Below are positions 1 through 64,000 of a DNA stretch of 64,000 bases, piece after piece. The DNA is from Planococcus antarcticus DSM 14505. GTDB lineage: Bacteria > Bacillota > Bacilli > Bacillales_A > Planococcaceae. Position 1 is the stretch's first letter. Every line of letters starts with the position of its first letter. The position numbers and the translations under genes are program-made. Location of the stretch: contig NZ_CP016534.2 in NCBI RefSeq assembly GCF_001687565.2, positions 1,244,501 through 1,308,500 of the forward strand. Reading direction: 5' to 3'. The notes beneath the pieces are model-generated. The model did not search any database, was not told the origin of the DNA, and worked only from the letters and a program-made list of their open reading frames with translations.

Positions 1-2
1 CA

Positions 3-716
3 TGCCGTTTCTGCGCGGTAAAAACAGGTTTGCCGAACGAATTGGATTTACAGGAGCCTGAACGTGTCGCTGCTTCTGTAAAAATGATGAACTTGAAGCA
101 TGCTGTCATCACTGCCGTTGCACGCGACGATTTGAAAGATGGTGGATCAGCCGTCTTTGCTGAAACTATTCGGGCGATCAAGCGAGCCAATCCATTTACG
201 ACTGTTGAAGTCCTGCCTTCTGATATGGGTGGAATCTATGAAAATTTGGAAAGGCTGATGGATGCGAAACCTGATATTTTAAATCACAATATAGAGACTG
301 TGCGGCGGTTGACACCAAGAGTCAGAGCACGTGCTAAATATGACCGTTCACTGGAACTGTTGAAGCGTTCGAAAGAACTACATCCGGAAATTCCGACAAA
401 ATCTTCTTTGATGATCGGTTTAGGTGAAACGAAAGAAGAGATCATCGAAGTCATGGAAGATTTGCGCGCAAATGATGTTGATATTATGACGATCGGCCAG
501 TACCTCCAGCCTTCGAAAAAACATTTAACTGTACAAAAATATTATTCGCCAAAGGAATTCAAGGAATTCTGGGAGATTGCGATGACCAAAGGGTTCTCAC
601 ATTGCCAATCAGGACCTTTGGTTCGAAGCAGCTATCATGCGGATGAGCAAGTCAATGCAGCTGCCAAAGAGCGTCAGCGCCTCGGAGAAGAGCAAGCGGC
701 TGCTATTAACAGCTAA
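3..716 (+). CDS. lipA: Lipoyl synthase, 5'-truncated by window edge
   Basis: Radical-SAM enzyme that inserts two sulfurs into octanoyl groups on lipoyl domains of 2-oxoacid dehydrogenases. The reading frame is already open at base 3 and begins CRFCAVKTG, the tail of the CxxxCxxC cluster motif, so the true start lies left of the window; about 237 of the roughly 300 residues usual for LipA are present. The downstream stretch [13 protein letters not shown] and the C-terminal [11 protein letters not shown] region are typical of the family. A TTG at 30 is not a credible start because it follows the cluster cysteines. The stop is 3 bases before yutD, as in the Bacillus lipA-yutD neighbourhood. Confidence 0.96.
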
Positions 717-719
717 TGG

Positions 720-1058
720 ATGGTGAAAAAATTGTTTACATTGGATCAGTGGAATTATGACATATTGATCGATTATCGAGAAGCGTTTCAGGAGGAAGCA
801 ATAACCGCTCGCTTTAGTGAAATCTTATTAAAATACGATTACATTTTGGGTGATTGGGGCTATGGGCAGCTGCGGTTAAAAGGATTTTTTGAAGATGCTA
901 ACCATAAAGCGACTTATGATACGAAAATTAGCACGCTACAGGACTATCTATACGAATACTGCAATTTCGGCTGTGCCTATTTCGTGATAAAGAAAGTCGG
1001 AAAAGTAGTTCTTCCGATTGAAGAACCCGAACAACAGACTCCCGAAACGGACATTTGA
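720..1058 (+). CDS. yutD: YutD family protein (DUF1027)
   Basis: Small cytosolic protein of unknown function, 112 residues, conserved in Bacilli next to lipA. The central block YDYILGDWGYGQLRLKGF and the following TKISTLQDYLYEYCNFGCAYF are the family hallmarks. The ATG lies just after the lipA stop, so the two genes are probably co-transcribed. The C-terminal tail (PEQQTPETDI) overlaps a strong terminator hairpin. Function is not known and none is proposed. Confidence 0.9.
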   Translation: MVKKLFTLDQWNYDILIDYREAFQEEAITARFSEILLKYDYILGDWGYGQLRLKGFFEDANHKATYDTKISTLQDYLYEYCNFGCAYFVIKKVGKVVLPIEEPEQQTPETDI

Positions 1059-1075
1059 TCCGTCGGGGGTTTTTT
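1041..1075 (+). terminator. Rho-independent terminator overlapping the end of yutD
   Basis: CCCGA and CGGA arms pair with TCCG and TCGGG across a 7-base loop, followed by six or more T. The hairpin begins inside the last codons of yutD and separates lipA-yutD from yutE-yutF. Confidence 0.75.
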
Positions 1076-1140
1076 CATGCATTATGATATGATAAAGGAA
1101 GAAATGAAAGATTTTCAAACGCCTATTGGAGGGTTTTTTT

Positions 1141-1596
1141 ATGTATTTTATTGACCGCAACAAAATTACTGGAACCATTCAGTATATGAATTCTTTATTG
1201 GATTTTTATGAAAGCCATCAGCAGTGGACATCACTAGGTGATCAACTTGCGCTAGAACGTGTAGGGGCGAATATTATCGAGTCAATCATCGATGTTGGCA
1301 ACTCTATGATCGATGGATTTATCATGCGTGATCCGGGAAGCTATGATGATATTATCGACATACTGGTGGATGAAAAAGTGATTACAAAAGAAATGGATCA
1401 GCCATTAAAGCAGGTAATTGCGCTCCGTAAAATGCTAGTCCGCGAATTTATGAATGTCGATCAGCAGGCCATTAAAGGTGCAATCGATAACAACTTCGAG
1501 TCATTGAAAGCATTCGGACCAAAAGTTGAGCATTATCTTGTTCACGAGCTGGGACCAGTTTCGGCATTTATACCGGAGAAAAACGATGAAAACTAA
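1141..1596 (+). CDS. yutE: YutE, DUF86 / HepT-like protein
   Basis: Cytosolic helical protein of the HepT-like DUF86 family. The start is taken at ATG 1141 (MYFIDRNKI), preceded by GGAGGG at about 1129; an upstream TTG at 1126 lies inside that ribosome binding site. HepT toxins carry an R-x4-H RNase motif near the C-terminus; here the equivalent stretch reads RKMLVREFM, with arginine where the catalytic histidine is expected. No MNT-type nucleotidyltransferase antitoxin gene is adjacent. The gene overlaps yutF by 11 bases. It is more likely a domesticated family member than an active toxin; its role is unknown. Confidence 0.85.
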   Translation: MYFIDRNKITGTIQYMNSLLDFYESHQQWTSLGDQLALERVGANIIESIIDVGNSMIDGFIMRDPGSYDDIIDILVDEKVITKEMDQPLKQVIALRKMLVREFMNVDQQAIKGAIDNNFESLKAFGPKVEHYLVHELGPVSAFIPEKNDEN

Positions 1597-2359
1597 AAAA
1601 GAGTATCAAACCTATTGCTTGGATTTGGATGGAACAGTGTATCGCGGAACGGAAGCGGTTGAAGAGGCTGCAGGCTTTGTCCAACGTCTTCTACAAAAAG
1701 GGATCGAACCTTTTTTTGTAACCAATAATGCGTCCATGACGCAGCAGCAATTAAAGGATAAGATGGCAGGCTTTGGTATCACTGCAAAAAAAGAACGCAT
1801 TATGTCTTCTGCAATTGCAGCGGCAAAATACATCAAGCGCTGGTACCCGGGGAGGACTGTTTATATGATTGGGTCGGATGGTTTGGATCAGGCGCTGCGT
1901 CAGGAGGGAGTCGAACGGGTGCAAGAAAAGGCTGACATCGTATTGATGGGAATCGATCGTAATATCACCTACGATAAGCTAGCGACTGCCTGCTTAGAAA
2001 TTCGGAACGGCGCGGTTTTTCTATCAACAAACCAGGATTTGGCCTTTCCTTCGGAAAAAGGCTTTTTACCCGGAAATGGCGCATTTACTACATTGGTATC
2101 CTCCTCGGCTGATGTAGATCCTGTTTACATCGGCAAGCCGGAAATTCATATGCTGGAAGCCATTCAGCATGAATACGGTTTTGAAAAAAGCCAGATGGTG
2201 ATGATTGGGGATAACTACGATACAGACATCCAGGCGGGCATCCATTTCGGTATCGATACCATCCACGTCAATACAGGTGTTAGCCGAATGGAGACGGTAT
2301 TGGAGAAAAAACAGGTCCCAAGCTTTGTCATTGAAAATCTTGGTTTTTGGGAAGTATGA
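1586..2359 (+). CDS. yutF: NagD-type HAD phosphatase (YutF)
   Basis: Haloacid dehalogenase superfamily, subfamily IIA. The N-terminus has the nucleophile motif DLDGTVYRG, then a TNN motif (FFVTNNAS) and a late acidic motif MIGDNYDTDIQAG that binds magnesium. It is expected to dephosphorylate small phosphometabolites; the exact substrate cannot be read from the sequence. ATG 1586 (MKTKKEYQTYCLDLDG) gives about 257 residues, the family's normal length; an upstream ATG at 1526 would add 20 residues lying wholly within yutE. It is translationally coupled to yutE. Confidence 0.9.
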   Translation: MKTKKEYQTYCLDLDGTVYRGTEAVEEAAGFVQRLLQKGIEPFFVTNNASMTQQQLKDKMAGFGITAKKERIMSSAIAAAKYIKRWYPGRTVYMIGSDGLDQALRQEGVERVQEKADIVLMGIDRNITYDKLATACLEIRNGAVFLSTNQDLAFPSEKGFLPGNGAFTTLVSSSADVDPVYIGKPEIHMLEAIQHEYGFEKSQMVMIGDNYDTDIQAGIHFGIDTIHVNTGVSRMETVLEKKQVPSFVIENLGFWEV

Positions 2360-2487
2360 GCAAAAAGTAGGGATCAAAAAAAGCCCACGTACAGCATAGA
2401 GCTGACGGACGGGCTAAACCGCATTTTGCGGATTGTGGAATCTTCAACTGACTCTTTTCAGAGATCAAAAAACCGTTTTTCAGTGGT

Positions 2488-2724
2488 TTAAAATAACGGG
2501 TTTTCCTCTATGAATTCGTAAACTTTTTTCGTCAGCTCATCGGTTGATTCCGCTTCGACAATTTCTCCGTTAACCAGTGCATATAGAGACTCGGAACATT
2601 TTGTGCAATAGCTTAAACAGCCGTATTCCAAAACATCGAGATTGGGATCCCGTTCGAGTTTTTCAAAAGAATCTTGTGCGCCATTGGCAATATTACTAAT
2701 GCAAAATTCAACAATCGGTTTCAT
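2488..2724 (-). CDS. yuzB: YuzB family protein (DUF1450)
   Basis: 78-residue cytosolic protein with a conserved cysteine-rich segment (C8 in VEFCISN, then GCLSYCTKC). It matches the Bacillus YuzB family, found beside yutJ and yuzD as here. The cysteines suggest metal or Fe-S binding, but no biochemical role is established. It is divergent from the yutJ-like gene. Confidence 0.85.
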   Translation of the reverse strand: MKPIVEFCISNIANGAQDSFEKLERDPNLDVLEYGCLSYCTKCSESLYALVNGEIVEAESTDELTKKVYEFIEENPLF

Positions 2725-2799
2725 TCTAAGTCACCTCACTACAACGAAATCCTACCTTTTTTCGAGGCTAGAGTCAATTAATTGATTTCTGGCTAAAGT

Positions 2800-2829
2800 A
2801 TTGTGAAAGTTATCACAATCAGCTATACT
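2800..2829 (+). promoter_or_regulatory. Rex/Fnr-type operator overlapping the yutJ promoter
   Basis: A perfect dyad TTGTGA-N6-TCACAA occupies 2801-2818, with A and T extending it one base on each side. TTGTGA also acts as a plausible -35, 17 bases before a -10 TATACT at 2824-2829. The sequence fits the Rex consensus (TTGTGAA-N4-TTCACAA) with two deviations, and also the Bacillus Fnr core TGTGA-N6-TCACA. Placement over the -35/spacer favours repression, hence Rex, the NADH/NAD+ sensor that controls ndh in B. subtilis. The regulator identity is inferred. Confidence 0.7.
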
Positions 2830-2876
2830 CATATTTGAGAAATCGATGAGACAGACGAAAGTTAAAGGAGATTTTT

Positions 2877-3944
2877 ATGCGAAAACTAGTCTTACTTGGA
2901 GGCGGTTATGGCAACATGCGAATTTTGCTTCGTCTATTGCCAACCAGCCTTCCACAGGATACCGAAATAATTTTAATCGACCGCACGCCATTTCATAGCA
3001 TGAAGACCGAATTCTATGCCTTAGCAGCCGGTACAGAAGCTGACCATGAAGTCCGCGTTCCTTTCCCAGAACATGAGCGTCTAAAGGTAGTGAATGGTGA
3101 AATTTTGGAAATCGGCTTGCAGGAAAAATGCGTCTTCATGGATAATGGTGAACGTATTGCTTATGACGATTTGGTGATCGGCTTGGGCTGTGAAGACAAG
3201 TACCATAATGTACCTGGAGCTGATGAGTTTACTTACAGCATCCAGACCATTGGGAAGTCACGTGCTGCGTACCAAGCGCTGCTTGGCTTGCCAGCAGGTG
3301 CAGTTGTAGGCGTTGTAGGAGCGGGGCTAAGTGGAATCGAACTGGCCAGCGAATTGCGTGAAAGCCGTAAAGACTTGAAGATCAAACTGTTTGACCGCAG
3401 TCCCCGAATCCTCCGCGATTTTCCGGAACGCTTGAGCAATTTTGTCAGAAAATGGTTTGAAAATAATAATGTCGATGTGGTATCAAATTCAAATATTACA
3501 CAAGTCGAACCCAAAATGCTTTATAACCACGAAGAAACGATTCCAGTAGATGCTGTCGTTTGGACAGCGGGCATACAACCCGTCAAGCCGGTTCGAGACT
3601 TGGGTCTAGACAGCGACAGCAGCGGACGGGTAGTCATCAATCAGTATCACCAGCTGCCGAACGATGAGCATGTTTACGTTGTCGGGGATTGTGCTGCATT
3701 GCCGATGGCGCCTTCTGCACAGTTAGCGGAAGAACAGGCTGAACAGATCGTCAAAGTATTGAAAGCCACATGGAAAGGCGAAGCATTGCCTGAAGCTATG
3801 CCGGAAATCAAATTGAAGGGCTTTCTCGGATCCCTCGGCAAAAAGCAAGGCTTTGCTTATTTAGCGGACCGAACCGTAACCGGCCGCATCGCCCGTCTGA
3901 TGAAATCAGGCGTATTGTGGATGTACAAGTGGCATAACGGGTAA
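2877..3944 (+). CDS. yutJ: YutJ-like NAD(P)/FAD-dependent oxidoreductase (NDH-2-like)
   Basis: Flavoprotein of the type-II NADH dehydrogenase family, 355 residues. The N-terminal FAD-binding dinucleotide motif is LVLLGGGYGNMRIL; the second, NADH-binding motif is VVGVVGAGLSGIELASEL near residue 145; VYVVGDCAALP is the late FAD motif. It probably oxidises NADH at the membrane surface and passes electrons to menaquinone, though YutJ itself is not firmly characterised. AAAGGAG precedes the ATG. The Rex/Fnr-type palindrome upstream suggests redox control. Confidence 0.88.
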   Translation: MRKLVLLGGGYGNMRILLRLLPTSLPQDTEIILIDRTPFHSMKTEFYALAAGTEADHEVRVPFPEHERLKVVNGEILEIGLQEKCVFMDNGERIAYDDLVIGLGCEDKYHNVPGADEFTYSIQTIGKSRAAYQALLGLPAGAVVGVVGAGLSGIELASELRESRKDLKIKLFDRSPRILRDFPERLSNFVRKWFENNNVDVVSNSNITQVEPKMLYNHEETIPVDAVVWTAGIQPVKPVRDLGLDSDSSGRVVINQYHQLPNDEHVYVVGDCAALPMAPSAQLAEEQAEQIVKVLKATWKGEALPEAMPEIKLKGFLGSLGKKQGFAYLADRTVTGRIARLMKSGVLWMYKWHNG

Positions 3945-3975
3945 AAAAAAACGCTCAAAACTGAGCGTTTTTTTA
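3943..3975. terminator. Bidirectional terminator between yutJ and yuzD
   Basis: AAAAAACGCTCA and TGAGCGTTTTTTT form a stem with A/T runs on both sides, serving convergent yutJ and yuzD. Confidence 0.85.
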
Positions 3976-4299
3976 TTTCACTTCAGAAAATCCGTGTTTT
4001 TCAAGCTCGCGGTAAACAGGCTTTAATTGCACATAGCCTTCCCCGACAACTTCTCCTTCAATCAAAACTAATGGATAAAAGAATTCGTCATCCAAAATGC
4101 GTTGCGCGTAATTTTTTTGGTGCTCAAGTGCCACGGGTTTCTCAATATCGATATAGGTAATTGAAAATGACTGATCTTTGTATTTCCTTGATATGGCGGC
4201 TTCTAACCACTCATAGGTATCAAGTGAAGAGGGGGCATTGACGCAACTTGCGCAGATAACATCAGTTCCGTAAACTTCAATGGATAATTCTTTCTGCAT
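3973..4299 (-). CDS. yuzD: YuzD family protein (DUF1462)
   Basis: 108-residue cytosolic protein with a thioredoxin-like-looking CASC motif near the N-terminus (GTDVICASCVNAPSS). It matches YuzD in sequence and in position, between yutJ and the NifU-like yutI. Function unknown; the CxxC beside Fe-S assembly genes hints at a redox or cluster role, which is inference only. GGAGG lies 7 to 12 bases upstream of the ATG. Confidence 0.85.
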   Translation of the reverse strand: MQKELSIEVYGTDVICASCVNAPSSLDTYEWLEAAISRKYKDQSFSITYIDIEKPVALEHQKNYAQRILDDEFFYPLVLIEGEVVGEGYVQLKPVYRELEKHGFSEVK

Positions 4300-4382
4300 A
4301 ATTTTGGACCTCCTGTGAATTCATTAGTGGCTTTTTCCTTCTAATCACATTATAATGATCATAATGAAAGGAGTCGATATAA

Positions 4383-4619
4383 ATGACTGAAGCTTTAGTT
4401 GAAGATCAAGTAATGGAAGTCTTAGATAAATTACGTCCATTCCTTTTGCGTGACGGGGGAGACTGTGAACTTGTTGACATAGAGGATGGGATCGTAAAAC
4501 TTCGTCTGCTCGGTGCATGCGGAAGCTGCCCAAGCTCGACAATTACATTAAAAGCAGGGATTGAACGCGCGTTAGTGGAAGAAGTTCCTGGTATAGTAGA
4601 AGTAGAACAAGTATTTTAA
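4383..4619 (+). CDS. nfuA: NifU-like Fe-S cluster carrier
   Basis: A 78-residue NifU C-terminal (Nfu) domain protein, equivalent to B. subtilis YutI. The motif [14 protein letters not shown] contains the CxxC that coordinates a bridging [4Fe-4S] cluster in a homodimer before transfer to apo-proteins. Lipoyl synthase, encoded in the same window, is a typical client type. AAAGGAG precedes the ATG, and a terminator follows directly, so the gene is probably monocistronic. Confidence 0.94.
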
Positions 4620-4623
4620 TATC

Positions 4624-4649
4624 AAGGGACCTTTTTTAGGTCCCTTTTT
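4624..4649 (+). terminator. Terminator after nfuA
   Basis: AAGGGACCT / AGGTCCCTT stem with a short T loop, followed by a T run. Confidence 0.85.
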
Positions 4650-4794
4650 CTGTATAGAAGATAAATGGCTGTGCGGCATCGGGTTTTCAAGTTCTGTTTT
4701 CGACTCTACAAATTTTGTCTAGTTTTTGAAGGTGGACGGCTTGAATAACAGTGGAAACAATTGCTATGATAATCTCTATAGGAAGGTGATTTAA

Positions 4795-5157
4795 TTGACT
4801 GAAGTTGTTGAAATTACAGAAGCTGCTTCATTTCAGGTAAAAGAGATGATGCGCCATAACGAAGAAGAAGGATCCTTTTTGCGGGTTGCAGTTAAAGGCG
4901 GCGGTTGCAGCGGATTGACATATGGCATGGGATTTGAAAAAGCTAAAGGCGAAGAGGACGATCTCTACGAGCAATTTGAAATTCCAATTCTGATTGCTAA
5001 AGAGGATGCCCCTATTTTACAAGGTACAGTTGTTGATTACAAACAGTCACTGATGGGTGGAGGATTCACCATAGAAAATCCGAATGCCATTGCATCGTGT
5101 GGCTGCGGAACCTCATTCCGTACGTCTAAAAAAGCAGGTACTCCAGAGAATTGTTAA
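4795..5157 (+). CDS. A-type iron-sulfur carrier (HesB/IscA/ErpA family)
   Basis: 120-residue scaffold/carrier protein. The three conserved ligands are visible: Cys in GGGCSGLTYG and the pair in SCGCGTSF near the C-terminus. It accepts and hands on Fe-S clusters, probably working with NfuA encoded just upstream. TTG 4795 is chosen as start because AAGGTGAT lies 5 bases before it and no ATG fits; the resulting MTEVVEITEAA is family-like. A terminator hairpin follows immediately. Confidence 0.9.
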   Translation: MTEVVEITEAASFQVKEMMRHNEEEGSFLRVAVKGGGCSGLTYGMGFEKAKGEEDDLYEQFEIPILIAKEDAPILQGTVVDYKQSLMGGGFTIENPNAIASCGCGTSFRTSKKAGTPENC

Positions 5158-5183
5158 AAGTCGGTGACAAACCGGCTTTTTTT
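5157..5183 (+). terminator. Terminator after the A-type carrier
   Basis: AAAAGTCGGT and ACCGGCTTTT arms around a 5-base loop, with a run of seven T. Confidence 0.8.
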
Positions 5184-5330
5184 GTTGTGGATAAGTGCTT
5201 CTAAACACATTACTTGGTTGAAATCATATGGTATTAGGTCTAATATAGAGAATAGATGTTTATCGGTGCGTCAAGGTCTGACCACTTTGTCGATACTCGA
5301 TTAAAAAATGACTTGAAGGTGGTTGCGATT

Positions 5331-6548
5331 GTGTTGAAAAGACCGTCAATATTAGTATTAGGAGCAGGATATGGTGGATTAACTACTGTAGTAAACCTGC
5401 AAAAAGTTCTTAGCGCAGATGCTGCGGACATTACATTGATCAATAAAAACGAATACCATTACGAAAGTACATGGCTCCATGAAGCAGCTGCAGGAACTTT
5501 GCTTCCAGAGCAAGTGCGTTACGATATCAAAGATGTAATTGACAGCGTCAAAGTAAAATTTGTGCAAGCGACTGTCGAAGCAATCGATGTAGTAGGAAAA
5601 AAAGTTACAACCGACAATGGCGAATTTACGTATGATTACATCGTCATTGCACTTGGTTTTGAAGGAGAGACTTTTGGAATCGAAGGCCTTGATAAATATG
5701 CCTTGTCAATTGCTAATGTAAAAGCTGCACGCTATATCCGTGAGCATATTGAATTCCAATTTGCGACTTGGTCTGCAGAACCCGTAAAAGACGACAGTCG
5801 TTTAACGATCATCGTTGGTGGAGCAGGATTTACTGGCATCGAGTTTCTTGGTGAACTGGCTAACCGTGTTCCCGAGTTGTGCAAAGAGTTCGATGTTCCG
5901 CGTGAGAAAGTGCGCGTTGTCTGTGTAGAAGCTGCACCTATGGTATTACCAGGCTTCGATCCGGAACTTGTCAACTATGCGGTAAGTAACTTGGAGTCTA
6001 AAGGAATTGAATTCTCGATCGGTACACCGGTTGTGGAAGCGACTCCTGAAGGCGTTAAGGTCAAAAAAGGCGACGATCATTTTGACTTCATCAAAGCCGG
6101 TACAGTCGTTTGGGCTGCGGGCGTTCGAGGTAACAGATTGATCGAAGCAACTCCAATCGAAAATATGCGGGCTCGCGTTAAAGTCGACAAAGATCTGCGT
6201 GCTCCAGGATATGATGATGTTTTTATCATCGGTGACTGTGCATTGATGATCAATGAAGAAACGAACCGACCGTATCCGCCAACTGCACAGATTGCTATGC
6301 AGCAAGGTGAAAGCGTAGCGAAGAATCTGAAAGCGTTAATGAACGATGAAACGACAATTGAATTCGTTCCGGATCTGAAAGGGACTGTTTGCTCACTTGG
6401 CGATGACGATGCCATTGGCGTTGTATTCGGCAAAAAAGTAACAGGCAAAAGAGCTTCATTCATGAAGAAAATGATTGATAACCGTGCATTATTCATGATT
6501 GGTGGACCTATGCTTGTACTGAAAAAAGGTAAATTCAACGTTCTGTAA
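5331..6548 (+). CDS. Type-II NADH dehydrogenase (YumB-like)
   Basis: NADH:menaquinone oxidoreductase without proton pumping, a peripheral inner-membrane flavoprotein. Motifs: [15 protein letters not shown] (FAD), [19 protein letters not shown] (NADH), [11 protein letters not shown], and the quinone-site-like [11 protein letters not shown]. The open frame runs back to 5256, but AAGGTGG at 5316-5322 is correctly spaced for GTG 5331 (or TTG 5334), giving 405 residues, as for YumB. A second, shorter NDH-2-like gene lies 2.4 kb upstream, so this segment encodes two paralogues. The Rex-like dyad is absent from this promoter region. Confidence 0.93.
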
Positions 6549-6559
6549 ACTGAATGAGT

Positions 6560-6587
6560 AAAGCTCCCTTAACGGGGAGCTTTTTTT
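6560..6587 (+). terminator. Terminator after the NADH dehydrogenase
   Basis: AAAGCTCCC / GGGGAGCTTT stem followed by seven T. Confidence 0.87.
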
Positions 6588-6679
6588 GTAGTCTCAAAAA
6601 ACGCTGCATCGTTTTTTATGGATTGCCTTCAGTGAAATTACTGATAGCTTTTCTATTTTAACCGGAAAGAGGGATGTTC

Positions 6680-7180
6680 TTGGCAACTAATAAACGTGGA
6701 AATGTTTGGCTTGGAGCAGCGGGACTCGTTGTAAACTCCAAAGGCCAATGGCTAGTCGTGAAAAAAAGATATGGCGGACTACATGGGAAATGGTCTCTTC
6801 CAGCTGGATTTGTGGATGGTACTGAAACGATTGGTCAGGCTGCCTTGAGAGAAGTTAAAGAAGAAACTGGAATTGATTGTGAATTGATAGGAATGATTGG
6901 TTTTCGTTCAGGAGTCATTCAAGAGAAAGTTAGCGATAATATGGCGATTTTTTTATTGAAAGCACAGAATGAAGAGCAGCCAATTACTGCACAATTATCC
7001 GAGTTGTATTCAGCAGACTGGTTATTACCTGCAGAATTATCGAATGATGCAGAGGCTTCTGTGATGCTCAGAGAAATGGCGTCTTGTGTACTAGAAGAAG
7101 GATTGAAACCGATTGAGGACGTAGATCCAGGTAAAATATTTGGCTATTCGGACTACAAACTATTTTTCAAAAAAGAGTAG
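6680..7180 (+). CDS. Nudix hydrolase
   Basis: Cytosolic pyrophosphohydrolase of nucleoside-diphosphate-linked substrates. The Nudix box GX5EX7REUXEEXGU is complete: [22 protein letters not shown] (interrupted here only by description; positions about 46-67). The strand order KWSLPAGF before the box is typical. AAAGAGGG ends directly at ATG 6674, too close to serve it; TTG 6680 has 6-base spacing and is preferred, though ATG 6674 cannot be excluded. Substrate unknown. Confidence 0.87.
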
Positions 7181-7246
7181 ATGATCTAGCGAAATCGAGA
7201 AAAAAATATTTTTTTCGATGATAGCGTTTACATTTTAGTTTTCGGC

Positions 7247-7275
7247 TTGCGCTCTAATGAGTGCCGTGCTATATT
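7247..7275 (+). promoter_or_regulatory. Sigma-A type promoter of yuiA
   Basis: TTGCGC (7247-7252), a 17-base spacer and TATATT (7270-7275), followed by a 40-base leader with AAGGAGGTG before the yuiA ATG. Confidence 0.6.
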
Positions 7276-7315
7276 ATCAGAATATTGAAAACGAGAACAG
7301 AAGGAGGTGTTTCGA

Positions 7316-7441
7316 ATGACGATCTTCAAAAAGGCTAAAAACGTCAATCAATGCCCTTATTGCTCAGGACAAGGTTATTTTCAATTACGACTGGGCGGTT
7401 CAGAAACGTGCTCCTGCTGTTCGGGTTCAGGGAAAAAATAA
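7316..7441 (+). CDS. yuiA: YuiA family small zinc-finger-like protein
   Basis: A 41-residue open frame with a perfect AAGGAGGTG ribosome site. It has two CxxC pairs with DnaJ-like glycine spacing: CPYCSGQGYF and CSCCSGSGKK, joined by QLRLGGSET. This matches the YuiA family, which precedes yuiB in Bacillus as here. Probably binds one zinc; function unknown. The short length makes it easy to miss in automated annotation. Confidence 0.85.
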   Translation: MTIFKKAKNVNQCPYCSGQGYFQLRLGGSETCSCCSGSGKK

Positions 7442-7513
7442 GCTGTACTTTAAGAGCAATCGGTCCAGTCATGCCGGTTGCTTTTTTGTTTGCAAAGAAA
7501 TTCAGTATGGACT

Positions 7514-7774
7514 GTTTCCGCATTTCCTAGTGTCCAGCTCCAACGGCCAACTCCTCGGGACGTAAGACGGTCTAGCTGTGCGGCTGAAGAAATGCCGCTC
7601 TGCCAGACCGTCATACGCCTGTCGGAGCTAAACGGCCGTTTCCGCATTTCCTAGTGTCCAGCTCCAACGGCCAACTCCTCGGGACGTAAGACGGTCTAGC
7701 TATGCGGCTGAAGAAATGCCGCTCTGCCAGACCGTCATACGCCTGTCGGAGCTAAACGGCCGTTTCCGCATTTC
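7514..7774. repeat. Two tandem 124-bp structured repeats plus a 13-base remnant
   Basis: Unit 1 spans 7514-7637 and unit 2 spans 7638-7761; they differ at a single base (G7578 versus A7702). A partial third start, GTTTCCGCATTTC, follows at 7762-7774. Each unit folds on itself: AGCTCC pairs with GGAGCT at the outside, GACGGTCT with AGACCGTC further in, and GCGGC with GCCGC at the apex. It resembles the GTGTCCAGCTCC dispersed repeats seen in Bacillales genomes, and a divergent copy lies at 59343-59460. No gene is present in the 7442-7871 interval. Confidence 0.85.
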
Positions 7775-7871
7775 TTTCATAAGTGACAAAGCGATGAACT
7801 CTGTTCTGCTAGATTGAAAGCCTTTGTTTTTTCGGTTAAACTGATGGAAGGAATAACGGAGGTTAGAGTTC

Positions 7872-8201
7872 ATGAACAGTTCATTTACAATTGTGCAATT
7901 AATCATTTCCATGTTACTTTTCTATGTTATGTTTTTCGGAATCGGTTTTTTATTGAATATGTTGCTTCGTATGACGTGGCTGATGGCTGTGGTTTACCCG
8001 GTTGTCATCTTGCTGGTCGTGGATGATGTGGGCATTTTCGATTATTTTACCAATCCAGGTGAATCTTTTTCAATGCTGGGAGATACTATTACTTCCATGA
8101 CAGGCAGTGATATTGCTGTTTTACTTGCTGGCTGGGCAGGCGCTATCACATCGGGCTTTATCATGAAAATTTTGCGCAAAATGGGTTATCAAATGTTCTA
8201 A
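7872..8201 (+). CDS. yuiB: YuiB family membrane protein
   Basis: 109-residue integral membrane protein with three predicted hydrophobic segments: about residues 5-30 (IVQLIISMLLFYVMFFGIGF), 34-52 and 80-100. GGAGG at 7857-7861 serves the ATG. It sits after yuiA as in Bacillus, although here the 124-bp repeats separate the two. Function unknown. Confidence 0.85.
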   Translation: MNSSFTIVQLIISMLLFYVMFFGIGFLLNMLLRMTWLMAVVYPVVILLVVDDVGIFDYFTNPGESFSMLGDTITSMTGSDIAVLLAGWAGAITSGFIMKILRKMGYQMF

Positions 8202-8202
8202 A

Positions 8203-8241
8203 GAAAAATCGCCGATCCGGTTATCCGGATCGGCGATTTTC
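8203..8241 (+). terminator. Strong terminator after yuiB, facing yuiD
   Basis: An 18-bp near-perfect stem GAAAAATCGCCGATCCGG with its complement and a 3-base loop; usable from both strands. Confidence 0.88.
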
Positions 8242-8265
8242 TTCTTTATTTTGCTTTTTTTCTTA

Positions 8266-8742
8266 TTATTGCAAGATGCCGTAAAAGATAAAAGAAATCG
8301 CGATGCCTGTCAAAGCACCCATAAAGACTTCGCTTGGCTTATGACCAAGTAAGGTCTTCAGTTCCTTAATCTTTTCCTCTTCTTTTTTCTTTGGCCATTT
8401 TCTAGTTTCTTCCATAAATACGTAAATGTCCTGACGCATTTTATTGATGGTCAGAGCTTGCTGTCCTGCTTGAAAACGGACACCTGTAGCATCATACATG
8501 GTAATGACTGCGAACATGGTGGATACAGCAAATATAGTAGATGAAACGCCGTGTTCAAAAGCTACAGCAGTCGTTAAAGATGTCACAGCAGCTGAATGAG
8601 AACTAGGCATGCCGCCAGTCGATGAAAATAGTTTCCAGTCAAGTTCACGCGTTACAGCATATTGAATAGGGATTTTAATAAATTGAGCAAAGACGATTGC
8701 AAATAGGGCAATCATTAAAGGGGAATTAGAGAAAATTTCCAT
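8266..8742 (-). CDS. yuiD: YuiD, divergent PAP2 family membrane protein (DUF212)
   Basis: 158-residue membrane protein. The family motif GGMPSSHSAAVTSL is present near residue 45, resembling the phosphate-binding part of PAP2 phosphatases, and YDATGVRFQAGQQA follows. A charged region (KKKEEEKIKELK) precedes a last transmembrane segment. Related to acid phosphatase/vanadium-haloperoxidase-type proteins, but catalysis is not established for this divergent group. It is divergently oriented to pepA. Confidence 0.88.
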   Translation of the reverse strand: MEIFSNSPLMIALFAIVFAQFIKIPIQYAVTRELDWKLFSSTGGMPSSHSAAVTSLTTAVAFEHGVSSTIFAVSTMFAVITMYDATGVRFQAGQQALTINKMRQDIYVFMEETRKWPKKKEEEKIKELKTLLGHKPSEVFMGALTGIAISFIFYGILQ

Positions 8743-8889
8743 ACGTAGCCACAGCCTTTCTGTCTAAATTTGTTCTCCTAGTATATCATAGACGGAAAAA
8801 GTCAGAACCAGTTATTCCTTCGTTACACGAACTACTCGAAGATCATATTAAATGCTACACTTGAAGAGAACGTAAAAAGGAGGAGTTTT

Positions 8890-10383
8890 ATGCAAATCAA
8901 GTTACAGCAACATTCGCAAGACAACAAAGCTGAAATCCTTATTGTTGGGTTAAGCCGACATCCGGAAAACAGCAGTGGATGGAGTGAATTCGCGAAGCGT
9001 TTTGATGGCAAACTAGAAGGGTGGATCAAGCAGGATTTATCATTTGATTCGAAGTCTCTGATTACTTATCCTACGCTGTCTGGAGCTATTTCGCGGGTTT
9101 TATTTGTCGGCTTGAACGACCGCAAAAAAATGATTGAAGAAGATCTGCGGTCGTATTTTGGATTGGTCGGCAAAGAATTAGTCAAGAAAAAAATAAAACA
9201 TGCGGCAATTTATATGGAATCGTTCCAAAACGATAGAATCACATCCGAAGATGTCGCTTTTTTAGCTGCTGAAGCCATTACGATGGGTGGCTATCGCTTT
9301 GATGATTACAAAACGACATCAAATGAAACGCAAGTAGAGTTAGAAACTTTGACTTTATTGGCAGAAGAAGTGCAAGAAGACGTCGAGGCGGCGGCCACTG
9401 TAGGAACTATTTTCGGACAGTCTGTCAATGAAGCGCGAACGCTTGTGAATATGCCAGCAAATATTTTGACAGCAACAGCAATGGGCGAATATGCACGTGA
9501 ACTTGGAGAAACTTATGGCTTTGAAACCGATATTTTAGGAAAAGCTGAGCTTGAAGAACTGGGCATGGGCGCAATTCTTGCAGTCAATCAAGGTTCAGTC
9601 GAAGAGCCGCGTCTCATTGTTTTAAAATATAAGGCGACAGAAGGTTTTGAAGACCCGCTGGCGCTTGTCGGCAAAGGAATCACCTTTGATACAGGTGGTT
9701 ATTCAATCAAGCCGAAAGACGGCATTGTAGGGATGAAAGGCGACATGGGCGGTGCTGCTGCAGTGCTCGGAGCTATGAAAATCATTGGTGAACTGCAGCC
9801 ACAGCAAAACGTCATGGCAGTTATTGCATCAACTGACAATATGATTTCTGGTAGTGCCTTTAAACCAGATGACGTGATTACGTCTATGAGTGGGAAAACC
9901 ATTGAAATCCTCAACACAGATGCAGAAGGTCGTTTAGTATTAGCTGATTCCGTTAGTTATGCGAAACAATTGGGAGCAACGAAAATTGTCGATGTGGCAA
10001 CCTTGACTGGCGGCGTCATTGTGGCATTAGGCAAAGATAAAACCGGTGCATTGACAAATGATGAATCATTTTTTGAGACTTTCTTGGAAGCTTCCATGGA
10101 AAGTGGTGAATTTGTTTGGCGTTTGCCGCTCACAGAAAGCGATAAAAAACGTATCCGGAAAAGCAATGTTGCAGACTTAAACAATTCGCCGGGACGTGAT
10201 GGCCATATGATTTTTGGTGGAGGATTTGTCGGAGAATTTGCGGGAGACACGCCTTGGATCCATTTGGATATTGCCGGAACCTCCGACGCAGAGGGAGCAC
10301 ACGATTTAGGACCGAAAGGCGGCACCGGTGCTATGGTTAGAACGTTGGCTATGCTAGTCGAAAAGATGGCAGATGAACAATAG
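8890..10383 (+). CDS. pepA: Leucyl aminopeptidase (M17 family)
   Basis: Cytosolic two-metal aminopeptidase of 497 residues, equivalent to B. subtilis YuiE. The M17 signature NTDAEGRL is at residues about 343-350, with VGKGITFDTGG and KGDMGGAAA supplying further metal and active-site residues. It removes N-terminal residues from peptides during turnover. AAGGAGGAG precedes the ATG. A bidirectional terminator separates it from the convergent mrp operon. Confidence 0.95.
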   Translation: MQIKLQQHSQDNKAEILIVGLSRHPENSSGWSEFAKRFDGKLEGWIKQDLSFDSKSLITYPTLSGAISRVLFVGLNDRKKMIEEDLRSYFGLVGKELVKKKIKHAAIYMESFQNDRITSEDVAFLAAEAITMGGYRFDDYKTTSNETQVELETLTLLAEEVQEDVEAAATVGTIFGQSVNEARTLVNMPANILTATAMGEYARELGETYGFETDILGKAELEELGMGAILAVNQGSVEEPRLIVLKYKATEGFEDPLALVGKGITFDTGGYSIKPKDGIVGMKGDMGGAAAVLGAMKIIGELQPQQNVMAVIASTDNMISGSAFKPDDVITSMSGKTIEILNTDAEGRLVLADSVSYAKQLGATKIVDVATLTGGVIVALGKDKTGALTNDESFFETFLEASMESGEFVWRLPLTESDKKRIRKSNVADLNNSPGRDGHMIFGGGFVGEFAGDTPWIHLDIAGTSDAEGAHDLGPKGGTGAMVRTLAMLVEKMADEQ

Positions 10384-10424
10384 AAAAAAAACCTGCAGGC
10401 AATATTGCCTGCAGGTTTTTTTTC
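10384..10424. terminator. Bidirectional terminator between pepA and mrpG
   Basis: AAAACCTGCAGGC and GCCTGCAGGTTTT with an AATATT loop and A/T runs on both sides. Confidence 0.9.
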
Positions 10425-10810
10425 TATTGTTCAGTGGTTTTGTTATCCATCAGTTTTTTCTTTTGTTCTGCCAATGCGTCCTCCATGTCATCACGCACCG
10501 TTTCTTCGGCCACTTTGATGCCAGACATATATGCAGCACGTCCAATTAAGTGTCCACCTACCGGAGCTGTGATGAAAAGAAACGCGATGGCAATAATCAT
10601 CTGTGTATTGAAGATGCCCTCGACCAGCCAAAAGTGGATAAAGGTAGCAAGCAATACGCAGAGAACCCCCAGCGTCGAACTCTTAGAGGAAGCGTGCGTG
10701 CGCGTGTAGACATCCGGCAGGCGAATAAGCCCTAAAGCCGTAACGAGGCTGAAAACGACGCCTGTGCTCATTAATAGGATGATGAGGATGTTAATGATTA
10801 TTGTTTCGAT
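10424..10810 (-). CDS. mrpG: Mrp Na+/H+ antiporter subunit G; start uncertain
   Basis: Small membrane subunit of the Mrp cation/proton antiporter, with three transmembrane segments and the family block ALGLIRLPDVYTRTHASSKSSTLG. The open frame extends to a TTG at 10849 (141 residues), but the only good ribosome site, GAGAGGAGAG at about 10818-10828, lies inside that extension and points to an ATC codon at 10810 (IETIIINIL). That gives about 128 residues, close to the usual length, and a modest overlap with mrpF. If only standard starts are allowed, TTG 10831 or 10849 must be used. Confidence 0.9.
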   Translation of the reverse strand: METIIINILIILLMSTGVVFSLVTALGLIRLPDVYTRTHASSKSSTLGVLCVLLATFIHFWLVEGIFNTQMIIAIAFLFITAPVGGHLIGRAAYMSGIKVAEETVRDDMEDALAEQKKKLMDNKTTEQ

Positions 10811-11072
10811 CGAAAATCTCTCCTCTCTCAAGGAATTTTGCAAAAGCAATGGTACCGATAAAGGACAGGATGCTTAATAATAAGATAATTTCCAAGAAGA
10901 ATTCCGTCTCGATAATCAATGATAACAAAGCGACAATTGATACGAGTGAGATTCCAATGGCATCTAGCGCCACTACTCGGTCGGCAATTGACGGTCCTTT
11001 AACAAGACGGAATAGAAGCCCTGTAAAGCCTATACTGACAATGATAAGTGAAATCCAGTAAAACATCATCAT
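10791..11072 (-). CDS. mrpF: Mrp Na+/H+ antiporter subunit F
   Basis: 93-residue subunit with three hydrophobic helices and the conserved GPSIADRVVALDAIG motif between the first two. GGAGGTGA precedes three consecutive ATG codons; the first is used. It overlaps mrpE by 4 bases (ATGA), indicating translational coupling. Confidence 0.94.
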   Translation of the reverse strand: MMMFYWISLIIVSIGFTGLLFRLVKGPSIADRVVALDAIGISLVSIVALLSLIIETEFFLEIILLLSILSFIGTIAFAKFLERGEIFDRNNNH

Positions 11073-11548
11073 GGACGGCTCACCTCCAGAATGGCTCTTT
11101 CGAATGTGTCTTTGATCGAATTGACAGCCTTGTCAATGTCCTCGAAGTTGAGCGCATGGATATAAAGCCTCTTCTGATCATCTGAAATGCCGACAACTAG
11201 TGTTCCGGGTGTCAAAGTGATCAAAGCGGACAGCAAGGTAATTTCCCAATCCTCTTTTAATTCGGTTTCCAATTCGAATATAGCTGGCTTAAGGTTCATA
11301 TTTGGCGCGATGACAATTCGCAAAACTTGAATACTCGACATGAAGAGCTCTTTAAGGAACAACAGGAACAACCTGAGGACAGCCCATGCCCGTGAAGTAT
11401 AGAGGCGATATGAAAAAAACCGGCGCATCAGCAGGATAATGGCGAGCCCGACGATAAAGCCGATGGCGAATCCGTCGGGGCTGAAGGAGACGGTCATAAA
11501 CATCCAGACAAAGGCCAGGAAGAAATTCAATAAGATTTGTAAAGCCAT
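11069..11548 (-). CDS. mrpE: Mrp Na+/H+ antiporter subunit E
   Basis: 159-residue subunit. Two N-terminal hydrophobic segments (to about residue 45) are followed by the conserved KPAIFELETELKEDWEITLLSALITLTPGTL block and a cytoplasmic tail. Needed for complex assembly and stability in studied Bacillus Mrp systems. It starts 7 bases after mrpD, with AAGGAGTAGGTG as ribosome site. Confidence 0.95.
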   Translation of the reverse strand: MALQILLNFFLAFVWMFMTVSFSPDGFAIGFIVGLAIILLMRRFFSYRLYTSRAWAVLRLFLLFLKELFMSSIQVLRIVIAPNMNLKPAIFELETELKEDWEITLLSALITLTPGTLVVGISDDQKRLYIHALNFEDIDKAVNSIKDTFERAILEVSRP

Positions 11549-11555
11549 ATGTCAC

Positions 11556-13037
11556 CTACTCCTTTAAGACCGCATCGATATAGATGGATGGATTCAGCAG
11601 CACTTCACCCGCGCCTGAAATGAACGGCATGAAGAGTTCCGCGCCGACCCCGAATACCACTGTAATGGTAACAAGGATTACTGTCGGTATGAACATTTGA
11701 TTGAATACTGATTTTTTTAACGGGACGGTTTCAACCGGTTCCCCCCAGAATGCATAGACAAAAATGCGCACAGCACTCAACAAAACAATTAGGCTGGTAG
11801 CGAGAATAACAATGCTGCCCCAGAATTGAGGGCCTTCAAATCCACCCTGGACAATCAGCAGCTTCCCTGGGAATCCACTGAGCGGCGGAATTCCGGCTAA
11901 ACCAAATGCAGTAACCAGGTAAACCCACCCAAGAACCGGGTAGGTTTTGATCAATCCACCCATTTTCCGTAGATCTGTCGTGCCGAAAAGCACAGCGACA
12001 ATTCCAATCAGGAAGAACAAAGCAGCTTTGATTAACATATCATGGATCAGATAGAAAACAGATCCATCAACGCCCGGCTGATTTAACTGTGCAATTCCGA
12101 ATAGGATGACACCGACAGCAATAATGATGTTATAAATAATAATTTTTTTTACGTCAAAATAAGCAAGTGCACCGATGCACCCGGCAAGAATGGTTAGGAT
12201 GGCGATTATTCCAAGCAATTCATGGGTAAAGCCGATATTCATCGTAAAGAACAACGTATATGTACGCATGATCGCATAGACGCCGACTTTTGTCAGCAAA
12301 GCTCCAAATAGCGCGAGTATAGGAATTGGCGGTGTGTAATAAGAGCCTGGCAGCCAGAAATACAAAGGGAAGATTGCGGCTTTGAAACCGAAGACAACTA
12401 AGAACATCACAGCAATGACAGTCAGGATGCCGGTTTCTTCAATCTGTGGAATCTTCACTGCCAGATCGGCCATATTCAAAGTTCCGGTAACTGAGTAGAG
12501 GAAAGCGACAGCTGCGACAAATAAAGCAGATGAAATGATGTTCACCAACAGGTATTTGATGGATTCACGCAGTTGCGGCTTTTCTCCGCCATGAACGATC
12601 AAGGTATAAGAAGCCATCAGCAGTACTTCAACAAAGACAAAAAGGTTGAAGATATCGCCAGTCGTGAAGGCGCCGTTCACGCCGACCATTAGGAATAGCA
12701 CAGCCGGATAGTAATAGGATTGTTCACGTTTCACGCCGATGGTTGGAAAACTATAGAACACGACGAACAAAGTGATAATCGACGACGTGACGACCAGTAG
12801 AGCGGACAATGGATCCGATACCATGGAAATACCAAAAGGTGCCGGCCAACTGCCGAGCGTTACTGCTTGGACACCGTCAGTATTGACTTTTGTCAGCAAC
12901 ACCAAGGCGGAGATCAAGGCAGATCCCGCTCCTACAGTAGCCAGTACTCGCTGGAGCTTCAAGCGTTTTGGAAATATCATCAGAATAGCAGCAAAAAACG
13001 AAGGAATGATGATTGGAAATAGGAGTAAATTACTCAT
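11556..13037 (-). CDS. mrpD: Mrp Na+/H+ antiporter subunit D
   Basis: 493-residue polytopic membrane subunit homologous to complex I antiporter-like subunits (NuoM/NuoN/ND5). Features include [18 protein letters not shown], the conserved glutamate region [12 protein letters not shown], and the lysine-bearing [15 protein letters not shown], which carry the proton path. Overlaps mrpC by 8 bases. Confidence 0.96.
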
Positions 13038-13377
13038 AATCTTCAGTTCCTCTCAGCAATTCCATATTGTCGGTACCGAGCTCCTGATAAGAACGGTATG
13101 CGAGCACAAGGAAAAATGATGTAACGGCAAATGAAATGACAATTGCTGTCAAAATCAGTGCCTGGGGCAGGGGATCTGCATAATCGCTGACGCTGACTCC
13201 ATCAGTCACCACAGGCGGAGAGTTACCGCCAAGCCCACCCATTGTCAATAGTAAAAGGTGGGCGCCGTGGCTCAACAGTCCCGTACCGATAATGATACGG
13301 ATCAAGCTTTTCGAAAGCATTAAGTAAACAGCTGCCATAAAAAGAAATCCGATGGCAACCGACATAATTATTTCCAT
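13030..13377 (-). CDS. mrpC: Mrp Na+/H+ antiporter subunit C
   Basis: 115-residue NuoK-like subunit with three transmembrane helices; the motif [17 protein letters not shown] and the later [18 protein letters not shown] are family hallmarks. Its first base overlaps the last base of mrpB. Confidence 0.95.
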
Positions 13378-13799
13378 TATTCATCCTCTCCAATCGTTTG
13401 AATAATGGTCATCGTTACACCGACAACAACCAGGTAAACGCCTGTATCAAACAGCAAGGCCGAATGCAGGGAAGTGTTACCGAAAAGCGGTAAATCAAAG
13501 TAATCGTATGCATGAGTGAAGAATGGGACATCAAAGACGATAGATGCAGAAGCTGTAGCAAGTGCCAGCAATAAGCCGACTGCGGTCATCGTCAAGTAAT
13601 TGATCGGCAGTATTTTTTTAACCGTTTCAATGTCAAAAGCAAGCATCAGCAGGACAATCGCACTAGTAGTCAATAACCCGCCAACAAACCCACCGCCCGG
13701 TGTATAATGCCCCGTAAAGAAAATGTGTACAGAAAACATCAAAATGATGAAAGTTACTACTTTAGTGGCAGTTTGAAGCATGACATCATTTGTTCTCAT
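13377..13799 (-). CDS. mrpB: Mrp Na+/H+ antiporter subunit B
   Basis: 140-residue subunit with four hydrophobic helices and the conserved [14 protein letters not shown] motif near residue 30. Overlaps mrpA by 14 bases, so the operon is tightly coupled. Confidence 0.95.
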
Positions 13800-16200
13800 G
13801 CTGCCCCTCCTTTTTTGACAACCGCAGTTTGATCATGGTGATAATGCCGATAGCGGTAATACCCAACACAACAATTTCAAACAATGTATCAAATCCACGA
13901 TAATCAACCAAGATAACATTGACGATATTTCCACCGCCAGCTTCCGAATAAACGGTTTCTTTATAAAACTCGGAGATCGAAGGCAATGCCTTCTGCGAAT
14001 GGGACGATAGAGCAATTAAAGTCATAGTGACGCCGACACCTACTGCAACCAGGGCATTTCCAAGACGGAAGCCTATACGCTCTTCTTTTCGACTGAGTTG
14101 CGGCAAATGATAAAATGCCAACAGGAACAGCGCAACAGAAATGGTTTCAATCACCAGCTGGGTCAACGCCAAATCCGGCGCACGGAAAATGACGAAGAAC
14201 AAGGCGACTGAATAGCCGACAGCCCCCAGCGCGATAATCGATGTAAGCCTCGATTTTGAAACGAGAATGGTCAGCGTCGAACCGACCAATGCCACTAAGA
14301 TAACAATTTCATAAAAGCCGATTGGTGCCAGGTTGGTTAGATCCAGTGCGAACGCCTCGGTCAGATACAAAGTTCCGAGAAGGATGAAAATAACGAAACT
14401 GAACATATACACTAAATAAGAACGGATAAAGCCGGTCATGTATAGCATAGAGAAGCGGTTTGCGCCACCGTCACTCAGAAACATCAAATTGTCGTACAAA
14501 GCGTTTAATGAGATGGAATCCGGAAAACGGTCGTAGCTCTTTTGCCATCTGCGTAGCGTCCAGAACATCAGTCCACCGATGGCAAAGATGCCGATGGTCA
14601 TAAACAGTTCAGTGTTGAAACCATGCCAGGCTGATACATGGACATCCACTTCTGCCGGTGAATTGTACAGGAAGGGTTGGATGGCCATGACGGCCGGCTT
14701 AACAAGCCAGTCGCCGACGTGATTTGGTATGAAGAAAATCACGATGACAAGAAGGGCTAGAAACACCGGAGAAATGAGCATTCCGATGGGAGCTTCATGA
14801 GCAGGCTTCGGCAATTGTTCAGGCTTATGCTTACCGGCAAAGGTATGGAACACAAAATAGAAGCAGTAAATGAATGTGAAAACTGAGCCGAGCCAAGCGA
14901 CGACTGGGAACAGGACGCCCCAGACGTCCATCGAGAATAAATCAAATTCCGTCAATGACAGCATAGCAGTTAAGAACATTTCCTTGCTCAGGAAGCCGCC
15001 AAATGGAGGTAAACCTGCCATGGAGAATGCTCCAATCATGGCAACGGTGAAACTGATCGGCATCAAGCTCATGAGCCCGCCTAGTTTGCGGATATCCCGC
15101 GTTCCGGTTTCGTGATCGACGATGCCGGCAATCATAAACAGGCTGCCTTTAAAGACCGCATGGTTGATCAAATGGAAAATCGCTGCGAATCCAGCATACT
15201 TGAAAGTGGTTTCCGCAATATTGTCAATGTGATAACCGGCTGCAGAAGCTCCGAGCAACGACATGATCAAACCAAGCTGTGAAACTGTCGAGAATGCCAG
15301 TATGCCTTTCAGGTCTTTTTGTTTCAAGGCAAAGAACGATCCCCAGAACATGGTGAACAATCCGACTCCTGCAACCAACCACATCCACGTACCGGATATA
15401 GCAAAAACAGGCGTCAGGCGAGCAACGAGATACAAGCCCGCTTTGACCATTGTCGCAGAGTGTAGGTAAGCGCTGACTGGAGTAGGGGCTTCCATCGCAT
15501 CCGGAAGCCAAATGTAAAATGGGAATTGGGCGGACTTTGTAAACGCACCAAGCAGCACCAACACGAGAGCCCAAATAAAGAAATCATGCGTTATCATTTC
15601 CTGTGCCTGCGGAATCAATTCGCGTATCGAATATGTATTGCCCATAATACTCAGCAGTACAAAGCCTCCAAGCATCATCAATCCTCCAAAGACGGTAATC
15701 ATCATTGATTTTAATGCACCGAACCTTGAACGGTCACGGGTATACCAATAACCGATCAACAGGAAAGAAGAAATCGATGTCAACTCCCAGAAAAGGTAGA
15801 GAGTGATCAAGTGGTCACTCTGAACAATGCCGAGCATCGCAGTCATGAACATCAATAGATAGACGTAGAAATTATGTAATTGCTCACGGTGCTTGTCCAA
15901 ATAGAATATGGAGTACAGCACCACTAAAGCTCCGATGCCGGTTATTAGTAAAGTGAACAGCAGACTCAGTCCATCGATATACGCGACAAACGCGATATCA
16001 AGTGAAGGAATCCATTGGAATTCAGAAACCAGGTTGCCGCCAGCGATGGTTGTGGGGAGCAATGAGGCATAGTAAATGAATAACACGACGGGAACGGTCA
16101 ACACAAACCAGCCCGTGTGAATCCTTCCGAATTTCTTAAATAACAGCGGAATGAACAAGGCTGCAAGCAAAGGTAAAAAGATTAAAAACACAAATGACAA
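13786..16200 (-). CDS. mrpA: Mrp Na+/H+ antiporter subunit A
   Basis: The large 804-residue subunit, first gene of the mrpABCDEFG operon. The N-terminal two thirds resemble NuoL/ND5 (SLLFTLLITGIGALVVLYS, FWELTSISSFLLIGYW, KSAQFPFYIWLPDAMEAPTPVSAYLHSATMVKAG in pieces), while the C-terminal part carries the MrpB-like/MbhD-E-like region (DLALTQLVIETISVALF, DYRGFDTLFEI). It exchanges cytoplasmic Na+ for H+ and is central to alkali and salt tolerance. AAGGAGGA lies 6 bases before the ATG. Confidence 0.97.
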   Translation of the reverse strand: MSFVFLIFLPLLAALFIPLLFKKFGRIHTGWFVLTVPVVLFIYYASLLPTTIAGGNLVSEFQWIPSLDIAFVAYIDGLSLLFTLLITGIGALVVLYSIFYLDKHREQLHNFYVYLLMFMTAMLGIVQSDHLITLYLFWELTSISSFLLIGYWYTRDRSRFGALKSMMITVFGGLMMLGGFVLLSIMGNTYSIRELIPQAQEMITHDFFIWALVLVLLGAFTKSAQFPFYIWLPDAMEAPTPVSAYLHSATMVKAGLYLVARLTPVFAISGTWMWLVAGVGLFTMFWGSFFALKQKDLKGILAFSTVSQLGLIMSLLGASAAGYHIDNIAETTFKYAGFAAIFHLINHAVFKGSLFMIAGIVDHETGTRDIRKLGGLMSLMPISFTVAMIGAFSMAGLPPFGGFLSKEMFLTAMLSLTEFDLFSMDVWGVLFPVVAWLGSVFTFIYCFYFVFHTFAGKHKPEQLPKPAHEAPIGMLISPVFLALLVIVIFFIPNHVGDWLVKPAVMAIQPFLYNSPAEVDVHVSAWHGFNTELFMTIGIFAIGGLMFWTLRRWQKSYDRFPDSISLNALYDNLMFLSDGGANRFSMLYMTGFIRSYLVYMFSFVIFILLGTLYLTEAFALDLTNLAPIGFYEIVILVALVGSTLTILVSKSRLTSIIALGAVGYSVALFFVIFRAPDLALTQLVIETISVALFLLAFYHLPQLSRKEERIGFRLGNALVAVGVGVTMTLIALSSHSQKALPSISEFYKETVYSEAGGGNIVNVILVDYRGFDTLFEIVVLGITAIGIITMIKLRLSKKEGQHENK

Positions 16201-16205
16201 ATGAA

Positions 16206-16250
16206 TCCTCCTTCCGGCATAAACGTGATGAGTTCTAATTAGAAATTATA
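16206..16250 (-). promoter_or_regulatory. Candidate mrp operon promoter and leader
   Basis: On the minus strand a TATAAT (16250-16245) stands about 32 bases before an AAGGAGGA ribosome site (16213-16206). The -35 region is weak (GTGCAA at 17-base spacing), so assignment is tentative. Confidence 0.4.
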
Positions 16251-16370
16251 ACGCAAATCGAGTGGATTTGCACCGTTCATCCACTAAGAGAGCTGAATCC
16301 AATAGACTTTCCGTACGCTTTTTAGATAGGAAGAAACCCAATTAAGTTAATTTTGTGAATTTGGATAAAG

Positions 16371-16410
16371 GTAAAAAAAAGACGATTTTCAACTGAAAAC
16401 CGGCTTTTTT
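16371..16410 (-). terminator. Terminator of the MFS exporter gene
   Basis: On the minus strand AAGCCGGTTTTC pairs with GAAAATCGTCTT (one mismatch, one G-U), loop AGTT, then eight T. Confidence 0.75.
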
Positions 16411-16411
16411 T

Positions 16412-17644
16412 TTATGTGTTTTTCAATTCCTGTTCAAGCAATACATCTTCGAAATCCTGCTGCGGTTTGGCCAGTGTAAATCGCAGGAAGGCAAAAGCAA
16501 GGACAAACAGTACGCCTGTTACGATAAAGACCGAAGAAATGCCGATAAAGCCGCTGACAATCCCGCCAAACATCGGGCCGATAATGTTTCCGAGGAAACG
16601 GAAGCTAGTATTATAGCCCATGATCTCTCCTTGAATTTCAATTGGCGCTTCCCGGCGCATTAAGGCAGTTGTCGTCGGGATCATGCCGCCGACCGCGATG
16701 CCGAACAATAAGCGCAAAGCGATCAATTGCCAAAGCTCAGTGACGAAAGCCTGAGGAATGATAAAGACGAATGCCAGTAAAAGCAGGAAGCCTAAAACTT
16801 TCTCATAGCCAATCGAATCGCCCAGTCTGCCCCAACGGCGGGCGAACAGCAAGTTGCCGACACCGGTGGCACTAAACGTAATCCCAGCAAGGAATGCCAC
16901 TTGAGTGCTACCTTCCGTCAATTCCGCCACATACAGAGACAGTAGGGGCTGAATGCTAAAGTTACCGATTTGGATCAATGCTGTGATAATCATGACATTG
17001 AGCATCAGACGGTGGCTTAAAATTCCGTTAACAATCGTCTTCGGCGCATAGACATGGGCATCTTTCAATTTGACGCGTTTGATTTCATGCAGGCCGAAGA
17101 CCACGAACAAGGCCGCAATGGCAATCACACTGGCTGTAATCAGGAAAGTATATTCAAAACCGAAAGCATCTGCCATCAAGCCACCGAGAACAGGACCAAA
17201 CAGCGTACCCGAGACACTGCCCATTTGCAGCGTTCCTAGTGTTTTTCCCGCTGTCTCCTTAGATGTCTGGGAACTGACAAAAGCCAAGGATGTTGGAATG
17301 AACCCTGTCACTACGCCCATGAACAAGCGGATCATGAACAGCTCTGAAACAGAATCGGCTGTTCCCATTAGGAAGATGCTGGTGGCGATGCCGAATCCGT
17401 TGATGATTAAAATGGGCTTGAAGCCATATTTGTCGGCAATGCGTCCCCAAATCGGCGACATGATCAAAGCGGCAACAAAAGTGATCCCAAATATAAGGCC
17501 AGACCAACGCTGAACATACTCGTCCGTAAAATTTCCGAGCGATTCAATATAAAGAGATAAAAAAGGCATGATCATGGTCGTACTGCCGGCGACCAGGAAA
17601 TTGGTGAACATGATAATAACGAAATTCTTTTTCTGAGTATCCAT
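16412..17644 (-). CDS. MFS multidrug efflux transporter (MdtG-like)
   Basis: Major facilitator with about 12 transmembrane helices, 410 residues. The loop 2-3 motif GRIADKYGFKP and its C-terminal counterpart RWGRLGDSIGYEK are present, and GPVLGGLMADAFGFEYTF resembles motif C of drug/H+ antiporters. The open frame reaches 17713, but AGAAGG about 8 bases before ATG 17644 (MDTQKKNF) marks the start; the extra residues are not membrane-like. Substrate cannot be predicted. Confidence 0.88.
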   Translation of the reverse strand: MDTQKKNFVIIMFTNFLVAGSTTMIMPFLSLYIESLGNFTDEYVQRWSGLIFGITFVAALIMSPIWGRIADKYGFKPILIINGFGIATSIFLMGTADSVSELFMIRLFMGVVTGFIPTSLAFVSSQTSKETAGKTLGTLQMGSVSGTLFGPVLGGLMADAFGFEYTFLITASVIAIAALFVVFGLHEIKRVKLKDAHVYAPKTIVNGILSHRLMLNVMIITALIQIGNFSIQPLLSLYVAELTEGSTQVAFLAGITFSATGVGNLLFARRWGRLGDSIGYEKVLGFLLLLAFVFIIPQAFVTELWQLIALRLLFGIAVGGMIPTTTALMRREAPIEIQGEIMGYNTSFRFLGNIIGPMFGGIVSGFIGISSVFIVTGVLFVLAFAFLRFTLAKPQQDFEDVLLEQELKNT

Positions 17645-18210
17645 AAGGAACCCTTCTTTCTGAAAGGAGCATCTGTTCTTATTATATATTACTTCGACAC
17701 ACGAAAAAAGCACTAGGTTTTATTAGTTAATTCTAATAAATCTATCTATACTAAGCTGAACTAATGACTAAGCCTGTCGATATTCCGAAATCCAGTATAC
17801 TGAAAACTTATGCTTCAGCATTCCTGCGTTAGCTTCGTCGCAAATACACGGCACAAACTTATTTGGTTCATATCTTTCCTGCGAGCTTACGCCGAACTAA
17901 CTTGAGCTTTGTGAAGAATAGTTTTTTTTCCATTGGTTTCGCTCCACATCCTGATAATTTATTGTCCAAGGACGTTTAGAAGAAAGAGCGGGGGACGGCG
18001 AGGTGCAGAGATGTGCTCCTGCATCGCTACGATAGCTTCGTCGCAAAGCCATTGCCCGAACCCTCTTCGATCAATGTTCTTCCAATTGCATGACCCACAT
18101 CCTGTGCGCCAAAAGCGTCCGCCTGGAGCGATTTTTTCGTTGTACCCGCTGGTATCGAGTTTGAAAAGCTAGTTCTCCAGTTAAGTGAATTTATGCTAAA
18201 ATAAAGCGGG
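17645..18210. other. Gene-free interval with a duplicated 15-mer
   Basis: No convincing gene is found in these 566 bases. Next to the MFS gene is a possible minus-strand -10 (TATAAT at 17686-17681). The 15-mer TAGCTTCGTCGCAAA occurs twice, at 17830-17844 and 18032-18046, each after a CCTGC. The base composition of 17970-18150 is richer in G+C than its surroundings and may be a decayed repeat or gene remnant. Confidence 0.45.
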
Positions 18211-18219
18211 GTGAAAAAG

Positions 18220-18915
18220 ATGGAAAAAACAATCGTTACGCCGATTTTATTGGCATTGTTCCTGGGTGCATGCTCAGGACAAGAAGAACAGTCAGAAACA
18301 ACAACTGAAACTAGTGAAAGCCAAGCAGTTGAAGTGGAAGGTTACCCGCAGCTATCGACAGAAGCTGCAGACAATGAAGCGCTTGTCGAAGTCACCACAT
18401 CGATGGGGGCCATGCAAATCAAACTGTTTCCTGACATTGCGCCAAAAGCGGTGGAAAACTTTTTGACACATGCAGAAGAAGGTTATTATGACGGGTTAAC
18501 CTTTCACCGAATCATTGAAGATTTCATGTTGCAAACAGGAGATCCAACCGGCACAGGTGGCGGCGGTGAAAGTATTTACGGGGCTCCATTTGAAGATGAA
18601 TTCAACGATCACTTGTTCAATATTCGTGGAGCTTTGTCCATGGCCAACGCTGGACCAGGCACGAATAGTAGCCAGTTCTTCATCGTCCAAGCACCGCCAG
18701 TAGAAGAAGGCATGCTGACAGGCGATTATCCAGAGGAAATTCGAGAAGTGTATTTAGAGCAAGGAGGCACACCTTGGCTTGACGGTGCCCATACTGTATT
18801 CGGTCAAGTGATTGAAGGAATGGATGTAGTAGATGCCATTGCAGCAGTTGAAACCGAAGCCGAGAAGCCAATTGAAGACGTGACCATCGATTCCATCGAA
18901 ATTCTCCAACAATAA
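18220..18915 (+). CDS. Lipoprotein peptidyl-prolyl isomerase, cyclophilin type
   Basis: Extracytoplasmic folding factor anchored by a lipid. An N-terminal signal segment ends in the lipobox LGAC; a short acidic linker ([15 protein letters not shown]) follows, then a cyclophilin domain from about residue 45. Catalytic residues are visible in [21 protein letters not shown] and [15 protein letters not shown] 18220 is preceded by GGGGTGA; a GTG at 18211 would add MKK and give a more basic n-region, so both starts are possible. It stands alone. Confidence 0.9.
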
Positions 18916-19060
18916 CAAAGCTTAAGAAATCTTTTTACTAGGCTCTTCCACCTAGCTATGAGTTTGCGTTTGGGAAATGGATTCCTTTAGAGCAATGCGT
19001 TGACCTTTCCTACAAACTACTGGCACTCAAATACGAAGCAAAGCACATTATCTGAAACAA

Positions 19061-19098
19061 AAAAGAGCTTTCGGCGATATTTGCCGAAAGCTCTTTTT
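19061..19098. terminator. Bidirectional terminator between cyclophilin and XRE genes
   Basis: AAAAGAGCTTTCGGC / GCCGAAAGCTCTTTT stem with a 7-base loop and T/A runs on both sides. It lies 145 bases after the cyclophilin stop and 10 before the XRE stop. Confidence 0.87.
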
Positions 19099-19107
19099 CA
19101 TGATGTC

Positions 19108-19326
19108 TTAGTTAGATCCTAAGCCGTCCACTAAGTTAGAAGCTGGAACTTCCAAAGCATTTGAAAGGATGAGGATGGTTTGATTTGATGGTACTTCTTC
19201 ACCGCTTTCATAGGCTTGAAGTTTGGCTACACCGATTCTTGTTTTTAAAGCAAGTTCATCTAATGAAAGATTGCGCTCTTCGCGAAGCACTTTTAATTGG
19301 GCGTGTAAGTCATTTTTCAAATTCAT
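19108..19326 (-). CDS. Small XRE-family DNA-binding protein
   Basis: 72 residues, consisting of little more than one helix-turn-helix: LKVLREERNLSLDELALKTRIGVAKLQAYESG, with a C-terminal helix ending NLVDGLGSN. Such single-domain proteins bind DNA as dimers; target unknown. It is not near phage genes, so a host regulator is more likely than a phage repressor. Confidence 0.85.
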   Translation of the reverse strand: MNLKNDLHAQLKVLREERNLSLDELALKTRIGVAKLQAYESGEEVPSNQTILILSNALEVPASNLVDGLGSN

Positions 19327-19422
19327 GCACTCCTTCGTATATGGAACTTTCTTCTATTTATATACTATCACGCACTGATATTTTTCGAAAGGAGAAGTTA
19401 TGGCATTTTTCGAACAGTTAAA

Positions 19423-20763
19423 TCAGAAAATGGCAATGATTCCTTGGACGAACACAACGATAATAGCGACAGGAGCTACGTAGCGCACCAATGCACGCCA
19501 GACATCAACCCATAATGTCTGCTGTGACAACTCGTTGTGCGCATCTTCCTTCGTCAGGACATAACCCGCAAATAACGCAGTGAATAGGGCACCCAGAGGC
19601 AACCCGATCCGGCTGGTCAAGGTGTCGACGAAATCGAAGAATGTCAAGCCGAAGAAAATTTCCTGCGGCATGACGCCGAATGACAAAGCGCTTGGAATCC
19701 CGACGATGAAAATCATCAAGCCGAAAATCAGTGCGACGCGGCGGCGGCGATCGTATTTGTTTTTGACGCCAATGGAAACCGTAATCTCCAGCATAGAGAT
19801 GGAAGAAGTCAAAGTTGCAAAAAGCAATAGGACAAAGAAGATGATCATCAGGAATTCACCCATGAACAATTGATCGAAAATGGCTGGCAGAATGATGAAG
19901 ACTAGTCCCGGCCCTTGATTTGGCGTATATCCCAGAGCGAAAACAGCTGGGAAGATGATCAAGCCCGCCATAATCGAAATCACGATGTTCAATGATACAA
20001 CGCTGACAGAAGAACGCGTCAGGTTTTCCGACTTTGATAAGTAGGATGCATAAGTGATCATTCCTGCAACACCGACGCTCAAGGAGAAGAAGGCTTGGCC
20101 AAGTGCCACTAATGCTGTCTCGAAGTTGAAGAAAGACCAGTCTGGAACGAACATGAAGCGTACGCCTTCCATGGCACCATCAAGTGTCAATGAGCGAATC
20201 ATCAGCACTACAAAGAAAACCAGTAAAGCGGGCATCATAATTTTGCTGGCGCGTTCGATACCGCCTTTAATGCCACCTTGAACAATCCAAATTGTCAATC
20301 CCATGAAAGCAGCCTGTGCAAGTAGAACTTCCCATGGATTTGTAATAATCCCAGTGAACAGCTCGGCAAATTCATTGTCCCCTAAATCAGATAGCTGGAA
20401 TAGGACAGAGCGTCCTAGATAGGATAATACCCAGCCGCCAACAACACTGTAAAAAGATAAAATCAGAAATGAAAAAATAAATCCAGACCATCCGATTAAA
20501 TACCACGGTTTTCCTGGTGCTTGTTTTCTTAACCCGCTGACAGCATCTGCCTGACCTCTGCGGCCGATGACAAATTCAGCGAGCAGGACCGGTAATCCAA
20601 TTGCCACTGTGCTGATAATAAACAGCAGGATAAAGACACTGCCGCCGTTTGCGCCGGTTTCGTATGGAAATTTCCAAATGGCACCTAAGCCGATCGCACT
20701 TCCTGCTGCTGCAAGAATAAAGCCTAGCTTGGAACTCCATTGTTCACGTTTTTTCAAAATCAT
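19423..20763 (-). CDS. Sodium-dependent transporter, NSS/SNF family
   Basis: 446-residue, 11-12 helix symporter using the Na+ gradient to import an amino acid or related compound. The first helix motif GFILAAAGSAIGLGAIWKFPY is characteristic, with the unwound glycine-rich segment that binds substrate and Na+. Similar to B. subtilis YocR/YhdH. AGGAGAG precedes the ATG. With the Mrp antiporter maintaining the sodium gradient, coupling is plausible. Confidence 0.9.
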   Translation of the reverse strand: MILKKREQWSSKLGFILAAAGSAIGLGAIWKFPYETGANGGSVFILLFIISTVAIGLPVLLAEFVIGRRGQADAVSGLRKQAPGKPWYLIGWSGFIFSFLILSFYSVVGGWVLSYLGRSVLFQLSDLGDNEFAELFTGIITNPWEVLLAQAAFMGLTIWIVQGGIKGGIERASKIMMPALLVFFVVLMIRSLTLDGAMEGVRFMFVPDWSFFNFETALVALGQAFFSLSVGVAGMITYASYLSKSENLTRSSVSVVSLNIVISIMAGLIIFPAVFALGYTPNQGPGLVFIILPAIFDQLFMGEFLMIIFFVLLLFATLTSSISMLEITVSIGVKNKYDRRRRVALIFGLMIFIVGIPSALSFGVMPQEIFFGLTFFDFVDTLTSRIGLPLGALFTALFAGYVLTKEDAHNELSQQTLWVDVWRALVRYVAPVAIIVVFVQGIIAIF

Positions 20764-20826
20764 CTCTCCTATCTCATATAGATTTCCTCATTTTACATGA
20801 GCGGCACTAAAAAAAATAGCAGTTTT

Positions 20827-20854
20827 TGAAACGCTGCATCGATTAGTCCGTATA
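20827..20854 (+). promoter_or_regulatory. ECF (sigma-W/M/X type) promoter
   Basis: TGAAAC (20827-20832), exactly 16 bases, then CGTATA (20849-20854). This equals the B. subtilis sigma-W consensus TGAAAC-N16-CGTA. It stands 54 bases upstream of the gene for the membrane-anchored sigma-like protein, as expected of an autoregulated ECF locus. Confidence 0.75.
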
Positions 20855-20907
20855 ACTATCATTAAGTTTAATAGAATGATTATTCCGACGAATCGGGGAG
20901 TGTGGCA

Positions 20908-23514
20908 ATGACATCAGAAACTGATTTATACAGAAAGGCTCAAATAGGGGATGAATTCGCATTTAAACTATGGGCCGACACTATTCAACCTAATATGGGG
21001 CGGTTCTCCTATCAACTAGGAGTTTCCATAGAAGCATTACCGAAGTTCCAACGGCGGAGTTTGCAGCAACTGCATAGACAACTAGAGTATCTTACGCAAG
21101 AACAGGCACAAGTCGACCTTTACAAAATAATGGTCCAGCAACTATCCACAAATTCCCTTGAACTTGAAATCAAAGAAAATCTCGCAGTGCTTGGCTTTCC
21201 GGAAGACGATGAACTGCATGCCGAGCTGCAGAAACTAGAACTGAACCAGCGGATCCCCTTGGTTCTAACTCATTTTCATAACCGTTCGAAAGTAGACATC
21301 GCCATGATTGCGGAGAAAACGGAGCATCAGATCATACAAACAATGAACGATGGGCTGCAGGCATTGCAGCACAATCTGCGATTGGATGAGGCGCAGGTGT
21401 TTCAACGTCTGGCCATGCTTCAGAAATCCTATCAGCGTTTTATGCCGCCAGCACCATTTGATCAGGAGATTCAGGGTGCGGACGAAAAATTTTCTGTTCC
21501 GGAAGTCTCAAAAACAACTGCATCACCTAGGCAAATCCGTAAAAAGCCAGCTATCGTGCTGGGAGCTGCCAGCCTTTTTCTGATAACGGTCATCGGCGTC
21601 AGTTTTTCTGTCAACGACCAGCTGATGGAAACGGCAGGTACGTCGGAAGGGAAGCAGGCTGAAAAAGTGACGGATGAAATGGTTGCAGATTGGCATAGCA
21701 AATACGAAATGATTAAAGAAACATCACCGGAACGTTTGGGGATGTCTCAAAAGCAGTATGTTCAGCTGGATTACGTCAAACTGGCCGATGCTGAAAGGGA
21801 AAGGGTTTTTAGCGATGAAATGCTAGATTCATTAAAAGATGATCCTATTAAAATGGAATCTACTGTCTATCGTCTTTTCTGGCAGATTGAAACCCCACAA
21901 GGAATGGTCGATTCTTTATCTAGTAATTCGATGTTGTCTTCTGCAGTAGATGATTTTCTACTAAATTATGCAGCGAAGACAGATGAGTTACGTTTTTTTG
22001 TCGAGGGGATGATGCAGAAATACCAACAGGAATTAGAAACGACAATTGTAATGGGCCAGTTGTCTCCAGAAAAACTGGTAGCACAATCTCATAGCTATCC
22101 CGAGCAATTGCGTAAAGTGATAGAAGCTTTACCGGAGTACAATTTGCTTGCAATCGTCAATCCAAATGACAATCAGTTTAGAACAATTCGAGATGTCAAC
22201 AAGCTCAATCAACAACATGTAATTGCATCTCACCCCTACGCTTTTCAATATTTGAGCTGGTTAAGTGGGGAACCTTATTTTGATGACAGTGGATTTTTCT
22301 GGCCAATTGATAATATTACACACAACCTGATCTCTATGGAGGAGTCTTTACTAGTGGAGGAGGAAGAGTCAGCATTGTTTGATGGAATAGAAGTGGCCTA
22401 TCAGCAAACGTTCTGGCAGTTGGTAAAAGGCAGCGACAGCTCTCCTGTTTTTGATAAGCAAGGCAAAGTTAAAGTAGAATACCAAAGCGCTTGGAATAGT
22501 ATTGCTTCGTCCAATCCAATGGCGTTTATCATACTGCCGATTTTAGAAGAAATGGAAGCGAGCGAGTGGACCACTTCAGCTGCTTACGATGAATTGGAGT
22601 TCCATGATTTGCAGGATGCTTTGGAGATGGAAAAGTCCGGGCAGCTTGCTGATAAATTGCCCAATGGCAATTTAATGATCGAAGATGAATTCGTCGATAT
22701 GCAGGATTTCGACTATAGCCGCATCCAATCCCTATACGAATCGTTTAAAGTGTCCCATGATTTGCAGCTGTTATCGGGTGTGCAGCCTCTAGATGTGCTA
22801 TTTGTGTATCATTACGCCAATAAAGTAGAAGATGCAAAGACGCAGTGGCATCTGTTGGCAGACAGTCCGTTAAAGCCCACACTGGAGACATTCATAAGGG
22901 ACTGGAAACAGATTCCTGAACTGACGAAAACAGCGAGATGGATTGAGCTTTCTAGCAATTCATTCAAACAAAGAGTAAAAGACAAAGTCTATATGTATCC
23001 TCAAGTCGATATGTACGAATTTGATGAGCGATTAGATCTGCTATTGGTTACAGAGAAAAATCAGATTTGGCAAATCGACTATCGTCAATACGAAAGCTAC
23101 GATTTGCAAGGCGAAGATCAGCAGTTTAAGCAAACCGTTGATTTGTTGTATCAAGCGTTTTCTGTTGATCAACAGCAACAACTTCTAGCGGAAGCCAAAC
23201 CAGGAGAAATAGCGGGTGTATTTTTTAAAGCTGTTGAAAACGAAGATATTCTGACCGTGAAAAACTTAATGGAAGAAGTCGATTGGAAAGATGAAGATTT
23301 TACTGCCTTATTCGAATCGCATAGTTTCCGTCCGTTTTCCGAATTGGCGCAATTAACATTCAAGAGCCATTTTGCTCCGAACAAAGCAACAGGTCATGCG
23401 GGTTCAGTGGAAATACTCTATGCTTCAGGACTTCAAGACGGCTTGTTTCCAGAGCATTTTTTCATGGAGAAAACCAAAAATGGCTGGCGAATGTCGAACA
23501 TAAACGAATACTGA
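20908..23514 (+). CDS. Membrane-anchored protein with sigma-70-like cytoplasmic head and large ectodomain
   Basis: 868 residues, not a family I recognise by name. Residues about 5-80 resemble sigma region 2 (LYRKAQIGDEFAFKLW, then a helical stretch) and 105-158 resemble region 4: LNQRIPLVLTHFHNRSKVDIAMIAEKTEHQIIQT in order, where the consensus reads LP..QR.VL.L.......EIA. A linker and RKK precede one transmembrane helix (about 213-235), implying cytoplasmic N-terminus and about 630 residues outside. The ectodomain is acidic and helix-rich; two segments (NQIWQIDY near 730 and KNGWRMSNI at the end) recall NTF2-like folds. ATG 20908 is chosen over GTG 20902 because GGGGAG at 20895-20900 spaces correctly. 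Either a tethered sigma factor or a degenerate sigma-derived anti-sigma/sensor. Confidence 0.8.
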   Translation: MTSETDLYRKAQIGDEFAFKLWADTIQPNMGRFSYQLGVSIEALPKFQRRSLQQLHRQLEYLTQEQAQVDLYKIMVQQLSTNSLELEIKENLAVLGFPEDDELHAELQKLELNQRIPLVLTHFHNRSKVDIAMIAEKTEHQIIQTMNDGLQALQHNLRLDEAQVFQRLAMLQKSYQRFMPPAPFDQEIQGADEKFSVPEVSKTTASPRQIRKKPAIVLGAASLFLITVIGVSFSVNDQLMETAGTSEGKQAEKVTDEMVADWHSKYEMIKETSPERLGMSQKQYVQLDYVKLADAERERVFSDEMLDSLKDDPIKMESTVYRLFWQIETPQGMVDSLSSNSMLSSAVDDFLLNYAAKTDELRFFVEGMMQKYQQELETTIVMGQLSPEKLVAQSHSYPEQLRKVIEALPEYNLLAIVNPNDNQFRTIRDVNKLNQQHVIASHPYAFQYLSWLSGEPYFDDSGFFWPIDNITHNLISMEESLLVEEEESALFDGIEVAYQQTFWQLVKGSDSSPVFDKQGKVKVEYQSAWNSIASSNPMAFIILPILEEMEASEWTTSAAYDELEFHDLQDALEMEKSGQLADKLPNGNLMIEDEFVDMQDFDYSRIQSLYESFKVSHDLQLLSGVQPLDVLFVYHYANKVEDAKTQWHLLADSPLKPTLETFIRDWKQIPELTKTARWIELSSNSFKQRVKDKVYMYPQVDMYEFDERLDLLLVTEKNQIWQIDYRQYESYDLQGEDQQFKQTVDLLYQAFSVDQQQQLLAEAKPGEIAGVFFKAVENEDILTVKNLMEEVDWKDEDFTALFESHSFRPFSELAQLTFKSHFAPNKATGHAGSVEILYASGLQDGLFPEHFFMEKTKNGWRMSNINEY

Positions 23515-23516
23515 TT

Positions 23517-23545
23517 TTGCTCTCAGCATATACCTGTGCTATAAT
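23517..23545 (+). promoter_or_regulatory. Sigma-A type promoter of yugI
   Basis: TTGCTC (23517-23522), 17 bases, TATAAT (23540-23545), giving a leader of about 50 bases to the yugI ATG. Confidence 0.6.
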
Positions 23546-23600
23546 ATACAGATGCCAATAGGTGTACAGGACAATTAGATATGACTAGGAGCGGGTAAAC

Positions 23601-23975
23601 ATGACGAAAACATACCAAACAGGCGATACGGTCTCAGGTAAAGTTACAGGAATCCAGCCATACGGCGCATTCGTAGCTTTAGATGACCAAACACAAGGAT
23701 TGGTTCACATTTCAGAAATCACTCACGGTTACGTGAAAGAAGTAAGTGAGTATTTGGCAGTAGGACAAGAAGTTGACGTGAAAGTATTGGAAGTTGATGA
23801 AAAGTCCAAAAAAATCAGCTTGTCAATCCGCGCGCTCCAAGAGCAGCCACCAGCAGCTCAAAAAACTGAAAAACCAAAACAATCTCTTCAGTCGCACGTT
23901 AACGAGAGTGATTCTGAAGGATTCAACTCTTTGAAAGACAAAATGCAAGAGTGGATCAAACGCTCTGGACAGTAA
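23601..23975 (+). CDS. yugI: S1-domain RNA-binding protein, general stress protein 13 (YugI)
   Basis: 124 residues. Positions 5-73 form one S1 OB-fold: GDTVSGKVTGIQPYGAFVALDDQTQGLVHISEI, then VGQEVDVKVLEVDEKSKKISLSIRAL. A lysine/glutamine linker and an amphipathic tail follow. Binds RNA or the ribosome; in B. subtilis it is a stress-induced protein. Monocistronic, with its own promoter and terminator. Confidence 0.92.
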   Translation: MTKTYQTGDTVSGKVTGIQPYGAFVALDDQTQGLVHISEITHGYVKEVSEYLAVGQEVDVKVLEVDEKSKKISLSIRALQEQPPAAQKTEKPKQSLQSHVNESDSEGFNSLKDKMQEWIKRSGQ

Positions 23976-23984
23976 GAATTGAGT

Positions 23985-24040
23985 AAGCGCCAATTTAGAT
24001 TTAACAGGCATAAGACCAACTGACGAAGTGGCGCTTTTTG
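23985..24040 (+). terminator. Long-loop terminator after yugI
   Basis: AAGCGCCA (23985-23992) pairs with TGGCGCTT (24029-24036) and leads into T5. The 36-base loop is unusually long. Confidence 0.55.
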
Positions 24041-24104
24041 CCACACAGTCGGGTTGGTTTATGACCTGAGAATCTGGGCGCTGAAGCTGGACAGTAAGAA
24101 AATA

Positions 24105-24147
24105 AAAAACGAAGCGCAGACAATCATGTCTGCGCTTCGTTTTTTTT
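24105..24147. terminator. Bidirectional terminator at the end of the RocR-like gene
   Basis: AACGAAGCGCAGACA / TGTCTGCGCTTCGTT stem with a 4-base loop and A6/T8 flanks; it overlaps the last codons of the minus-strand gene. Confidence 0.85.
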
Positions 24148-25446
24148 GATTTTCCGCAATCGATATTGTAGATTTTGACGGCTCATGCCAAGTGCAGCAG
24201 CAGCTTTTGTAACATTTCCACCATGTAGATCCATCGCTTTCTGCAAGTAATATATTTCAGCTTCAAACAAGTAATCCTCGAGCGGCAGCAGATCCGTATT
24301 GGATTGAACGATAAAATCCTCAGGCTTATGCGCTCCGTTCAGATCGCTCTTAAGTTTGAAATGGTTGGGCAGCATGTCTGCGGTCACGATTTCCTGCGTT
24401 GTCAGCATGGATGTGGTTTCATCTAACAGCAATTCGAGCTCTTTTAAATTACCCGGCCAGTCATATGTATACAGTAAATCCGCTACTTCCTCATCCAGTC
24501 CACGAACGACCGAACCAACTTTCATCCGGTGGCGGGAAAAATAATCGTAAACAAACGGCAAGATATCTTCTTTTCTCGACCGCAGCGGTTCTACTTTAAT
24601 GGTCATGGATGAAAAGAAATAATACAGGTCTTTCAGTAATTTATGCGAAGCGATCAATTCGACCGGATCGTCGCCGACACTGGCGATAAAATAAGTATTA
24701 CTGCGTGAACCTTCTTCGGCCATCTCCAGTAATTGCTGCTGCAAAGACAGCGGCAGTAAATCGATTCTTTCACAGTAAATCGTGCCATCACCTATCTGTT
24801 TGCTATCTTCACCTAGTTGCTCGATGATGGTGCCGTCTGTTCCATGGGAATAGAGTGTATACATCTGTCTGCCAGAAGAATGCGCCCAATGAATCGCTTC
24901 CGCAATCAATTCTTTGCCGGTTCCCGATTCTCCCACCAGCAGCACTGGGAGTTTTGCTGTCGCTGCTTTTTCGGCCGTAGCAATCACTTTTTTCATACTT
25001 TTGGATAGAGCGGTAATCGTCGAGAAAGTGATAGGTTCGTCGTATTTTCTAAGTGGCTGATAAATCACTTTTTCAAGCGTTGTCACATCACGTGACAATT
25101 CAATGGCGCCAATTAGGTTTTTTCCATCGAGGACCGGATAAGTATCATTGATTGTCGTAATTTCCTGGCCTTTCCGGTTCCAATAAGTTTGTTTGACGTT
25201 AAAAACTGGCGTACCGCTTTGTAAAACCTGCAGCAGGGTGCTTTCATGCTGGTCGAAGCGGAACATCTCAAGCAGTGAACGATCTACCAGCTCCTCGAAA
25301 TCGAACCCTTCAATTTCTCGCATTTTTTTATTATAAAGAATGGTTTTTCCTTTTGTATCTATGGCGTGAATCCCAATAGCCACGTGTTCTCCAGCAAATT
25401 TATAGAACGGGGATAAGTCGATATTTTCTGGCTTCAAAACGATCAC
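24124..25446 (-). CDS. RocR-like PAS-AAA-Fis regulator lacking sigma-54 activation motifs
   Basis: 440 residues: PAS domain (about 10-125), AAA+ domain (about 145-370) and Fis-type helix-turn-helix (NVTKAAAALGMSRQNLQYRLRK). Position, divergent from rocA, and domain order indicate the arginine/ornithine regulator RocR. However, the AAA+ core is degraded: Walker A GESGTGKE is intact, but the GAFTGA loop that contacts sigma-54 is deleted (about 25 residues missing), Walker B reads GTIYCERI instead of GTLFLDEI, and the FREDLYYRLN arginines are replaced by LLKDLYYFFS. ATP-driven opening of a sigma-54 promoter looks impossible; it may act like TyrR on sigma-70 promoters. Confidence 0.85.
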   Translation of the reverse strand: MIVLKPENIDLSPFYKFAGEHVAIGIHAIDTKGKTILYNKKMREIEGFDFEELVDRSLLEMFRFDQHESTLLQVLQSGTPVFNVKQTYWNRKGQEITTINDTYPVLDGKNLIGAIELSRDVTTLEKVIYQPLRKYDEPITFSTITALSKSMKKVIATAEKAATAKLPVLLVGESGTGKELIAEAIHWAHSSGRQMYTLYSHGTDGTIIEQLGEDSKQIGDGTIYCERIDLLPLSLQQQLLEMAEEGSRSNTYFIASVGDDPVELIASHKLLKDLYYFFSSMTIKVEPLRSRKEDILPFVYDYFSRHRMKVGSVVRGLDEEVADLLYTYDWPGNLKELELLLDETTSMLTTQEIVTADMLPNHFKLKSDLNGAHKPEDFIVQSNTDLLPLEDYLFEAEIYYLQKAMDLHGGNVTKAAAALGMSRQNLQYRLRKIKKNEAQT

Positions 25447-25487
25447 TCCAAAATTATTTTGACTTTTTAAACGAAAATACTTGAATT

Positions 25488-25506
25488 ATGCAACAATCTT
25501 TTGCAT
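25488..25506. promoter_or_regulatory. ATGCAA-N7-TTGCAT dyad between the RocR-like gene and rocA
   Basis: A perfect 6-7-6 inverted repeat lies about 42 bases upstream of the regulator and 70 upstream of rocA. It is the best candidate operator in the intergenic region for the divergent regulator. No TGGCAC-N5-TTGC sigma-54 promoter is present. Confidence 0.5.
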
Positions 25507-25576
25507 TATTATAAGTGGAAACAGTTTAAAAGTGCAAATTTTTTTTGCGCTTACTTAAAATTCAAGGAGGATTTAC

Positions 25577-27121
25577 ATGATTCCCTATAAACACGAACCG
25601 TTCACAGATTTCTCGGTTGATCAAAACCGCACAGATTACCTTGAGGGCTTGAAAACAGTTGAAGCTTACCTTGGACAAGACTACCCGTTAATTATTGGTG
25701 GAGAACGCATCACTACTGAAGATAAAATCGTTTCATTTAATCCTTCAAATAAAGAAGAACTAATTGGCAATGTCTCTAAGTCAAATAAAGAATTAGCTAA
25801 AAAAGCAATGCAGTCAGCTGACGAAGCTTTTAAAACATGGAAAAAAGTAAAACCTGAAGTTCGCGCTGATGTATTGCTTAGAGCGTCTGCAATTATACGC
25901 CGCCGCAAGTTCGAATTCTCAGCACTTTTAACAAAAGAAGCAGGCAAGCCTTGGAACGAAGCAGATGCAGATACAGCTGAAGCAATTGATTTCTTGGAAT
26001 ACTATGCTCGTCAAATGCTGCGCCTTAAAGATGGTATGCCAGTAGAAAGCCGTCCAGGTGAAGATAACCGTTATGACTACATTCCTTTAGGTGTAGGCGT
26101 TGTTATTTCCCCGTGGAACTTTGCATTCGCAATTATGGCTGGAACAACTGCAGCAGCGATGGTAGCAGGAAATACTGTACTATTAAAGCCAGCTTCAACA
26201 ACGCCAATCGTTGCTTACAAGTTTATCGAAGTTCTTGAAGAAGCAGGTATGCCAGCAGGCGTGGTTAACTTTATTCCTGGACCAGGTTCTGAAGTTGGAG
26301 ACTATTTAGTCGATCACCCGAACACTCGTTTTATCTCATTTACTGGTTCAAAAGAAGTCGGATTGCGCATCGCAGAACGTTCTTCAAAAGTGCACGAAGG
26401 ACAAATTTGGATGAAACGTTTGATTGCTGAAATGGGCGGAAAAAATACAATGGTAGTGGATAAAGAAGCTGATCTTGAGCTTGCTGCGCAATCAATTGTG
26501 AAATCTGCTTTCGGCTTTAGTGGACAGAAATGTTCAGCTGGATCACGTGCAGTTATCGTTGAAGACGTATACGATACAGTACTTGAGCGCGTTATCGAAT
26601 TGACGAAAGAATTGACAATCGGTGACCCAACAGATCAGTCTAACTACATGGGGCCAGTTATCGACGGCAACTCATATGACAAAATCATGAGCTATATCGA
26701 AATTGGTAAAGAAGAAGGACGTTTAGTAGCTGGTGGAGACGGAGATAATTCTAAAGGTTTCTTCGTAAACCCAACTGTCTTTGCAGATCTTGATCCACAA
26801 GCACGCATCATGCAGGAAGAAATCTTTGGCCCAGTTGTTGGCCTAATGAAAGCAAAAGATTTTGACCATGCACTTGAAATTGCCAACAATACGGAGTACG
26901 GCTTGACGGGTGCAGTTATCACAAACAACCGCGTGAACCTTGAAAAAGCCCGTGAAGATTTCCATGTCGGAAACCTATACTTTAACCGCGGTTGCACAGG
27001 TGCAATCGTTGGATATCAATCATTCGGCGGATTCAATATGTCAGGAACTGATTCAAAAGCAGGCGGACCAGATTATATCGGTCTTCATATGCAAGCAAAA
27101 ATCACTTCTGAAATGTACTGA
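25577..27121 (+). CDS. rocA: 1-pyrroline-5-carboxylate dehydrogenase
   Basis: 514-residue aldehyde dehydrogenase, oxidising glutamate-semialdehyde/P5C to glutamate with NAD+, the shared step of arginine, ornithine and proline catabolism. The active site is seen in [12 protein letters not shown] (catalytic Cys about residue 320), with the general-base glutamate in LIAEMGGKN and the adenine-binding motif GSKEVG. AAGGAGG precedes the ATG. First of the rocA-rocD-rocG group, divergent from the RocR-like gene. Confidence 0.96.
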
Positions 27122-27150
27122 TAAATCATAAAATGTTATAATAACTCACC

Positions 27151-27179
27151 AAAAGGCAGACGGATGTCTGCCTTTTTTT
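27151..27179 (+). terminator. Terminator/attenuator between rocA and rocD
   Basis: AAAAGGCAGAC / GTCTGCCTTTTTTT stem with a GGAT loop. rocD begins 20 bases later with no clear promoter, so partial read-through is likely. Confidence 0.8.
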
Positions 27180-27198
27180 AAAAAAAGGAGGAAATCAC

Positions 27199-28392
27199 AT
27201 GACACAAACACAAACTATCATCGAACAAACAGAAAAATACGGAGCGAACAATTATCATCCGCTGCCGATCGTTATTACAGAAGCGGAAGGCGTTTGGGTA
27301 AAAGATCCAGAAGGCAATAAATTCATGGATATGCTGTCAGCTTATTCAGCTGTCAATCAGGGACATCGTCATCCGAAGATCATTCAGGCGTTGAAAGACC
27401 AAGCAGACCGCGTTACCTTAACTTCACGTGCTTTCCATAATGATAAATTGGCTCCTTGGTATCAAATGATCTGCGATATTTCCGGCAAGGAGATGGCGTT
27501 GCCGATGAATACAGGCGCTGAAGCTGTAGAGACAGCCATAAAAGCAGCTCGCCGCTGGGCTTATGACGTCAAAGGCGTTGCTGAAAACCAGGCAGAAATC
27601 ATAGCCTGTGAAGGAAACTTCCACGGTCGTACGATGACAGCTGTTTCATTATCCTCAGATCCTGAATACCGTAGAGGCTTCGGACCGATGCTTCCAGGCA
27701 TTAATGTAGTTGCTTTTGGTGATTTGGAAGCATTGAAAAATGCCATCACACCAAACACTGCTGCATTCTTGATCGAACCAATTCAAGGAGAAGCCGGAAT
27801 TATTATGCCTCCAAAAGGTTTCTTAAAAGCTGCTAGAGAACTTTGCCGTGAAAACAACGTGCTTTTCATTGCTGATGAAATCCAGTGTGGTCTTGCGCGA
27901 ACAGGTAAAATGTTCGCTTGTGAATGGGAAGATGTAAATCCAGATATGTATATTCTAGGAAAAGCGCTTGGCGGCGGCGTATTCCCGATCTCATGCGTCG
28001 TAGCAGACAAATCTGTTCTGGGTGTATTTAATCCGGGATCACACGGTTCTACTTTTGGTGGGAATCCACTAGCTTGTGCTGTTTCGGTAGCATCTCTAGA
28101 AGTATTGCTTGACGAAAAACTGTCTGAACGCTCTCAAGAGCTGGGTGAGTACTTTATGGAGAAATTGCGTGAAATCGATCATCCATCTGTGAAAGAAGTT
28201 AGAGGCCGTGGCTTATTCATCGGTATGGAATTGACTGAAGCAGCAAGACCTTATTGCGAGCAATTGAAAGAATTAGGCCTTTTGTGCAAAGAAACGCATG
28301 ACACGGTCATCCGTTTTGCCCCCCCATTAATCATTTCAAAAGAAGAATTGGATTGGGCAATCGAACGCATTCAAAAAGTATTTTCTAAATAA
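27199..28392 (+). CDS. rocD: Ornithine aminotransferase
   Basis: PLP enzyme of 397 residues converting ornithine and 2-oxoglutarate to glutamate-semialdehyde and glutamate. The class-III aminotransferase signature [19 protein letters not shown] and the PLP lysine in [12 protein letters not shown] are present; [11 protein letters not shown] follows. It supplies the substrate of RocA next door. Ribosome site AAAGGAGG. Confidence 0.95.
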
Positions 28393-28474
28393 CATCGGCA
28401 TGGCACATAATTCTTGACATGTGTTACACTAGATGCTGAGTAATTACTAAAATATAAAGAGGCGAACTAATACA

Positions 28475-29719
28475 ATGGCTGAAAACTTGAACTTGTTGAC
28501 GTCTACGCAGAATGTTATTAAAACTGCATTGGATAAGCTTGGATACGAAGATGCGATGTACGAACTTCTAAAAGAACCGATGCGGATTTTGGAAGTGCGC
28601 ATTCCGGTGCGTATGGATGATGGCAAAACAAAAGTCTTTACAGGTTACCGCGCTCAACACAGTGATGCGGTTGGACCGACAAAAGGTGGAGTCCGTTTTC
28701 ATCCGGATGTAAATCGCGATGAAGTCATTGCTTTATCAATGTGGATGACATTAAAATGTGGAATTGTGGAATTGCCTTACGGCGGAGCGAAGGGTGGCAT
28801 TATCTGCGATCCGCGTGAAATGTCCATGCACGAAATTGAGAAATTGAGTCGTGGCTATGTTCGCGCAATCAGCCAGATTGTCGGACCGAACAAAGATATT
28901 CCGGCACCTGATGTGTTCACCAACTCCCAGATTATGGCCTGGATGTACGATGAATACAGCAAACTCGATGAATTCAACTCTCCTGGTTTTATTACAGGAA
29001 AGCCAATTGTTCTTGGTGGATCTCAGGGCCGAGACAAAGCGACTGCACAAGGAGTGACCATCTGTATTAATGAAGCTGCAAAAAAACGCGGCCTCGATAT
29101 GCAGGGGGCACGCATTGTTATTCAAGGTTTCGGTAATGCAGGAAGCTTCCTGGCAAAGTTTCTCCATGACGCAGGAGCAAAAGTAGTCGGGATTTCGGAT
29201 GCATACGGTGCTCTTCACGATCCAGATGGCTTGGACATCGATTATTTGTTGGACCGCCGTGACAGTTTCGGTACGGTTACTACGTTATTTGATAACACCA
29301 TTACAAACAAAGAGTTGTTTGAACTGGATTGTGATATTCTGGTACCAGCAGCTATCGCAAATCAGATTACGGAAGAAAATGCCAATAACATCAAAGCTTC
29401 GATCGTTGTTGAAGCAGCGAATGGTCCAACGACAGCTGAAGCCACTAAGATGCTGACGGATCGTGGAATCCTTCTGGTTCCTGATGTTTTGGCAAGTTCT
29501 GGTGGAGTTACGGTTTCTTACTTTGAATGGGTGCAGAATAACCAAGGTTATTATTGGACACAGGAAGAAGTGGACGAGAAACTCAATAAAAAACTGGTTG
29601 ATGCATTTGAAAATGTCTACAACGTTGCCATTACACGCAATATCGATATGCGTTTAGCAGCTTATATGGTCGGCGCCCGCAGAACTGCTGAAGCTTCACG
29701 CTTCCGTGGATGGGTATAA
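28475..29719 (+). CDS. rocG: NAD-dependent glutamate dehydrogenase
   Basis: 414 residues. The catalytic block LPYGGAKGGIICDPREMS contains the active lysine, and VIQGFGNAGSFLAKFL is the nucleotide-binding motif. Deaminates glutamate made by RocA to 2-oxoglutarate and ammonia, feeding the TCA cycle. gudB-type annotation is equally possible from sequence alone; the roc context favours rocG. Upstream there is TTGACA at 28414, but no good -10 at standard spacing. Confidence 0.93.
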   Translation: MAENLNLLTSTQNVIKTALDKLGYEDAMYELLKEPMRILEVRIPVRMDDGKTKVFTGYRAQHSDAVGPTKGGVRFHPDVNRDEVIALSMWMTLKCGIVELPYGGAKGGIICDPREMSMHEIEKLSRGYVRAISQIVGPNKDIPAPDVFTNSQIMAWMYDEYSKLDEFNSPGFITGKPIVLGGSQGRDKATAQGVTICINEAAKKRGLDMQGARIVIQGFGNAGSFLAKFLHDAGAKVVGISDAYGALHDPDGLDIDYLLDRRDSFGTVTTLFDNTITNKELFELDCDILVPAAIANQITEENANNIKASIVVEAANGPTTAEATKMLTDRGILLVPDVLASSGGVTVSYFEWVQNNQGYYWTQEEVDEKLNKKLVDAFENVYNVAITRNIDMRLAAYMVGARRTAEASRFRGWV

Positions 29720-29727
29720 GACTCAAA

Positions 29728-29763
29728 GAAACCGCCTGGAGATTTTGATCCAGGCGGTTTTTC
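29728..29763 (+). terminator. Terminator after rocG
   Basis: AAACCGCCTGGA / TCCAGGCGGTTT stem, 8-base loop, then T run. Confidence 0.88.
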
Positions 29764-29831
29764 TATCTCAATCTTTTGCTTTTCTATGTAAGAAACATCA
29801 TACTATGATTTGAATAGAGGAGGATGATTGG

Positions 29832-30995
29832 ATGAATGCATTTTCATTTTATAACCCGGTAAAACTTATTTTCGGTGAAGGCCAGCTTCAAGCGATCAAG
29901 AAAGAATTACCGAAATTCGGCAAAAAAGTTTTACTTGTATATGGTGGAGGCAGCATTAAAAAGAATGGCCTTTACGATGAAGTTATTCAAACCTTAGCTG
30001 AAGCTAAGCTTGAAGTTTTCGAACTAGCCGGAGTGGAACCAAATCCACGGATCTCAACCGCGAAAAAAGGGATCGAAATCTGCAAAAAAGAAGGCATTGA
30101 TATGCTGTTAGCAGTTGGTGGCGGTTCGGTCATTGACTGCACTAAACTCATCGCATGTGGCGCCAAGTATGATGGAGATGCATGGGATTTAGTTTCCCGC
30201 AAAGCACAGCCGAAAGAAGCGTTGCCTTTCGGAACAGTTTTGACAATCGCCGCAACTGGTTCTGAAATGAATGCAGGTTCTGTAATCACCAACGAAGAAA
30301 CACAGGAAAAGTATGGCTGGGGAAGCCCATTGTCGTTTCCTCAATTCTCAATCCTAGATCCGACTTACACCTTATCGGTACCGGAAAACCACACGGTCTA
30401 TGGAATTGTTGACATGATGTCCCATATTTTCGAACAATATTTCAATGATGCTACTAGCACACCAGTGCAAGATCGGATGTGTGAAGGGGTCTTGAGTGCA
30501 GTTATCGAAACTGCACCGAAACTAATGAAGGATCTTCAAAGCTATGAGCATCGCGAAACCATTATGTTCGCTGGCACAATGGCTTTGAATAAATTTCTTG
30601 AAATGGGCTACAGAGGAGACTGGGGTTCACATAACATCGAACACGCGGTGTCTGCTGTTTACGACATTCCTCATGCTGGTGGATTGGCAATTCTTTTCCC
30701 GCAATGGATGCGCCATAATGTGAAAGTGAATCCTGGCCGCTTTGCTCAAATGGCGGTTCGTGTCTTTGATGTCGATCCGGCAGGTAAGTCGGAGTCTGAT
30801 GTCGCTTTCGAAGGCATCGATCGCTTATCAGCATTTTGGACTTCACTCGGAGCACCAACGCGGTTGGACTACTACGAAATCGATGATTCTAAAATCGACT
30901 TGATGGTCGAAAAAGCGGTGATTTATGGTGAATTTGGCAACTTTGCAAAATTAAAAGGCGAAGACGTTAAAGAAATTCTGCAGGCTTCTCTATAA
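29832..30995 (+). CDS. Iron-containing alcohol dehydrogenase (YugJ/BdhA-like)
   Basis: 387-residue group-III alcohol dehydrogenase, similar to NADH-dependent butanol dehydrogenases. The dinucleotide-binding [10 protein letters not shown], the [11 protein letters not shown] motif and the metal ligands ([11 protein letters not shown], then [20 protein letters not shown]) are all present. Probably reduces aldehydes with NAD(P)H; the physiological substrate is uncertain. AGGAGGA serves the ATG. Its terminator is split by the insertion sequence. Confidence 0.92.
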
Positions 30996-30998
30996 AAT

Positions 30999-31013
30999 AG
31001 GCTCGACGCTAAG
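30999..31013 (+). terminator. Left half of an adh terminator split by the IS
   Basis: The left arm GGCTCGACGC at 31000-31009 and the right arm GCGCCGAGCC at 32722-32732 followed by T7 would form a 10-bp stem (one A-C mismatch) with loop TAA if the insertion sequence and the duplicated CGCTAAG are removed. Confidence 0.65.
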
Positions 31014-31063
31014 GAGGCCACTGAAAAACTTGCAATTTTTTTCTCATTTAGTAGTCGAATCAA

Positions 31064-31112
31064 AAAAGACGACGCCAATTCATTTTTTGAATTGTTGCGT
31101 CGTCTTTTTTAG
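31064..31112. terminator. Bidirectional hairpin inside the IS left end
   Basis: AAAAAAGACGACGC and GCGTCGTCTTTTTT form the lower stem, AATTCA/TGAATT the upper part. It terminates the transposase transcript. Confidence 0.8.
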
Positions 31113-32600
31113 GTTTTTTTGTCTTTTTTGGAGCCTTATTCGGCTTCTTTTTTTGTCCAGTAACTTCACAATTCGCTTCAGATTGACCGTGAAAATCGCC
31201 ATGGCACTTTGCATCTCCATGCCAAAGAGACCCGACGAAGATGCTACATCATAGCCGTGTCTGTGTTTCAGTTCGCTGTTTTTCGCTTCTATTTTATAGC
31301 GCTCTTTGGCTTTCTCTTTGAAATAGTCGCTTTCTTGAAACCTGGCTTGTTCAGTGTGCCCAGCTGACTTGATGCTCACAGAATAGCTTTTGCTTTTCGC
31401 GCCTTCTTTATAACACCATTCTTGGAAGGGGCAACGCCGGCATTTCTCCGTATCAAAATAGTAAGTATCCGTTTGGTTGGTGCCCACGCCTTTTTTTCCT
31501 TGGGGAGCTTTGTGGATGACTAGATGACCTGCCTTGCAGACGTACATGCCGGCATCTTTATTGAATTGAAGTTCATCTTCTTTTTTTCGAAAACCTTTTG
31601 TAACAGAGGGGTTCAACTTTGCTATCAGTTTCAATTCCTTTTCATTGGCGTATTCAATATTGGCTTTTTCGGAATAAGCGGCGTCACCGATGACGTTTTC
31701 AATGACCATACCGGTCTCCTTGCTTTTTTCGATTAATGTCTCCAGTTGCTTCCCGTCATTCTTCTTGCCGGTTGTTACGACAGCCGCTGTAATGATGCGT
31801 TCTTCACTCATCGCCAAATGGGTCTTATAGCCGAAAAAAGATGAGTCTGCTGATTTGTGACCCACTTTGGCATCTTCGTCTTTCGAGATGCGCAACTGTT
31901 CGAGATCGTCCGCCAATGTCTCTTTTAATAGATTCATTTTTTTCACGATCGGATATTCCCGAAGAATCTCTTCTTTTTCGATGACGTCGATCAATTTTCC
32001 GCAGTAGCTAATTTCATCTTCCAATTCATTCGTCGTTATTTTTGATGGGAACGTCATTTTCATCTTTTCATCAATTTGATAGATAGATTTCCGAAGCAGC
32101 CTCGCTTGATCTTCCAAGATCTCTTTGGGGGATTTCTAGTTATAGCGAGCTTTCGTTTGAGTAGCGTCGACAATAATGGACTTGCTTATGAGAATCCCTT
32201 TCTCGATGGCAATCTCCACTATTTTCCCAATAAGCAGATTTAAAAGAGCGACATCTTTCAGTCGCAGTCTGCGGAACTTCGTTAGCGAACTCGAATCAAT
32301 GGTGAAGTCTTCCGGAGCCATTTCCAGGAAATACTTGAGTGACAGATCGTAACGGGCCCGCTCGACAAGATCTTCATCCGATAAACGATGAAGGGATTTC
32401 AACAATAAGTACTTGAACATGCGGATGGGATGAATCACGTTCCATCCGTTATCCAGATAGTAGTTCGTGACCAGCTCTTCATAGACGAAAGAGAAATCGA
32501 TTAATTCGTTGATTTTACGCAATAGGTTATCTTTTGGCACGACTAAATCATAAATTTCCATAAAAGAACTGAGGTTCATCGTCTCTTGTCGCTGAATCAT
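31080..32600 (-). pseudogene. IS1182 transposase interrupted by one amber codon
   Basis: A DDE transposase of about 506 codons. The first part (32600-32136) has the N-terminal IS1182 domain (DSSSLTKFRRLRLKD, VDATQTKARYN); the second (32117-31080) has the catalytic remainder, including a SADSSFFGYKTHLA-like block, VIGDAAYSEKANI, a CRRCPFQEWC cysteine cluster and a C-terminal ELKHRHGYD...MQSAMAIFTVNLKRIV segment. Both are in the same frame, separated only by TAG at 32138-32136 where the family has Gln (KARYN-Q-KSP). CAG to TAG is a single transition. Otherwise no frameshift, so inactivation is recent, or the protein is made from two parts. Confidence 0.87.
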
Positions 32601-32704
32601 TGGACCACCCGTCTGTCTGTAGTAATTCCATTATAAAACAAAAAAAGGCACGATTCCTCAAAATTTATGAGAAATCATACCTTTTTTGAATTGAAGAGAC
32701 TTTT

Positions 32705-33727
32705 TCAGTGGCCTCGCGCTAAGCGCCGAGCCTTTTTTTGTTTATTTTTATCAAGTGATGCCGGACGTTTGCTCAGATGTTTCCATTGAGTTTGGCCGTC
32801 ATCTGCATCGAGAGAAACAATTACGTCATCGACGCTTGGTTGGCTAAGGATAATTTCTGCTAAGTGCTCCTGCAAAGCATCAGCTTGGGTGACATTTAAA
32901 TTTGGATCAACCTCAATTTTAGTTTCAACATGAAGAAATTCGCCTTCTTTAACAACTTCCAGTTCTTTAATGTCCCGAACGTCAGGATGTTCGCTTAATA
33001 TGTGCGCGATGTGGTTGACCATTTGTTCGTCTGTTTCGCCAATGGCTCCACGGGCATTATCCAAAAAGACTTTCCCAACAACGTATAGCATCATAAAGCC
33101 GATGGCGATAGATGCCGCGCCTTCGACTTGCAGGAGGCCTATGAAATGCGCGATCAGCACGGCAGTCAAAGCCAATAGGCCACCTGCAGTAGCCACTAGA
33201 TCTTCGAGAAACACCAATTTTGTTGCCGGCTTTGCTCGATCCAAATGCGTAAAACTAGTCGTCAGTGGAGCCATTGCGCCACCCTTCACACCAGCTTCAT
33301 GCAAAATTTCTTTGCCGGCTTTATAAAGAACGAAGAATTCAAGAATAATTGCAATAGATAATACCACAACACTGATGATGAAACCTTCTGCTTGAACAGG
33401 TTGAGTTAGTTGGTGCCATCCTTCGATGGCCGTTTCATATGCCATGATTCCGACGATCAGTACCGCACCAAGGAGAACGATGTTCAACAGACGCCCAAAA
33501 CCATTAGGGAATCGTTTAGTCGGTGCTTTCTTCGAGAGTGCTGAACCGATGAAAACAAAATATTGGTTGGCTGCATCGCCGATCGAGTGCATGGTTTCTG
33601 CAAACATGGCAACGTTCCCTGTAAGAGAGAATGCGACTCCTTTCATTATCGCGATAAATGTATTAATTATTGCTGCCGTCAAAGACGGTTTATTGCCATT
33701 TTTCAATAACCCAAAAAATTCCTTCAT
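32705..33727 (-). CDS. Cation diffusion facilitator family transporter
   Basis: 340-residue CDF exporter, probably for Zn2+, Mn2+ or Fe2+ in exchange for protons. About six transmembrane helices; the metal-site motif HSIGDAANQ in helix 2 and the C-terminal cytoplasmic domain (KELEVVKEGEFLHVETKIEVDPNLNV) are clear. The last codons, RLARGH and the TGA stop, lie in the end of the insertion sequence, so the natural C-terminus has been replaced. Catalytic parts are unaffected. Starts 257 bases... downstream gene mgtC-like is 17 bases upstream in transcription order, so the two may be co-transcribed. Confidence 0.9.
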   Translation of the reverse strand: MKEFFGLLKNGNKPSLTAAIINTFIAIMKGVAFSLTGNVAMFAETMHSIGDAANQYFVFIGSALSKKAPTKRFPNGFGRLLNIVLLGAVLIVGIMAYETAIEGWHQLTQPVQAEGFIISVVVLSIAIILEFFVLYKAGKEILHEAGVKGGAMAPLTTSFTHLDRAKPATKLVFLEDLVATAGGLLALTAVLIAHFIGLLQVEGAASIAIGFMMLYVVGKVFLDNARGAIGETDEQMVNHIAHILSEHPDVRDIKELEVVKEGEFLHVETKIEVDPNLNVTQADALQEHLAEIILSQPSVDDVIVSLDADDGQTQWKHLSKRPASLDKNKQKKARRLARGH

Positions 33728-33743
33728 AAAAATTCCTCCTCGA

Positions 33744-34472
33744 TCAAATCAGTTCAATTTCAACTTGCACAACTTTTTTCATATCTGATATTTCTTGGTA
33801 CAAATCGATTGTGTCTTTCTCATGAGAAAAAGACATGCGAATCGATAGTACGTGGAGCGAAGCGGAACTCTCCTTATCTGGATGGGTTATGGAAATGCTC
33901 TCGATAACCGATCCGCCTATTTTTAACTCATCTAACACCTCCCGGATAGCCGCTCGATCAGCAACAATCACTTTTAAATTTGCTTCCACCATCTTCAAAC
34001 GCTTTGGTCCGAACTTAAAGAGCAGGGGAGGCAGAGCTTCTATTCCAATTAGAACTAACAGAACTGCAGTCACTGCTTCAATATAGAAGCCGGCCGCAAC
34101 TGCAATACCGATTCCGCCAGCGCCCCAGATCATGGCGGCAGTCGTTAATCCGGAAATAGAATCATTGCCGCGCTTTAAAATAACTCCAGCTCCCAAAAAT
34201 CCGATACCTGAAACAATCTGTGCGGCGAGGCGCAGCGGATCCATCGTAATATTAACATTGTCATACTCGCTGCCTTGTGCAATATAAGCGGATTCAATCG
34301 AGATGATAGTTAACAGACAACTAAAAGTCGAAATGACCACGCTTGTCTTCAAACCGACTGGCTTTCTTTTTAGTTCCCTTTCTAGACCGATAACTAAACT
34401 CAAAAGAGCGGCTATAACAAGCTTGAAGAAAGTTTCATATGAAGAAATTTGCATTGCGCTGAAAAACTCCAT
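33744..34472 (-). CDS. MgtC/SapB family membrane protein
   Basis: 242 residues with four to five N-terminal transmembrane helices (SLVIGLERELKRKPVGLKT, QIVSGIGFLGAGVILKRG, GLTTAAMIWGAGGIGIAVAAG) and a cytoplasmic ACT-like C-terminal domain. Family members are linked to growth at low Mg2+ and modulation of ATP synthase, but biochemical role varies. The first ATG (34487) overlaps the ribosome site TGGAGG; ATG 34472 (MEFFSAM) is the better start. Confidence 0.88.
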   Translation of the reverse strand: MEFFSAMQISSYETFFKLVIAALLSLVIGLERELKRKPVGLKTSVVISTFSCLLTIISIESAYIAQGSEYDNVNITMDPLRLAAQIVSGIGFLGAGVILKRGNDSISGLTTAAMIWGAGGIGIAVAAGFYIEAVTAVLLVLIGIEALPPLLFKFGPKRLKMVEANLKVIVADRAAIREVLDELKIGGSVIESISITHPDKESSASLHVLSIRMSFSHEKDTIDLYQEISDMKKVVQVEIELI

Positions 34473-34575
34473 AAGGAAAACCTCCATTTATTTATCTTGT
34501 ATTGATTCCGCTTGGTGAAAGTGGCAAACTTATTATGTGCATTGTCGGTGATGTTGGAGAAGAAGAGGTGTTCGA

Positions 34576-35478
34576 ATGGAAAAACCGGCTATCCACCCGT
34601 ATATCCCTATTATAGTAGGAGTTTTCTCAGTAGCGTTGTCAGCCATCTTTGTAAAGATGACATCTGCTGATTCTGGAGTCACTGCTTTTTACCGTATGCT
34701 ATTCTCCATAGCGATTATGAGTCCGGTCTTCTTTATAAAATATACCCATGAAATCAAAAAGCTAAGCAAAAGGGATTGGATCTTCACTACCGTTGCCGGA
34801 GTATTTTTAGCTTTCCACTTTATCTTATGGTTTGAATCGTTGAATTATACATCGGTGGCCAGTTCAACGGTGCTTGTAACTCTGCAGCCTTTATTCGCTT
34901 TTGCAGGTACATATTTTTTCTTTAATGAAAAGCTTTCTAAAAAAGCACTCATTGCTGGGGCTGTTGCAATATCGGGTAGTGTGTTAATCGGCTATGGAGA
35001 TTTCAAAGTAAGTGGCAGTGCTTTGTATGGAGATCTGCTTGCTTTGATTGCCTGTGCATTAATAACGGCCTACTTGTTATTTGGGCAGGATGTCCGAAAG
35101 AGATTGTCATTAGTAACCTACACATTTGTGGTATATGGAGTCAGTACCATAACGTTATTCTTCTATATTTTATTCAAAGGAGAATCCTTCGGTCCGTATC
35201 CGGCATCTGAGTGGATGTGGTTTTTGTTATTGGCGCTCATTCCGAATTTGCTTGGGCATACTTTATTCAACTGGGCTTTGAAGTGGGTAAGCACTAATGT
35301 GATATCAATCGCAATACTTTTTGAACCGATAGGGGCTGCTGTATTAGCTTACTTTATACTTGGCGAGTATTTGAGTGTCTCTCAAATAGTAGGAGGAAGT
35401 ATAGTGCTGGCAGGGATCGCATTGTTTGTTGCAGACTACCAAAAAATTAAAATACGATTTTTAAAATTAAAGGCTTGA
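34576..35478 (+). CDS. EamA/DMT family transporter
   Basis: 300-residue membrane protein with ten transmembrane helices in two EamA repeats (about 10-145 and 155-290). Typical stretches: SVALSAIFVKMTSADSGVTAFYRML, then the second-repeat LFNWALKWVSTNVISIAILFEPIGAAVLAYF. A metabolite or drug exporter of unknown substrate. It precedes the rRNA promoter. Confidence 0.9.
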   Translation: MEKPAIHPYIPIIVGVFSVALSAIFVKMTSADSGVTAFYRMLFSIAIMSPVFFIKYTHEIKKLSKRDWIFTTVAGVFLAFHFILWFESLNYTSVASSTVLVTLQPLFAFAGTYFFFNEKLSKKALIAGAVAISGSVLIGYGDFKVSGSALYGDLLALIACALITAYLLFGQDVRKRLSLVTYTFVVYGVSTITLFFYILFKGESFGPYPASEWMWFLLLALIPNLLGHTLFNWALKWVSTNVISIAILFEPIGAAVLAYFILGEYLSVSQIVGGSIVLAGIALFVADYQKIKIRFLKLKA

Positions 35479-35548
35479 TTTTTTGCTTGTGGCGGTTTAT
35501 ATTTATATATGTCCTTAAAACAACTCGCGAAAATATTTTGAAATAGTA

Positions 35549-35577
35549 TTGACAGTGAGTTTGAAGTAAGGTATATT
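35549..35577 (+). promoter_or_regulatory. rRNA operon promoter
   Basis: TTGACA (35549-35554), 17-base spacer, TATATT (35572-35577). AT-rich sequence upstream (35500-35548) could act as an UP element. Confidence 0.8.
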
Positions 35578-35819
35578 AATCAAGTCGCCAATAAGCGCGG
35601 CAAACAAACTGAACCTTGAAAACTGAACAGCAAAACGTCAACGAAAGACGTCACGAGCACTTCGGTGCGAGAACGGCTTTTGCGAAGGTTGCCACCGGCA
35701 ATTGGAGCAGAGTTGTTCATCTACTCGGTGTTCGTGACTACAACTTACTGATCAGCTTTGTGCAGATCAAGCCATCTTCGGATGGTGCCAGCAACAACTA
35801 GAGCAGTCAAATGTTCTCT
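35578..35819 (+). other. rRNA leader with 16S processing stem, left arm
   Basis: The leader contains AACCTTGAAAACTGAACAGC and AAAACGTCAAC (about 35612-35641), which pair with GTTGACGTTTT and GTTCAGTTTTGAAGGTT at about 37407-37437 beyond the 16S gene, forming the long RNase III stalk. A short hairpin GAGCAC-TTCG-GTGC lies at about 35655-35671. No coding gene is seen. Confidence 0.7.
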
Positions 35820-40502
<4,683 letters not shown>

Positions 40503-40642
40503 AACAATGTATCATGAAGGAATTTCAATGGGTCAATGTCGTTTATCCAGTTTTGAAAGAATAAGGAAAAGTTTTTTTATGAAAAAGCTTGTAAAAACCT
40601 GTGAGATTGGTATAATCAATCTTGTCTTTCAAAACCAAATAG

Positions 40643-40758
40643 TCCAGTGATGATGGCAAAGAGGCCACACCCGTTCCCATCCCGAACACGGCAGTTAAGC
40701 TCTTTTGCGCTGATGGTAGTTGGGGGTTTCCCCCTGTGAGAGTAAGACGTCGCTGGGC
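40643..40758 (+). rRNA. 5S ribosomal RNA
   Basis: 116 bases; CCAGTGATG at the 5' end pairs with CGTCGCTGGG at the 3' end, and the internal CACACCCGTTCCCATCCCGAAC and GGGGGTTTCCCCCTGTGAGAGTA regions (in part) are standard 5S features. Confidence 0.93.
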
Positions 40759-40768
40759 AATACTTATC

Positions 40769-40844
40769 GGAGGATTAGCTCAGCTGGGAGAGCATCTGCC
40801 TTACAAGCAGAGGGTCGGCGGTTCGATCCCGTCATCCTCCACCA
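40769..40844 (+). tRNA. tRNA-Val(TAC)
   Basis: Cloverleaf with anticodon TAC, GGTTCGATCCC T-arm and encoded CCA; first of 20 tRNA genes in the cluster. Confidence 0.97.
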
Positions 40845-40855
40845 TTTTTTCTTTC

Positions 40856-40931
<76 letters not shown>

Positions 40932-40942
40932 CTCATGTAAAT

Positions 40943-41018
40943 GAGCCATTAGCTCAGCTGGTAGAGCATCTGACTTTTAATCAGAGGGTCGAAGGTTCGA
41001 ATCCTTCATGGCTCACCA
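40943..41018 (+). tRNA. tRNA-Lys(TTT)
   Basis: Acceptor GAGCCAT/ATGGCTC, anticodon TTT, encoded CCA. Confidence 0.97.
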
Positions 41019-41039
41019 TTTTAATTGAATCATTGCCAC

Positions 41040-41124
41040 GCGGGTGTGGCGGAACTGGCAGACGCACTAGACTTAGGATCTAGCGCCTTCGGGCGTGGGG
41101 GTTCGACTCCCTTCACCCGCACCA
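41040..41124 (+). tRNA. tRNA-Leu(TAG)
   Basis: Class II tRNA of 85 bases with long variable arm, anticodon TAG, encoded CCA. Confidence 0.97.
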
Positions 41125-41129
41125 TTTTT

Positions 41130-41204
41130 GCGGAAGTAGTTCAGTGGTAGAACGCCACCTTGCCAAGGTGGAGGTCGCGAGTTCGAACCTCGTCTTCCGC
41201 TCCA
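41130..41204 (+). tRNA. tRNA-Gly(GCC)
   Basis: Acceptor GCGGAAG/CTTCCGC, anticodon GCC, encoded CCA. Confidence 0.97.
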
Positions 41205-41234
41205 TATTTTTTTTGCACATTATACCGACCCTTA

Positions 41235-41323
41235 GCCGGGGTGGCGGAACTGGCAGACGCACAGGACTTAAAATCCTGCGGTAGGTGACTACCGTACCGG
41301 TTCGATTCCGGTCCTCGGCACCA
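41235..41323 (+). tRNA. tRNA-Leu(TAA)
   Basis: Class II tRNA of 89 bases, anticodon TAA, encoded CCA. Confidence 0.97.
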
Positions 41324-41352
41324 TTTATGCAAACCAGATGAATCCCTTATAT

Positions 41353-41429
41353 GCGCCCGTAGCTCAATTGGATAGAGTACTTGACTACGAATCAAGCGGT
41401 TAGAGGTTCGAGTCCTCTCGGGCGCACCA
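41353..41429 (+). tRNA. tRNA-Arg(ACG)
   Basis: Acceptor GCGCCCG/CGGGCGC, anticodon ACG (A34 edited to inosine in bacteria), encoded CCA. Confidence 0.97.
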
Positions 41430-41454
41430 TATTTTTACACTCAGCAACTCAGTT

Positions 41455-41531
41455 CGGGAAGTAGCTCAGCTTGGTAGAGCACTTGGTTTGGGACCAAGGG
41501 GTCGCAGGTTCGAATCCTGTCTTCCCGACCA
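41455..41531 (+). tRNA. tRNA-Pro(TGG)
   Basis: Acceptor CGGGAAG/CTTCCCG, anticodon TGG, encoded CCA. Confidence 0.97.
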
Positions 41532-41537
41532 AACAAT

Positions 41538-41613
41538 GGGGCCTTAGCTCAGCTGGGAGAGCGCCTGCCTTGCACGCAGGAGGTCAGCGGTTCGATCCCG
41601 CTAGGCTCCACCA
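41538..41613 (+). tRNA. tRNA-Ala(TGC)
   Basis: Acceptor GGGGCCT/AGGCTCC with a G-U at position 3, the identity element G3-U70 of alanine tRNA; anticodon TGC; encoded CCA. Confidence 0.97.
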
Positions 41614-41634
41614 ACTTATCACATTAAAAATCTC

Positions 41635-41708
41635 GGCGGCGTAGCTCAGCTGGCTAGAGCGTACGGTTCATACCCGTGAGGTCGGGGGTTCGATCCCCTC
41701 TGCCGCCA
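41635..41708 (+). tRNA. tRNA-Met(CAT), elongator, no encoded CCA
   Basis: Acceptor GGCGGCG/TGCCGCC (last pair G-T), anticodon CAT, body like the Bacillus elongator tRNA-Met. After the discriminator A the sequence is CTTTTTT, so CCA must be added by nucleotidyltransferase, unlike most of its neighbours. Confidence 0.93.
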
Positions 41709-41716
41709 CTTTTTTA

Positions 41717-41793
41717 GGACCTTTAGCTCAGTTGGTTAGAGCAGACGGCTCATAACCGTCCGGTCGCAGGTTCGAGTCCTGCAAGGTCCACCA
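41717..41793 (+). tRNA. tRNA-Ile2(CAT), lysidine type
   Basis: Anticodon CAT, but acceptor GGACCTT/AAGGTCC and body match the AUA-reading Bacillus isoleucine tRNA whose C34 is changed to lysidine by TilS. Encoded CCA. Confidence 0.88.
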
Positions 41794-41808
41794 TATGTAT
41801 TTTATCAC

Positions 41809-41901
41809 GGAGGAATACCCAAGTTTGGCTGAAGGGATCGGTCTTGAAAACCGACAGGGGAGTCAAATCCCGCGGGGGTTCGAATCCCTCTTCCTCCTCC
41901 A
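41809..41901 (+). tRNA. tRNA-Ser(TGA)
   Basis: Class II, 93 bases, anticodon TGA, long variable arm GGGGAGTCAAATCCCGCG; ends TCCA preceded by CCTCC. Confidence 0.96.
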
Positions 41902-41966
41902 TATTTTTAAAATGTGTGGACAATTATTAATGAAGCGTGTGCTAGAATTAATATCTATATTATTAT

Positions 41967-42044
<78 letters not shown>

Positions 42045-42046
42045 AT

Positions 42047-42122
42047 GGTCCCGTGGTGTAGCGGTTAACATGCCTGCCTGTCACGCAGGAGATCGCCGGT
42101 TCGATCCCGGTCGGGACCGCCA
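42047..42122 (+). tRNA. tRNA-Asp(GTC)
   Basis: Acceptor GGTCCCG/CGGGACC, discriminator G, anticodon GTC, encoded CCA. Only 3 bases after tRNA-fMet. Confidence 0.97.
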
Positions 42123-42139
42123 TTTTTATTCAATACAGT

Positions 42140-42215
42140 GGGTCAGTAGCTCAGTCGGTAGAGCATTAGATTGAAGCTCTAAGTGTCGGCGGTTCGATTC
42201 CGTCCTGACCCACCA
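42140..42215 (+). tRNA. tRNA-Phe(GAA)
   Basis: Acceptor GGGTCAG/CTGACCC, anticodon GAA, encoded CCA. Confidence 0.97.
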
Positions 42216-42220
42216 CTTTT

Positions 42221-42294
42221 GCGGGTGTAGTTTAGTGGTAAAACCTCAGCCTTCCAAGCTGATGATGAGGGTTCGATTCCCTTCACCCGCTCCA
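42221..42294 (+). tRNA. tRNA-Gly(TCC)
   Basis: Acceptor GCGGGTG/CACCCGC, anticodon TCC, encoded CCA. Confidence 0.97.
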
Positions 42295-42309
42295 TATATA
42301 TACACATAT

Positions 42310-42386
<77 letters not shown>

Positions 42387-42387
42387 T

Positions 42388-42462
42388 TCCGAAGTAGCTC
42401 AGTGGTAGAGCACCGCACTGTTAATGCGATGGTCGTAGGTTCGAGTCCTACCTTCGGAGCCA
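42388..42462 (+). tRNA. tRNA-Asn(GTT)
   Basis: Acceptor TCCGAAG/CTTCGGA, anticodon GTT, encoded CCA. One base after tRNA-Ile. Confidence 0.97.
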
Positions 42463-42466
42463 AACT

Positions 42467-42557
42467 GGGGAAGTACTCAAGTGGCTGAAGAGGCGCCCCT
42501 GCTAAGGGTGTAGGTCGGGCAACCGGCGCGAGGGTTCAAATCCCTCCTTCTCCGCCA
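42467..42557 (+). tRNA. tRNA-Ser(GCT)
   Basis: Class II, 91 bases, anticodon GCT, encoded CCA. Confidence 0.96.
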
Positions 42558-42563
42558 GTATTT

Positions 42564-42635
42564 GGCCCCTTGGTCAAGCGGTTAAGACACCGCCCTTTCA
42601 CGGCGGTAACACGGGTTCGAATCCCGTAGGGGTCA
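42564..42635 (+). tRNA. tRNA-Glu(TTC), no encoded CCA
   Basis: Acceptor GGCCCCT/AGGGGTC, anticodon TTC. The discriminator A is followed by TCA instead of CCA. Last of the 20 tRNA genes. Confidence 0.93.
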
Positions 42636-42643
42636 TCATCGAT

Positions 42644-42678
42644 AAGAGTCATGCATTCAATTGCATGACTCTTTTTTT
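42644..42678. terminator. Terminator of the rRNA-tRNA operon
   Basis: AAGAGTCATGCA / TGCATGACTCTT perfect 12-bp stem, 6-base loop, T run. It overlaps the 3' end of the convergent exporter pseudogene. Confidence 0.9.
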
Positions 42679-43614
42679 CGTTTTACCGGAAACGTAGCTG
42701 TGAACCATCATGCCTAACATCACCAATAGAAGGCCAATCAAAGATAAGTTGGATGGCAAGGCGATGGACAAGAAAAGAATTTCTCCAGACAAAGCAAATA
42801 AAACTTCCAACGATTGTATGGCTTCGACTGCACCTAATTTCTACATGTTTCCCCTGACTAAGTCCGTGGCTTTAAAGAAAACCACCGTAGCAATGACTCC
42901 GGAACTGATTGCTACAATAAAGGTTTGGTAGCTTTGCGAAGCAGTCGGACCACCGACAGCGATCAGTCCATAAAGCGATAACATTAGCCAAAAAGGCAAA
43001 CTCGCTAATGTCATTCCTAAAACTCGTTGATATGCATCCAGTCTATCACCGCATGGATCCATCATTTTTCTATTGCCCAATGGATATGCAAAAGTAGCAA
43101 TAATAACGGGAATAAAACAAAACCATAAAGTCGCAGAAGGAACGGCTGCTATATGTTCTACCTGCATCAGACATACCCCGGCTAATATGATAAAAGAAAT
43201 CAGTAAGCCTTTCGAAGGGATTTTCCTTCGCATATAAACGTTGTCTTTATTACTATGTGCGGTAATTAAAAATAAGGGTGTAAGGAGAGTATCCGCAATA
43301 ATAGTGATTTGCCATGTTCCTGCAATCAACGAGCTAGGAGAATAGGCAGCGGCAAAACACAAGGGAGCATAAAAAAAACGAATCCGATAAAACTCCATAA
43401 CACCCAAGCTTCTTTATTTTTGCTCATCTCTTGTAGTAGGGGGCTTTAGATTTTTTCGGGAAAGAACGATCATCAGCAAAAAGGGCACCATAAAAATATA
43501 GCGAAGAGAGGCACTCCCAATCCAGCTTCCGCCAACTGTTTCCGTCGTAGCGTTCAGCAAAAAAGTAAAAGCAAAGAAAAAAGCTACGATAATACCGAAA
43601 ATAATAGGTTTCAC
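42649..43614 (-). pseudogene. Decayed EmrE-type multidrug exporter (DMT family)
   Basis: The conceptual protein of about 320 residues starts at GTG 43614 (MKPIIFGIIVAFFFAFTFLLN) after GGAGG and has the family block GGSWIGSASLRYIFM. It is broken three times. A frameshift near 43425 moves the frame to MSKNKEAWVLWSFIGFV; a T8 tract near 43383 restores the first frame at FYAPLCFAAAYSPSS; and TAG at 42843-42841 replaces a residue in ATDLVRGNM-*-KLGAVEAIQSLEV, where Gln is usual. Beyond it the frame is open to TGA 42649. Not functional as one polypeptide. Confidence 0.82.
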
Positions 43615-43740
43615 CTTATGTCCTCCTAAAACAAAAGCATATAAATTATTCATCCACTATAGCGCAAGTATTCAGTTCTTCAAAGTATTATTTGGATATA
43701 AAAAAAGGATTTCCATAGAAATCCCTTTTTAAGCATCTTA

Positions 43741-44652
43741 TTATAGAAGGTAATCAATCAGCAATCCGATTCCAAGTAAAAACGCGACAAATGTATTTGT
43801 TTTACCGGTATCCTTCATCGCGGGCATCACTTTTAGCGGTGCCGTGAAGTGTTTGAAAATCTGGACGACTTTGATAGGTTTTAGCACGCTGAGGAATACC
43901 AGTAAAGCCCAAGGTGTCAGCGTCCCTGTGATCACTAAAATTACAATCCAAGCATAGGCTAGTATGAAGAACATCATTAGAATGTTTACTGCTGCGGGTC
44001 TTCTGACTAATATTGCAAGCGTATTACGGCCGCTCTCCTCGTCTCCGACAATATCGCGGATATTATTGGCCAACATAATTGCAGCTACCAGCAAAGTACT
44101 CGGTACAGCAAGTAAAGAAGCCTCCCATGTAACCATTCCAGTTTGAATGTAGAAGGCAATGATAACAATTAAATAGCCCATGACCACTCCGGAAAAGAGC
44201 TCACCGAAAGGAGTATAAGCAATGGGATAAGGTCCGCCAGTATAAAGATAGCCGATCATCATCGCTACTCCGCCAACAACCAAAAGCCACCAGCTGGTTT
44301 GTGAACAAATATAGATGCCGATGACCGCGGCGATCCCGTAGAACATTAGAGCTAACGCTAAAACGGTTTTCGGTTTGACTCCGTTCCGAACGATTGCGCC
44401 GCCGATGCCGACAGAATTTTCATTATCTAAGCCTCTAGCGAAATCATAATACTCGTTGAACATATTAGTAGCTGCCTGAATCAATAAACTTGCAACAAGC
44501 ATAGCCAAGAATAAAATCCAGTCGATCGGGGAATGATTTAAAGCAATCATCGTTCCTAAGAAGACAGGAGCGAAGGATGCGGTTAAAGTATGGGGCCGGG
44601 TTAGTTGCCACCAGACGCGCCATCCGCTGTCTGCCTGTAGTGAATGTGTCAT
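43741..44652 (-). CDS. menA: 1,4-dihydroxy-2-naphthoate polyprenyltransferase
   Basis: Integral membrane UbiA-family prenyltransferase of 303 residues attaching the polyprenyl tail to DHNA, giving demethylmenaquinone. The two Asp-rich magnesium motifs are NMFNEYYDFARGLD near residue 70 and NNIRDIVGDEESGRNTL near 195. GGAGAGATAGAT precedes ATG 44652; an in-frame TTG at 44679 lies before this site. Divergent from menF, as in Bacillus. Confidence 0.94.
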   Translation of the reverse strand: MTHSLQADSGWRVWWQLTRPHTLTASFAPVFLGTMIALNHSPIDWILFLAMLVASLLIQAATNMFNEYYDFARGLDNENSVGIGGAIVRNGVKPKTVLALALMFYGIAAVIGIYICSQTSWWLLVVGGVAMMIGYLYTGGPYPIAYTPFGELFSGVVMGYLIVIIAFYIQTGMVTWEASLLAVPSTLLVAAIMLANNIRDIVGDEESGRNTLAILVRRPAAVNILMMFFILAYAWIVILVITGTLTPWALLVFLSVLKPIKVVQIFKHFTAPLKVMPAMKDTGKTNTFVAFLLGIGLLIDYLL

Positions 44653-44824
44653 ATCTATCTCTCCTTTAATTCTTTCCACTGTTCATTGTACTTCAAATAT
44701 AGAAGGGAATACAGCAAATGATGTGCTGATTTTAGCAGAAAAGAGTATGATAGAAGGTAGATATTAAAAAGTAGAAAAGTAAGTGGAATAAACGAGACTC
44801 TTGTCTTAAAACGGAGGTAATCAG

Positions 44825-46216
44825 GTGAATTCAGAATCGTCTTCATCGACCCAAAAATCTACGGAAAGCCATTACGAAGGCTACCGTTTTTATACCGAAA
44901 CAATCGAAGTCACTCGCATGTCAGCATTGGCATTCTTTGAAGCCGGGGGAGATGAATACTTAGGAAAACGCATGTACTGGCAGAATCGTGAAAAGACCTT
45001 CACGTTGGTTGGAATCGGACATGCCCATGTCCTTTCTACAAACAAAGCAACAGGGCGATTTAAGAAAATCAAGGATGACTGGAAGAACCTTTGCAAACAA
45101 ATCGTCAATGAAGAAAGTTCTGTCCAGCCAGTCCTATTCGGAGGATTTTCGTTCGATCCCTTAAATAGCAAATCGAGTGAATGGACACGGTTTCCACAGG
45201 CTTATTTTGCGGTGCCAACTTTTCAGTTGGTTTTAAAAGGTGAGCAGGCTTTTGTCAGCATTCATTTAATTACGGAACAACAAGAGAGCTATGCAGAATT
45301 TGATGCGATGCGTAAAGAACGTGATAAACTGATCCATGCGGCACAGGTATCTGAAGTCGATAAATATGATAAACCACAGGCAACTGGCCGCATAGAACTA
45401 AGAAAAGAAGAGTACCTGGATTCCATTCAGCAGGTTACCGATATTATTAAAGCCAAAAAAGTGGAAAAAGTCGTTATTGCACGGACGCTGAAGTTGGAAT
45501 TTGAACACAAATTTTCGCCTTCTTCTGCGTTGTATCAGGTTTCCAATGAACAGCCTGAAAGTTTCTTGTTCGGTTTGGAAGCGGAAGAGCAATTCTTCTT
45601 TGGAGCAACTCCTGAAAGGTTGGTAAAAGTAGAAGACCAAAAAGCACTCTCGACATGTTTAGCAGGTTCCACTCCGCGCGGCAAGACGGTTGAGAAGGAT
45701 ACCGAACTTGGCGAAGCCTTGCTGAAAGATCCGAAAAATCGGGCTGAGCATCAATTTGTGGTCAAGATGATCAGCGATGTATTTGAAGCGAATTGCAGCC
45801 GGATGGTCGTACCTAAATTGCCAAAATTAATGAAGATCAGGGACATTCAGCATTTGTATACACCGGTTGAAGGCGAGTTAAAACCAGGCGCAACCTTATT
45901 TGATTTGGTGGAGGTTCTTCATCCGACACCGGCGCTTGGCGGAGAGCCGAAATTGAAGGCGCTGCAGATGATCCGCGAGCACGAAGCGATGAACCGTGGC
46001 TATTATGCAGCTCCAATTGGCTGGATTGATGCTAAAGGTGATGGCGAATTTGCTGTTTCGATAAGGTCGGCTTTGTTGGATGGCGAAAGAGCTTATTTAT
46101 ATGCGGGCGGTGGAATTGTAGCAGATTCCACGCCGCAATCAGAGTATGACGAGACATGGGTTAAATTCAGACCGATGCTTCGGGCATTGGGAGGTCAATT
46201 GAGTGACGAGTCGTAA
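44825..46216 (+). CDS. menF: Isochorismate synthase
   Basis: 463-residue chorismate-utilising enzyme making isochorismate, first step of the menaquinone branch. GATPERLVKVE, LAGSTPRGKT, EHQFVVKMISDVF and HPTPALGGEPK mark the catalytic domain (about 190-455). GTG start with CGGAGGTAATC ahead of it. Its last 14 bases overlap menD. Confidence 0.95.
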   Translation: MNSESSSSTQKSTESHYEGYRFYTETIEVTRMSALAFFEAGGDEYLGKRMYWQNREKTFTLVGIGHAHVLSTNKATGRFKKIKDDWKNLCKQIVNEESSVQPVLFGGFSFDPLNSKSSEWTRFPQAYFAVPTFQLVLKGEQAFVSIHLITEQQESYAEFDAMRKERDKLIHAAQVSEVDKYDKPQATGRIELRKEEYLDSIQQVTDIIKAKKVEKVVIARTLKLEFEHKFSPSSALYQVSNEQPESFLFGLEAEEQFFFGATPERLVKVEDQKALSTCLAGSTPRGKTVEKDTELGEALLKDPKNRAEHQFVVKMISDVFEANCSRMVVPKLPKLMKIRDIQHLYTPVEGELKPGATLFDLVEVLHPTPALGGEPKLKALQMIREHEAMNRGYYAAPIGWIDAKGDGEFAVSIRSALLDGERAYLYAGGGIVADSTPQSEYDETWVKFRPMLRALGGQLSDES

Positions 46217-47903
46217 AGCGTTAACAGAATATGTATCTGCATTTACCCATTCGCTGGTCGGGCTTGGAGTGTTGGATGCTGTAATCAGTCCGGGATCCCG
46301 TTCCACACCGCTCGCCTATGCCTGTATGATGCAGGAAGGCTTGACAGTATACCGGCAAATCGATGAACGTTCAGCGGCTTATTTTGCGCTGGGCATGGCG
46401 AAAGCGTCTGGCAGACCCGTGATGCTGTTGTGCACGTCTGGAACTGCAGCGGCTAATTATTTCCCAGCGATTGTCGAAGCGTATTATGCGCGCGTGCCTT
46501 TAATTGTCGTGACGGCAGACCGGCCGCATGAGTTGCGGGAAGTTGGAGCGCCGCAAGCGATCAACCAAGTCAATTTGTTCGGAACGCATGTCAAATGGGC
46601 GACGGATTTGCCGATGCCGGAAACAGATAACCAATTGGCGTTCTTGTCTCGCCATCTGCATCGTTCTGTCCAGAGTGCAAGCAGCGAACCGAAAGGCCCG
46701 GTACATGTCAATGTTCCATTCCGTGAACCACTGCGCATCGATTTTGAACAGACTTACGAAAGTGGTGGGGAAATCGCCCATTTTGGTGGAGACATGTCTT
46801 TATCTCCTGAAAGCCGTGAATTTTTTCAGAGGCTGATGAAAAAGAAAAAGGGCCTGTTGATTGTCGGAGAAATGACAAAACCGATGCCGCCTGAGTTCTG
46901 GGACTTTATCAATAAGCTTAATTGGCCGGTTCTTGCGGATCCTTTGTCGAATCTGAGGGGCAATATGCCTTCTGAAGCAAAAGATCTAATTATCGATTCG
47001 TATGATGCCTTATTAAAAAATGAAGCATTCAAGGAAGAGGTAGTGCCTGAAGCGGTTATCCGGGTCGGACCTCAGCCGGTTTCAAAACCGTTGACTTTGT
47101 TCCTAGCTGCAGCGAAACCGGAAGTCTATGTTGTGTTCGATGAAAGTCCGATGTTACGGGACGCGCAGTCAGTTGCTACGCATCATATTCAGGCTTCGGC
47201 AAACGGCTTATGGCAGTTGCCTTTGGAGATGAAAAAAAAGAACCCTTATCAGGAAAAATGGACGGTTGCTTCAGCCTTATACTGGGAAGTTGTTAGCCGC
47301 CACTGCCAGGAGGAGCTAGATGAAGGCATCTTAGCAAAAATATTTTTTGATCGATTAGATGCCTGCGATTTAATCGTCGGTAGCAGTATGCCGATTCGTG
47401 ATGTTGATACCTTCTTTAAATCGACTGAGCGGGATGTCATGATTTATGCCAACCGCGGTGCAAACGGCATTGACGGTGTTGTGTCAACAGCATTTGGTGT
47501 CCAGGCGGCAAAACAACGGCCGGCCTACTTATTTATCGGCGACTTATCGTTCTTGCATGATATGAACGGTCTGATTGCGTCCAAAATGCAGGCAACGGAT
47601 TTGACGATTGTTATCATGAATAATGATGGCGGCGGTATTTTCTCTTATCTCCCCCAGTCTCAAGAAGAGCGTTATTTTGAGGATTTGTTCGGTACACCGA
47701 CGGGTTTAACTTTCGGCGACGTAGCGAAAATGTATGATACGCAATATGTAGCTGTGGAAACGGTAGAACAATTGGCAGAAGCGTTGGATCAGCCGAAAGA
47801 CAAAGCTGTGAAAATCATTGAAGTGTTCACAGATCGTCAGAAGAATGTCATAACGCACCGAAAATTATGGACCCGCTTTGGCGAGGAGCTAGCTAAGCAA
47901 TGA
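46203..47903 (+). CDS. menD: SEPHCHC synthase (MenD)
   Basis: 566-residue thiamine-diphosphate enzyme condensing isochorismate with 2-oxoglutarate. VISPGSRSTPLAYA and IDERSAAYFALGMAKASGRP lie in the N-terminal Pyr domain; GDLSFLHDMNGL followed by IMNNDGGGIFSYLPQ is the ThDP/Mg site. GTG start inside menF; stop overlaps menH by 4 bases. Confidence 0.96.
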   Translation: MTSRKALTEYVSAFTHSLVGLGVLDAVISPGSRSTPLAYACMMQEGLTVYRQIDERSAAYFALGMAKASGRPVMLLCTSGTAAANYFPAIVEAYYARVPLIVVTADRPHELREVGAPQAINQVNLFGTHVKWATDLPMPETDNQLAFLSRHLHRSVQSASSEPKGPVHVNVPFREPLRIDFEQTYESGGEIAHFGGDMSLSPESREFFQRLMKKKKGLLIVGEMTKPMPPEFWDFINKLNWPVLADPLSNLRGNMPSEAKDLIIDSYDALLKNEAFKEEVVPEAVIRVGPQPVSKPLTLFLAAAKPEVYVVFDESPMLRDAQSVATHHIQASANGLWQLPLEMKKKNPYQEKWTVASALYWEVVSRHCQEELDEGILAKIFFDRLDACDLIVGSSMPIRDVDTFFKSTERDVMIYANRGANGIDGVVSTAFGVQAAKQRPAYLFIGDLSFLHDMNGLIASKMQATDLTIVIMNNDGGGIFSYLPQSQEERYFEDLFGTPTGLTFGDVAKMYDTQYVAVETVEQLAEALDQPKDKAVKIIEVFTDRQKNVITHRKLWTRFGEELAKQ

Positions 47904-48712
47904 AGCTCGATATTAACGGAGTCCACTATCATGTTGAAATGACTAATAGAGACATGCAGGAAGCGGTTGTCTTTCTGCATGGCTTTACGGGCAGTACTAA
48001 GAGCTGGCAGCCGATTACAAAATCGTGGAATGAGTTTAAAGTCGTCTTGATTGATTTGATTGGTCATGGTGAAACCGATTGTCCAGAAATGATTGATTCT
48101 TATTCAATGGAACGGCAGCTGGAAGATTTGGATGCATTGTTCAGTCAGTTGAATTTGGCTTGTTTAACGCTTGTGGGCTATTCGATGGGCGGACGGACAG
48201 CACTGGCTTATGCCTGCAGATTTCCAGAGCGAATCAAAAGACTCGTGCTGGAAAGTGCTTCTCCTGGACTTCGGTCTGACGCAGAGCGGCAGGAACGTCG
48301 GATGCGTGACGAGAGGCTGGCAGAACGGATTATTGCTGGAGGAATAGTAAATTTTGTTGATCGTTGGGAAAACATTTCTTTGTTTGACAGCCAAAAATCT
48401 CTGCCGTATGCGGTCAAACGATCTATTCGTGAAGAGCGGCTGTCTCAAAATCCAACAGGACTTGCAAACAGCCTGCGAGGTATGGGAACTGGTGCGCAAA
48501 TATCTTACTGGAATAAGTTAGCGAAGCTGGAAATCCCAGTTTTATTGGTGACAGGACAGTTGGATTTGAAGTTTGAGTCGATTGCTGAGGAGATGGCTGG
48601 GCTGATGCCAAATGCTATTCATAAAACTATCGATGCGGGACATGCGATACATGTGGAAAAACCTGCTGAATTTGCTACAATAGTAAGAGAGTATTTAAGC
48701 TTGACCTACTAA
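47900..48712 (+). CDS. menH: SHCHC synthase, alpha/beta hydrolase (MenH)
   Basis: 270-residue alpha/beta hydrolase fold eliminating pyruvate from SEPHCHC. Nucleophile elbow GYSMGGR near residue 93 and the catalytic His in [11 protein letters not shown] near 247. ATGA overlap with menD; menB follows 11 bases later. Confidence 0.92.
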
Positions 48713-48723
48713 GGAGGAAAAAC

Positions 48724-49542
48724 ATGACACGCAAGTGGATTACAGAACGTACATATGAAGATATCAAGTATGAAATTTTTGACGGCATTGCTAAAATTAC
48801 CATTAATCGTCCGGAAGTGCGTAACGCATTCCGTCCGAAAACGGTTCACGAATTGATCGATGCATTTTCTCGTGCACGCGATAATGCCCAAGTAGGCGTT
48901 ATTGTTTTAACTGGAGAAGGCGAAAAAGCTTTCTGTTCAGGTGGAGACCAATCCGTACGCGGACATGGTGGCTATGTTGGAGAAGACGAGATTCCACGTT
49001 TGAACGTGTTAGATCTTCAGCGCTTGATCCGTGTGATTCCAAAACCGGTTGTCGCCATGGTAGCAGGCTACGCAATTGGCGGCGGGCACGTTTTGCACGT
49101 TGTGTGTGACTTGACAATTGCAGCAGATAACGCACGATTCGGTCAAACAGGCCCACGCGTTGGTTCGTTTGACGCGGGGTACGGTTCTGGTTACTTGGCA
49201 CGCATTATTGGTCACAAGAAAGCACGCGAAATTTGGTACCTATGCCGTCAATACGATGCACAGGAAGCACTAGACATGGGCTTAGTGAATACGGTCGTGC
49301 CTCTTGATCAGCTAGAAGATGAAACAGTTCAATGGTGTCAGGAAATGCTCGAAATGAGTCCGACTGCACTTCGTTTTGTGAAAGCGGCTATGAATGCTGA
49401 TACGGATGGCCTTGCTGGATTGCAGCAAATGGCCGGAGACGCAACTTTGTTGTATTACACAACAGACGAAGCAAAAGAAGGTCGCGATGCGTTTAAAGAA
49501 AAACGCAAACCGGACTTTGGTCAATTCCCACGTTTCCCATGA
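48724..49542 (+). CDS. menB: 1,4-dihydroxy-2-naphthoyl-CoA synthase
   Basis: 272-residue crotonase-fold enzyme closing the second ring of the naphthoquinone. [12 protein letters not shown] and [20 protein letters not shown] are hallmark MenB motifs. AAGGAGGAAAA serves the ATG. A terminator-like hairpin follows, before menE. Confidence 0.97.
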
Positions 49543-49558
49543 TTACTCGAATAATTGA

Positions 49559-49587
49559 AAGCTGTCCTCTCAGGGGACAGCTTTTTT
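49559..49587 (+). terminator. Hairpin between menB and menE
   Basis: AAGCTGTCC / GGACAGCTT stem followed by seven T. menE starts 20 bases later, so this may attenuate rather than end transcription. Confidence 0.8.
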
Positions 49588-49606
49588 TAAAGAAAGGATT
49601 TTTTAG

Positions 49607-51040
49607 ATGACCTATCCAAACTGGTTGAGCCAGCGGAGTTATTTGAGCGGCGACCGAATGGCTTTATCATTCCAAGAACAGCAATGGAGCTTTTCAGAAA
49701 TCAACGACTTAGCGCTTGCTTATGCAGGTAAACTGACTGCACTTGGAATAAAGGCAGAGTCGCGTGTGGCAATTCTGTCCAAGTCGAATCCTCAGTTTGT
49801 CTTTGTCATGTATGGTTGCCTTCATCTTGGCTGTGAAATGGTTATGCTCAATGAACGTCTAGCAACTGGCGAGTTAGCCTATCAAATTGATGATGCTCAA
49901 GTAGATTCTATTTTAGTAGACGATGTGCTAAAGGAAAAAATCGTATCTTCAAAAGTTATCTTGTTTAGTAAATTGGACGATACAATGCCGGTTCGTTGCG
50001 AACCAGAAAAGCAGTGGCAGAAAGATCAGACGCTATCGATTATGTACACATCTGGCACTACGGGACATCCTAAAGGTGTACGGCAGACAGCGGAAAATCA
50101 TTTTTCCAGTGCCATTTCTTCTGCACTGAATATCGGCATTGCTCCTGAAGATATATGGCTTTGTTCAGTGCCGCTATTTCATATTAGTGGATTTTCGATT
50201 TTGATGAGATCGCTGATTTATGGCATGGGTGTGCGTTTGTATGAAAAATTCGATGCTAAAAGCAGTGCAGAAGAAATCCATAATGGAACCGTGACACATA
50301 TGTCGCTCGTCGGTGTCATGCTTGAACGTGTTCTTAGCGAAATGGAAAAAGCTTCGGTGCAGGCGTCACCCCGTTTCAAAGCGGTGCTTGCAGGAGGTGG
50401 TCCGGTTCCAGTCGCTTATATGGAGCGCGCCGCCGCATGTGGAATTCCGGTTTTGCAAACATATGGCATGACAGAAACTTCTTCGCAGACCACTACGTTG
50501 CAGTCGGCTGACGCAACACGAAAAATTGGTTCTGCCGGTAAGCCGTTATTTTTATATCAAGTGATAATAGACAAAGCAGAAAATCCGGGGGATAAAGGCG
50601 AAATTCTTATCCAAGGTCCTCAAGTGACACCGGGTTATATCGGCAAATTTGCAGAGCGGAATGTCCAAAAAGACGGCTGGCTCCATACTGGAGATATCGG
50701 TTATTTGGACGGTGAAGGTTTTTTATTCGTAGTAGATCGCCGTTCGGACCTGATTGTTTCTGGCGGAGAAAATATTTACCCAGCTGAAATTGAGAAAGTA
50801 TTGATGACCCATCCAGCTGTTCGTGAAGTGGGTGTCTGCGGTGCAGCGAGTGAAGAATGGGGCGAGGTTCCCGTGGCATTCGTGGTGCTGAGCAAAGAAA
50901 CAACGGTAGCTGAATTGCTGGTTTATTGCTGCGAACAGCTGGCTGCCTATAAAGTGCCGAAGCGGCTGTCAGTTGTCGAGGCGCTGCCGCGCAACGCTTC
51001 GAACAAGCTGCTAAGAAGAGAGCTGAGAGCATGGCTGTAA
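49607..51040 (+). CDS. menE: o-succinylbenzoate-CoA ligase
   Basis: 477-residue adenylate-forming ligase activating OSB for MenB. Motifs: SIMYTSGTTGHPKGVRQT (P-loop), QTYGMTETSS, GWLHTGDIGYLD and the C-terminal lysine in NASNKLLRRELR. AAGAAAGGATTTTTTAG precedes the ATG. Stop overlaps menC by 10 bases. Confidence 0.95.
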   Translation: MTYPNWLSQRSYLSGDRMALSFQEQQWSFSEINDLALAYAGKLTALGIKAESRVAILSKSNPQFVFVMYGCLHLGCEMVMLNERLATGELAYQIDDAQVDSILVDDVLKEKIVSSKVILFSKLDDTMPVRCEPEKQWQKDQTLSIMYTSGTTGHPKGVRQTAENHFSSAISSALNIGIAPEDIWLCSVPLFHISGFSILMRSLIYGMGVRLYEKFDAKSSAEEIHNGTVTHMSLVGVMLERVLSEMEKASVQASPRFKAVLAGGGPVPVAYMERAAACGIPVLQTYGMTETSSQTTTLQSADATRKIGSAGKPLFLYQVIIDKAENPGDKGEILIQGPQVTPGYIGKFAERNVQKDGWLHTGDIGYLDGEGFLFVVDRRSDLIVSGGENIYPAEIEKVLMTHPAVREVGVCGAASEEWGEVPVAFVVLSKETTVAELLVYCCEQLAAYKVPKRLSVVEALPRNASNKLLRRELRAWL

Positions 51041-52092
51041 TAATTGAGGGTATTCATTTGGAAACAGTCCGCCAACCGCTAAAAACACCGTTTAATACGG
51101 TTTTACAGCAAGTTACAGAGCGGGAAGTGATTGTGGTTGCAGTTACTGGTGATTCGAGAGACGTCGGATACGGGGAATGTGTTGCATTTGAAACGCCTTG
51201 GTATAATGAAGAGACTATCTCGAGCTGCCGTTTTGTGTTGGAGCAAGTTTTAATGCCAGTGCTGACGAATAAAACCATCGAGCATCCACAAGAAGTTTGG
51301 GAGTTGTTCAAAGTTGTCAAAGGCAACCGCATGGCCAAAGCAGCTATTGAAATGGCAGTTTGGGATTTGTTCGCTAAGCAGCAAGAAGAGCCGTTATGGA
51401 AATTTGTAGGAGGTACTCAGCAATCAATTCCAGCAGGTGTCGTGGTGGCCGCAGATCCTTCAAAGATTAAAGAGCAAGTAGCACAGGCGGCTAAAGCTGG
51501 TTACCAACGTATCAAAATAAAGATTCATCCTGATTCAGAGCCGTCTTTCTTAAAGACAGTGGTCTACGCTTATCCAGAACTGCAGTTTTTTGCGGATGCC
51601 AATGGAAGCTTTTCTGGACATCGTTTAGACCGGTTAAAGGAATTTGATGAGGTCGGCTTTACGTTAATTGAACAGCCTTTTGGTGAACGACAATGGGACT
51701 TGCATACACAAGCGAAAAAACAGCTGAAAACTAAGATCTGTTTGGACGAAAGTATTTGTAGTGCGGAGGATGTTCAACAAATGATCGACCTAGAAGCAGG
51801 CGACATTATTGTTTTGAAAATGAGTCGTCTCGGTGGTTGGACGGAAACCTTGAAGGTTATTGACCTGTGCAAAGCGAATACGATTGGCATGTGGGTCGGT
51901 GGCATGATTGAATTTGGTGTTTCTAAAGCACATAATTTGGCTTTAGCGTCATTACCGGGAATTAATTATCCAGGTGATTTTTCAGCCTCCGCTCATTTCT
52001 GGGAAAAGGATATTATTGAACCAGAGATTTCAGTAGAAAACGGCAAAATTTTTTTGAGCGAACGACCTGGAATTGGCTATAAGGTGGTTTGA
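51031..52092 (+). CDS. menC: o-succinylbenzoate synthase
   Basis: 353-residue enolase-superfamily dehydratase. Catalytic lysine in RIKIKIHPD, metal ligands in FADANGSF, LIEQPF and CLDESICS, second lysine in IVLKMSRLGG. Completes the menF-D-H-B-E-C set; coupled to menE. Confidence 0.94.
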   Translation: MAVIIEGIHLETVRQPLKTPFNTVLQQVTEREVIVVAVTGDSRDVGYGECVAFETPWYNEETISSCRFVLEQVLMPVLTNKTIEHPQEVWELFKVVKGNRMAKAAIEMAVWDLFAKQQEEPLWKFVGGTQQSIPAGVVVAADPSKIKEQVAQAAKAGYQRIKIKIHPDSEPSFLKTVVYAYPELQFFADANGSFSGHRLDRLKEFDEVGFTLIEQPFGERQWDLHTQAKKQLKTKICLDESICSAEDVQQMIDLEAGDIIVLKMSRLGGWTETLKVIDLCKANTIGMWVGGMIEFGVSKAHNLALASLPGINYPGDFSASAHFWEKDIIEPEISVENGKIFLSERPGIGYKVV

Positions 52093-52386
52093 AACGATTT
52101 GGAATCCAGCTTTTTTGTGAAAAACTTCAATTAATGAAGCAAGAATATTACTAACTATTAAAATGAAGTAGTTGTTTTCGACAGAAAAAAAGTATAAAAT
52201 AATGAATAATAATTAATTAAAACGAATAAATATGAAATTTTTATTCACTTCGATCACTTCAGAAATTACTCGGATAAAAGCCTGAAAGAGCAGCCGATTT
52301 GGTTTTCAATCTATTATGTAGATGCACTGGCACTTGGCTTCTGTTTGCATAAATCAATAGGATACAGTAGGTGAGGGGATGGACCG

Positions 52387-53106
52387 ATGTTTTTAAATCG
52401 GATCAGTTTAGTAAAAGAGCATGTACAAGATTTTAAGTAATTTCCATTTACCGTGCCTTCGATAAACAGTTGGGAGCAATTGGATCTGAGCAATGCAATC
52501 ACGTTTTTTGTCGGAGAAAATGGTTCGGGCAAGTCTACACTGCTTGAAGGGATAGCGGATAAATGTGAATTCAATACGGCCGGTGGCGGACGCAATAATA
52601 CCTATGAAGTACATGCGGCTGAATCTGTGCTTGGCGACTATATCCGGCTTTCATGGATGCCGAAAGTGACGAGTGGGTTCTGTATGCGGGCAGAATCGTT
52701 TTATCATTTTGCCTCTCATTTAGAAGAAGTGGACGGAGATGGATTTCAGTCTTATGGCAGGTGTTCTTTACACGAACAATCGCATGAGGAATCGTTCTTG
52801 TCCTTGTTTTTGAACTGCTTTAATGACCGTGCCCTGTATTTGCTGGATGAGTCGGAAGCGGCACTGTCTCCACAGCGTCAATTGACATTTCTCCGAATTT
52901 TAAAGGATTTAACGGAACAAGAGAGTGGCCAATTTATTATCGCGACTCATTCGCCGATTCTGCTCGGCTTTCCAGAAGCCCCAATTTTAAGTTTTGATGG
53001 GGACTCTATCGAAGAAATCGATTATGAAATGACAGACCATTACCGGATCACTAAATATTTCCTTAATCATCGGGAAAAATTTTTGAAAGAAATACTGGAA
53101 GATTGA
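52387..53106 (+). pseudogene. AAA-family ATPase with an early ochre codon
   Basis: Frame opens at ATG 52387 (MFLNRISLVKEHVQDFK), meets TAA at 52438-52440, and continues in frame (FPFTVPSINSWEQL) to 53106. Walker A is GENGSGKST, Walker B region ALYLLDESEAALSP, and FIIATHSPILLGFPEA is the switch. In relatives I recall, DEPEAALSP and HEQSHGE are usual; here they read DESEAALSP and HEQSHEE. A GTG at 52453 could restart but has no ribosome site. Likely a young pseudogene. The 294 bases upstream (52093-52386) are AT-rich and hold no gene. Confidence 0.75.
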
Positions 53107-53165
53107 CTGTATAATGACAATAAAGAGAAGTTTTTATTGTGACTGAAAAAAAGGTGGGGTGGCAT

Positions 53166-53834
53166 GTGAGGAATTCCGAGAAGGCGGTCATAAAGAATTT
53201 TGCTGTTGGGTTGCCGGAAAAAATGACATATGGAGACGGCAAGGAAATGGAATCAGCTATTCGAAAGCAGCAGGTAGAGGAAGCATTTTTAACCAAAGAT
53301 GGTTTCCACGGGGATGGCGTTGCAGATCTGAAGCATCACGGAGGACCCGAACGTGCCGTCTGTGTTTATCCATACGAACATTATGATTACTGGAACAACT
53401 ATTTTGAGACCCAATTACCCGCTACTGCCTTCGGAGAAAACTTGACGGTGACGAATATGCTAGAGCGGAACATTTGTATCGGTGATATTTTTCAAATTGG
53501 CGAAGCGGTAATCCAGGTGACACAAGGGAGAGTTCCCTGCAACACGATCGACAGAAGGCTCGACATGAAGCCGTTATTGAAAGAAATGGTGAAAACTGGG
53601 TATACCGGATATCTTTGTCGGGTATTAGAAGAAGGCACGATCAGAGCTGATTCCGTCATTCGCCCAGTAGCGAAAGATCCTCAGCAAGTATCCGTTCTGT
53701 ATGCCAATGAAATTAATTTCCACCGTCCGAAAGATATCGATGGAATTGTCAAAGTGCTTGGAGCAGAAGATCTGGCGGATGAATGGCGACAGTTTTTAAC
53801 CAAGCGATTAACCAAATTGACAGCCAGCAGTTAG
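53166..53834 (+). CDS. MOSC domain protein (YiiM-like)
   Basis: MOSC-domain protein of about 222 residues. The conserved core is HHGGPERAVCVYPYEHYDYW, FGENLTV, GDIFQIGEAVIQVTQGRVPCNTI; the cysteine in VPCN is the MOSC active cysteine that would bind molybdenum cofactor or sulfur. YiiM relatives act in N-hydroxylated base detoxification; substrate here is unknown. GTG 53166 is preferred because AAGGTGG sits 8 bases upstream; GTG 53139 is an alternative. Confidence 0.85.
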   Translation: MRNSEKAVIKNFAVGLPEKMTYGDGKEMESAIRKQQVEEAFLTKDGFHGDGVADLKHHGGPERAVCVYPYEHYDYWNNYFETQLPATAFGENLTVTNMLERNICIGDIFQIGEAVIQVTQGRVPCNTIDRRLDMKPLLKEMVKTGYTGYLCRVLEEGTIRADSVIRPVAKDPQQVSVLYANEINFHRPKDIDGIVKVLGAEDLADEWRQFLTKRLTKLTASS

Positions 53835-53859
53835 CAGGTAGGTCTTCTTTTCAAATAGA

Positions 53860-53897
53860 AAAAAGCACTGTTGCGAAATTTCGCAGCAGTGCTTTTT
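53860..53897. terminator. Bidirectional terminator between MOSC gene and zinc lipoprotein gene
   Basis: AAAAGCACTG-TTGCGAAA with TTTCGCAGCAGTGCTTTT; A/T runs at both ends. Confidence 0.87.
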
Positions 53898-53909
53898 ATC
53901 ATGCTTTTG

Positions 53910-54950
53910 TTATTGAAGAATCGTTTCAAGTACTTGCAGATTTTTTTCCATCAACGTGAAGTAAGTTTCTTCATTGTCGATGTTTTCCTGTGTCAGAACG
54001 CCGAGATTGTGCATTTCAATTGCTTCGGCACCCACTTCTTTTTGGATGACCTCAGTCAGGTTGGAAGAAACGTTTTGTTCAAAGACGATATACTGTATAT
54101 CCTTTTCTTTTGCCTGATCAACAATTTCGGTCAATTCTTTTTGTGAAGGTTCGTCTTGGCTGTTCAATCCTGCGATTGCGACTTGCTCAAAGCCATATGG
54201 CTCTGACAGATAGTTGAAAGCCGCATGTGAAACAAAGAAAGTATCTTTGGTGACGCGTTCAGACAAAGCATCGAACGAACGGTCCAAGGTTTCCAGCTCT
54301 ACAACCAATTCCGTGAAATTGCTTTCGTAAGTTTCTGCATTTTCCGGATCTGCTTCCGTCAACGAGTTCTTAATCGATTCCGCCAACTTTTCGCTCAGTA
54401 CCGGCGACATCCACACATGTGGATCAGTCGAACCGTGGTCATGGCTATCGTGGCCCCCAGCTTCTTCGTCATGAACTTCTTCGCCGTGGGCTTCTTCGCC
54501 ATGAGCTTCTTCGCCATGAGCTTCTTCGCCATGAGCTTCCTCTTCATGGGCTTCTTCTTTTTCATGCCCTAATGCCGCTTCCAGTTCTTCGTCTGAAATC
54601 TGATCGGCAGTAGCAATAAATTCGACATTTTCATCCTGCAGGGTCTTTTTGGCGCTGTCAATAAAGCCTTCCAGGCCCAGACCGATGGAGAACATTAGGT
54701 CAGCGTCTGCCAGCTGGATCATTTCCTGCTGCGTTGGTTCAAAGGTGTGTTCGTTTGAACCGGCAGGATAGATCGACTGCACGTCAACCAAATCACCAGC
54801 GATGCGTTCAGTGAAATAAGTCAGTGGATAAACCGTCGTGAAGACCTGCAGCTTGTCCGGATCTTCGTCGACACTTTGTGCTTCTTCGCTAGTTTCTCCA
54901 CAAGCGGCCAGTAGTAAAATTAAAGATACCAATACTAAAATCTTTTTCAT
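53910..54950 (-). CDS. Zinc ABC transporter substrate-binding lipoprotein (ZnuA/AdcA type)
   Basis: 346-residue cluster A-1 binding protein. Signal ends in lipobox LLAACGE; metal ligands are expected in NEHTFEPTQQE, TDPHVWMSP, SHAAFNYLS and a late acidic motif. Between about residues 135 and 175 lies a His/Glu-rich loop with four AHGEE-type repeats, typical of zinc scavenging. The start lies 17 bases from a Zur-like palindrome. The permease and ATPase genes are not in this window's neighbourhood. Confidence 0.92.
   Translation of the reverse strand: MKKILVLVSLILLLAACGETSEEAQSVDEDPDKLQVFTTVYPLTYFTERIAGDLVDVQSIYPAGSNEHTFEPTQQEMIQLADADLMFSIGLGLEGFIDSAKKTLQDENVEFIATADQISDEELEAALGHEKEEAHEEEAHGEEAHGEEAHGEEAHGEEVHDEEAGGHDSHDHGSTDPHVWMSPVLSEKLAESIKNSLTEADPENAETYESNFTELVVELETLDRSFDALSERVTKDTFFVSHAAFNYLSEPYGFEQVAIAGLNSQDEPSQKELTEIVDQAKEKDIQYIVFEQNVSSNLTEVIQKEVGAEAIEMHNLGVLTQENIDNEETYFTLMEKNLQVLETILQ
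54476..54565. repeat. 15-bp tandem repeats coding AHGEE units
   Basis: The unit TTCTTCGCCATGAGC is repeated in tandem with small variation inside the His-rich loop of the zinc-binding lipoprotein, a likely site of copy-number slippage that stays in frame. Confidence 0.8.
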
Positions 54951-54961
54951 GTTATACCTCC

Positions 54962-54982
54962 AAAATGTAATGATTACGTTTT
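54962..54982 (-). promoter_or_regulatory. Zur operator upstream of the zinc lipoprotein gene
   Basis: AAAATGTAATGATTACGTTTT contains GTAAT-G-ATTAC at 54967-54977, close to the Bacillus Zur box (TCGTAAT-N-ATTACGA). It predicts repression in zinc-replete cells. Confidence 0.78.
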
Positions 54983-55037
54983 AATGACTATTAAAATACT
55001 ACAGGATGATCTTAAAAAACACAAGAAAAACCACCAA

Positions 55038-55268
55038 TTATTTTTTTGGTGGCCATTCTTCTGGAACAAAATCGATTCCGCCTTTATGGAAAGGGTGGCA
55101 GCTTAGAATACGTTTGGCTGCCAGATATCCGCCTTTCAGCGCGCCGTGCTTTTCTACAGCTTCGATGCCATAATGAGAACATGTTGGATAGAAACGGCAA
55201 CTTGGCGCCGATAAAGGGGATATGAACCGCTGATAAAAGCGGAACATTCGCAGTAAAACAGTCTTCAT
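55038..55268 (-). CDS. yidD: Membrane protein insertion efficiency factor YidD
   Basis: 76 residues with the YidD core [35 protein letters not shown] in segments and the late [13 protein letters not shown]. Membrane-associated through an amphipathic helix; assists YidC/Sec insertion. Standalone copy as in B. subtilis ytjA. Confidence 0.93.
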
Positions 55269-55303
55269 GATTGTTCAGCTCTTTTCGTATGAATACTTGG
55301 TAT

Positions 55304-55329
55304 GTTTATTGTAAGGGGCTTAGAGGTAT
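55304..55329 (+). promoter_or_regulatory. Sigma-B-like promoter of dps
   Basis: GTTTAT (55304-55309), 14 bases, AGGTAT (55324-55329); each box has one deviation from GTTTAA-N13/14-GGGTAT. It lies 46 bases before the dps ATG. Confidence 0.5.
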
Positions 55330-55375
55330 AGATAAAGTATAAGAACTTATCAAACTAATTGGAGAGTGATTGGAA

Positions 55376-55822
55376 ATGTCAAACGAATTAAACCACGAAC
55401 TAAATGTGCAAGTGGCGACATGGTCGGTTGCCTATACGAAATTACATAATTTTCATTGGTATGTAAAAGGACCTTCGTTTTTTACATTACATGTGAAATT
55501 TGAGGAATTGTACAATGAGGCCACTCTTCACATGGACGAAATTGCTGAGCGTTTACTAGCACTAGGCGGTAAACCGGTCGCTACTATGAAAGAACAGCTC
55601 GAACTGTCAGTGATTGAAGAAGCTAGTAGCAAGGAATCGGCAGAAGACATGGTCGATACTGTAGTCAGTGATTACGATGAAATCATGAAATCCTTGAAAA
55701 AAGGCATGGAACTGGCTGCCGCAGACGGCGATGACATGACAGAAGATATGTTGAATGCCGTTCACCAGAATTTAGAAAAACATTCTTGGATGTTATCAGC
55801 ATTCCTTGGTGAAAAGAAGTAA
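55376..55822 (+). CDS. dps: Dps family ferritin-like DNA protection protein
   Basis: 148 residues. Forms 12-subunit shells that oxidise and store iron. The intersubunit ferroxidase ligands are seen in [10 protein letters not shown] and [27 protein letters not shown] 55376 has GGAGAG at 9-base spacing; an in-frame TTG at 55370 overlaps the site. Alternate names include MrgA-like; a PerR box was not recognised. Confidence 0.92.
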
Positions 55823-55888
55823 AATAGAATTATACAAGCGTACACTTATTTTTAGTGTACGCTTTTCTTATGGCATCGAGGTGGAAGA

Positions 55889-56347
55889 ATGCAGTATCGG
55901 GATTTGAACGGCTATCCATGTGAACTATCATTCGAAAAAAATAATTTTTCTTACGAAAGCAGGCATGTTCTGGTAATCTGCCGCTACAACGGAAAATGGG
56001 TGCTGACGAGGCATAACGAGCGGGGCCTGGAGTTTCCAGGTGGCAAAGTAGAAACTGGTGAAAGTTTACAAGCTGCTGCAAAGCGGGAAGTGTATGAGGA
56101 AACTGGTGCCTGTGTAAATAGCCTCGAATGGTTCGCTGAATACATGGTTTATTCAACAAAACCGTTTTGCAAAACCGTTTTTGTTGGAGCGGTGGAAAAG
56201 GTGAACAAGATTCCGCTTCTTGAGACGCAAGGAATTATACTGGTGGAAGAGTTAGAGCCGGGCGGTGAGTTTAGTTTCCTAATGAAAGACGCAGGAATGA
56301 GGACAATAATAGAGAAGGTGAAACAACTTGAAAAATGGGACGATTAG
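55889..56347 (+). CDS. ytkD: YtkD, Nudix nucleoside triphosphatase
   Basis: 152 residues. Nudix box GGKVETGESLQAAAKREVYEETGA starts near residue 51; the N-terminal YESRHVLVICRYNGKWVLTRHNERGLEFPGG is YtkD-like. In B. subtilis YtkD removes oxidised dGTP and has RNA pyrophosphohydrolase activity. GAGGTGG precedes the ATG; the end overlaps the hydrolase gene by 20 bases. Confidence 0.88.
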   Translation: MQYRDLNGYPCELSFEKNNFSYESRHVLVICRYNGKWVLTRHNERGLEFPGGKVETGESLQAAAKREVYEETGACVNSLEWFAEYMVYSTKPFCKTVFVGAVEKVNKIPLLETQGIILVEELEPGGEFSFLMKDAGMRTIIEKVKQLEKWDD

Positions 56348-57107
56348 ATCGAAAAAACGCTATCCTTCACCCAATCCCCATGTCCGTTTAACGGAAATCG
56401 TTTATTGGTCAGAAGGTTTAAAGGTCAAAGGGATGCTTGCGGAACCGAAAGAGCCAGGAACTTATAGCGGCATCTTGTACTTGAGGGGAGGTATCCAGTC
56501 GATTGGCATGGTGCGCCCTGCCCGGATTGCCCAATTTGCTGCGCAGGGCTTTGTAGTGTTTGCGCCTTATTACAGAGGCAACCGAGGCGGAGAAGGTCGA
56601 GACGAGTTTGCCGGAGCTGATCGCTGGGATGCCGTCTATGCAGTCGATGTATTAAAGAAATTCAGCAACGGAAAGGTGCACCTGCTGGCATTTTCAAGAG
56701 GCGGCATCATGGCCTTGTGGACCGCAATTCTGCGTCCGGATATTACGTCACTTGTCACTTGGGCTGGAGTTACAGATACGGTATTGACCTACAAAGAACG
56801 TCCGGATATGCGACGCATGATGAAGCGTCTCTATGGGGGCACACCGAATACAGCACTGACCGAGTACGAAGAACGCAATCCGTTATTGCGAATCGAAGAA
56901 AACCATGTGCCGATGCTGATTATCCATGGTCTACAGGACGAAAATGTGTCCGCTGAACAGGCCTATTTACTAGAAGAGGCATTAAAGCTTAACGACCAGA
57001 AGCATGAAACCTGGTACTTTCCAAATTATACGCATTTCTTCCCGCCAGCAGCCAACCGAAAAACAGTTAAAGCGGTTTGTAAGTGGATGAGAGATACAGA
57101 GGCATAA
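56328..57107 (+). CDS. ytmA: Alpha/beta hydrolase, prolyl oligopeptidase-like (YtmA)
   Basis: 259 residues of the S9-like alpha/beta hydrolase group. Nucleophile elbow LLAFSRGGIMALW, acid in HGLQDENVSAEQA, and His in PNYTHFFPPA form the triad. TTG 56328 is used, with AGAAGGTGAAA upstream and inside ytkD. Substrate unknown. Confidence 0.87.
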   Translation: MKNGTIRSKKRYPSPNPHVRLTEIVYWSEGLKVKGMLAEPKEPGTYSGILYLRGGIQSIGMVRPARIAQFAAQGFVVFAPYYRGNRGGEGRDEFAGADRWDAVYAVDVLKKFSNGKVHLLAFSRGGIMALWTAILRPDITSLVTWAGVTDTVLTYKERPDMRRMMKRLYGGTPNTALTEYEERNPLLRIEENHVPMLIIHGLQDENVSAEQAYLLEEALKLNDQKHETWYFPNYTHFFPPAANRKTVKAVCKWMRDTEA

Positions 57108-57150
57108 CGAGGTATCGAAAAGTGACAGTTCTATTTTTCATCTAGAACAC

Positions 57151-57187
57151 AAAAGCCCGTTCGGAGTAAAATCCGAACGGGCTTTTG
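57151..57187. terminator. Bidirectional terminator between ytmA and pckA
   Basis: AAAAGCCCGTTCGGA / TCCGAACGGGCTTTT stem with a 7-base loop. Confidence 0.9.
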
Positions 57188-57195
57188 TAAACTCT

Positions 57196-58785
57196 TTATT
57201 TTTGAACAGGACCGCCTAACACACTGATTTCAGGTGCAACAGTACCGAACTTCTTGAAGTTTTCTTGGAATTCTTGCGACAATTCCGTTGCTTTTTGGTC
57301 GTATGCATCTTTATCCGACCATGCATTGCGTGGGTTTAATACTTCACTTGGCACTCCAGGAACTTCAGTTGGAATTTCAAAGTCGAAGATGGCTTCTTGT
57401 TCAGTAGCAACATTGTTCAAGTTGCCTTTGATTGCAGCGCGAACCATCTTGCGTGTGTAAGAAAGCTTCATACGGCTTCCAACGCCATATACTCCGCCTG
57501 TCCACCCTGTGTTAACAAGGAAAACTTGAACACCATGCTCATCGATTTTTTTGCCAAGCATTTCTGCGTACACCGTTGCGTGTAATGGCAAGAAAGGTGA
57601 ACCAAAGCAAGTTGAGAATGTAGCTTCAGGTATTGTGATTCCGCGTTCTGTACCAGCTAATTTCGAAGTGTAACCACTTAGGAAATGGTACATAGCTTGT
57701 TCTTTTGTTAATTTACTGATTGGAGGTAATACGCCAAATGCATCAGCTGTTAAGAAGACAATTGTTTTTGGGTGCCCTGCTACTGAAGGGTCCACGATAT
57801 TGTCGATGGCTTGCATTGCGTAAGCTGCACGAGTGTTTTCAGTTAATGATCCATCATTGTAGTCGGGAATACGTGTATCAGGATCTACAACAACGTTTTC
57901 AAGAACCGAGCCAAAACGAATCGCGTCGTAAATTTGTGGTTCGTTTTCACGGGACAGGTTGATGGTTTTTGCATAGCATCCGCCTTCAATATTGAAGACG
58001 CCGTTATCGGACCAGCCGTGCTCGTCATCGCCGATTAGCTTGCGGTCTCCGTCAGCCGACAAAGTCGTTTTGCCTGTACCGGACAAGCCGAAGAACAAAG
58101 TCACATCGCCGTCCTGGCCAACGTTTGCTGAACAGTGCATCGGAAGAATACCTCGTTCCGGCAATAGGTAGTTCATAATAGAAAAAATTGATTTCTTCAT
58201 TTCGCCAGCGTACTCAGTTCCGCCGATCAAAATAATGCGTTGTTCCATCGATGCGATAATGAATGTTTCTGAAGCTGTACCATCAACTGCGGGGTCTGCC
58301 ATGAAAGTAGGGGCATAAACCACAGTAAATTCAGCTTCATGTGCTGCCAATTCCTCAGCCGAAGGACGGATGAACAATTGATGAGCAAACAAGTTATGCC
58401 ATGCGTATTCATTGATTGTTTGGATCGGCACACGTGATTCGTGGTCTGCTCCTGCAAATCCTTTGAAAACGAAAAGTGCATCTTTTTCTTTTAAATGCTT
58501 GATGACTTTGGCGTACAGTTTTTCAAACACTTCGCTGGAAATCGGACGGTTCACATTGCCCCAGTCGACTTTGTTTTTAGAGCTTTCTTCTTCGACCATG
58601 TATTTGTCTTTCGGTGAGCGGCCAGTGTATTTTCCTGTTTCCGCTTTTACAGCGCCTTCCCGAGTCAATACCGCTTCCCCGCGGGATGTTGCTGCTTCCA
58701 CTAGTTGTGGCACTGATAATTGAACATGTACATTTTGGCCAGTTAAAAGATCCTTTAAATCGTTTGCAAAGTTCACTGAAGTCAT
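57196..58785 (-). CDS. pckA: Phosphoenolpyruvate carboxykinase (ATP)
   Basis: 529 residues converting oxaloacetate plus ATP to PEP and CO2 in gluconeogenesis. Motifs: [13 protein letters not shown], the metal-binding [27 protein letters not shown] in pieces (P-loop GLSGTGKTT), and [32 protein letters not shown] upstream of the ATG. The promoter overlaps a CcpN-like operator. Confidence 0.97.
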
Positions 58786-58844
58786 ATATATGTACCTTCC
58801 TTTTCTGTTATTCCCATGACGATGGGGAGGATGTATATTCGTTC

Positions 58845-58882
58845 ATTAGTATAACACATTAGGTTTATTAGTCTATACTAAT
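58845..58882 (-). promoter_or_regulatory. pckA promoter with CcpN-like operator and 9-bp inverted repeat
   Basis: On the minus strand TAGACT, 16 bases, TATACT (58853-58848) forms the promoter. TGTGTTATACT (58858-58848) fits the CcpN consensus TRTGHYATAYW at every position. The same area is framed by ATTAGTATA (58845-58853) and TATACTAAT (58874-58882), perfect complements. CcpN represses pckA on sugars in B. subtilis. Confidence 0.6.
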
Positions 58883-59063
58883 CCACTTCGGAAATCAAAA
58901 TTATTGAATTGCACCTCTACATGAGGTTGCAAAATCCGGACAAACAGACCATATAAGGGTCATTCAAAATCTTTTTTAGTCGGCTTCCTACACCATCTGA
59001 CAGCGGTCACCCAAAAAAATTCTCAAAAAAAACTAAAAGAAATAATTTTGTTTGCCAAAAACA

Positions 59064-59092
59064 TTGACATTTTTATGCTACTTCCGTATGAT
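59064..59092 (+). promoter_or_regulatory. Promoter of the SAM riboswitch transcript
   Basis: TTGACA (59064-59069), 17 bases, TATGAT (59087-59092), about 18 bases before the aptamer. Confidence 0.8.
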
Positions 59093-59109
59093 GAAAAATT
59101 GAACGGATA

Positions 59110-59282
59110 CTCTTATTCCGAGCTGGTGGAGGGGACAGGCCCTATGAAACCCGGCAACCTGCTGCAACTGCAGTGATGGTGCCCAACCTGAAGCAAGGCG
59201 CACAGGCCTTGGATGATAAGAGTGAAAGGTGCTTAAGATGATTTTCCTTTCCTCATGATGAATGAGTGAAAGGATTTTTTTA
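59110..59282 (+). ncRNA. SAM-I riboswitch (S-box) of metK
   Basis: The aptamer runs from CTCTTAT to ATAAGAG (59110-59222, P1 arms). The conserved core GGTGGAGGGGACAGGCCC, ATGAAACCCGGCAACC and the GCAAGG-type P4 region are present. The terminator TCCTTTC-CTCAT / ATGAG-GAAAGGA with T7 is at 59245-59282. High SAM stops transcription before metK. Confidence 0.93.
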
Positions 59283-59342
59283 TGTCTATAAGAACATACA
59301 TTTGTGAGTTTGAGCGAGGCTAGGGAAGCGGCATATTTTGGT

Positions 59343-59460
59343 CTAGACCCCAGCACCCAGATTCTCGGGATCATAAGCCACTCTGGCTGTGCGACAAAAA
59401 CACGTTGCTTCGCCAGATCGTCTCATGCCCGTCGAATCTACACGGGCGCTTGCGCTTTTC
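59343..59460. repeat. Diverged copy of the 124-bp repeat
   Basis: Collinear with the repeat at 7514-7761: it shares TTCTCGGGA, CATAAG, GCTGTGCG, GCCAGA, CGTC, GCCCGTCG and the terminal GCGCTTTTC-type tail, with many substitutions but similar length and pairing. It lies between the riboswitch terminator and metK. Confidence 0.7.
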
Positions 59461-59535
59461 TTATGGAATGCCCTTAATCCTCGTGTAAAAGGCCACAACG
59501 GCTTGAAGTTCAATCCGGATTTTTCTGGAACAAAC

Positions 59536-59563
59536 TTGACATGGGAAACGAGTACCGTATCAA
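59536..59563 (+). promoter_or_regulatory. Possible second metK promoter downstream of the riboswitch
   Basis: TTGACA (59536-59541), 16 bases, TATCAA (59558-59563). The -35 is perfect and the -10 is 4 of 6. A transcript from here would not contain the SAM aptamer. Confidence 0.4.
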
Positions 59564-59602
59564 TTTCGAGAGCAATCTCGCAGGATATAAGGAGGAACAT
59601 TT

Positions 59603-60799
59603 TTGAAAAACCGTCGATTGTTTACATCAGAATCAGTAACAGAAGGACATCCGGATAAAATCTGTGACCAAATATCAGATGCTATTTTAGATGCAATCTT
59701 AACCGAGGATCCAAATGCGCGTGTCGCGTGCGAAACAACAGTAACTACAGGGTTGGTTCTGGTAGCCGGAGAAATCACCACTTCCACTTATGTAGATATT
59801 CCAAAAGTTGTTCGACAAACCGTAAGAGAAATCGGATACACGCGAGCTAAATATGGTTTTGACTCAGAAACAAGTGCTGTTCTTACAGCGATTGATGAGC
59901 AATCACCGGATATTGCTGCAGGTGTCAACGTAGCACTTGAATCACGCGAAGGCCAAATGACAGATAAAGAATTGGATGATATCGGAGCAGGCGACCAAGG
60001 GTTGATGTTCGGGTACGCTAACAATGAAACAGAAGAATTGATGCCATTGCCGATTTCGTTGGCGCATAAATTGGCGCGCCGCTTAGCTGAAGTACGCAAA
60101 GAAGAAATTCTTCCGTATTTACGTCCAGATGGCAAAACGCAAGTGACCGTTGAGTATGATGAAAACAATAAACCACTTCGCGTGGACACGATTGTTATCT
60201 CTACTCAACATCATCCAGAAGTAACTTTGGAGCAAATTCAACGCAATATTAAAGAATATGTCATTAAAGAAGTTGTACCAGCAAAATGGATCGATGAAGA
60301 AACCAAGTACTTCATCAACCCAACTGGTCGTTTCGTTATTGGCGGACCTCAAGGAGATGCAGGCTTGACTGGCCGCAAAATCATCGTTGATACATACGGT
60401 GGCTATGCACGTCACGGCGGCGGTGCTTTCTCAGGAAAAGACGCGACAAAAGTTGACCGTTCAGCAGCCTACGCTGCTCGTTATGTAGCGAAAAACATCG
60501 TAGCAGCTGGTCTTGCAGACAAATGTGAAGTGCAATTGGCGTATGCAATCGGTGTAGCACATCCTGTATCGATCGCTTTTGACACGTTTGGCACTGGTCT
60601 TGTCGATGAAGACAAATTAGACGATTTGGTACGCGCGAACTTTGATTTGCGTCCTGCTGGAATCATCAAAATGCTAGATCTTCGTCGCCCGATCTACAAG
60701 CAGACTGCAGCTTACGGACATTTTGGCCGTACAGATGTTGATTTGCCTTGGGAACGTACAGACAAAGCAGCGATCTTAAAAGAACAGGCTGGCGTATAA
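59603..60799 (+). CDS. metK: S-adenosylmethionine synthetase
   Basis: 398 residues making SAM from methionine and [19 protein letters not shown] (ATP/Mg), [12 protein letters not shown], and the P-loop-like [19 protein letters not shown] region are all present. TTG 59603 is the start, with AAGGAGGA 6 bases upstream. A terminator follows. Confidence 0.97.
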
Positions 60800-60809
60800 G
60801 CTGGCATGT

Positions 60810-60853
60810 AAAAAAAGGACGACTAGGCAGTAATGCCCGGTCGTCCTTTTTTT
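60810..60853. terminator. Bidirectional terminator between metK and the carbonic anhydrase gene
   Basis: AAAAAAGGACGAC / GTCGTCCTTTTTTT stem around a 16-base loop. Confidence 0.88.
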
Positions 60854-60859
60854 AATGCT

Positions 60860-61375
60860 TTACTCTTTTTGAAACGATTTGTAATAAGCCCCTTTTTCAG
60901 CGTACTCACGAACAATTCGTTCCATGTCTTCTTTGTCGTCTTCGCGGAGTTCGCGAATGACTTTTGCAGGACGACCGAGAGCAAGCATGCCAGGAGGAAT
61001 CACTTTGCCAGGGGGCACTAAACTGCCCGCCCCAACAAACGCACCTTCTCCGACTTCTGCACCATCAAGAATAATAGAACCCATGCCGACCAAAGCGCCT
61101 TTCCGAATGGTGCAGCTATGCAGAGTCACTTGATGGCCAATCGTCACGTTGTCTTCAAGGAGCAATATTTTCCCTGGGCTTTGGTGAAGCATGCACAGGT
61201 CTTGAATATTAACTTTTTCACCAATAATCGTTGGGGAAACGTCACCACGAATAACGGTGTTAAACCACACAGAAGAGTCTGCGCCAATCATCACGTCACC
61301 GGAGATGGTGGTATAATCTGCAATAAAAACAGATGGATCGATTTGGGGGGATTTTTCTTTAAATGGATAAATCAT
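60860..61375 (-). CDS. Gamma-carbonic anhydrase family protein (YtoA-like)
   Basis: 171-residue left-handed beta-helix protein of hexapeptide repeats. The three candidate zinc histidines are in CMLHQSPG and GHQVTLHSC, as in gamma-carbonic anhydrases. Whether it hydrates CO2 is not certain; many homologues lack proven activity. GGAG precedes the ATG. Confidence 0.88.
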   Translation of the reverse strand: MIYPFKEKSPQIDPSVFIADYTTISGDVMIGADSSVWFNTVIRGDVSPTIIGEKVNIQDLCMLHQSPGKILLLEDNVTIGHQVTLHSCTIRKGALVGMGSIILDGAEVGEGAFVGAGSLVPPGKVIPPGMLALGRPAKVIRELREDDKEDMERIVREYAEKGAYYKSFQKE

Positions 61376-61487
61376 GGCAAAGCTCCTTTAAACAAGATAA
61401 GATATTCTTAATCGTAACAAATCAAGTCAAAACGTCAAATTAAAATACAACATCAAGAATTGATTGGCAGGGAAAGGAAGTTGGATT

Positions 61488-62294
61488 ATGTGGAAATGGC
61501 AAGCTGACGGACCAGCAAAGGCAGTAGTCTTGTTGATACATAGTGCATATGAACAACATTTGCGTTATGCATGGCAAATTGAAAAGTGGCGTTCGGCCGG
61601 TTTTGATATCTATATGGGTGATTTGCCGGGTCATGGCAAAAACGCAGGGGCAGACAAGGTTCACCGGGAGTCATTCGATGACTATGAGCAGGCAGTTAAT
61701 GATATGCTGAAGCTTTCGTCAGAAAATGATCTGCCGGTGTTTGTTATTGCCCACGGCCTCGGTGCTACGATCACCATGAATGTCCTCGGCAACCGCAAAT
61801 TCAATGTAGCAGGCGCCATCTTTACGTCTCCTTGGCTGCAGTTAAAGAAATTGCCGCCAAAAGCGCCGAATGCATTCCCAGGCGTTGCGCAATTGACGGG
61901 CCGCAGAAAAATAGACCATGGCATCGAGCTGCGCCATCTAACACGCGACCGCTTTTCTTATAGCCAGGAAACCGAAAGCAAGCTTTATCACTCTGTTATT
62001 ACTGCGGGATGGTATAAAGAGTTACAGGGATATATGAAAGAAACTGCAGCTGCTGTTCAGGTGTATCCTCAGATTCCGACTTATCTACACACAGCGGAGC
62101 GGGATGTGATCACCGAAAAAGAAGCGGCTCGCCAATGGCTGCTGAAGCAGCAGCTTACCGAGTTCAGCTACAAAGAATGGAAATTCTGTTACCACGACAT
62201 ATTTCAGGAACCGGAAAAAGAAGCAGCTTTTCTGGCGACTCAGGCATTTATCCATACCGTTTTGCGTTCTGTCGGGTATTTGATCGAAGAGTGA
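61488..62294 (+). CDS. ytpA: Alpha/beta hydrolase (YtpA-like lysophospholipase)
   Basis: 268 residues. HSAYEQHLRYAWQIEKWRSAGFDIYMGDLPGHGKN in sequence is monoglyceride-lipase/YtpA-like, and ERDVITEK plus YHDIFQEPEKE give the acid and histidine. The nucleophile elbow is unusual: VIAHGLGAT has Gly where the GxSxG serine is expected (HGLG instead of HSMG). ATG 61488 is preferred over TTG 61464, with AAAGGAAG upstream. Confidence 0.83.
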   Translation: MWKWQADGPAKAVVLLIHSAYEQHLRYAWQIEKWRSAGFDIYMGDLPGHGKNAGADKVHRESFDDYEQAVNDMLKLSSENDLPVFVIAHGLGATITMNVLGNRKFNVAGAIFTSPWLQLKKLPPKAPNAFPGVAQLTGRRKIDHGIELRHLTRDRFSYSQETESKLYHSVITAGWYKELQGYMKETAAAVQVYPQIPTYLHTAERDVITEKEAARQWLLKQQLTEFSYKEWKFCYHDIFQEPEKEAAFLATQAFIHTVLRSVGYLIEE

Positions 62295-62362
62295 TAAAGA
62301 AAATCAATGTCGTACGCTTTGTCCCAATGACAGGTTACGTGTGATAAAGGAGAGAAAGAAGT

Positions 62363-63370
62363 TTGGCAATAATCTATAGTGTGCTGGATCAATCACCAAT
62401 TTCAGAAGGCAGCTCGCCGCAGGAAGCCTTAAAACAGACAGCACTACTCGCGCAACAAGCTGAAGAGTGGGGCTATAGACGGTTTTGGGTGTCTGAACAC
62501 CACGATGCACCGACTTTAGCTGGGTCGTCACCGGAAGTGCTAATTGCACATCTTGGTGCTGTCACAAAAACCATCCGTCTTGGTTCGGGTGGTGTTATGC
62601 TGCCGCATTACGCAGCTTTTAAAATTGCAGAGAACTTCAAATTGCTAGAAGCCTTATACCCAGGCAGGATCGATGCAGGAGTCGGCAGAGCACCTGGAGG
62701 CATGCCGCGTGCTTCTTATGCATTGAATGAAGGCAAAAAGCGCGACACCAGCCAATTCCCTGCCCAGATTGACGACCTTCGCATGTATTTGACCGACTCG
62801 ATCCCTGAAGAGCATCCATACTACGGCATGAAGGCAACACCAATCACTGAGCACAGCCCGCCTATTTGGATACTGGGCTCGAGTGAAAGCTCGGCACTGC
62901 TCGCAGCAGAAAAAGGATTGCCTTATCTATTCGGACATTTCATCAATGGCGAAGGCGGGCAGCATTTTGCCAAGGAGTACCGTGAACGTTTTATGCCCTA
63001 TAAAAAAAGTAAGCCCCATATAGGCTTTGCCATTTTTGTCGTCTGCCAGGAAACACAGGAACAGGCGGAGTGGGTGGCTTCCTCAATGGATTTATCACTT
63101 TCCATGGGAGCCCAAGGTATGCCCTCTAAAGGTACGCCCCCGCCTGACAGGGCAATAGCCTACCCCTACTCCAGATTCGAAAAATTACTGGTCGCTGAAA
63201 ACCGGCGGCGAATGGTTGTCGGGACACCCGAAGAAGTTGTGGACCGGCTAGAAGAACTAGCCGCAGAGTACGAGGCAGACGAAGTGATGTTGGTTTCCTC
63301 TGCCTATTATTTTAATGCTAAACTGAAAACGTTTCAGTTGATCGCAGAGGAAATGCAGAAACGTGAATAG
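62363..63370 (+). CDS. LLM-class flavin-dependent oxidoreductase (YtmO-like)
   Basis: 335-residue bacterial-luciferase-like TIM barrel. SVLDQSPISEGSSPQEAL, RFWVSEHHDAPTLAGSSPEVLIAHL and GRIDAGVGRAPGG are typical of the YtmO/MsnO8 subgroup. Uses FMNH2 and O2; substrate unknown. TTG start with AAAGGAGAG upstream. Confidence 0.9.
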   Translation: MAIIYSVLDQSPISEGSSPQEALKQTALLAQQAEEWGYRRFWVSEHHDAPTLAGSSPEVLIAHLGAVTKTIRLGSGGVMLPHYAAFKIAENFKLLEALYPGRIDAGVGRAPGGMPRASYALNEGKKRDTSQFPAQIDDLRMYLTDSIPEEHPYYGMKATPITEHSPPIWILGSSESSALLAAEKGLPYLFGHFINGEGGQHFAKEYRERFMPYKKSKPHIGFAIFVVCQETQEQAEWVASSMDLSLSMGAQGMPSKGTPPPDRAIAYPYSRFEKLLVAENRRRMVVGTPEEVVDRLEELAAEYEADEVMLVSSAYYFNAKLKTFQLIAEEMQKRE

Positions 63371-63417
63371 GCTGAAATTGGTCTGATTAAGCGTTCGTAA
63401 ATGTATCCGCAAATTCG

Positions 63418-63463
63418 CGAACGTTCGTAAAGTGTTTTGACACGTTTACGAACGTTCTTTTTG
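63418..63463 (+). terminator. Terminator hairpin 1 after the LLM gene
   Basis: GAACGTTCGTAAA-GTG / CAC-GTTTACGAACGTTC with T5 after it. Confidence 0.75.
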
Positions 63464-63483
63464 ATGCTTTGTCACTGTTTTTA

Positions 63484-63523
63484 GAGCGTTCGTAAAAGTG
63501 TACTTTTACGAACGGTTTTTATT
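63484..63523 (+). terminator. Terminator hairpin 2 after the LLM gene
   Basis: CGTTCGTAAAAGT / ACTTTTACGAACG with a 2-base-long apex, then T5. Shares the stem sequence of the first hairpin. Confidence 0.75.
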
Positions 63524-63692
63524 TTGAAGAAAGAATATTTAGCCCACCTTCATGTTTATGGAAATTAATGTTAATCTAATATAGGTTAGTCAGAATTGAA
63601 TGTAAATTAGTTGTTGTTATTTACTCTCAAAAGAATAGAAAAAGAAAGTTAGAAAAAAATGCAGTCAAAATTAATACTAAAGGGGTAAGCAA

Positions 63693-64000
63693 ATGTCGAT
63701 TCGAAATTCTGCTAAAGCAATTATTATTAAGGACTCCAAAATTCTACTTACAAAAAATATAGATCAAGAAGGTCACTTTTATCTTTTTCCTGGCGGGGGA
63801 CAAGATCATGGAGAAGTTCTGTCAGATACCGTAAAAAGAGAATGCTTAGAAGAAATCGGCGAAAACGTGAAAGTGAAAGACCTTCTTCACATTCGAGAAT
63901 ATATAGGCAAAAATCATGAACATGCGCACTTTGACAGCCACGTTCATCAAATTGAATATTATTTTGTGTGCCATATTAGCACTGAACAAAATATTTCTTC
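63693..64000 (+). CDS. Nudix hydrolase, 3'-truncated by window edge
   Basis: 102 codons are visible from ATG 63693 (MSIRNSAKAIIIKDSKILLTK). Nudix box GGGQDHGEVLSDTVKRECLEEIGENV starts near residue 37; HEHAHFDSHVHQIEYYFVC follows. The frame is open at the right edge. Substrate unknown; third Nudix gene of the window. Confidence 0.9.
   Translation, partial: MSIRNSAKAIIIKDSKILLTKNIDQEGHFYLFPGGGQDHGEVLSDTVKRECLEEIGENVKVKDLLHIREYIGKNHEHAHFDSHVHQIEYYFVCHISTEQNIS

Follow-up and report, generated by a model that had tools for sequence, protein, structure and literature searches.

The gene at positions 20908 to 23514 (forward strand) of the window, the 64-kb stretch of DNA analyzed here, encodes a single chain of 868 amino acids that, judging from its open frame and profile matches, almost certainly descends from an ECF sigma factor gene fused to its own downstream anti-sigma gene, with the sigma part now degenerate. 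The open frame, the predicted fold, and the hydropathy profile agree with the preliminary description of this protein as one frame with a sigma-like head, one transmembrane helix, and a long ectodomain. The frame, which ends with a stop codon, is preceded by a probable ribosome binding site, GGGGAG (20895 to 20900). Profile matches and predicted fold place in the head a degenerate sigma region 2-like domain (residues 5 to 82; 20920 to 21153) and a region 4-like domain (residues 98 to 158; 21199 to 21381), whose recognition helix carries no net positive charge. These are followed by a conserved segment that is probably an anti-sigma docking helix (residues 160 to 178, with the motif RLAMLQKSYQR; 21385 to 21441), by one clear transmembrane helix at about residues 214 to 234 (21547 to 21609; hydropathy maximum at residues 215 to 233), and by an ectodomain of about 620 residues (250 to 868; 21655 to 23511), in which most 10-residue blocks of the AlphaFold2 model have a pLDDT of >85. 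The C-terminal part of the ectodomain (residues 762 to 868; 23191 to 23511) gave a weak fold match to an NTF2-like domain. No Pfam family was matched at an E value of ≤1 by the whole protein or by residues 235 to 868. At least 4 of 28 related proteins carry a sigma-type name in some source, though they are probably not sigma factors.

Related genera and genomes outside the family carry, at the same locus, two overlapping genes, an ECF sigma factor gene followed by that of a membrane anti-sigma factor. The locus was recognized by the downstream S1-domain gene and by nearby genes for a PAS/AAA regulator, an aldehyde dehydrogenase, an NSS transporter, or an aminotransferase. The first gene encodes a canonical ECF sigma factor of about 184 amino acids, and both stand-alone sigma factors tested exceed the Pfam cutoffs for regions 2 and 4. 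The second encodes a membrane protein that starts with a motif like FEKRMELLKKSYxR and is 551 to 734 amino acids long in the 17 two-gene loci, except for L100 (434) and L101 (401); the two stand-alone anti-sigma factors tested matched nothing in Pfam or NCBIfam. The profile of the stand-alone anti-sigma factors (A4) aligns end to end, from position 2 to 710 of 716, with residues 160 to 862 of the fusion protein (21385 to 23493) at an E value of 2.6e-91, while the stand-alone sigma profile matches residues 3 to 137, with the region 2 part (residues 3 to 77) at an E value of 9.7e-7. The docking-helix motif also opens the N terminus of the stand-alone anti-sigma factors, and its residues R167, S174, and R177 are invariant in 40 of 40 Planococcus proteins.

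An ECF-type domain, one transmembrane helix, and the cognate anti-sigma part are thus united in one chain, as shown by the matches of the two stand-alone profiles, and the preliminary description was right to suggest that the sigma-like head and the outside part form one polypeptide. It noted that no anti-sigma gene is adjacent; the A4 match and the two-gene loci identify the "missing" anti-sigma factor as the rest of the same polypeptide. The same two lines of evidence rule out an ordinary ECF factor with an unlinked anti-sigma factor. At 16 of the 17 loci with two genes, these overlap by 8 or 11 nucleotides, the ATG of the anti-sigma gene falling within the sigma gene in the +1 frame, so that a small indel there would fuse both genes; at the 17th locus, L100, the script found no such overlapping ATG.

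The head keeps the predicted fold of a sigma factor and a small number of residues particular to its sigma group and, as far as its sequence tells, has lost most of the residues for contacts with core polymerase and with the −10 and −35 elements. Both the sigma2 and the sigma4 fold are modeled with good confidence within residues 1 to 160, contrary to the outcome that the preliminary description named as refuting its reading, and the profile matches together with this fold rule out a spurious resemblance; region 2 of the head alone, compared with the ECF factors of the same genome, gave a P value of 0.012. Of the region 2.2 residues that bind core polymerase, D45 (stand-alone sigma numbering) survives in 10%, Q48 in 35%, and E49 in 7% of 40 Planococcus heads, and W69, D80, R83, and K84 of region 2.3/2.4 (−10 recognition and melting) are kept in 0 to 5%. 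The mean net charge of the recognition helix is −1.9 in these 40 heads (range, −5 to +1), compared with +4.6 in 14 stand-alone sigma factors and +4.6 in five ECF factors of the same genome; for 17 Sporosarcina-type and two g21-type heads, the values are −2.4 and +0.5, respectively, and for L125 it is 0. The L125 head lies above both Pfam cutoffs and has a nearly intact region 2, as does, by eye, the head of L134. The head is modeled in a closed, anti-sigma-bound arrangement, as in CnrH-CnrY, SigW-RsiW, and RpoE-NepR. This arrangement is only a prediction; the anti-sigma-bound structures 1or7 (10.9 Å) and 4nqw (9.5 Å) fit the head model poorly, and a low-confidence control model of a stand-alone sigma factor was also nearer to closed than to open.

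The 868-amino-acid family is found in 45 of 46 genomes of the genus, in 43 of them as a single open frame. The gene was not found in G023 and is broken in G004, which marks it as dispensable. In G125 (L136, 2443 to 5048), it is split near the transmembrane helix into a 224-amino-acid head frame and a 636-amino-acid ectodomain frame, which may be a sequencing error or a real change. At an E value of ≤1e-30, the stand-alone sigma profile has matches in 99 of 261 genomes of the family and in none of the 46 genomes of the genus. Two of the 99 matches sit in fused frames of 916 and 930 amino acids (G109 and G117), and the other 97 are in frames of ≤255 amino acids, five of them partial or stop containing (G072, G073, G147, G240, and G274); the match in G171 (1.7e-31) may be another ECF factor. 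A second, intact cognate sigma factor in the window's own genome was looked for and rejected, as the best other match is SigW at 1.0e-26 and most matches in the family range from 1e-54 to 1e-106. In the three genomes outside the family that were looked at (L130 to L132), a pair of genes stands next to the S1 gene, with the NSS transporter gene in two of the three, and the two-gene state is therefore taken as ancestral. No full-length relatives outside the family were found in the protein database by a search that requires exact words in common with the query and would miss remote relatives; in a class-wide search, 16 of the 398 genomes not belonging to the family gave weak matches, many of them to the C-terminal part only.

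In the tree built for the anti-sigma part, with 32 fused and 14 separate rows (46 in all), the label changes between separate and fused four times, at least three of which are forced by starred branches, a count that is blind to gain versus loss. The direction from separate to fused is taken from the degenerate heads and from the two genes of the outside genomes; re-evolution of an intact sigma factor from a degenerate one is unlikely. The Planococcus fusions group with L124 and L091 (100/100), and the 16 Sporosarcina-type fusions form one group (100/99). The fused L125 groups with the separate anti-sigma factors L122 and L126 (99/97), and L127b lies near separate Sporosarcina anti-sigma factors (91/64). 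A single clade of all fused proteins is rejected (AU P value of 0.009), as is a clade of Planococcus, L124, L091, and L125 (Planococcus plus g21 plus L125; AU P value of 0.007), a group chosen after the tree was seen. Two short anti-sigma factors and several long branches add uncertainty to the tree, and the long branches leave the number of fusion events uncertain. From these groupings, the same kind of fusion seems to have arisen more than once in related bacteria.

Several loci are more complex. Two or three fused genes stand in tandem at L120 (4233 to 10766), L127 (5008 to 9865), and L099 (1751 to 6139), and the third one of L120 is split into a 183-amino-acid head frame and a 505-amino-acid ectodomain frame. 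At nine loci (L094 to L098 and L100 to L103), the third gene is a fused paralogue with a degenerate sigma head directly after an intact sigma/anti-sigma pair, so that intact pair and pseudo-sigma fusion coexist. A Sporosarcina-type locus in a record named Arthrobacter (L093, NZ_JADHDX010000025.1) likely reflects contamination or a wrong name. In the window, the downstream segment from 24124 to 30995 holds a PAS/AAA regulator gene (sigma-54 activator type) and then arginine/ornithine catabolism-like genes, which we take to encode a 514-amino-acid aldehyde dehydrogenase, an aminotransferase, and a glutamate dehydrogenase. A loose sigma-54 pattern for roc genes gave 33 matches versus 35 expected, not above chance.

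The predicted promoter of the fused gene, an exact TGAAAC-N16-CGTATA (20827 to 20854, forward strand), conforms to what we take to be the sigma-W consensus, TGAAAC-N16-CGTA, which PMC3498285 does not give. The match is not statistically significant from the 64-kb window alone. Among 28 upstream regions of the genus (L012 to L033, L105 to L107, L110, L117, and L118), TGAAAC-N16-CGTA occurs in 16, always with a spacer of 16, versus 0.03 expected. The sigma-W-type promoter claimed in the preliminary description looks real. CGTAT is read in 15 of the 16 sites. The site is absent from the other 12 regions, 10 of which have TATAAT; 8 of the 16 regions with the site also read CGTATAAT, in which the overlapping TATAAT might be read by sigma-A. 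Among the 11 matches to sigma region 2 in the window's own genome is sigW (locus L002), which precedes an anti-sigma-like gene and has a promoter of this type upstream. The two-gene operons have instead TG(A/T)AAC-N17-CGT(ATC, GTC, or TAC), in 13 of 14 and always with a spacer of 17; the N17 site lies 43 to 62 nucleotides before the sigma start used, 0.01 were expected from dinucleotide shuffles, and L100 is the operon that lacks it. Both sets of promoter counts are less than independent because the genomes include close relatives. Of the 27 sites listed for G152, just one reads N17-CGTATC, and it is the operon's own. The promoter has changed from N17-CGTATC to the sigma-W-type N16-CGTATA in part of the genus. 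We infer that the ancestral N17 promoter was autoregulated and that the fused gene is a member of the sigma-W regulon in the window's clade. Upstream of the promoter, at about 20783 to 20822, CATTTTACAYGAGC followed by an A-run and ATAG forms a block that most of the Planococcus loci shown have in common and that could be part of the divergent gene for the NSS transporter.

Our preferred reading, to which we assign a probability of about 0.58, is that the protein is no longer a transcription factor and has become a sigma-W-controlled envelope protein with a dead sigma head on its own anti-sigma segment. The fusion protein would no longer direct transcription. Its pseudo-sigma head would remain bound intramolecularly to the anti-sigma helix that lies shortly ahead of the membrane, so that the anti-sigma segment would never be free. 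Production of the protein would depend on sigma-W in the window's clade, with the ectodomain as the working part of a membrane-anchored sensor or envelope protein. The switch looks broken and appears to be kept for another job, since the same joining was apparently repeated in relatives. In favor of this reading are the two-gene loci, both profile matches, the lack of matches to the stand-alone sigma profile in the genus at an E value of ≤1e-30, the lost contact residues and charge, the closed head model, the conserved docking motif, the tighter constraint on the ectodomain, and the altered promoter spacer. Against it are the weaknesses of the closed model, the absence of preferential retention of group-specific columns, the upstream regions of the genus in which the sigma-W site is missing or overlapped by TATAAT, and the dispensability of the gene. 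The PhyR sigma-like domain titrates NepR, and by analogy the head could instead be an active decoy or partner switch that binds and titrates a free anti-sigma factor, such as RsiW, or another regulator, which we consider improbable.

Slightly less probable again is that the head is a passive leftover of the fusion, slowly decaying on a useful ectodomain. The selection analysis was given 11 pairs, of which two were identical and nine usable, not all independent; in the latter, w is 0.22 to 0.67 for the head versus 0.11 to 0.17 for the ectodomain, and four pairs of stand-alone sigma factors gave 0.02 to 0.13. Such faster evolution is what decay would bring, as is the retention at 90% or more of only 10 of the 89 columns conserved in stand-alone sigma factors. 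Yet w is below 1 in all nine usable pairs, all 40 Planococcus heads retain Q35, G37, F114, E116, D117, and H121, and the fold is modeled with good confidence; by these measures, selection on the head is relaxed but has not ceased. Group-specific columns, possibly for anti-sigma docking, are as a class kept no better than general ECF columns (Mann-Whitney P value of 0.71). The release of a working sigma factor by regulated proteolysis, envisaged in the preliminary description and suggested by an architecture that is the same as that of IutY (PMC5411451 and PMC8999054), is highly improbable, because the residues for core, −10, and −35 contacts are largely lost in the 40 Planococcus heads, the recognition helix has on average no net positive charge, and the promoter has lost the spacer length seen in the two-gene operons.

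More broadly, and tentatively, several independent fusions within one Bacillales family, eased by the 8- to 11-nucleotide overlap, may have turned a sigma factor into a selected, nontranscriptional membrane mimic. In Planococcus, this mimic would have been handed to another sigma factor, sigma-W, as a decoy or a built-in lock of an envelope-stress protein. What is apparently new is the series from a separate pair through a fusion with a nearly intact region 2 (L125 and L134) to a fusion with a dead sigma factor, apparently repeated in parallel along with the change of promoter spacing, by which the conversion of a regulatory pair into a protein with another job becomes testable. In the open-license literature, we found no paper on an ECF sigma factor in Planococcus and, for Sporosarcina sigma and anti-sigma factors, no title on this fusion.

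Among known systems, the anti-sigma factor RsgI9 of Clostridium thermocellum, a weak fold match to the fusion protein, belongs to a different sigma family and is not known to be fused to a sigma factor. PhyR is alike in having a sigma fold without a transcription function and gave a weak profile and fold match to the head (22.3 bits with the PhyR subfamily model, with a cutoff of 240). PhyR, however, belongs to the soluble response regulators and contains a receiver domain, whereas the Planococcus protein is membrane bound, has its own anti-sigma factor in the chain, and has no Pfam match to a receiver domain. SigW and RsiW differ in that the sigma factor works and is not joined to its anti-sigma factor, and the genome has SigW and an RsiW-type gene elsewhere. 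IutY of Pseudomonas putida (ECF243) carries a FecR-type domain, which is absent from the 868-amino-acid protein (Pfam, E value of ≤1). Fusions with a working sigma factor are already known, among them IutY, ECF52, and others (PMC5411451 and PMC8999054). IutY likewise joins a cytosolic ECF sigma factor, a single transmembrane helix, and an outside anti-sigma part in one polypeptide, but its sigma factor works and is freed by Prc and RseP, whereas that of Planococcus is degenerate. ECF48, ECF52, and ECF53 of Actinobacteria (e.g., SCO4117) also have a C-terminal transmembrane extension, thought to be a fused anti-sigma factor (PMC8999054 and PMC5826349); in these proteins, the anti-sigma domain is of the zinc-finger type and the sigma factor is expected to work, whereas no zinc finger was found in the fusion protein and its sigma part is degenerate. 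Another difference from IutY is that relatives still show the separate two-gene ancestor of the Planococcus fusion at this locus.
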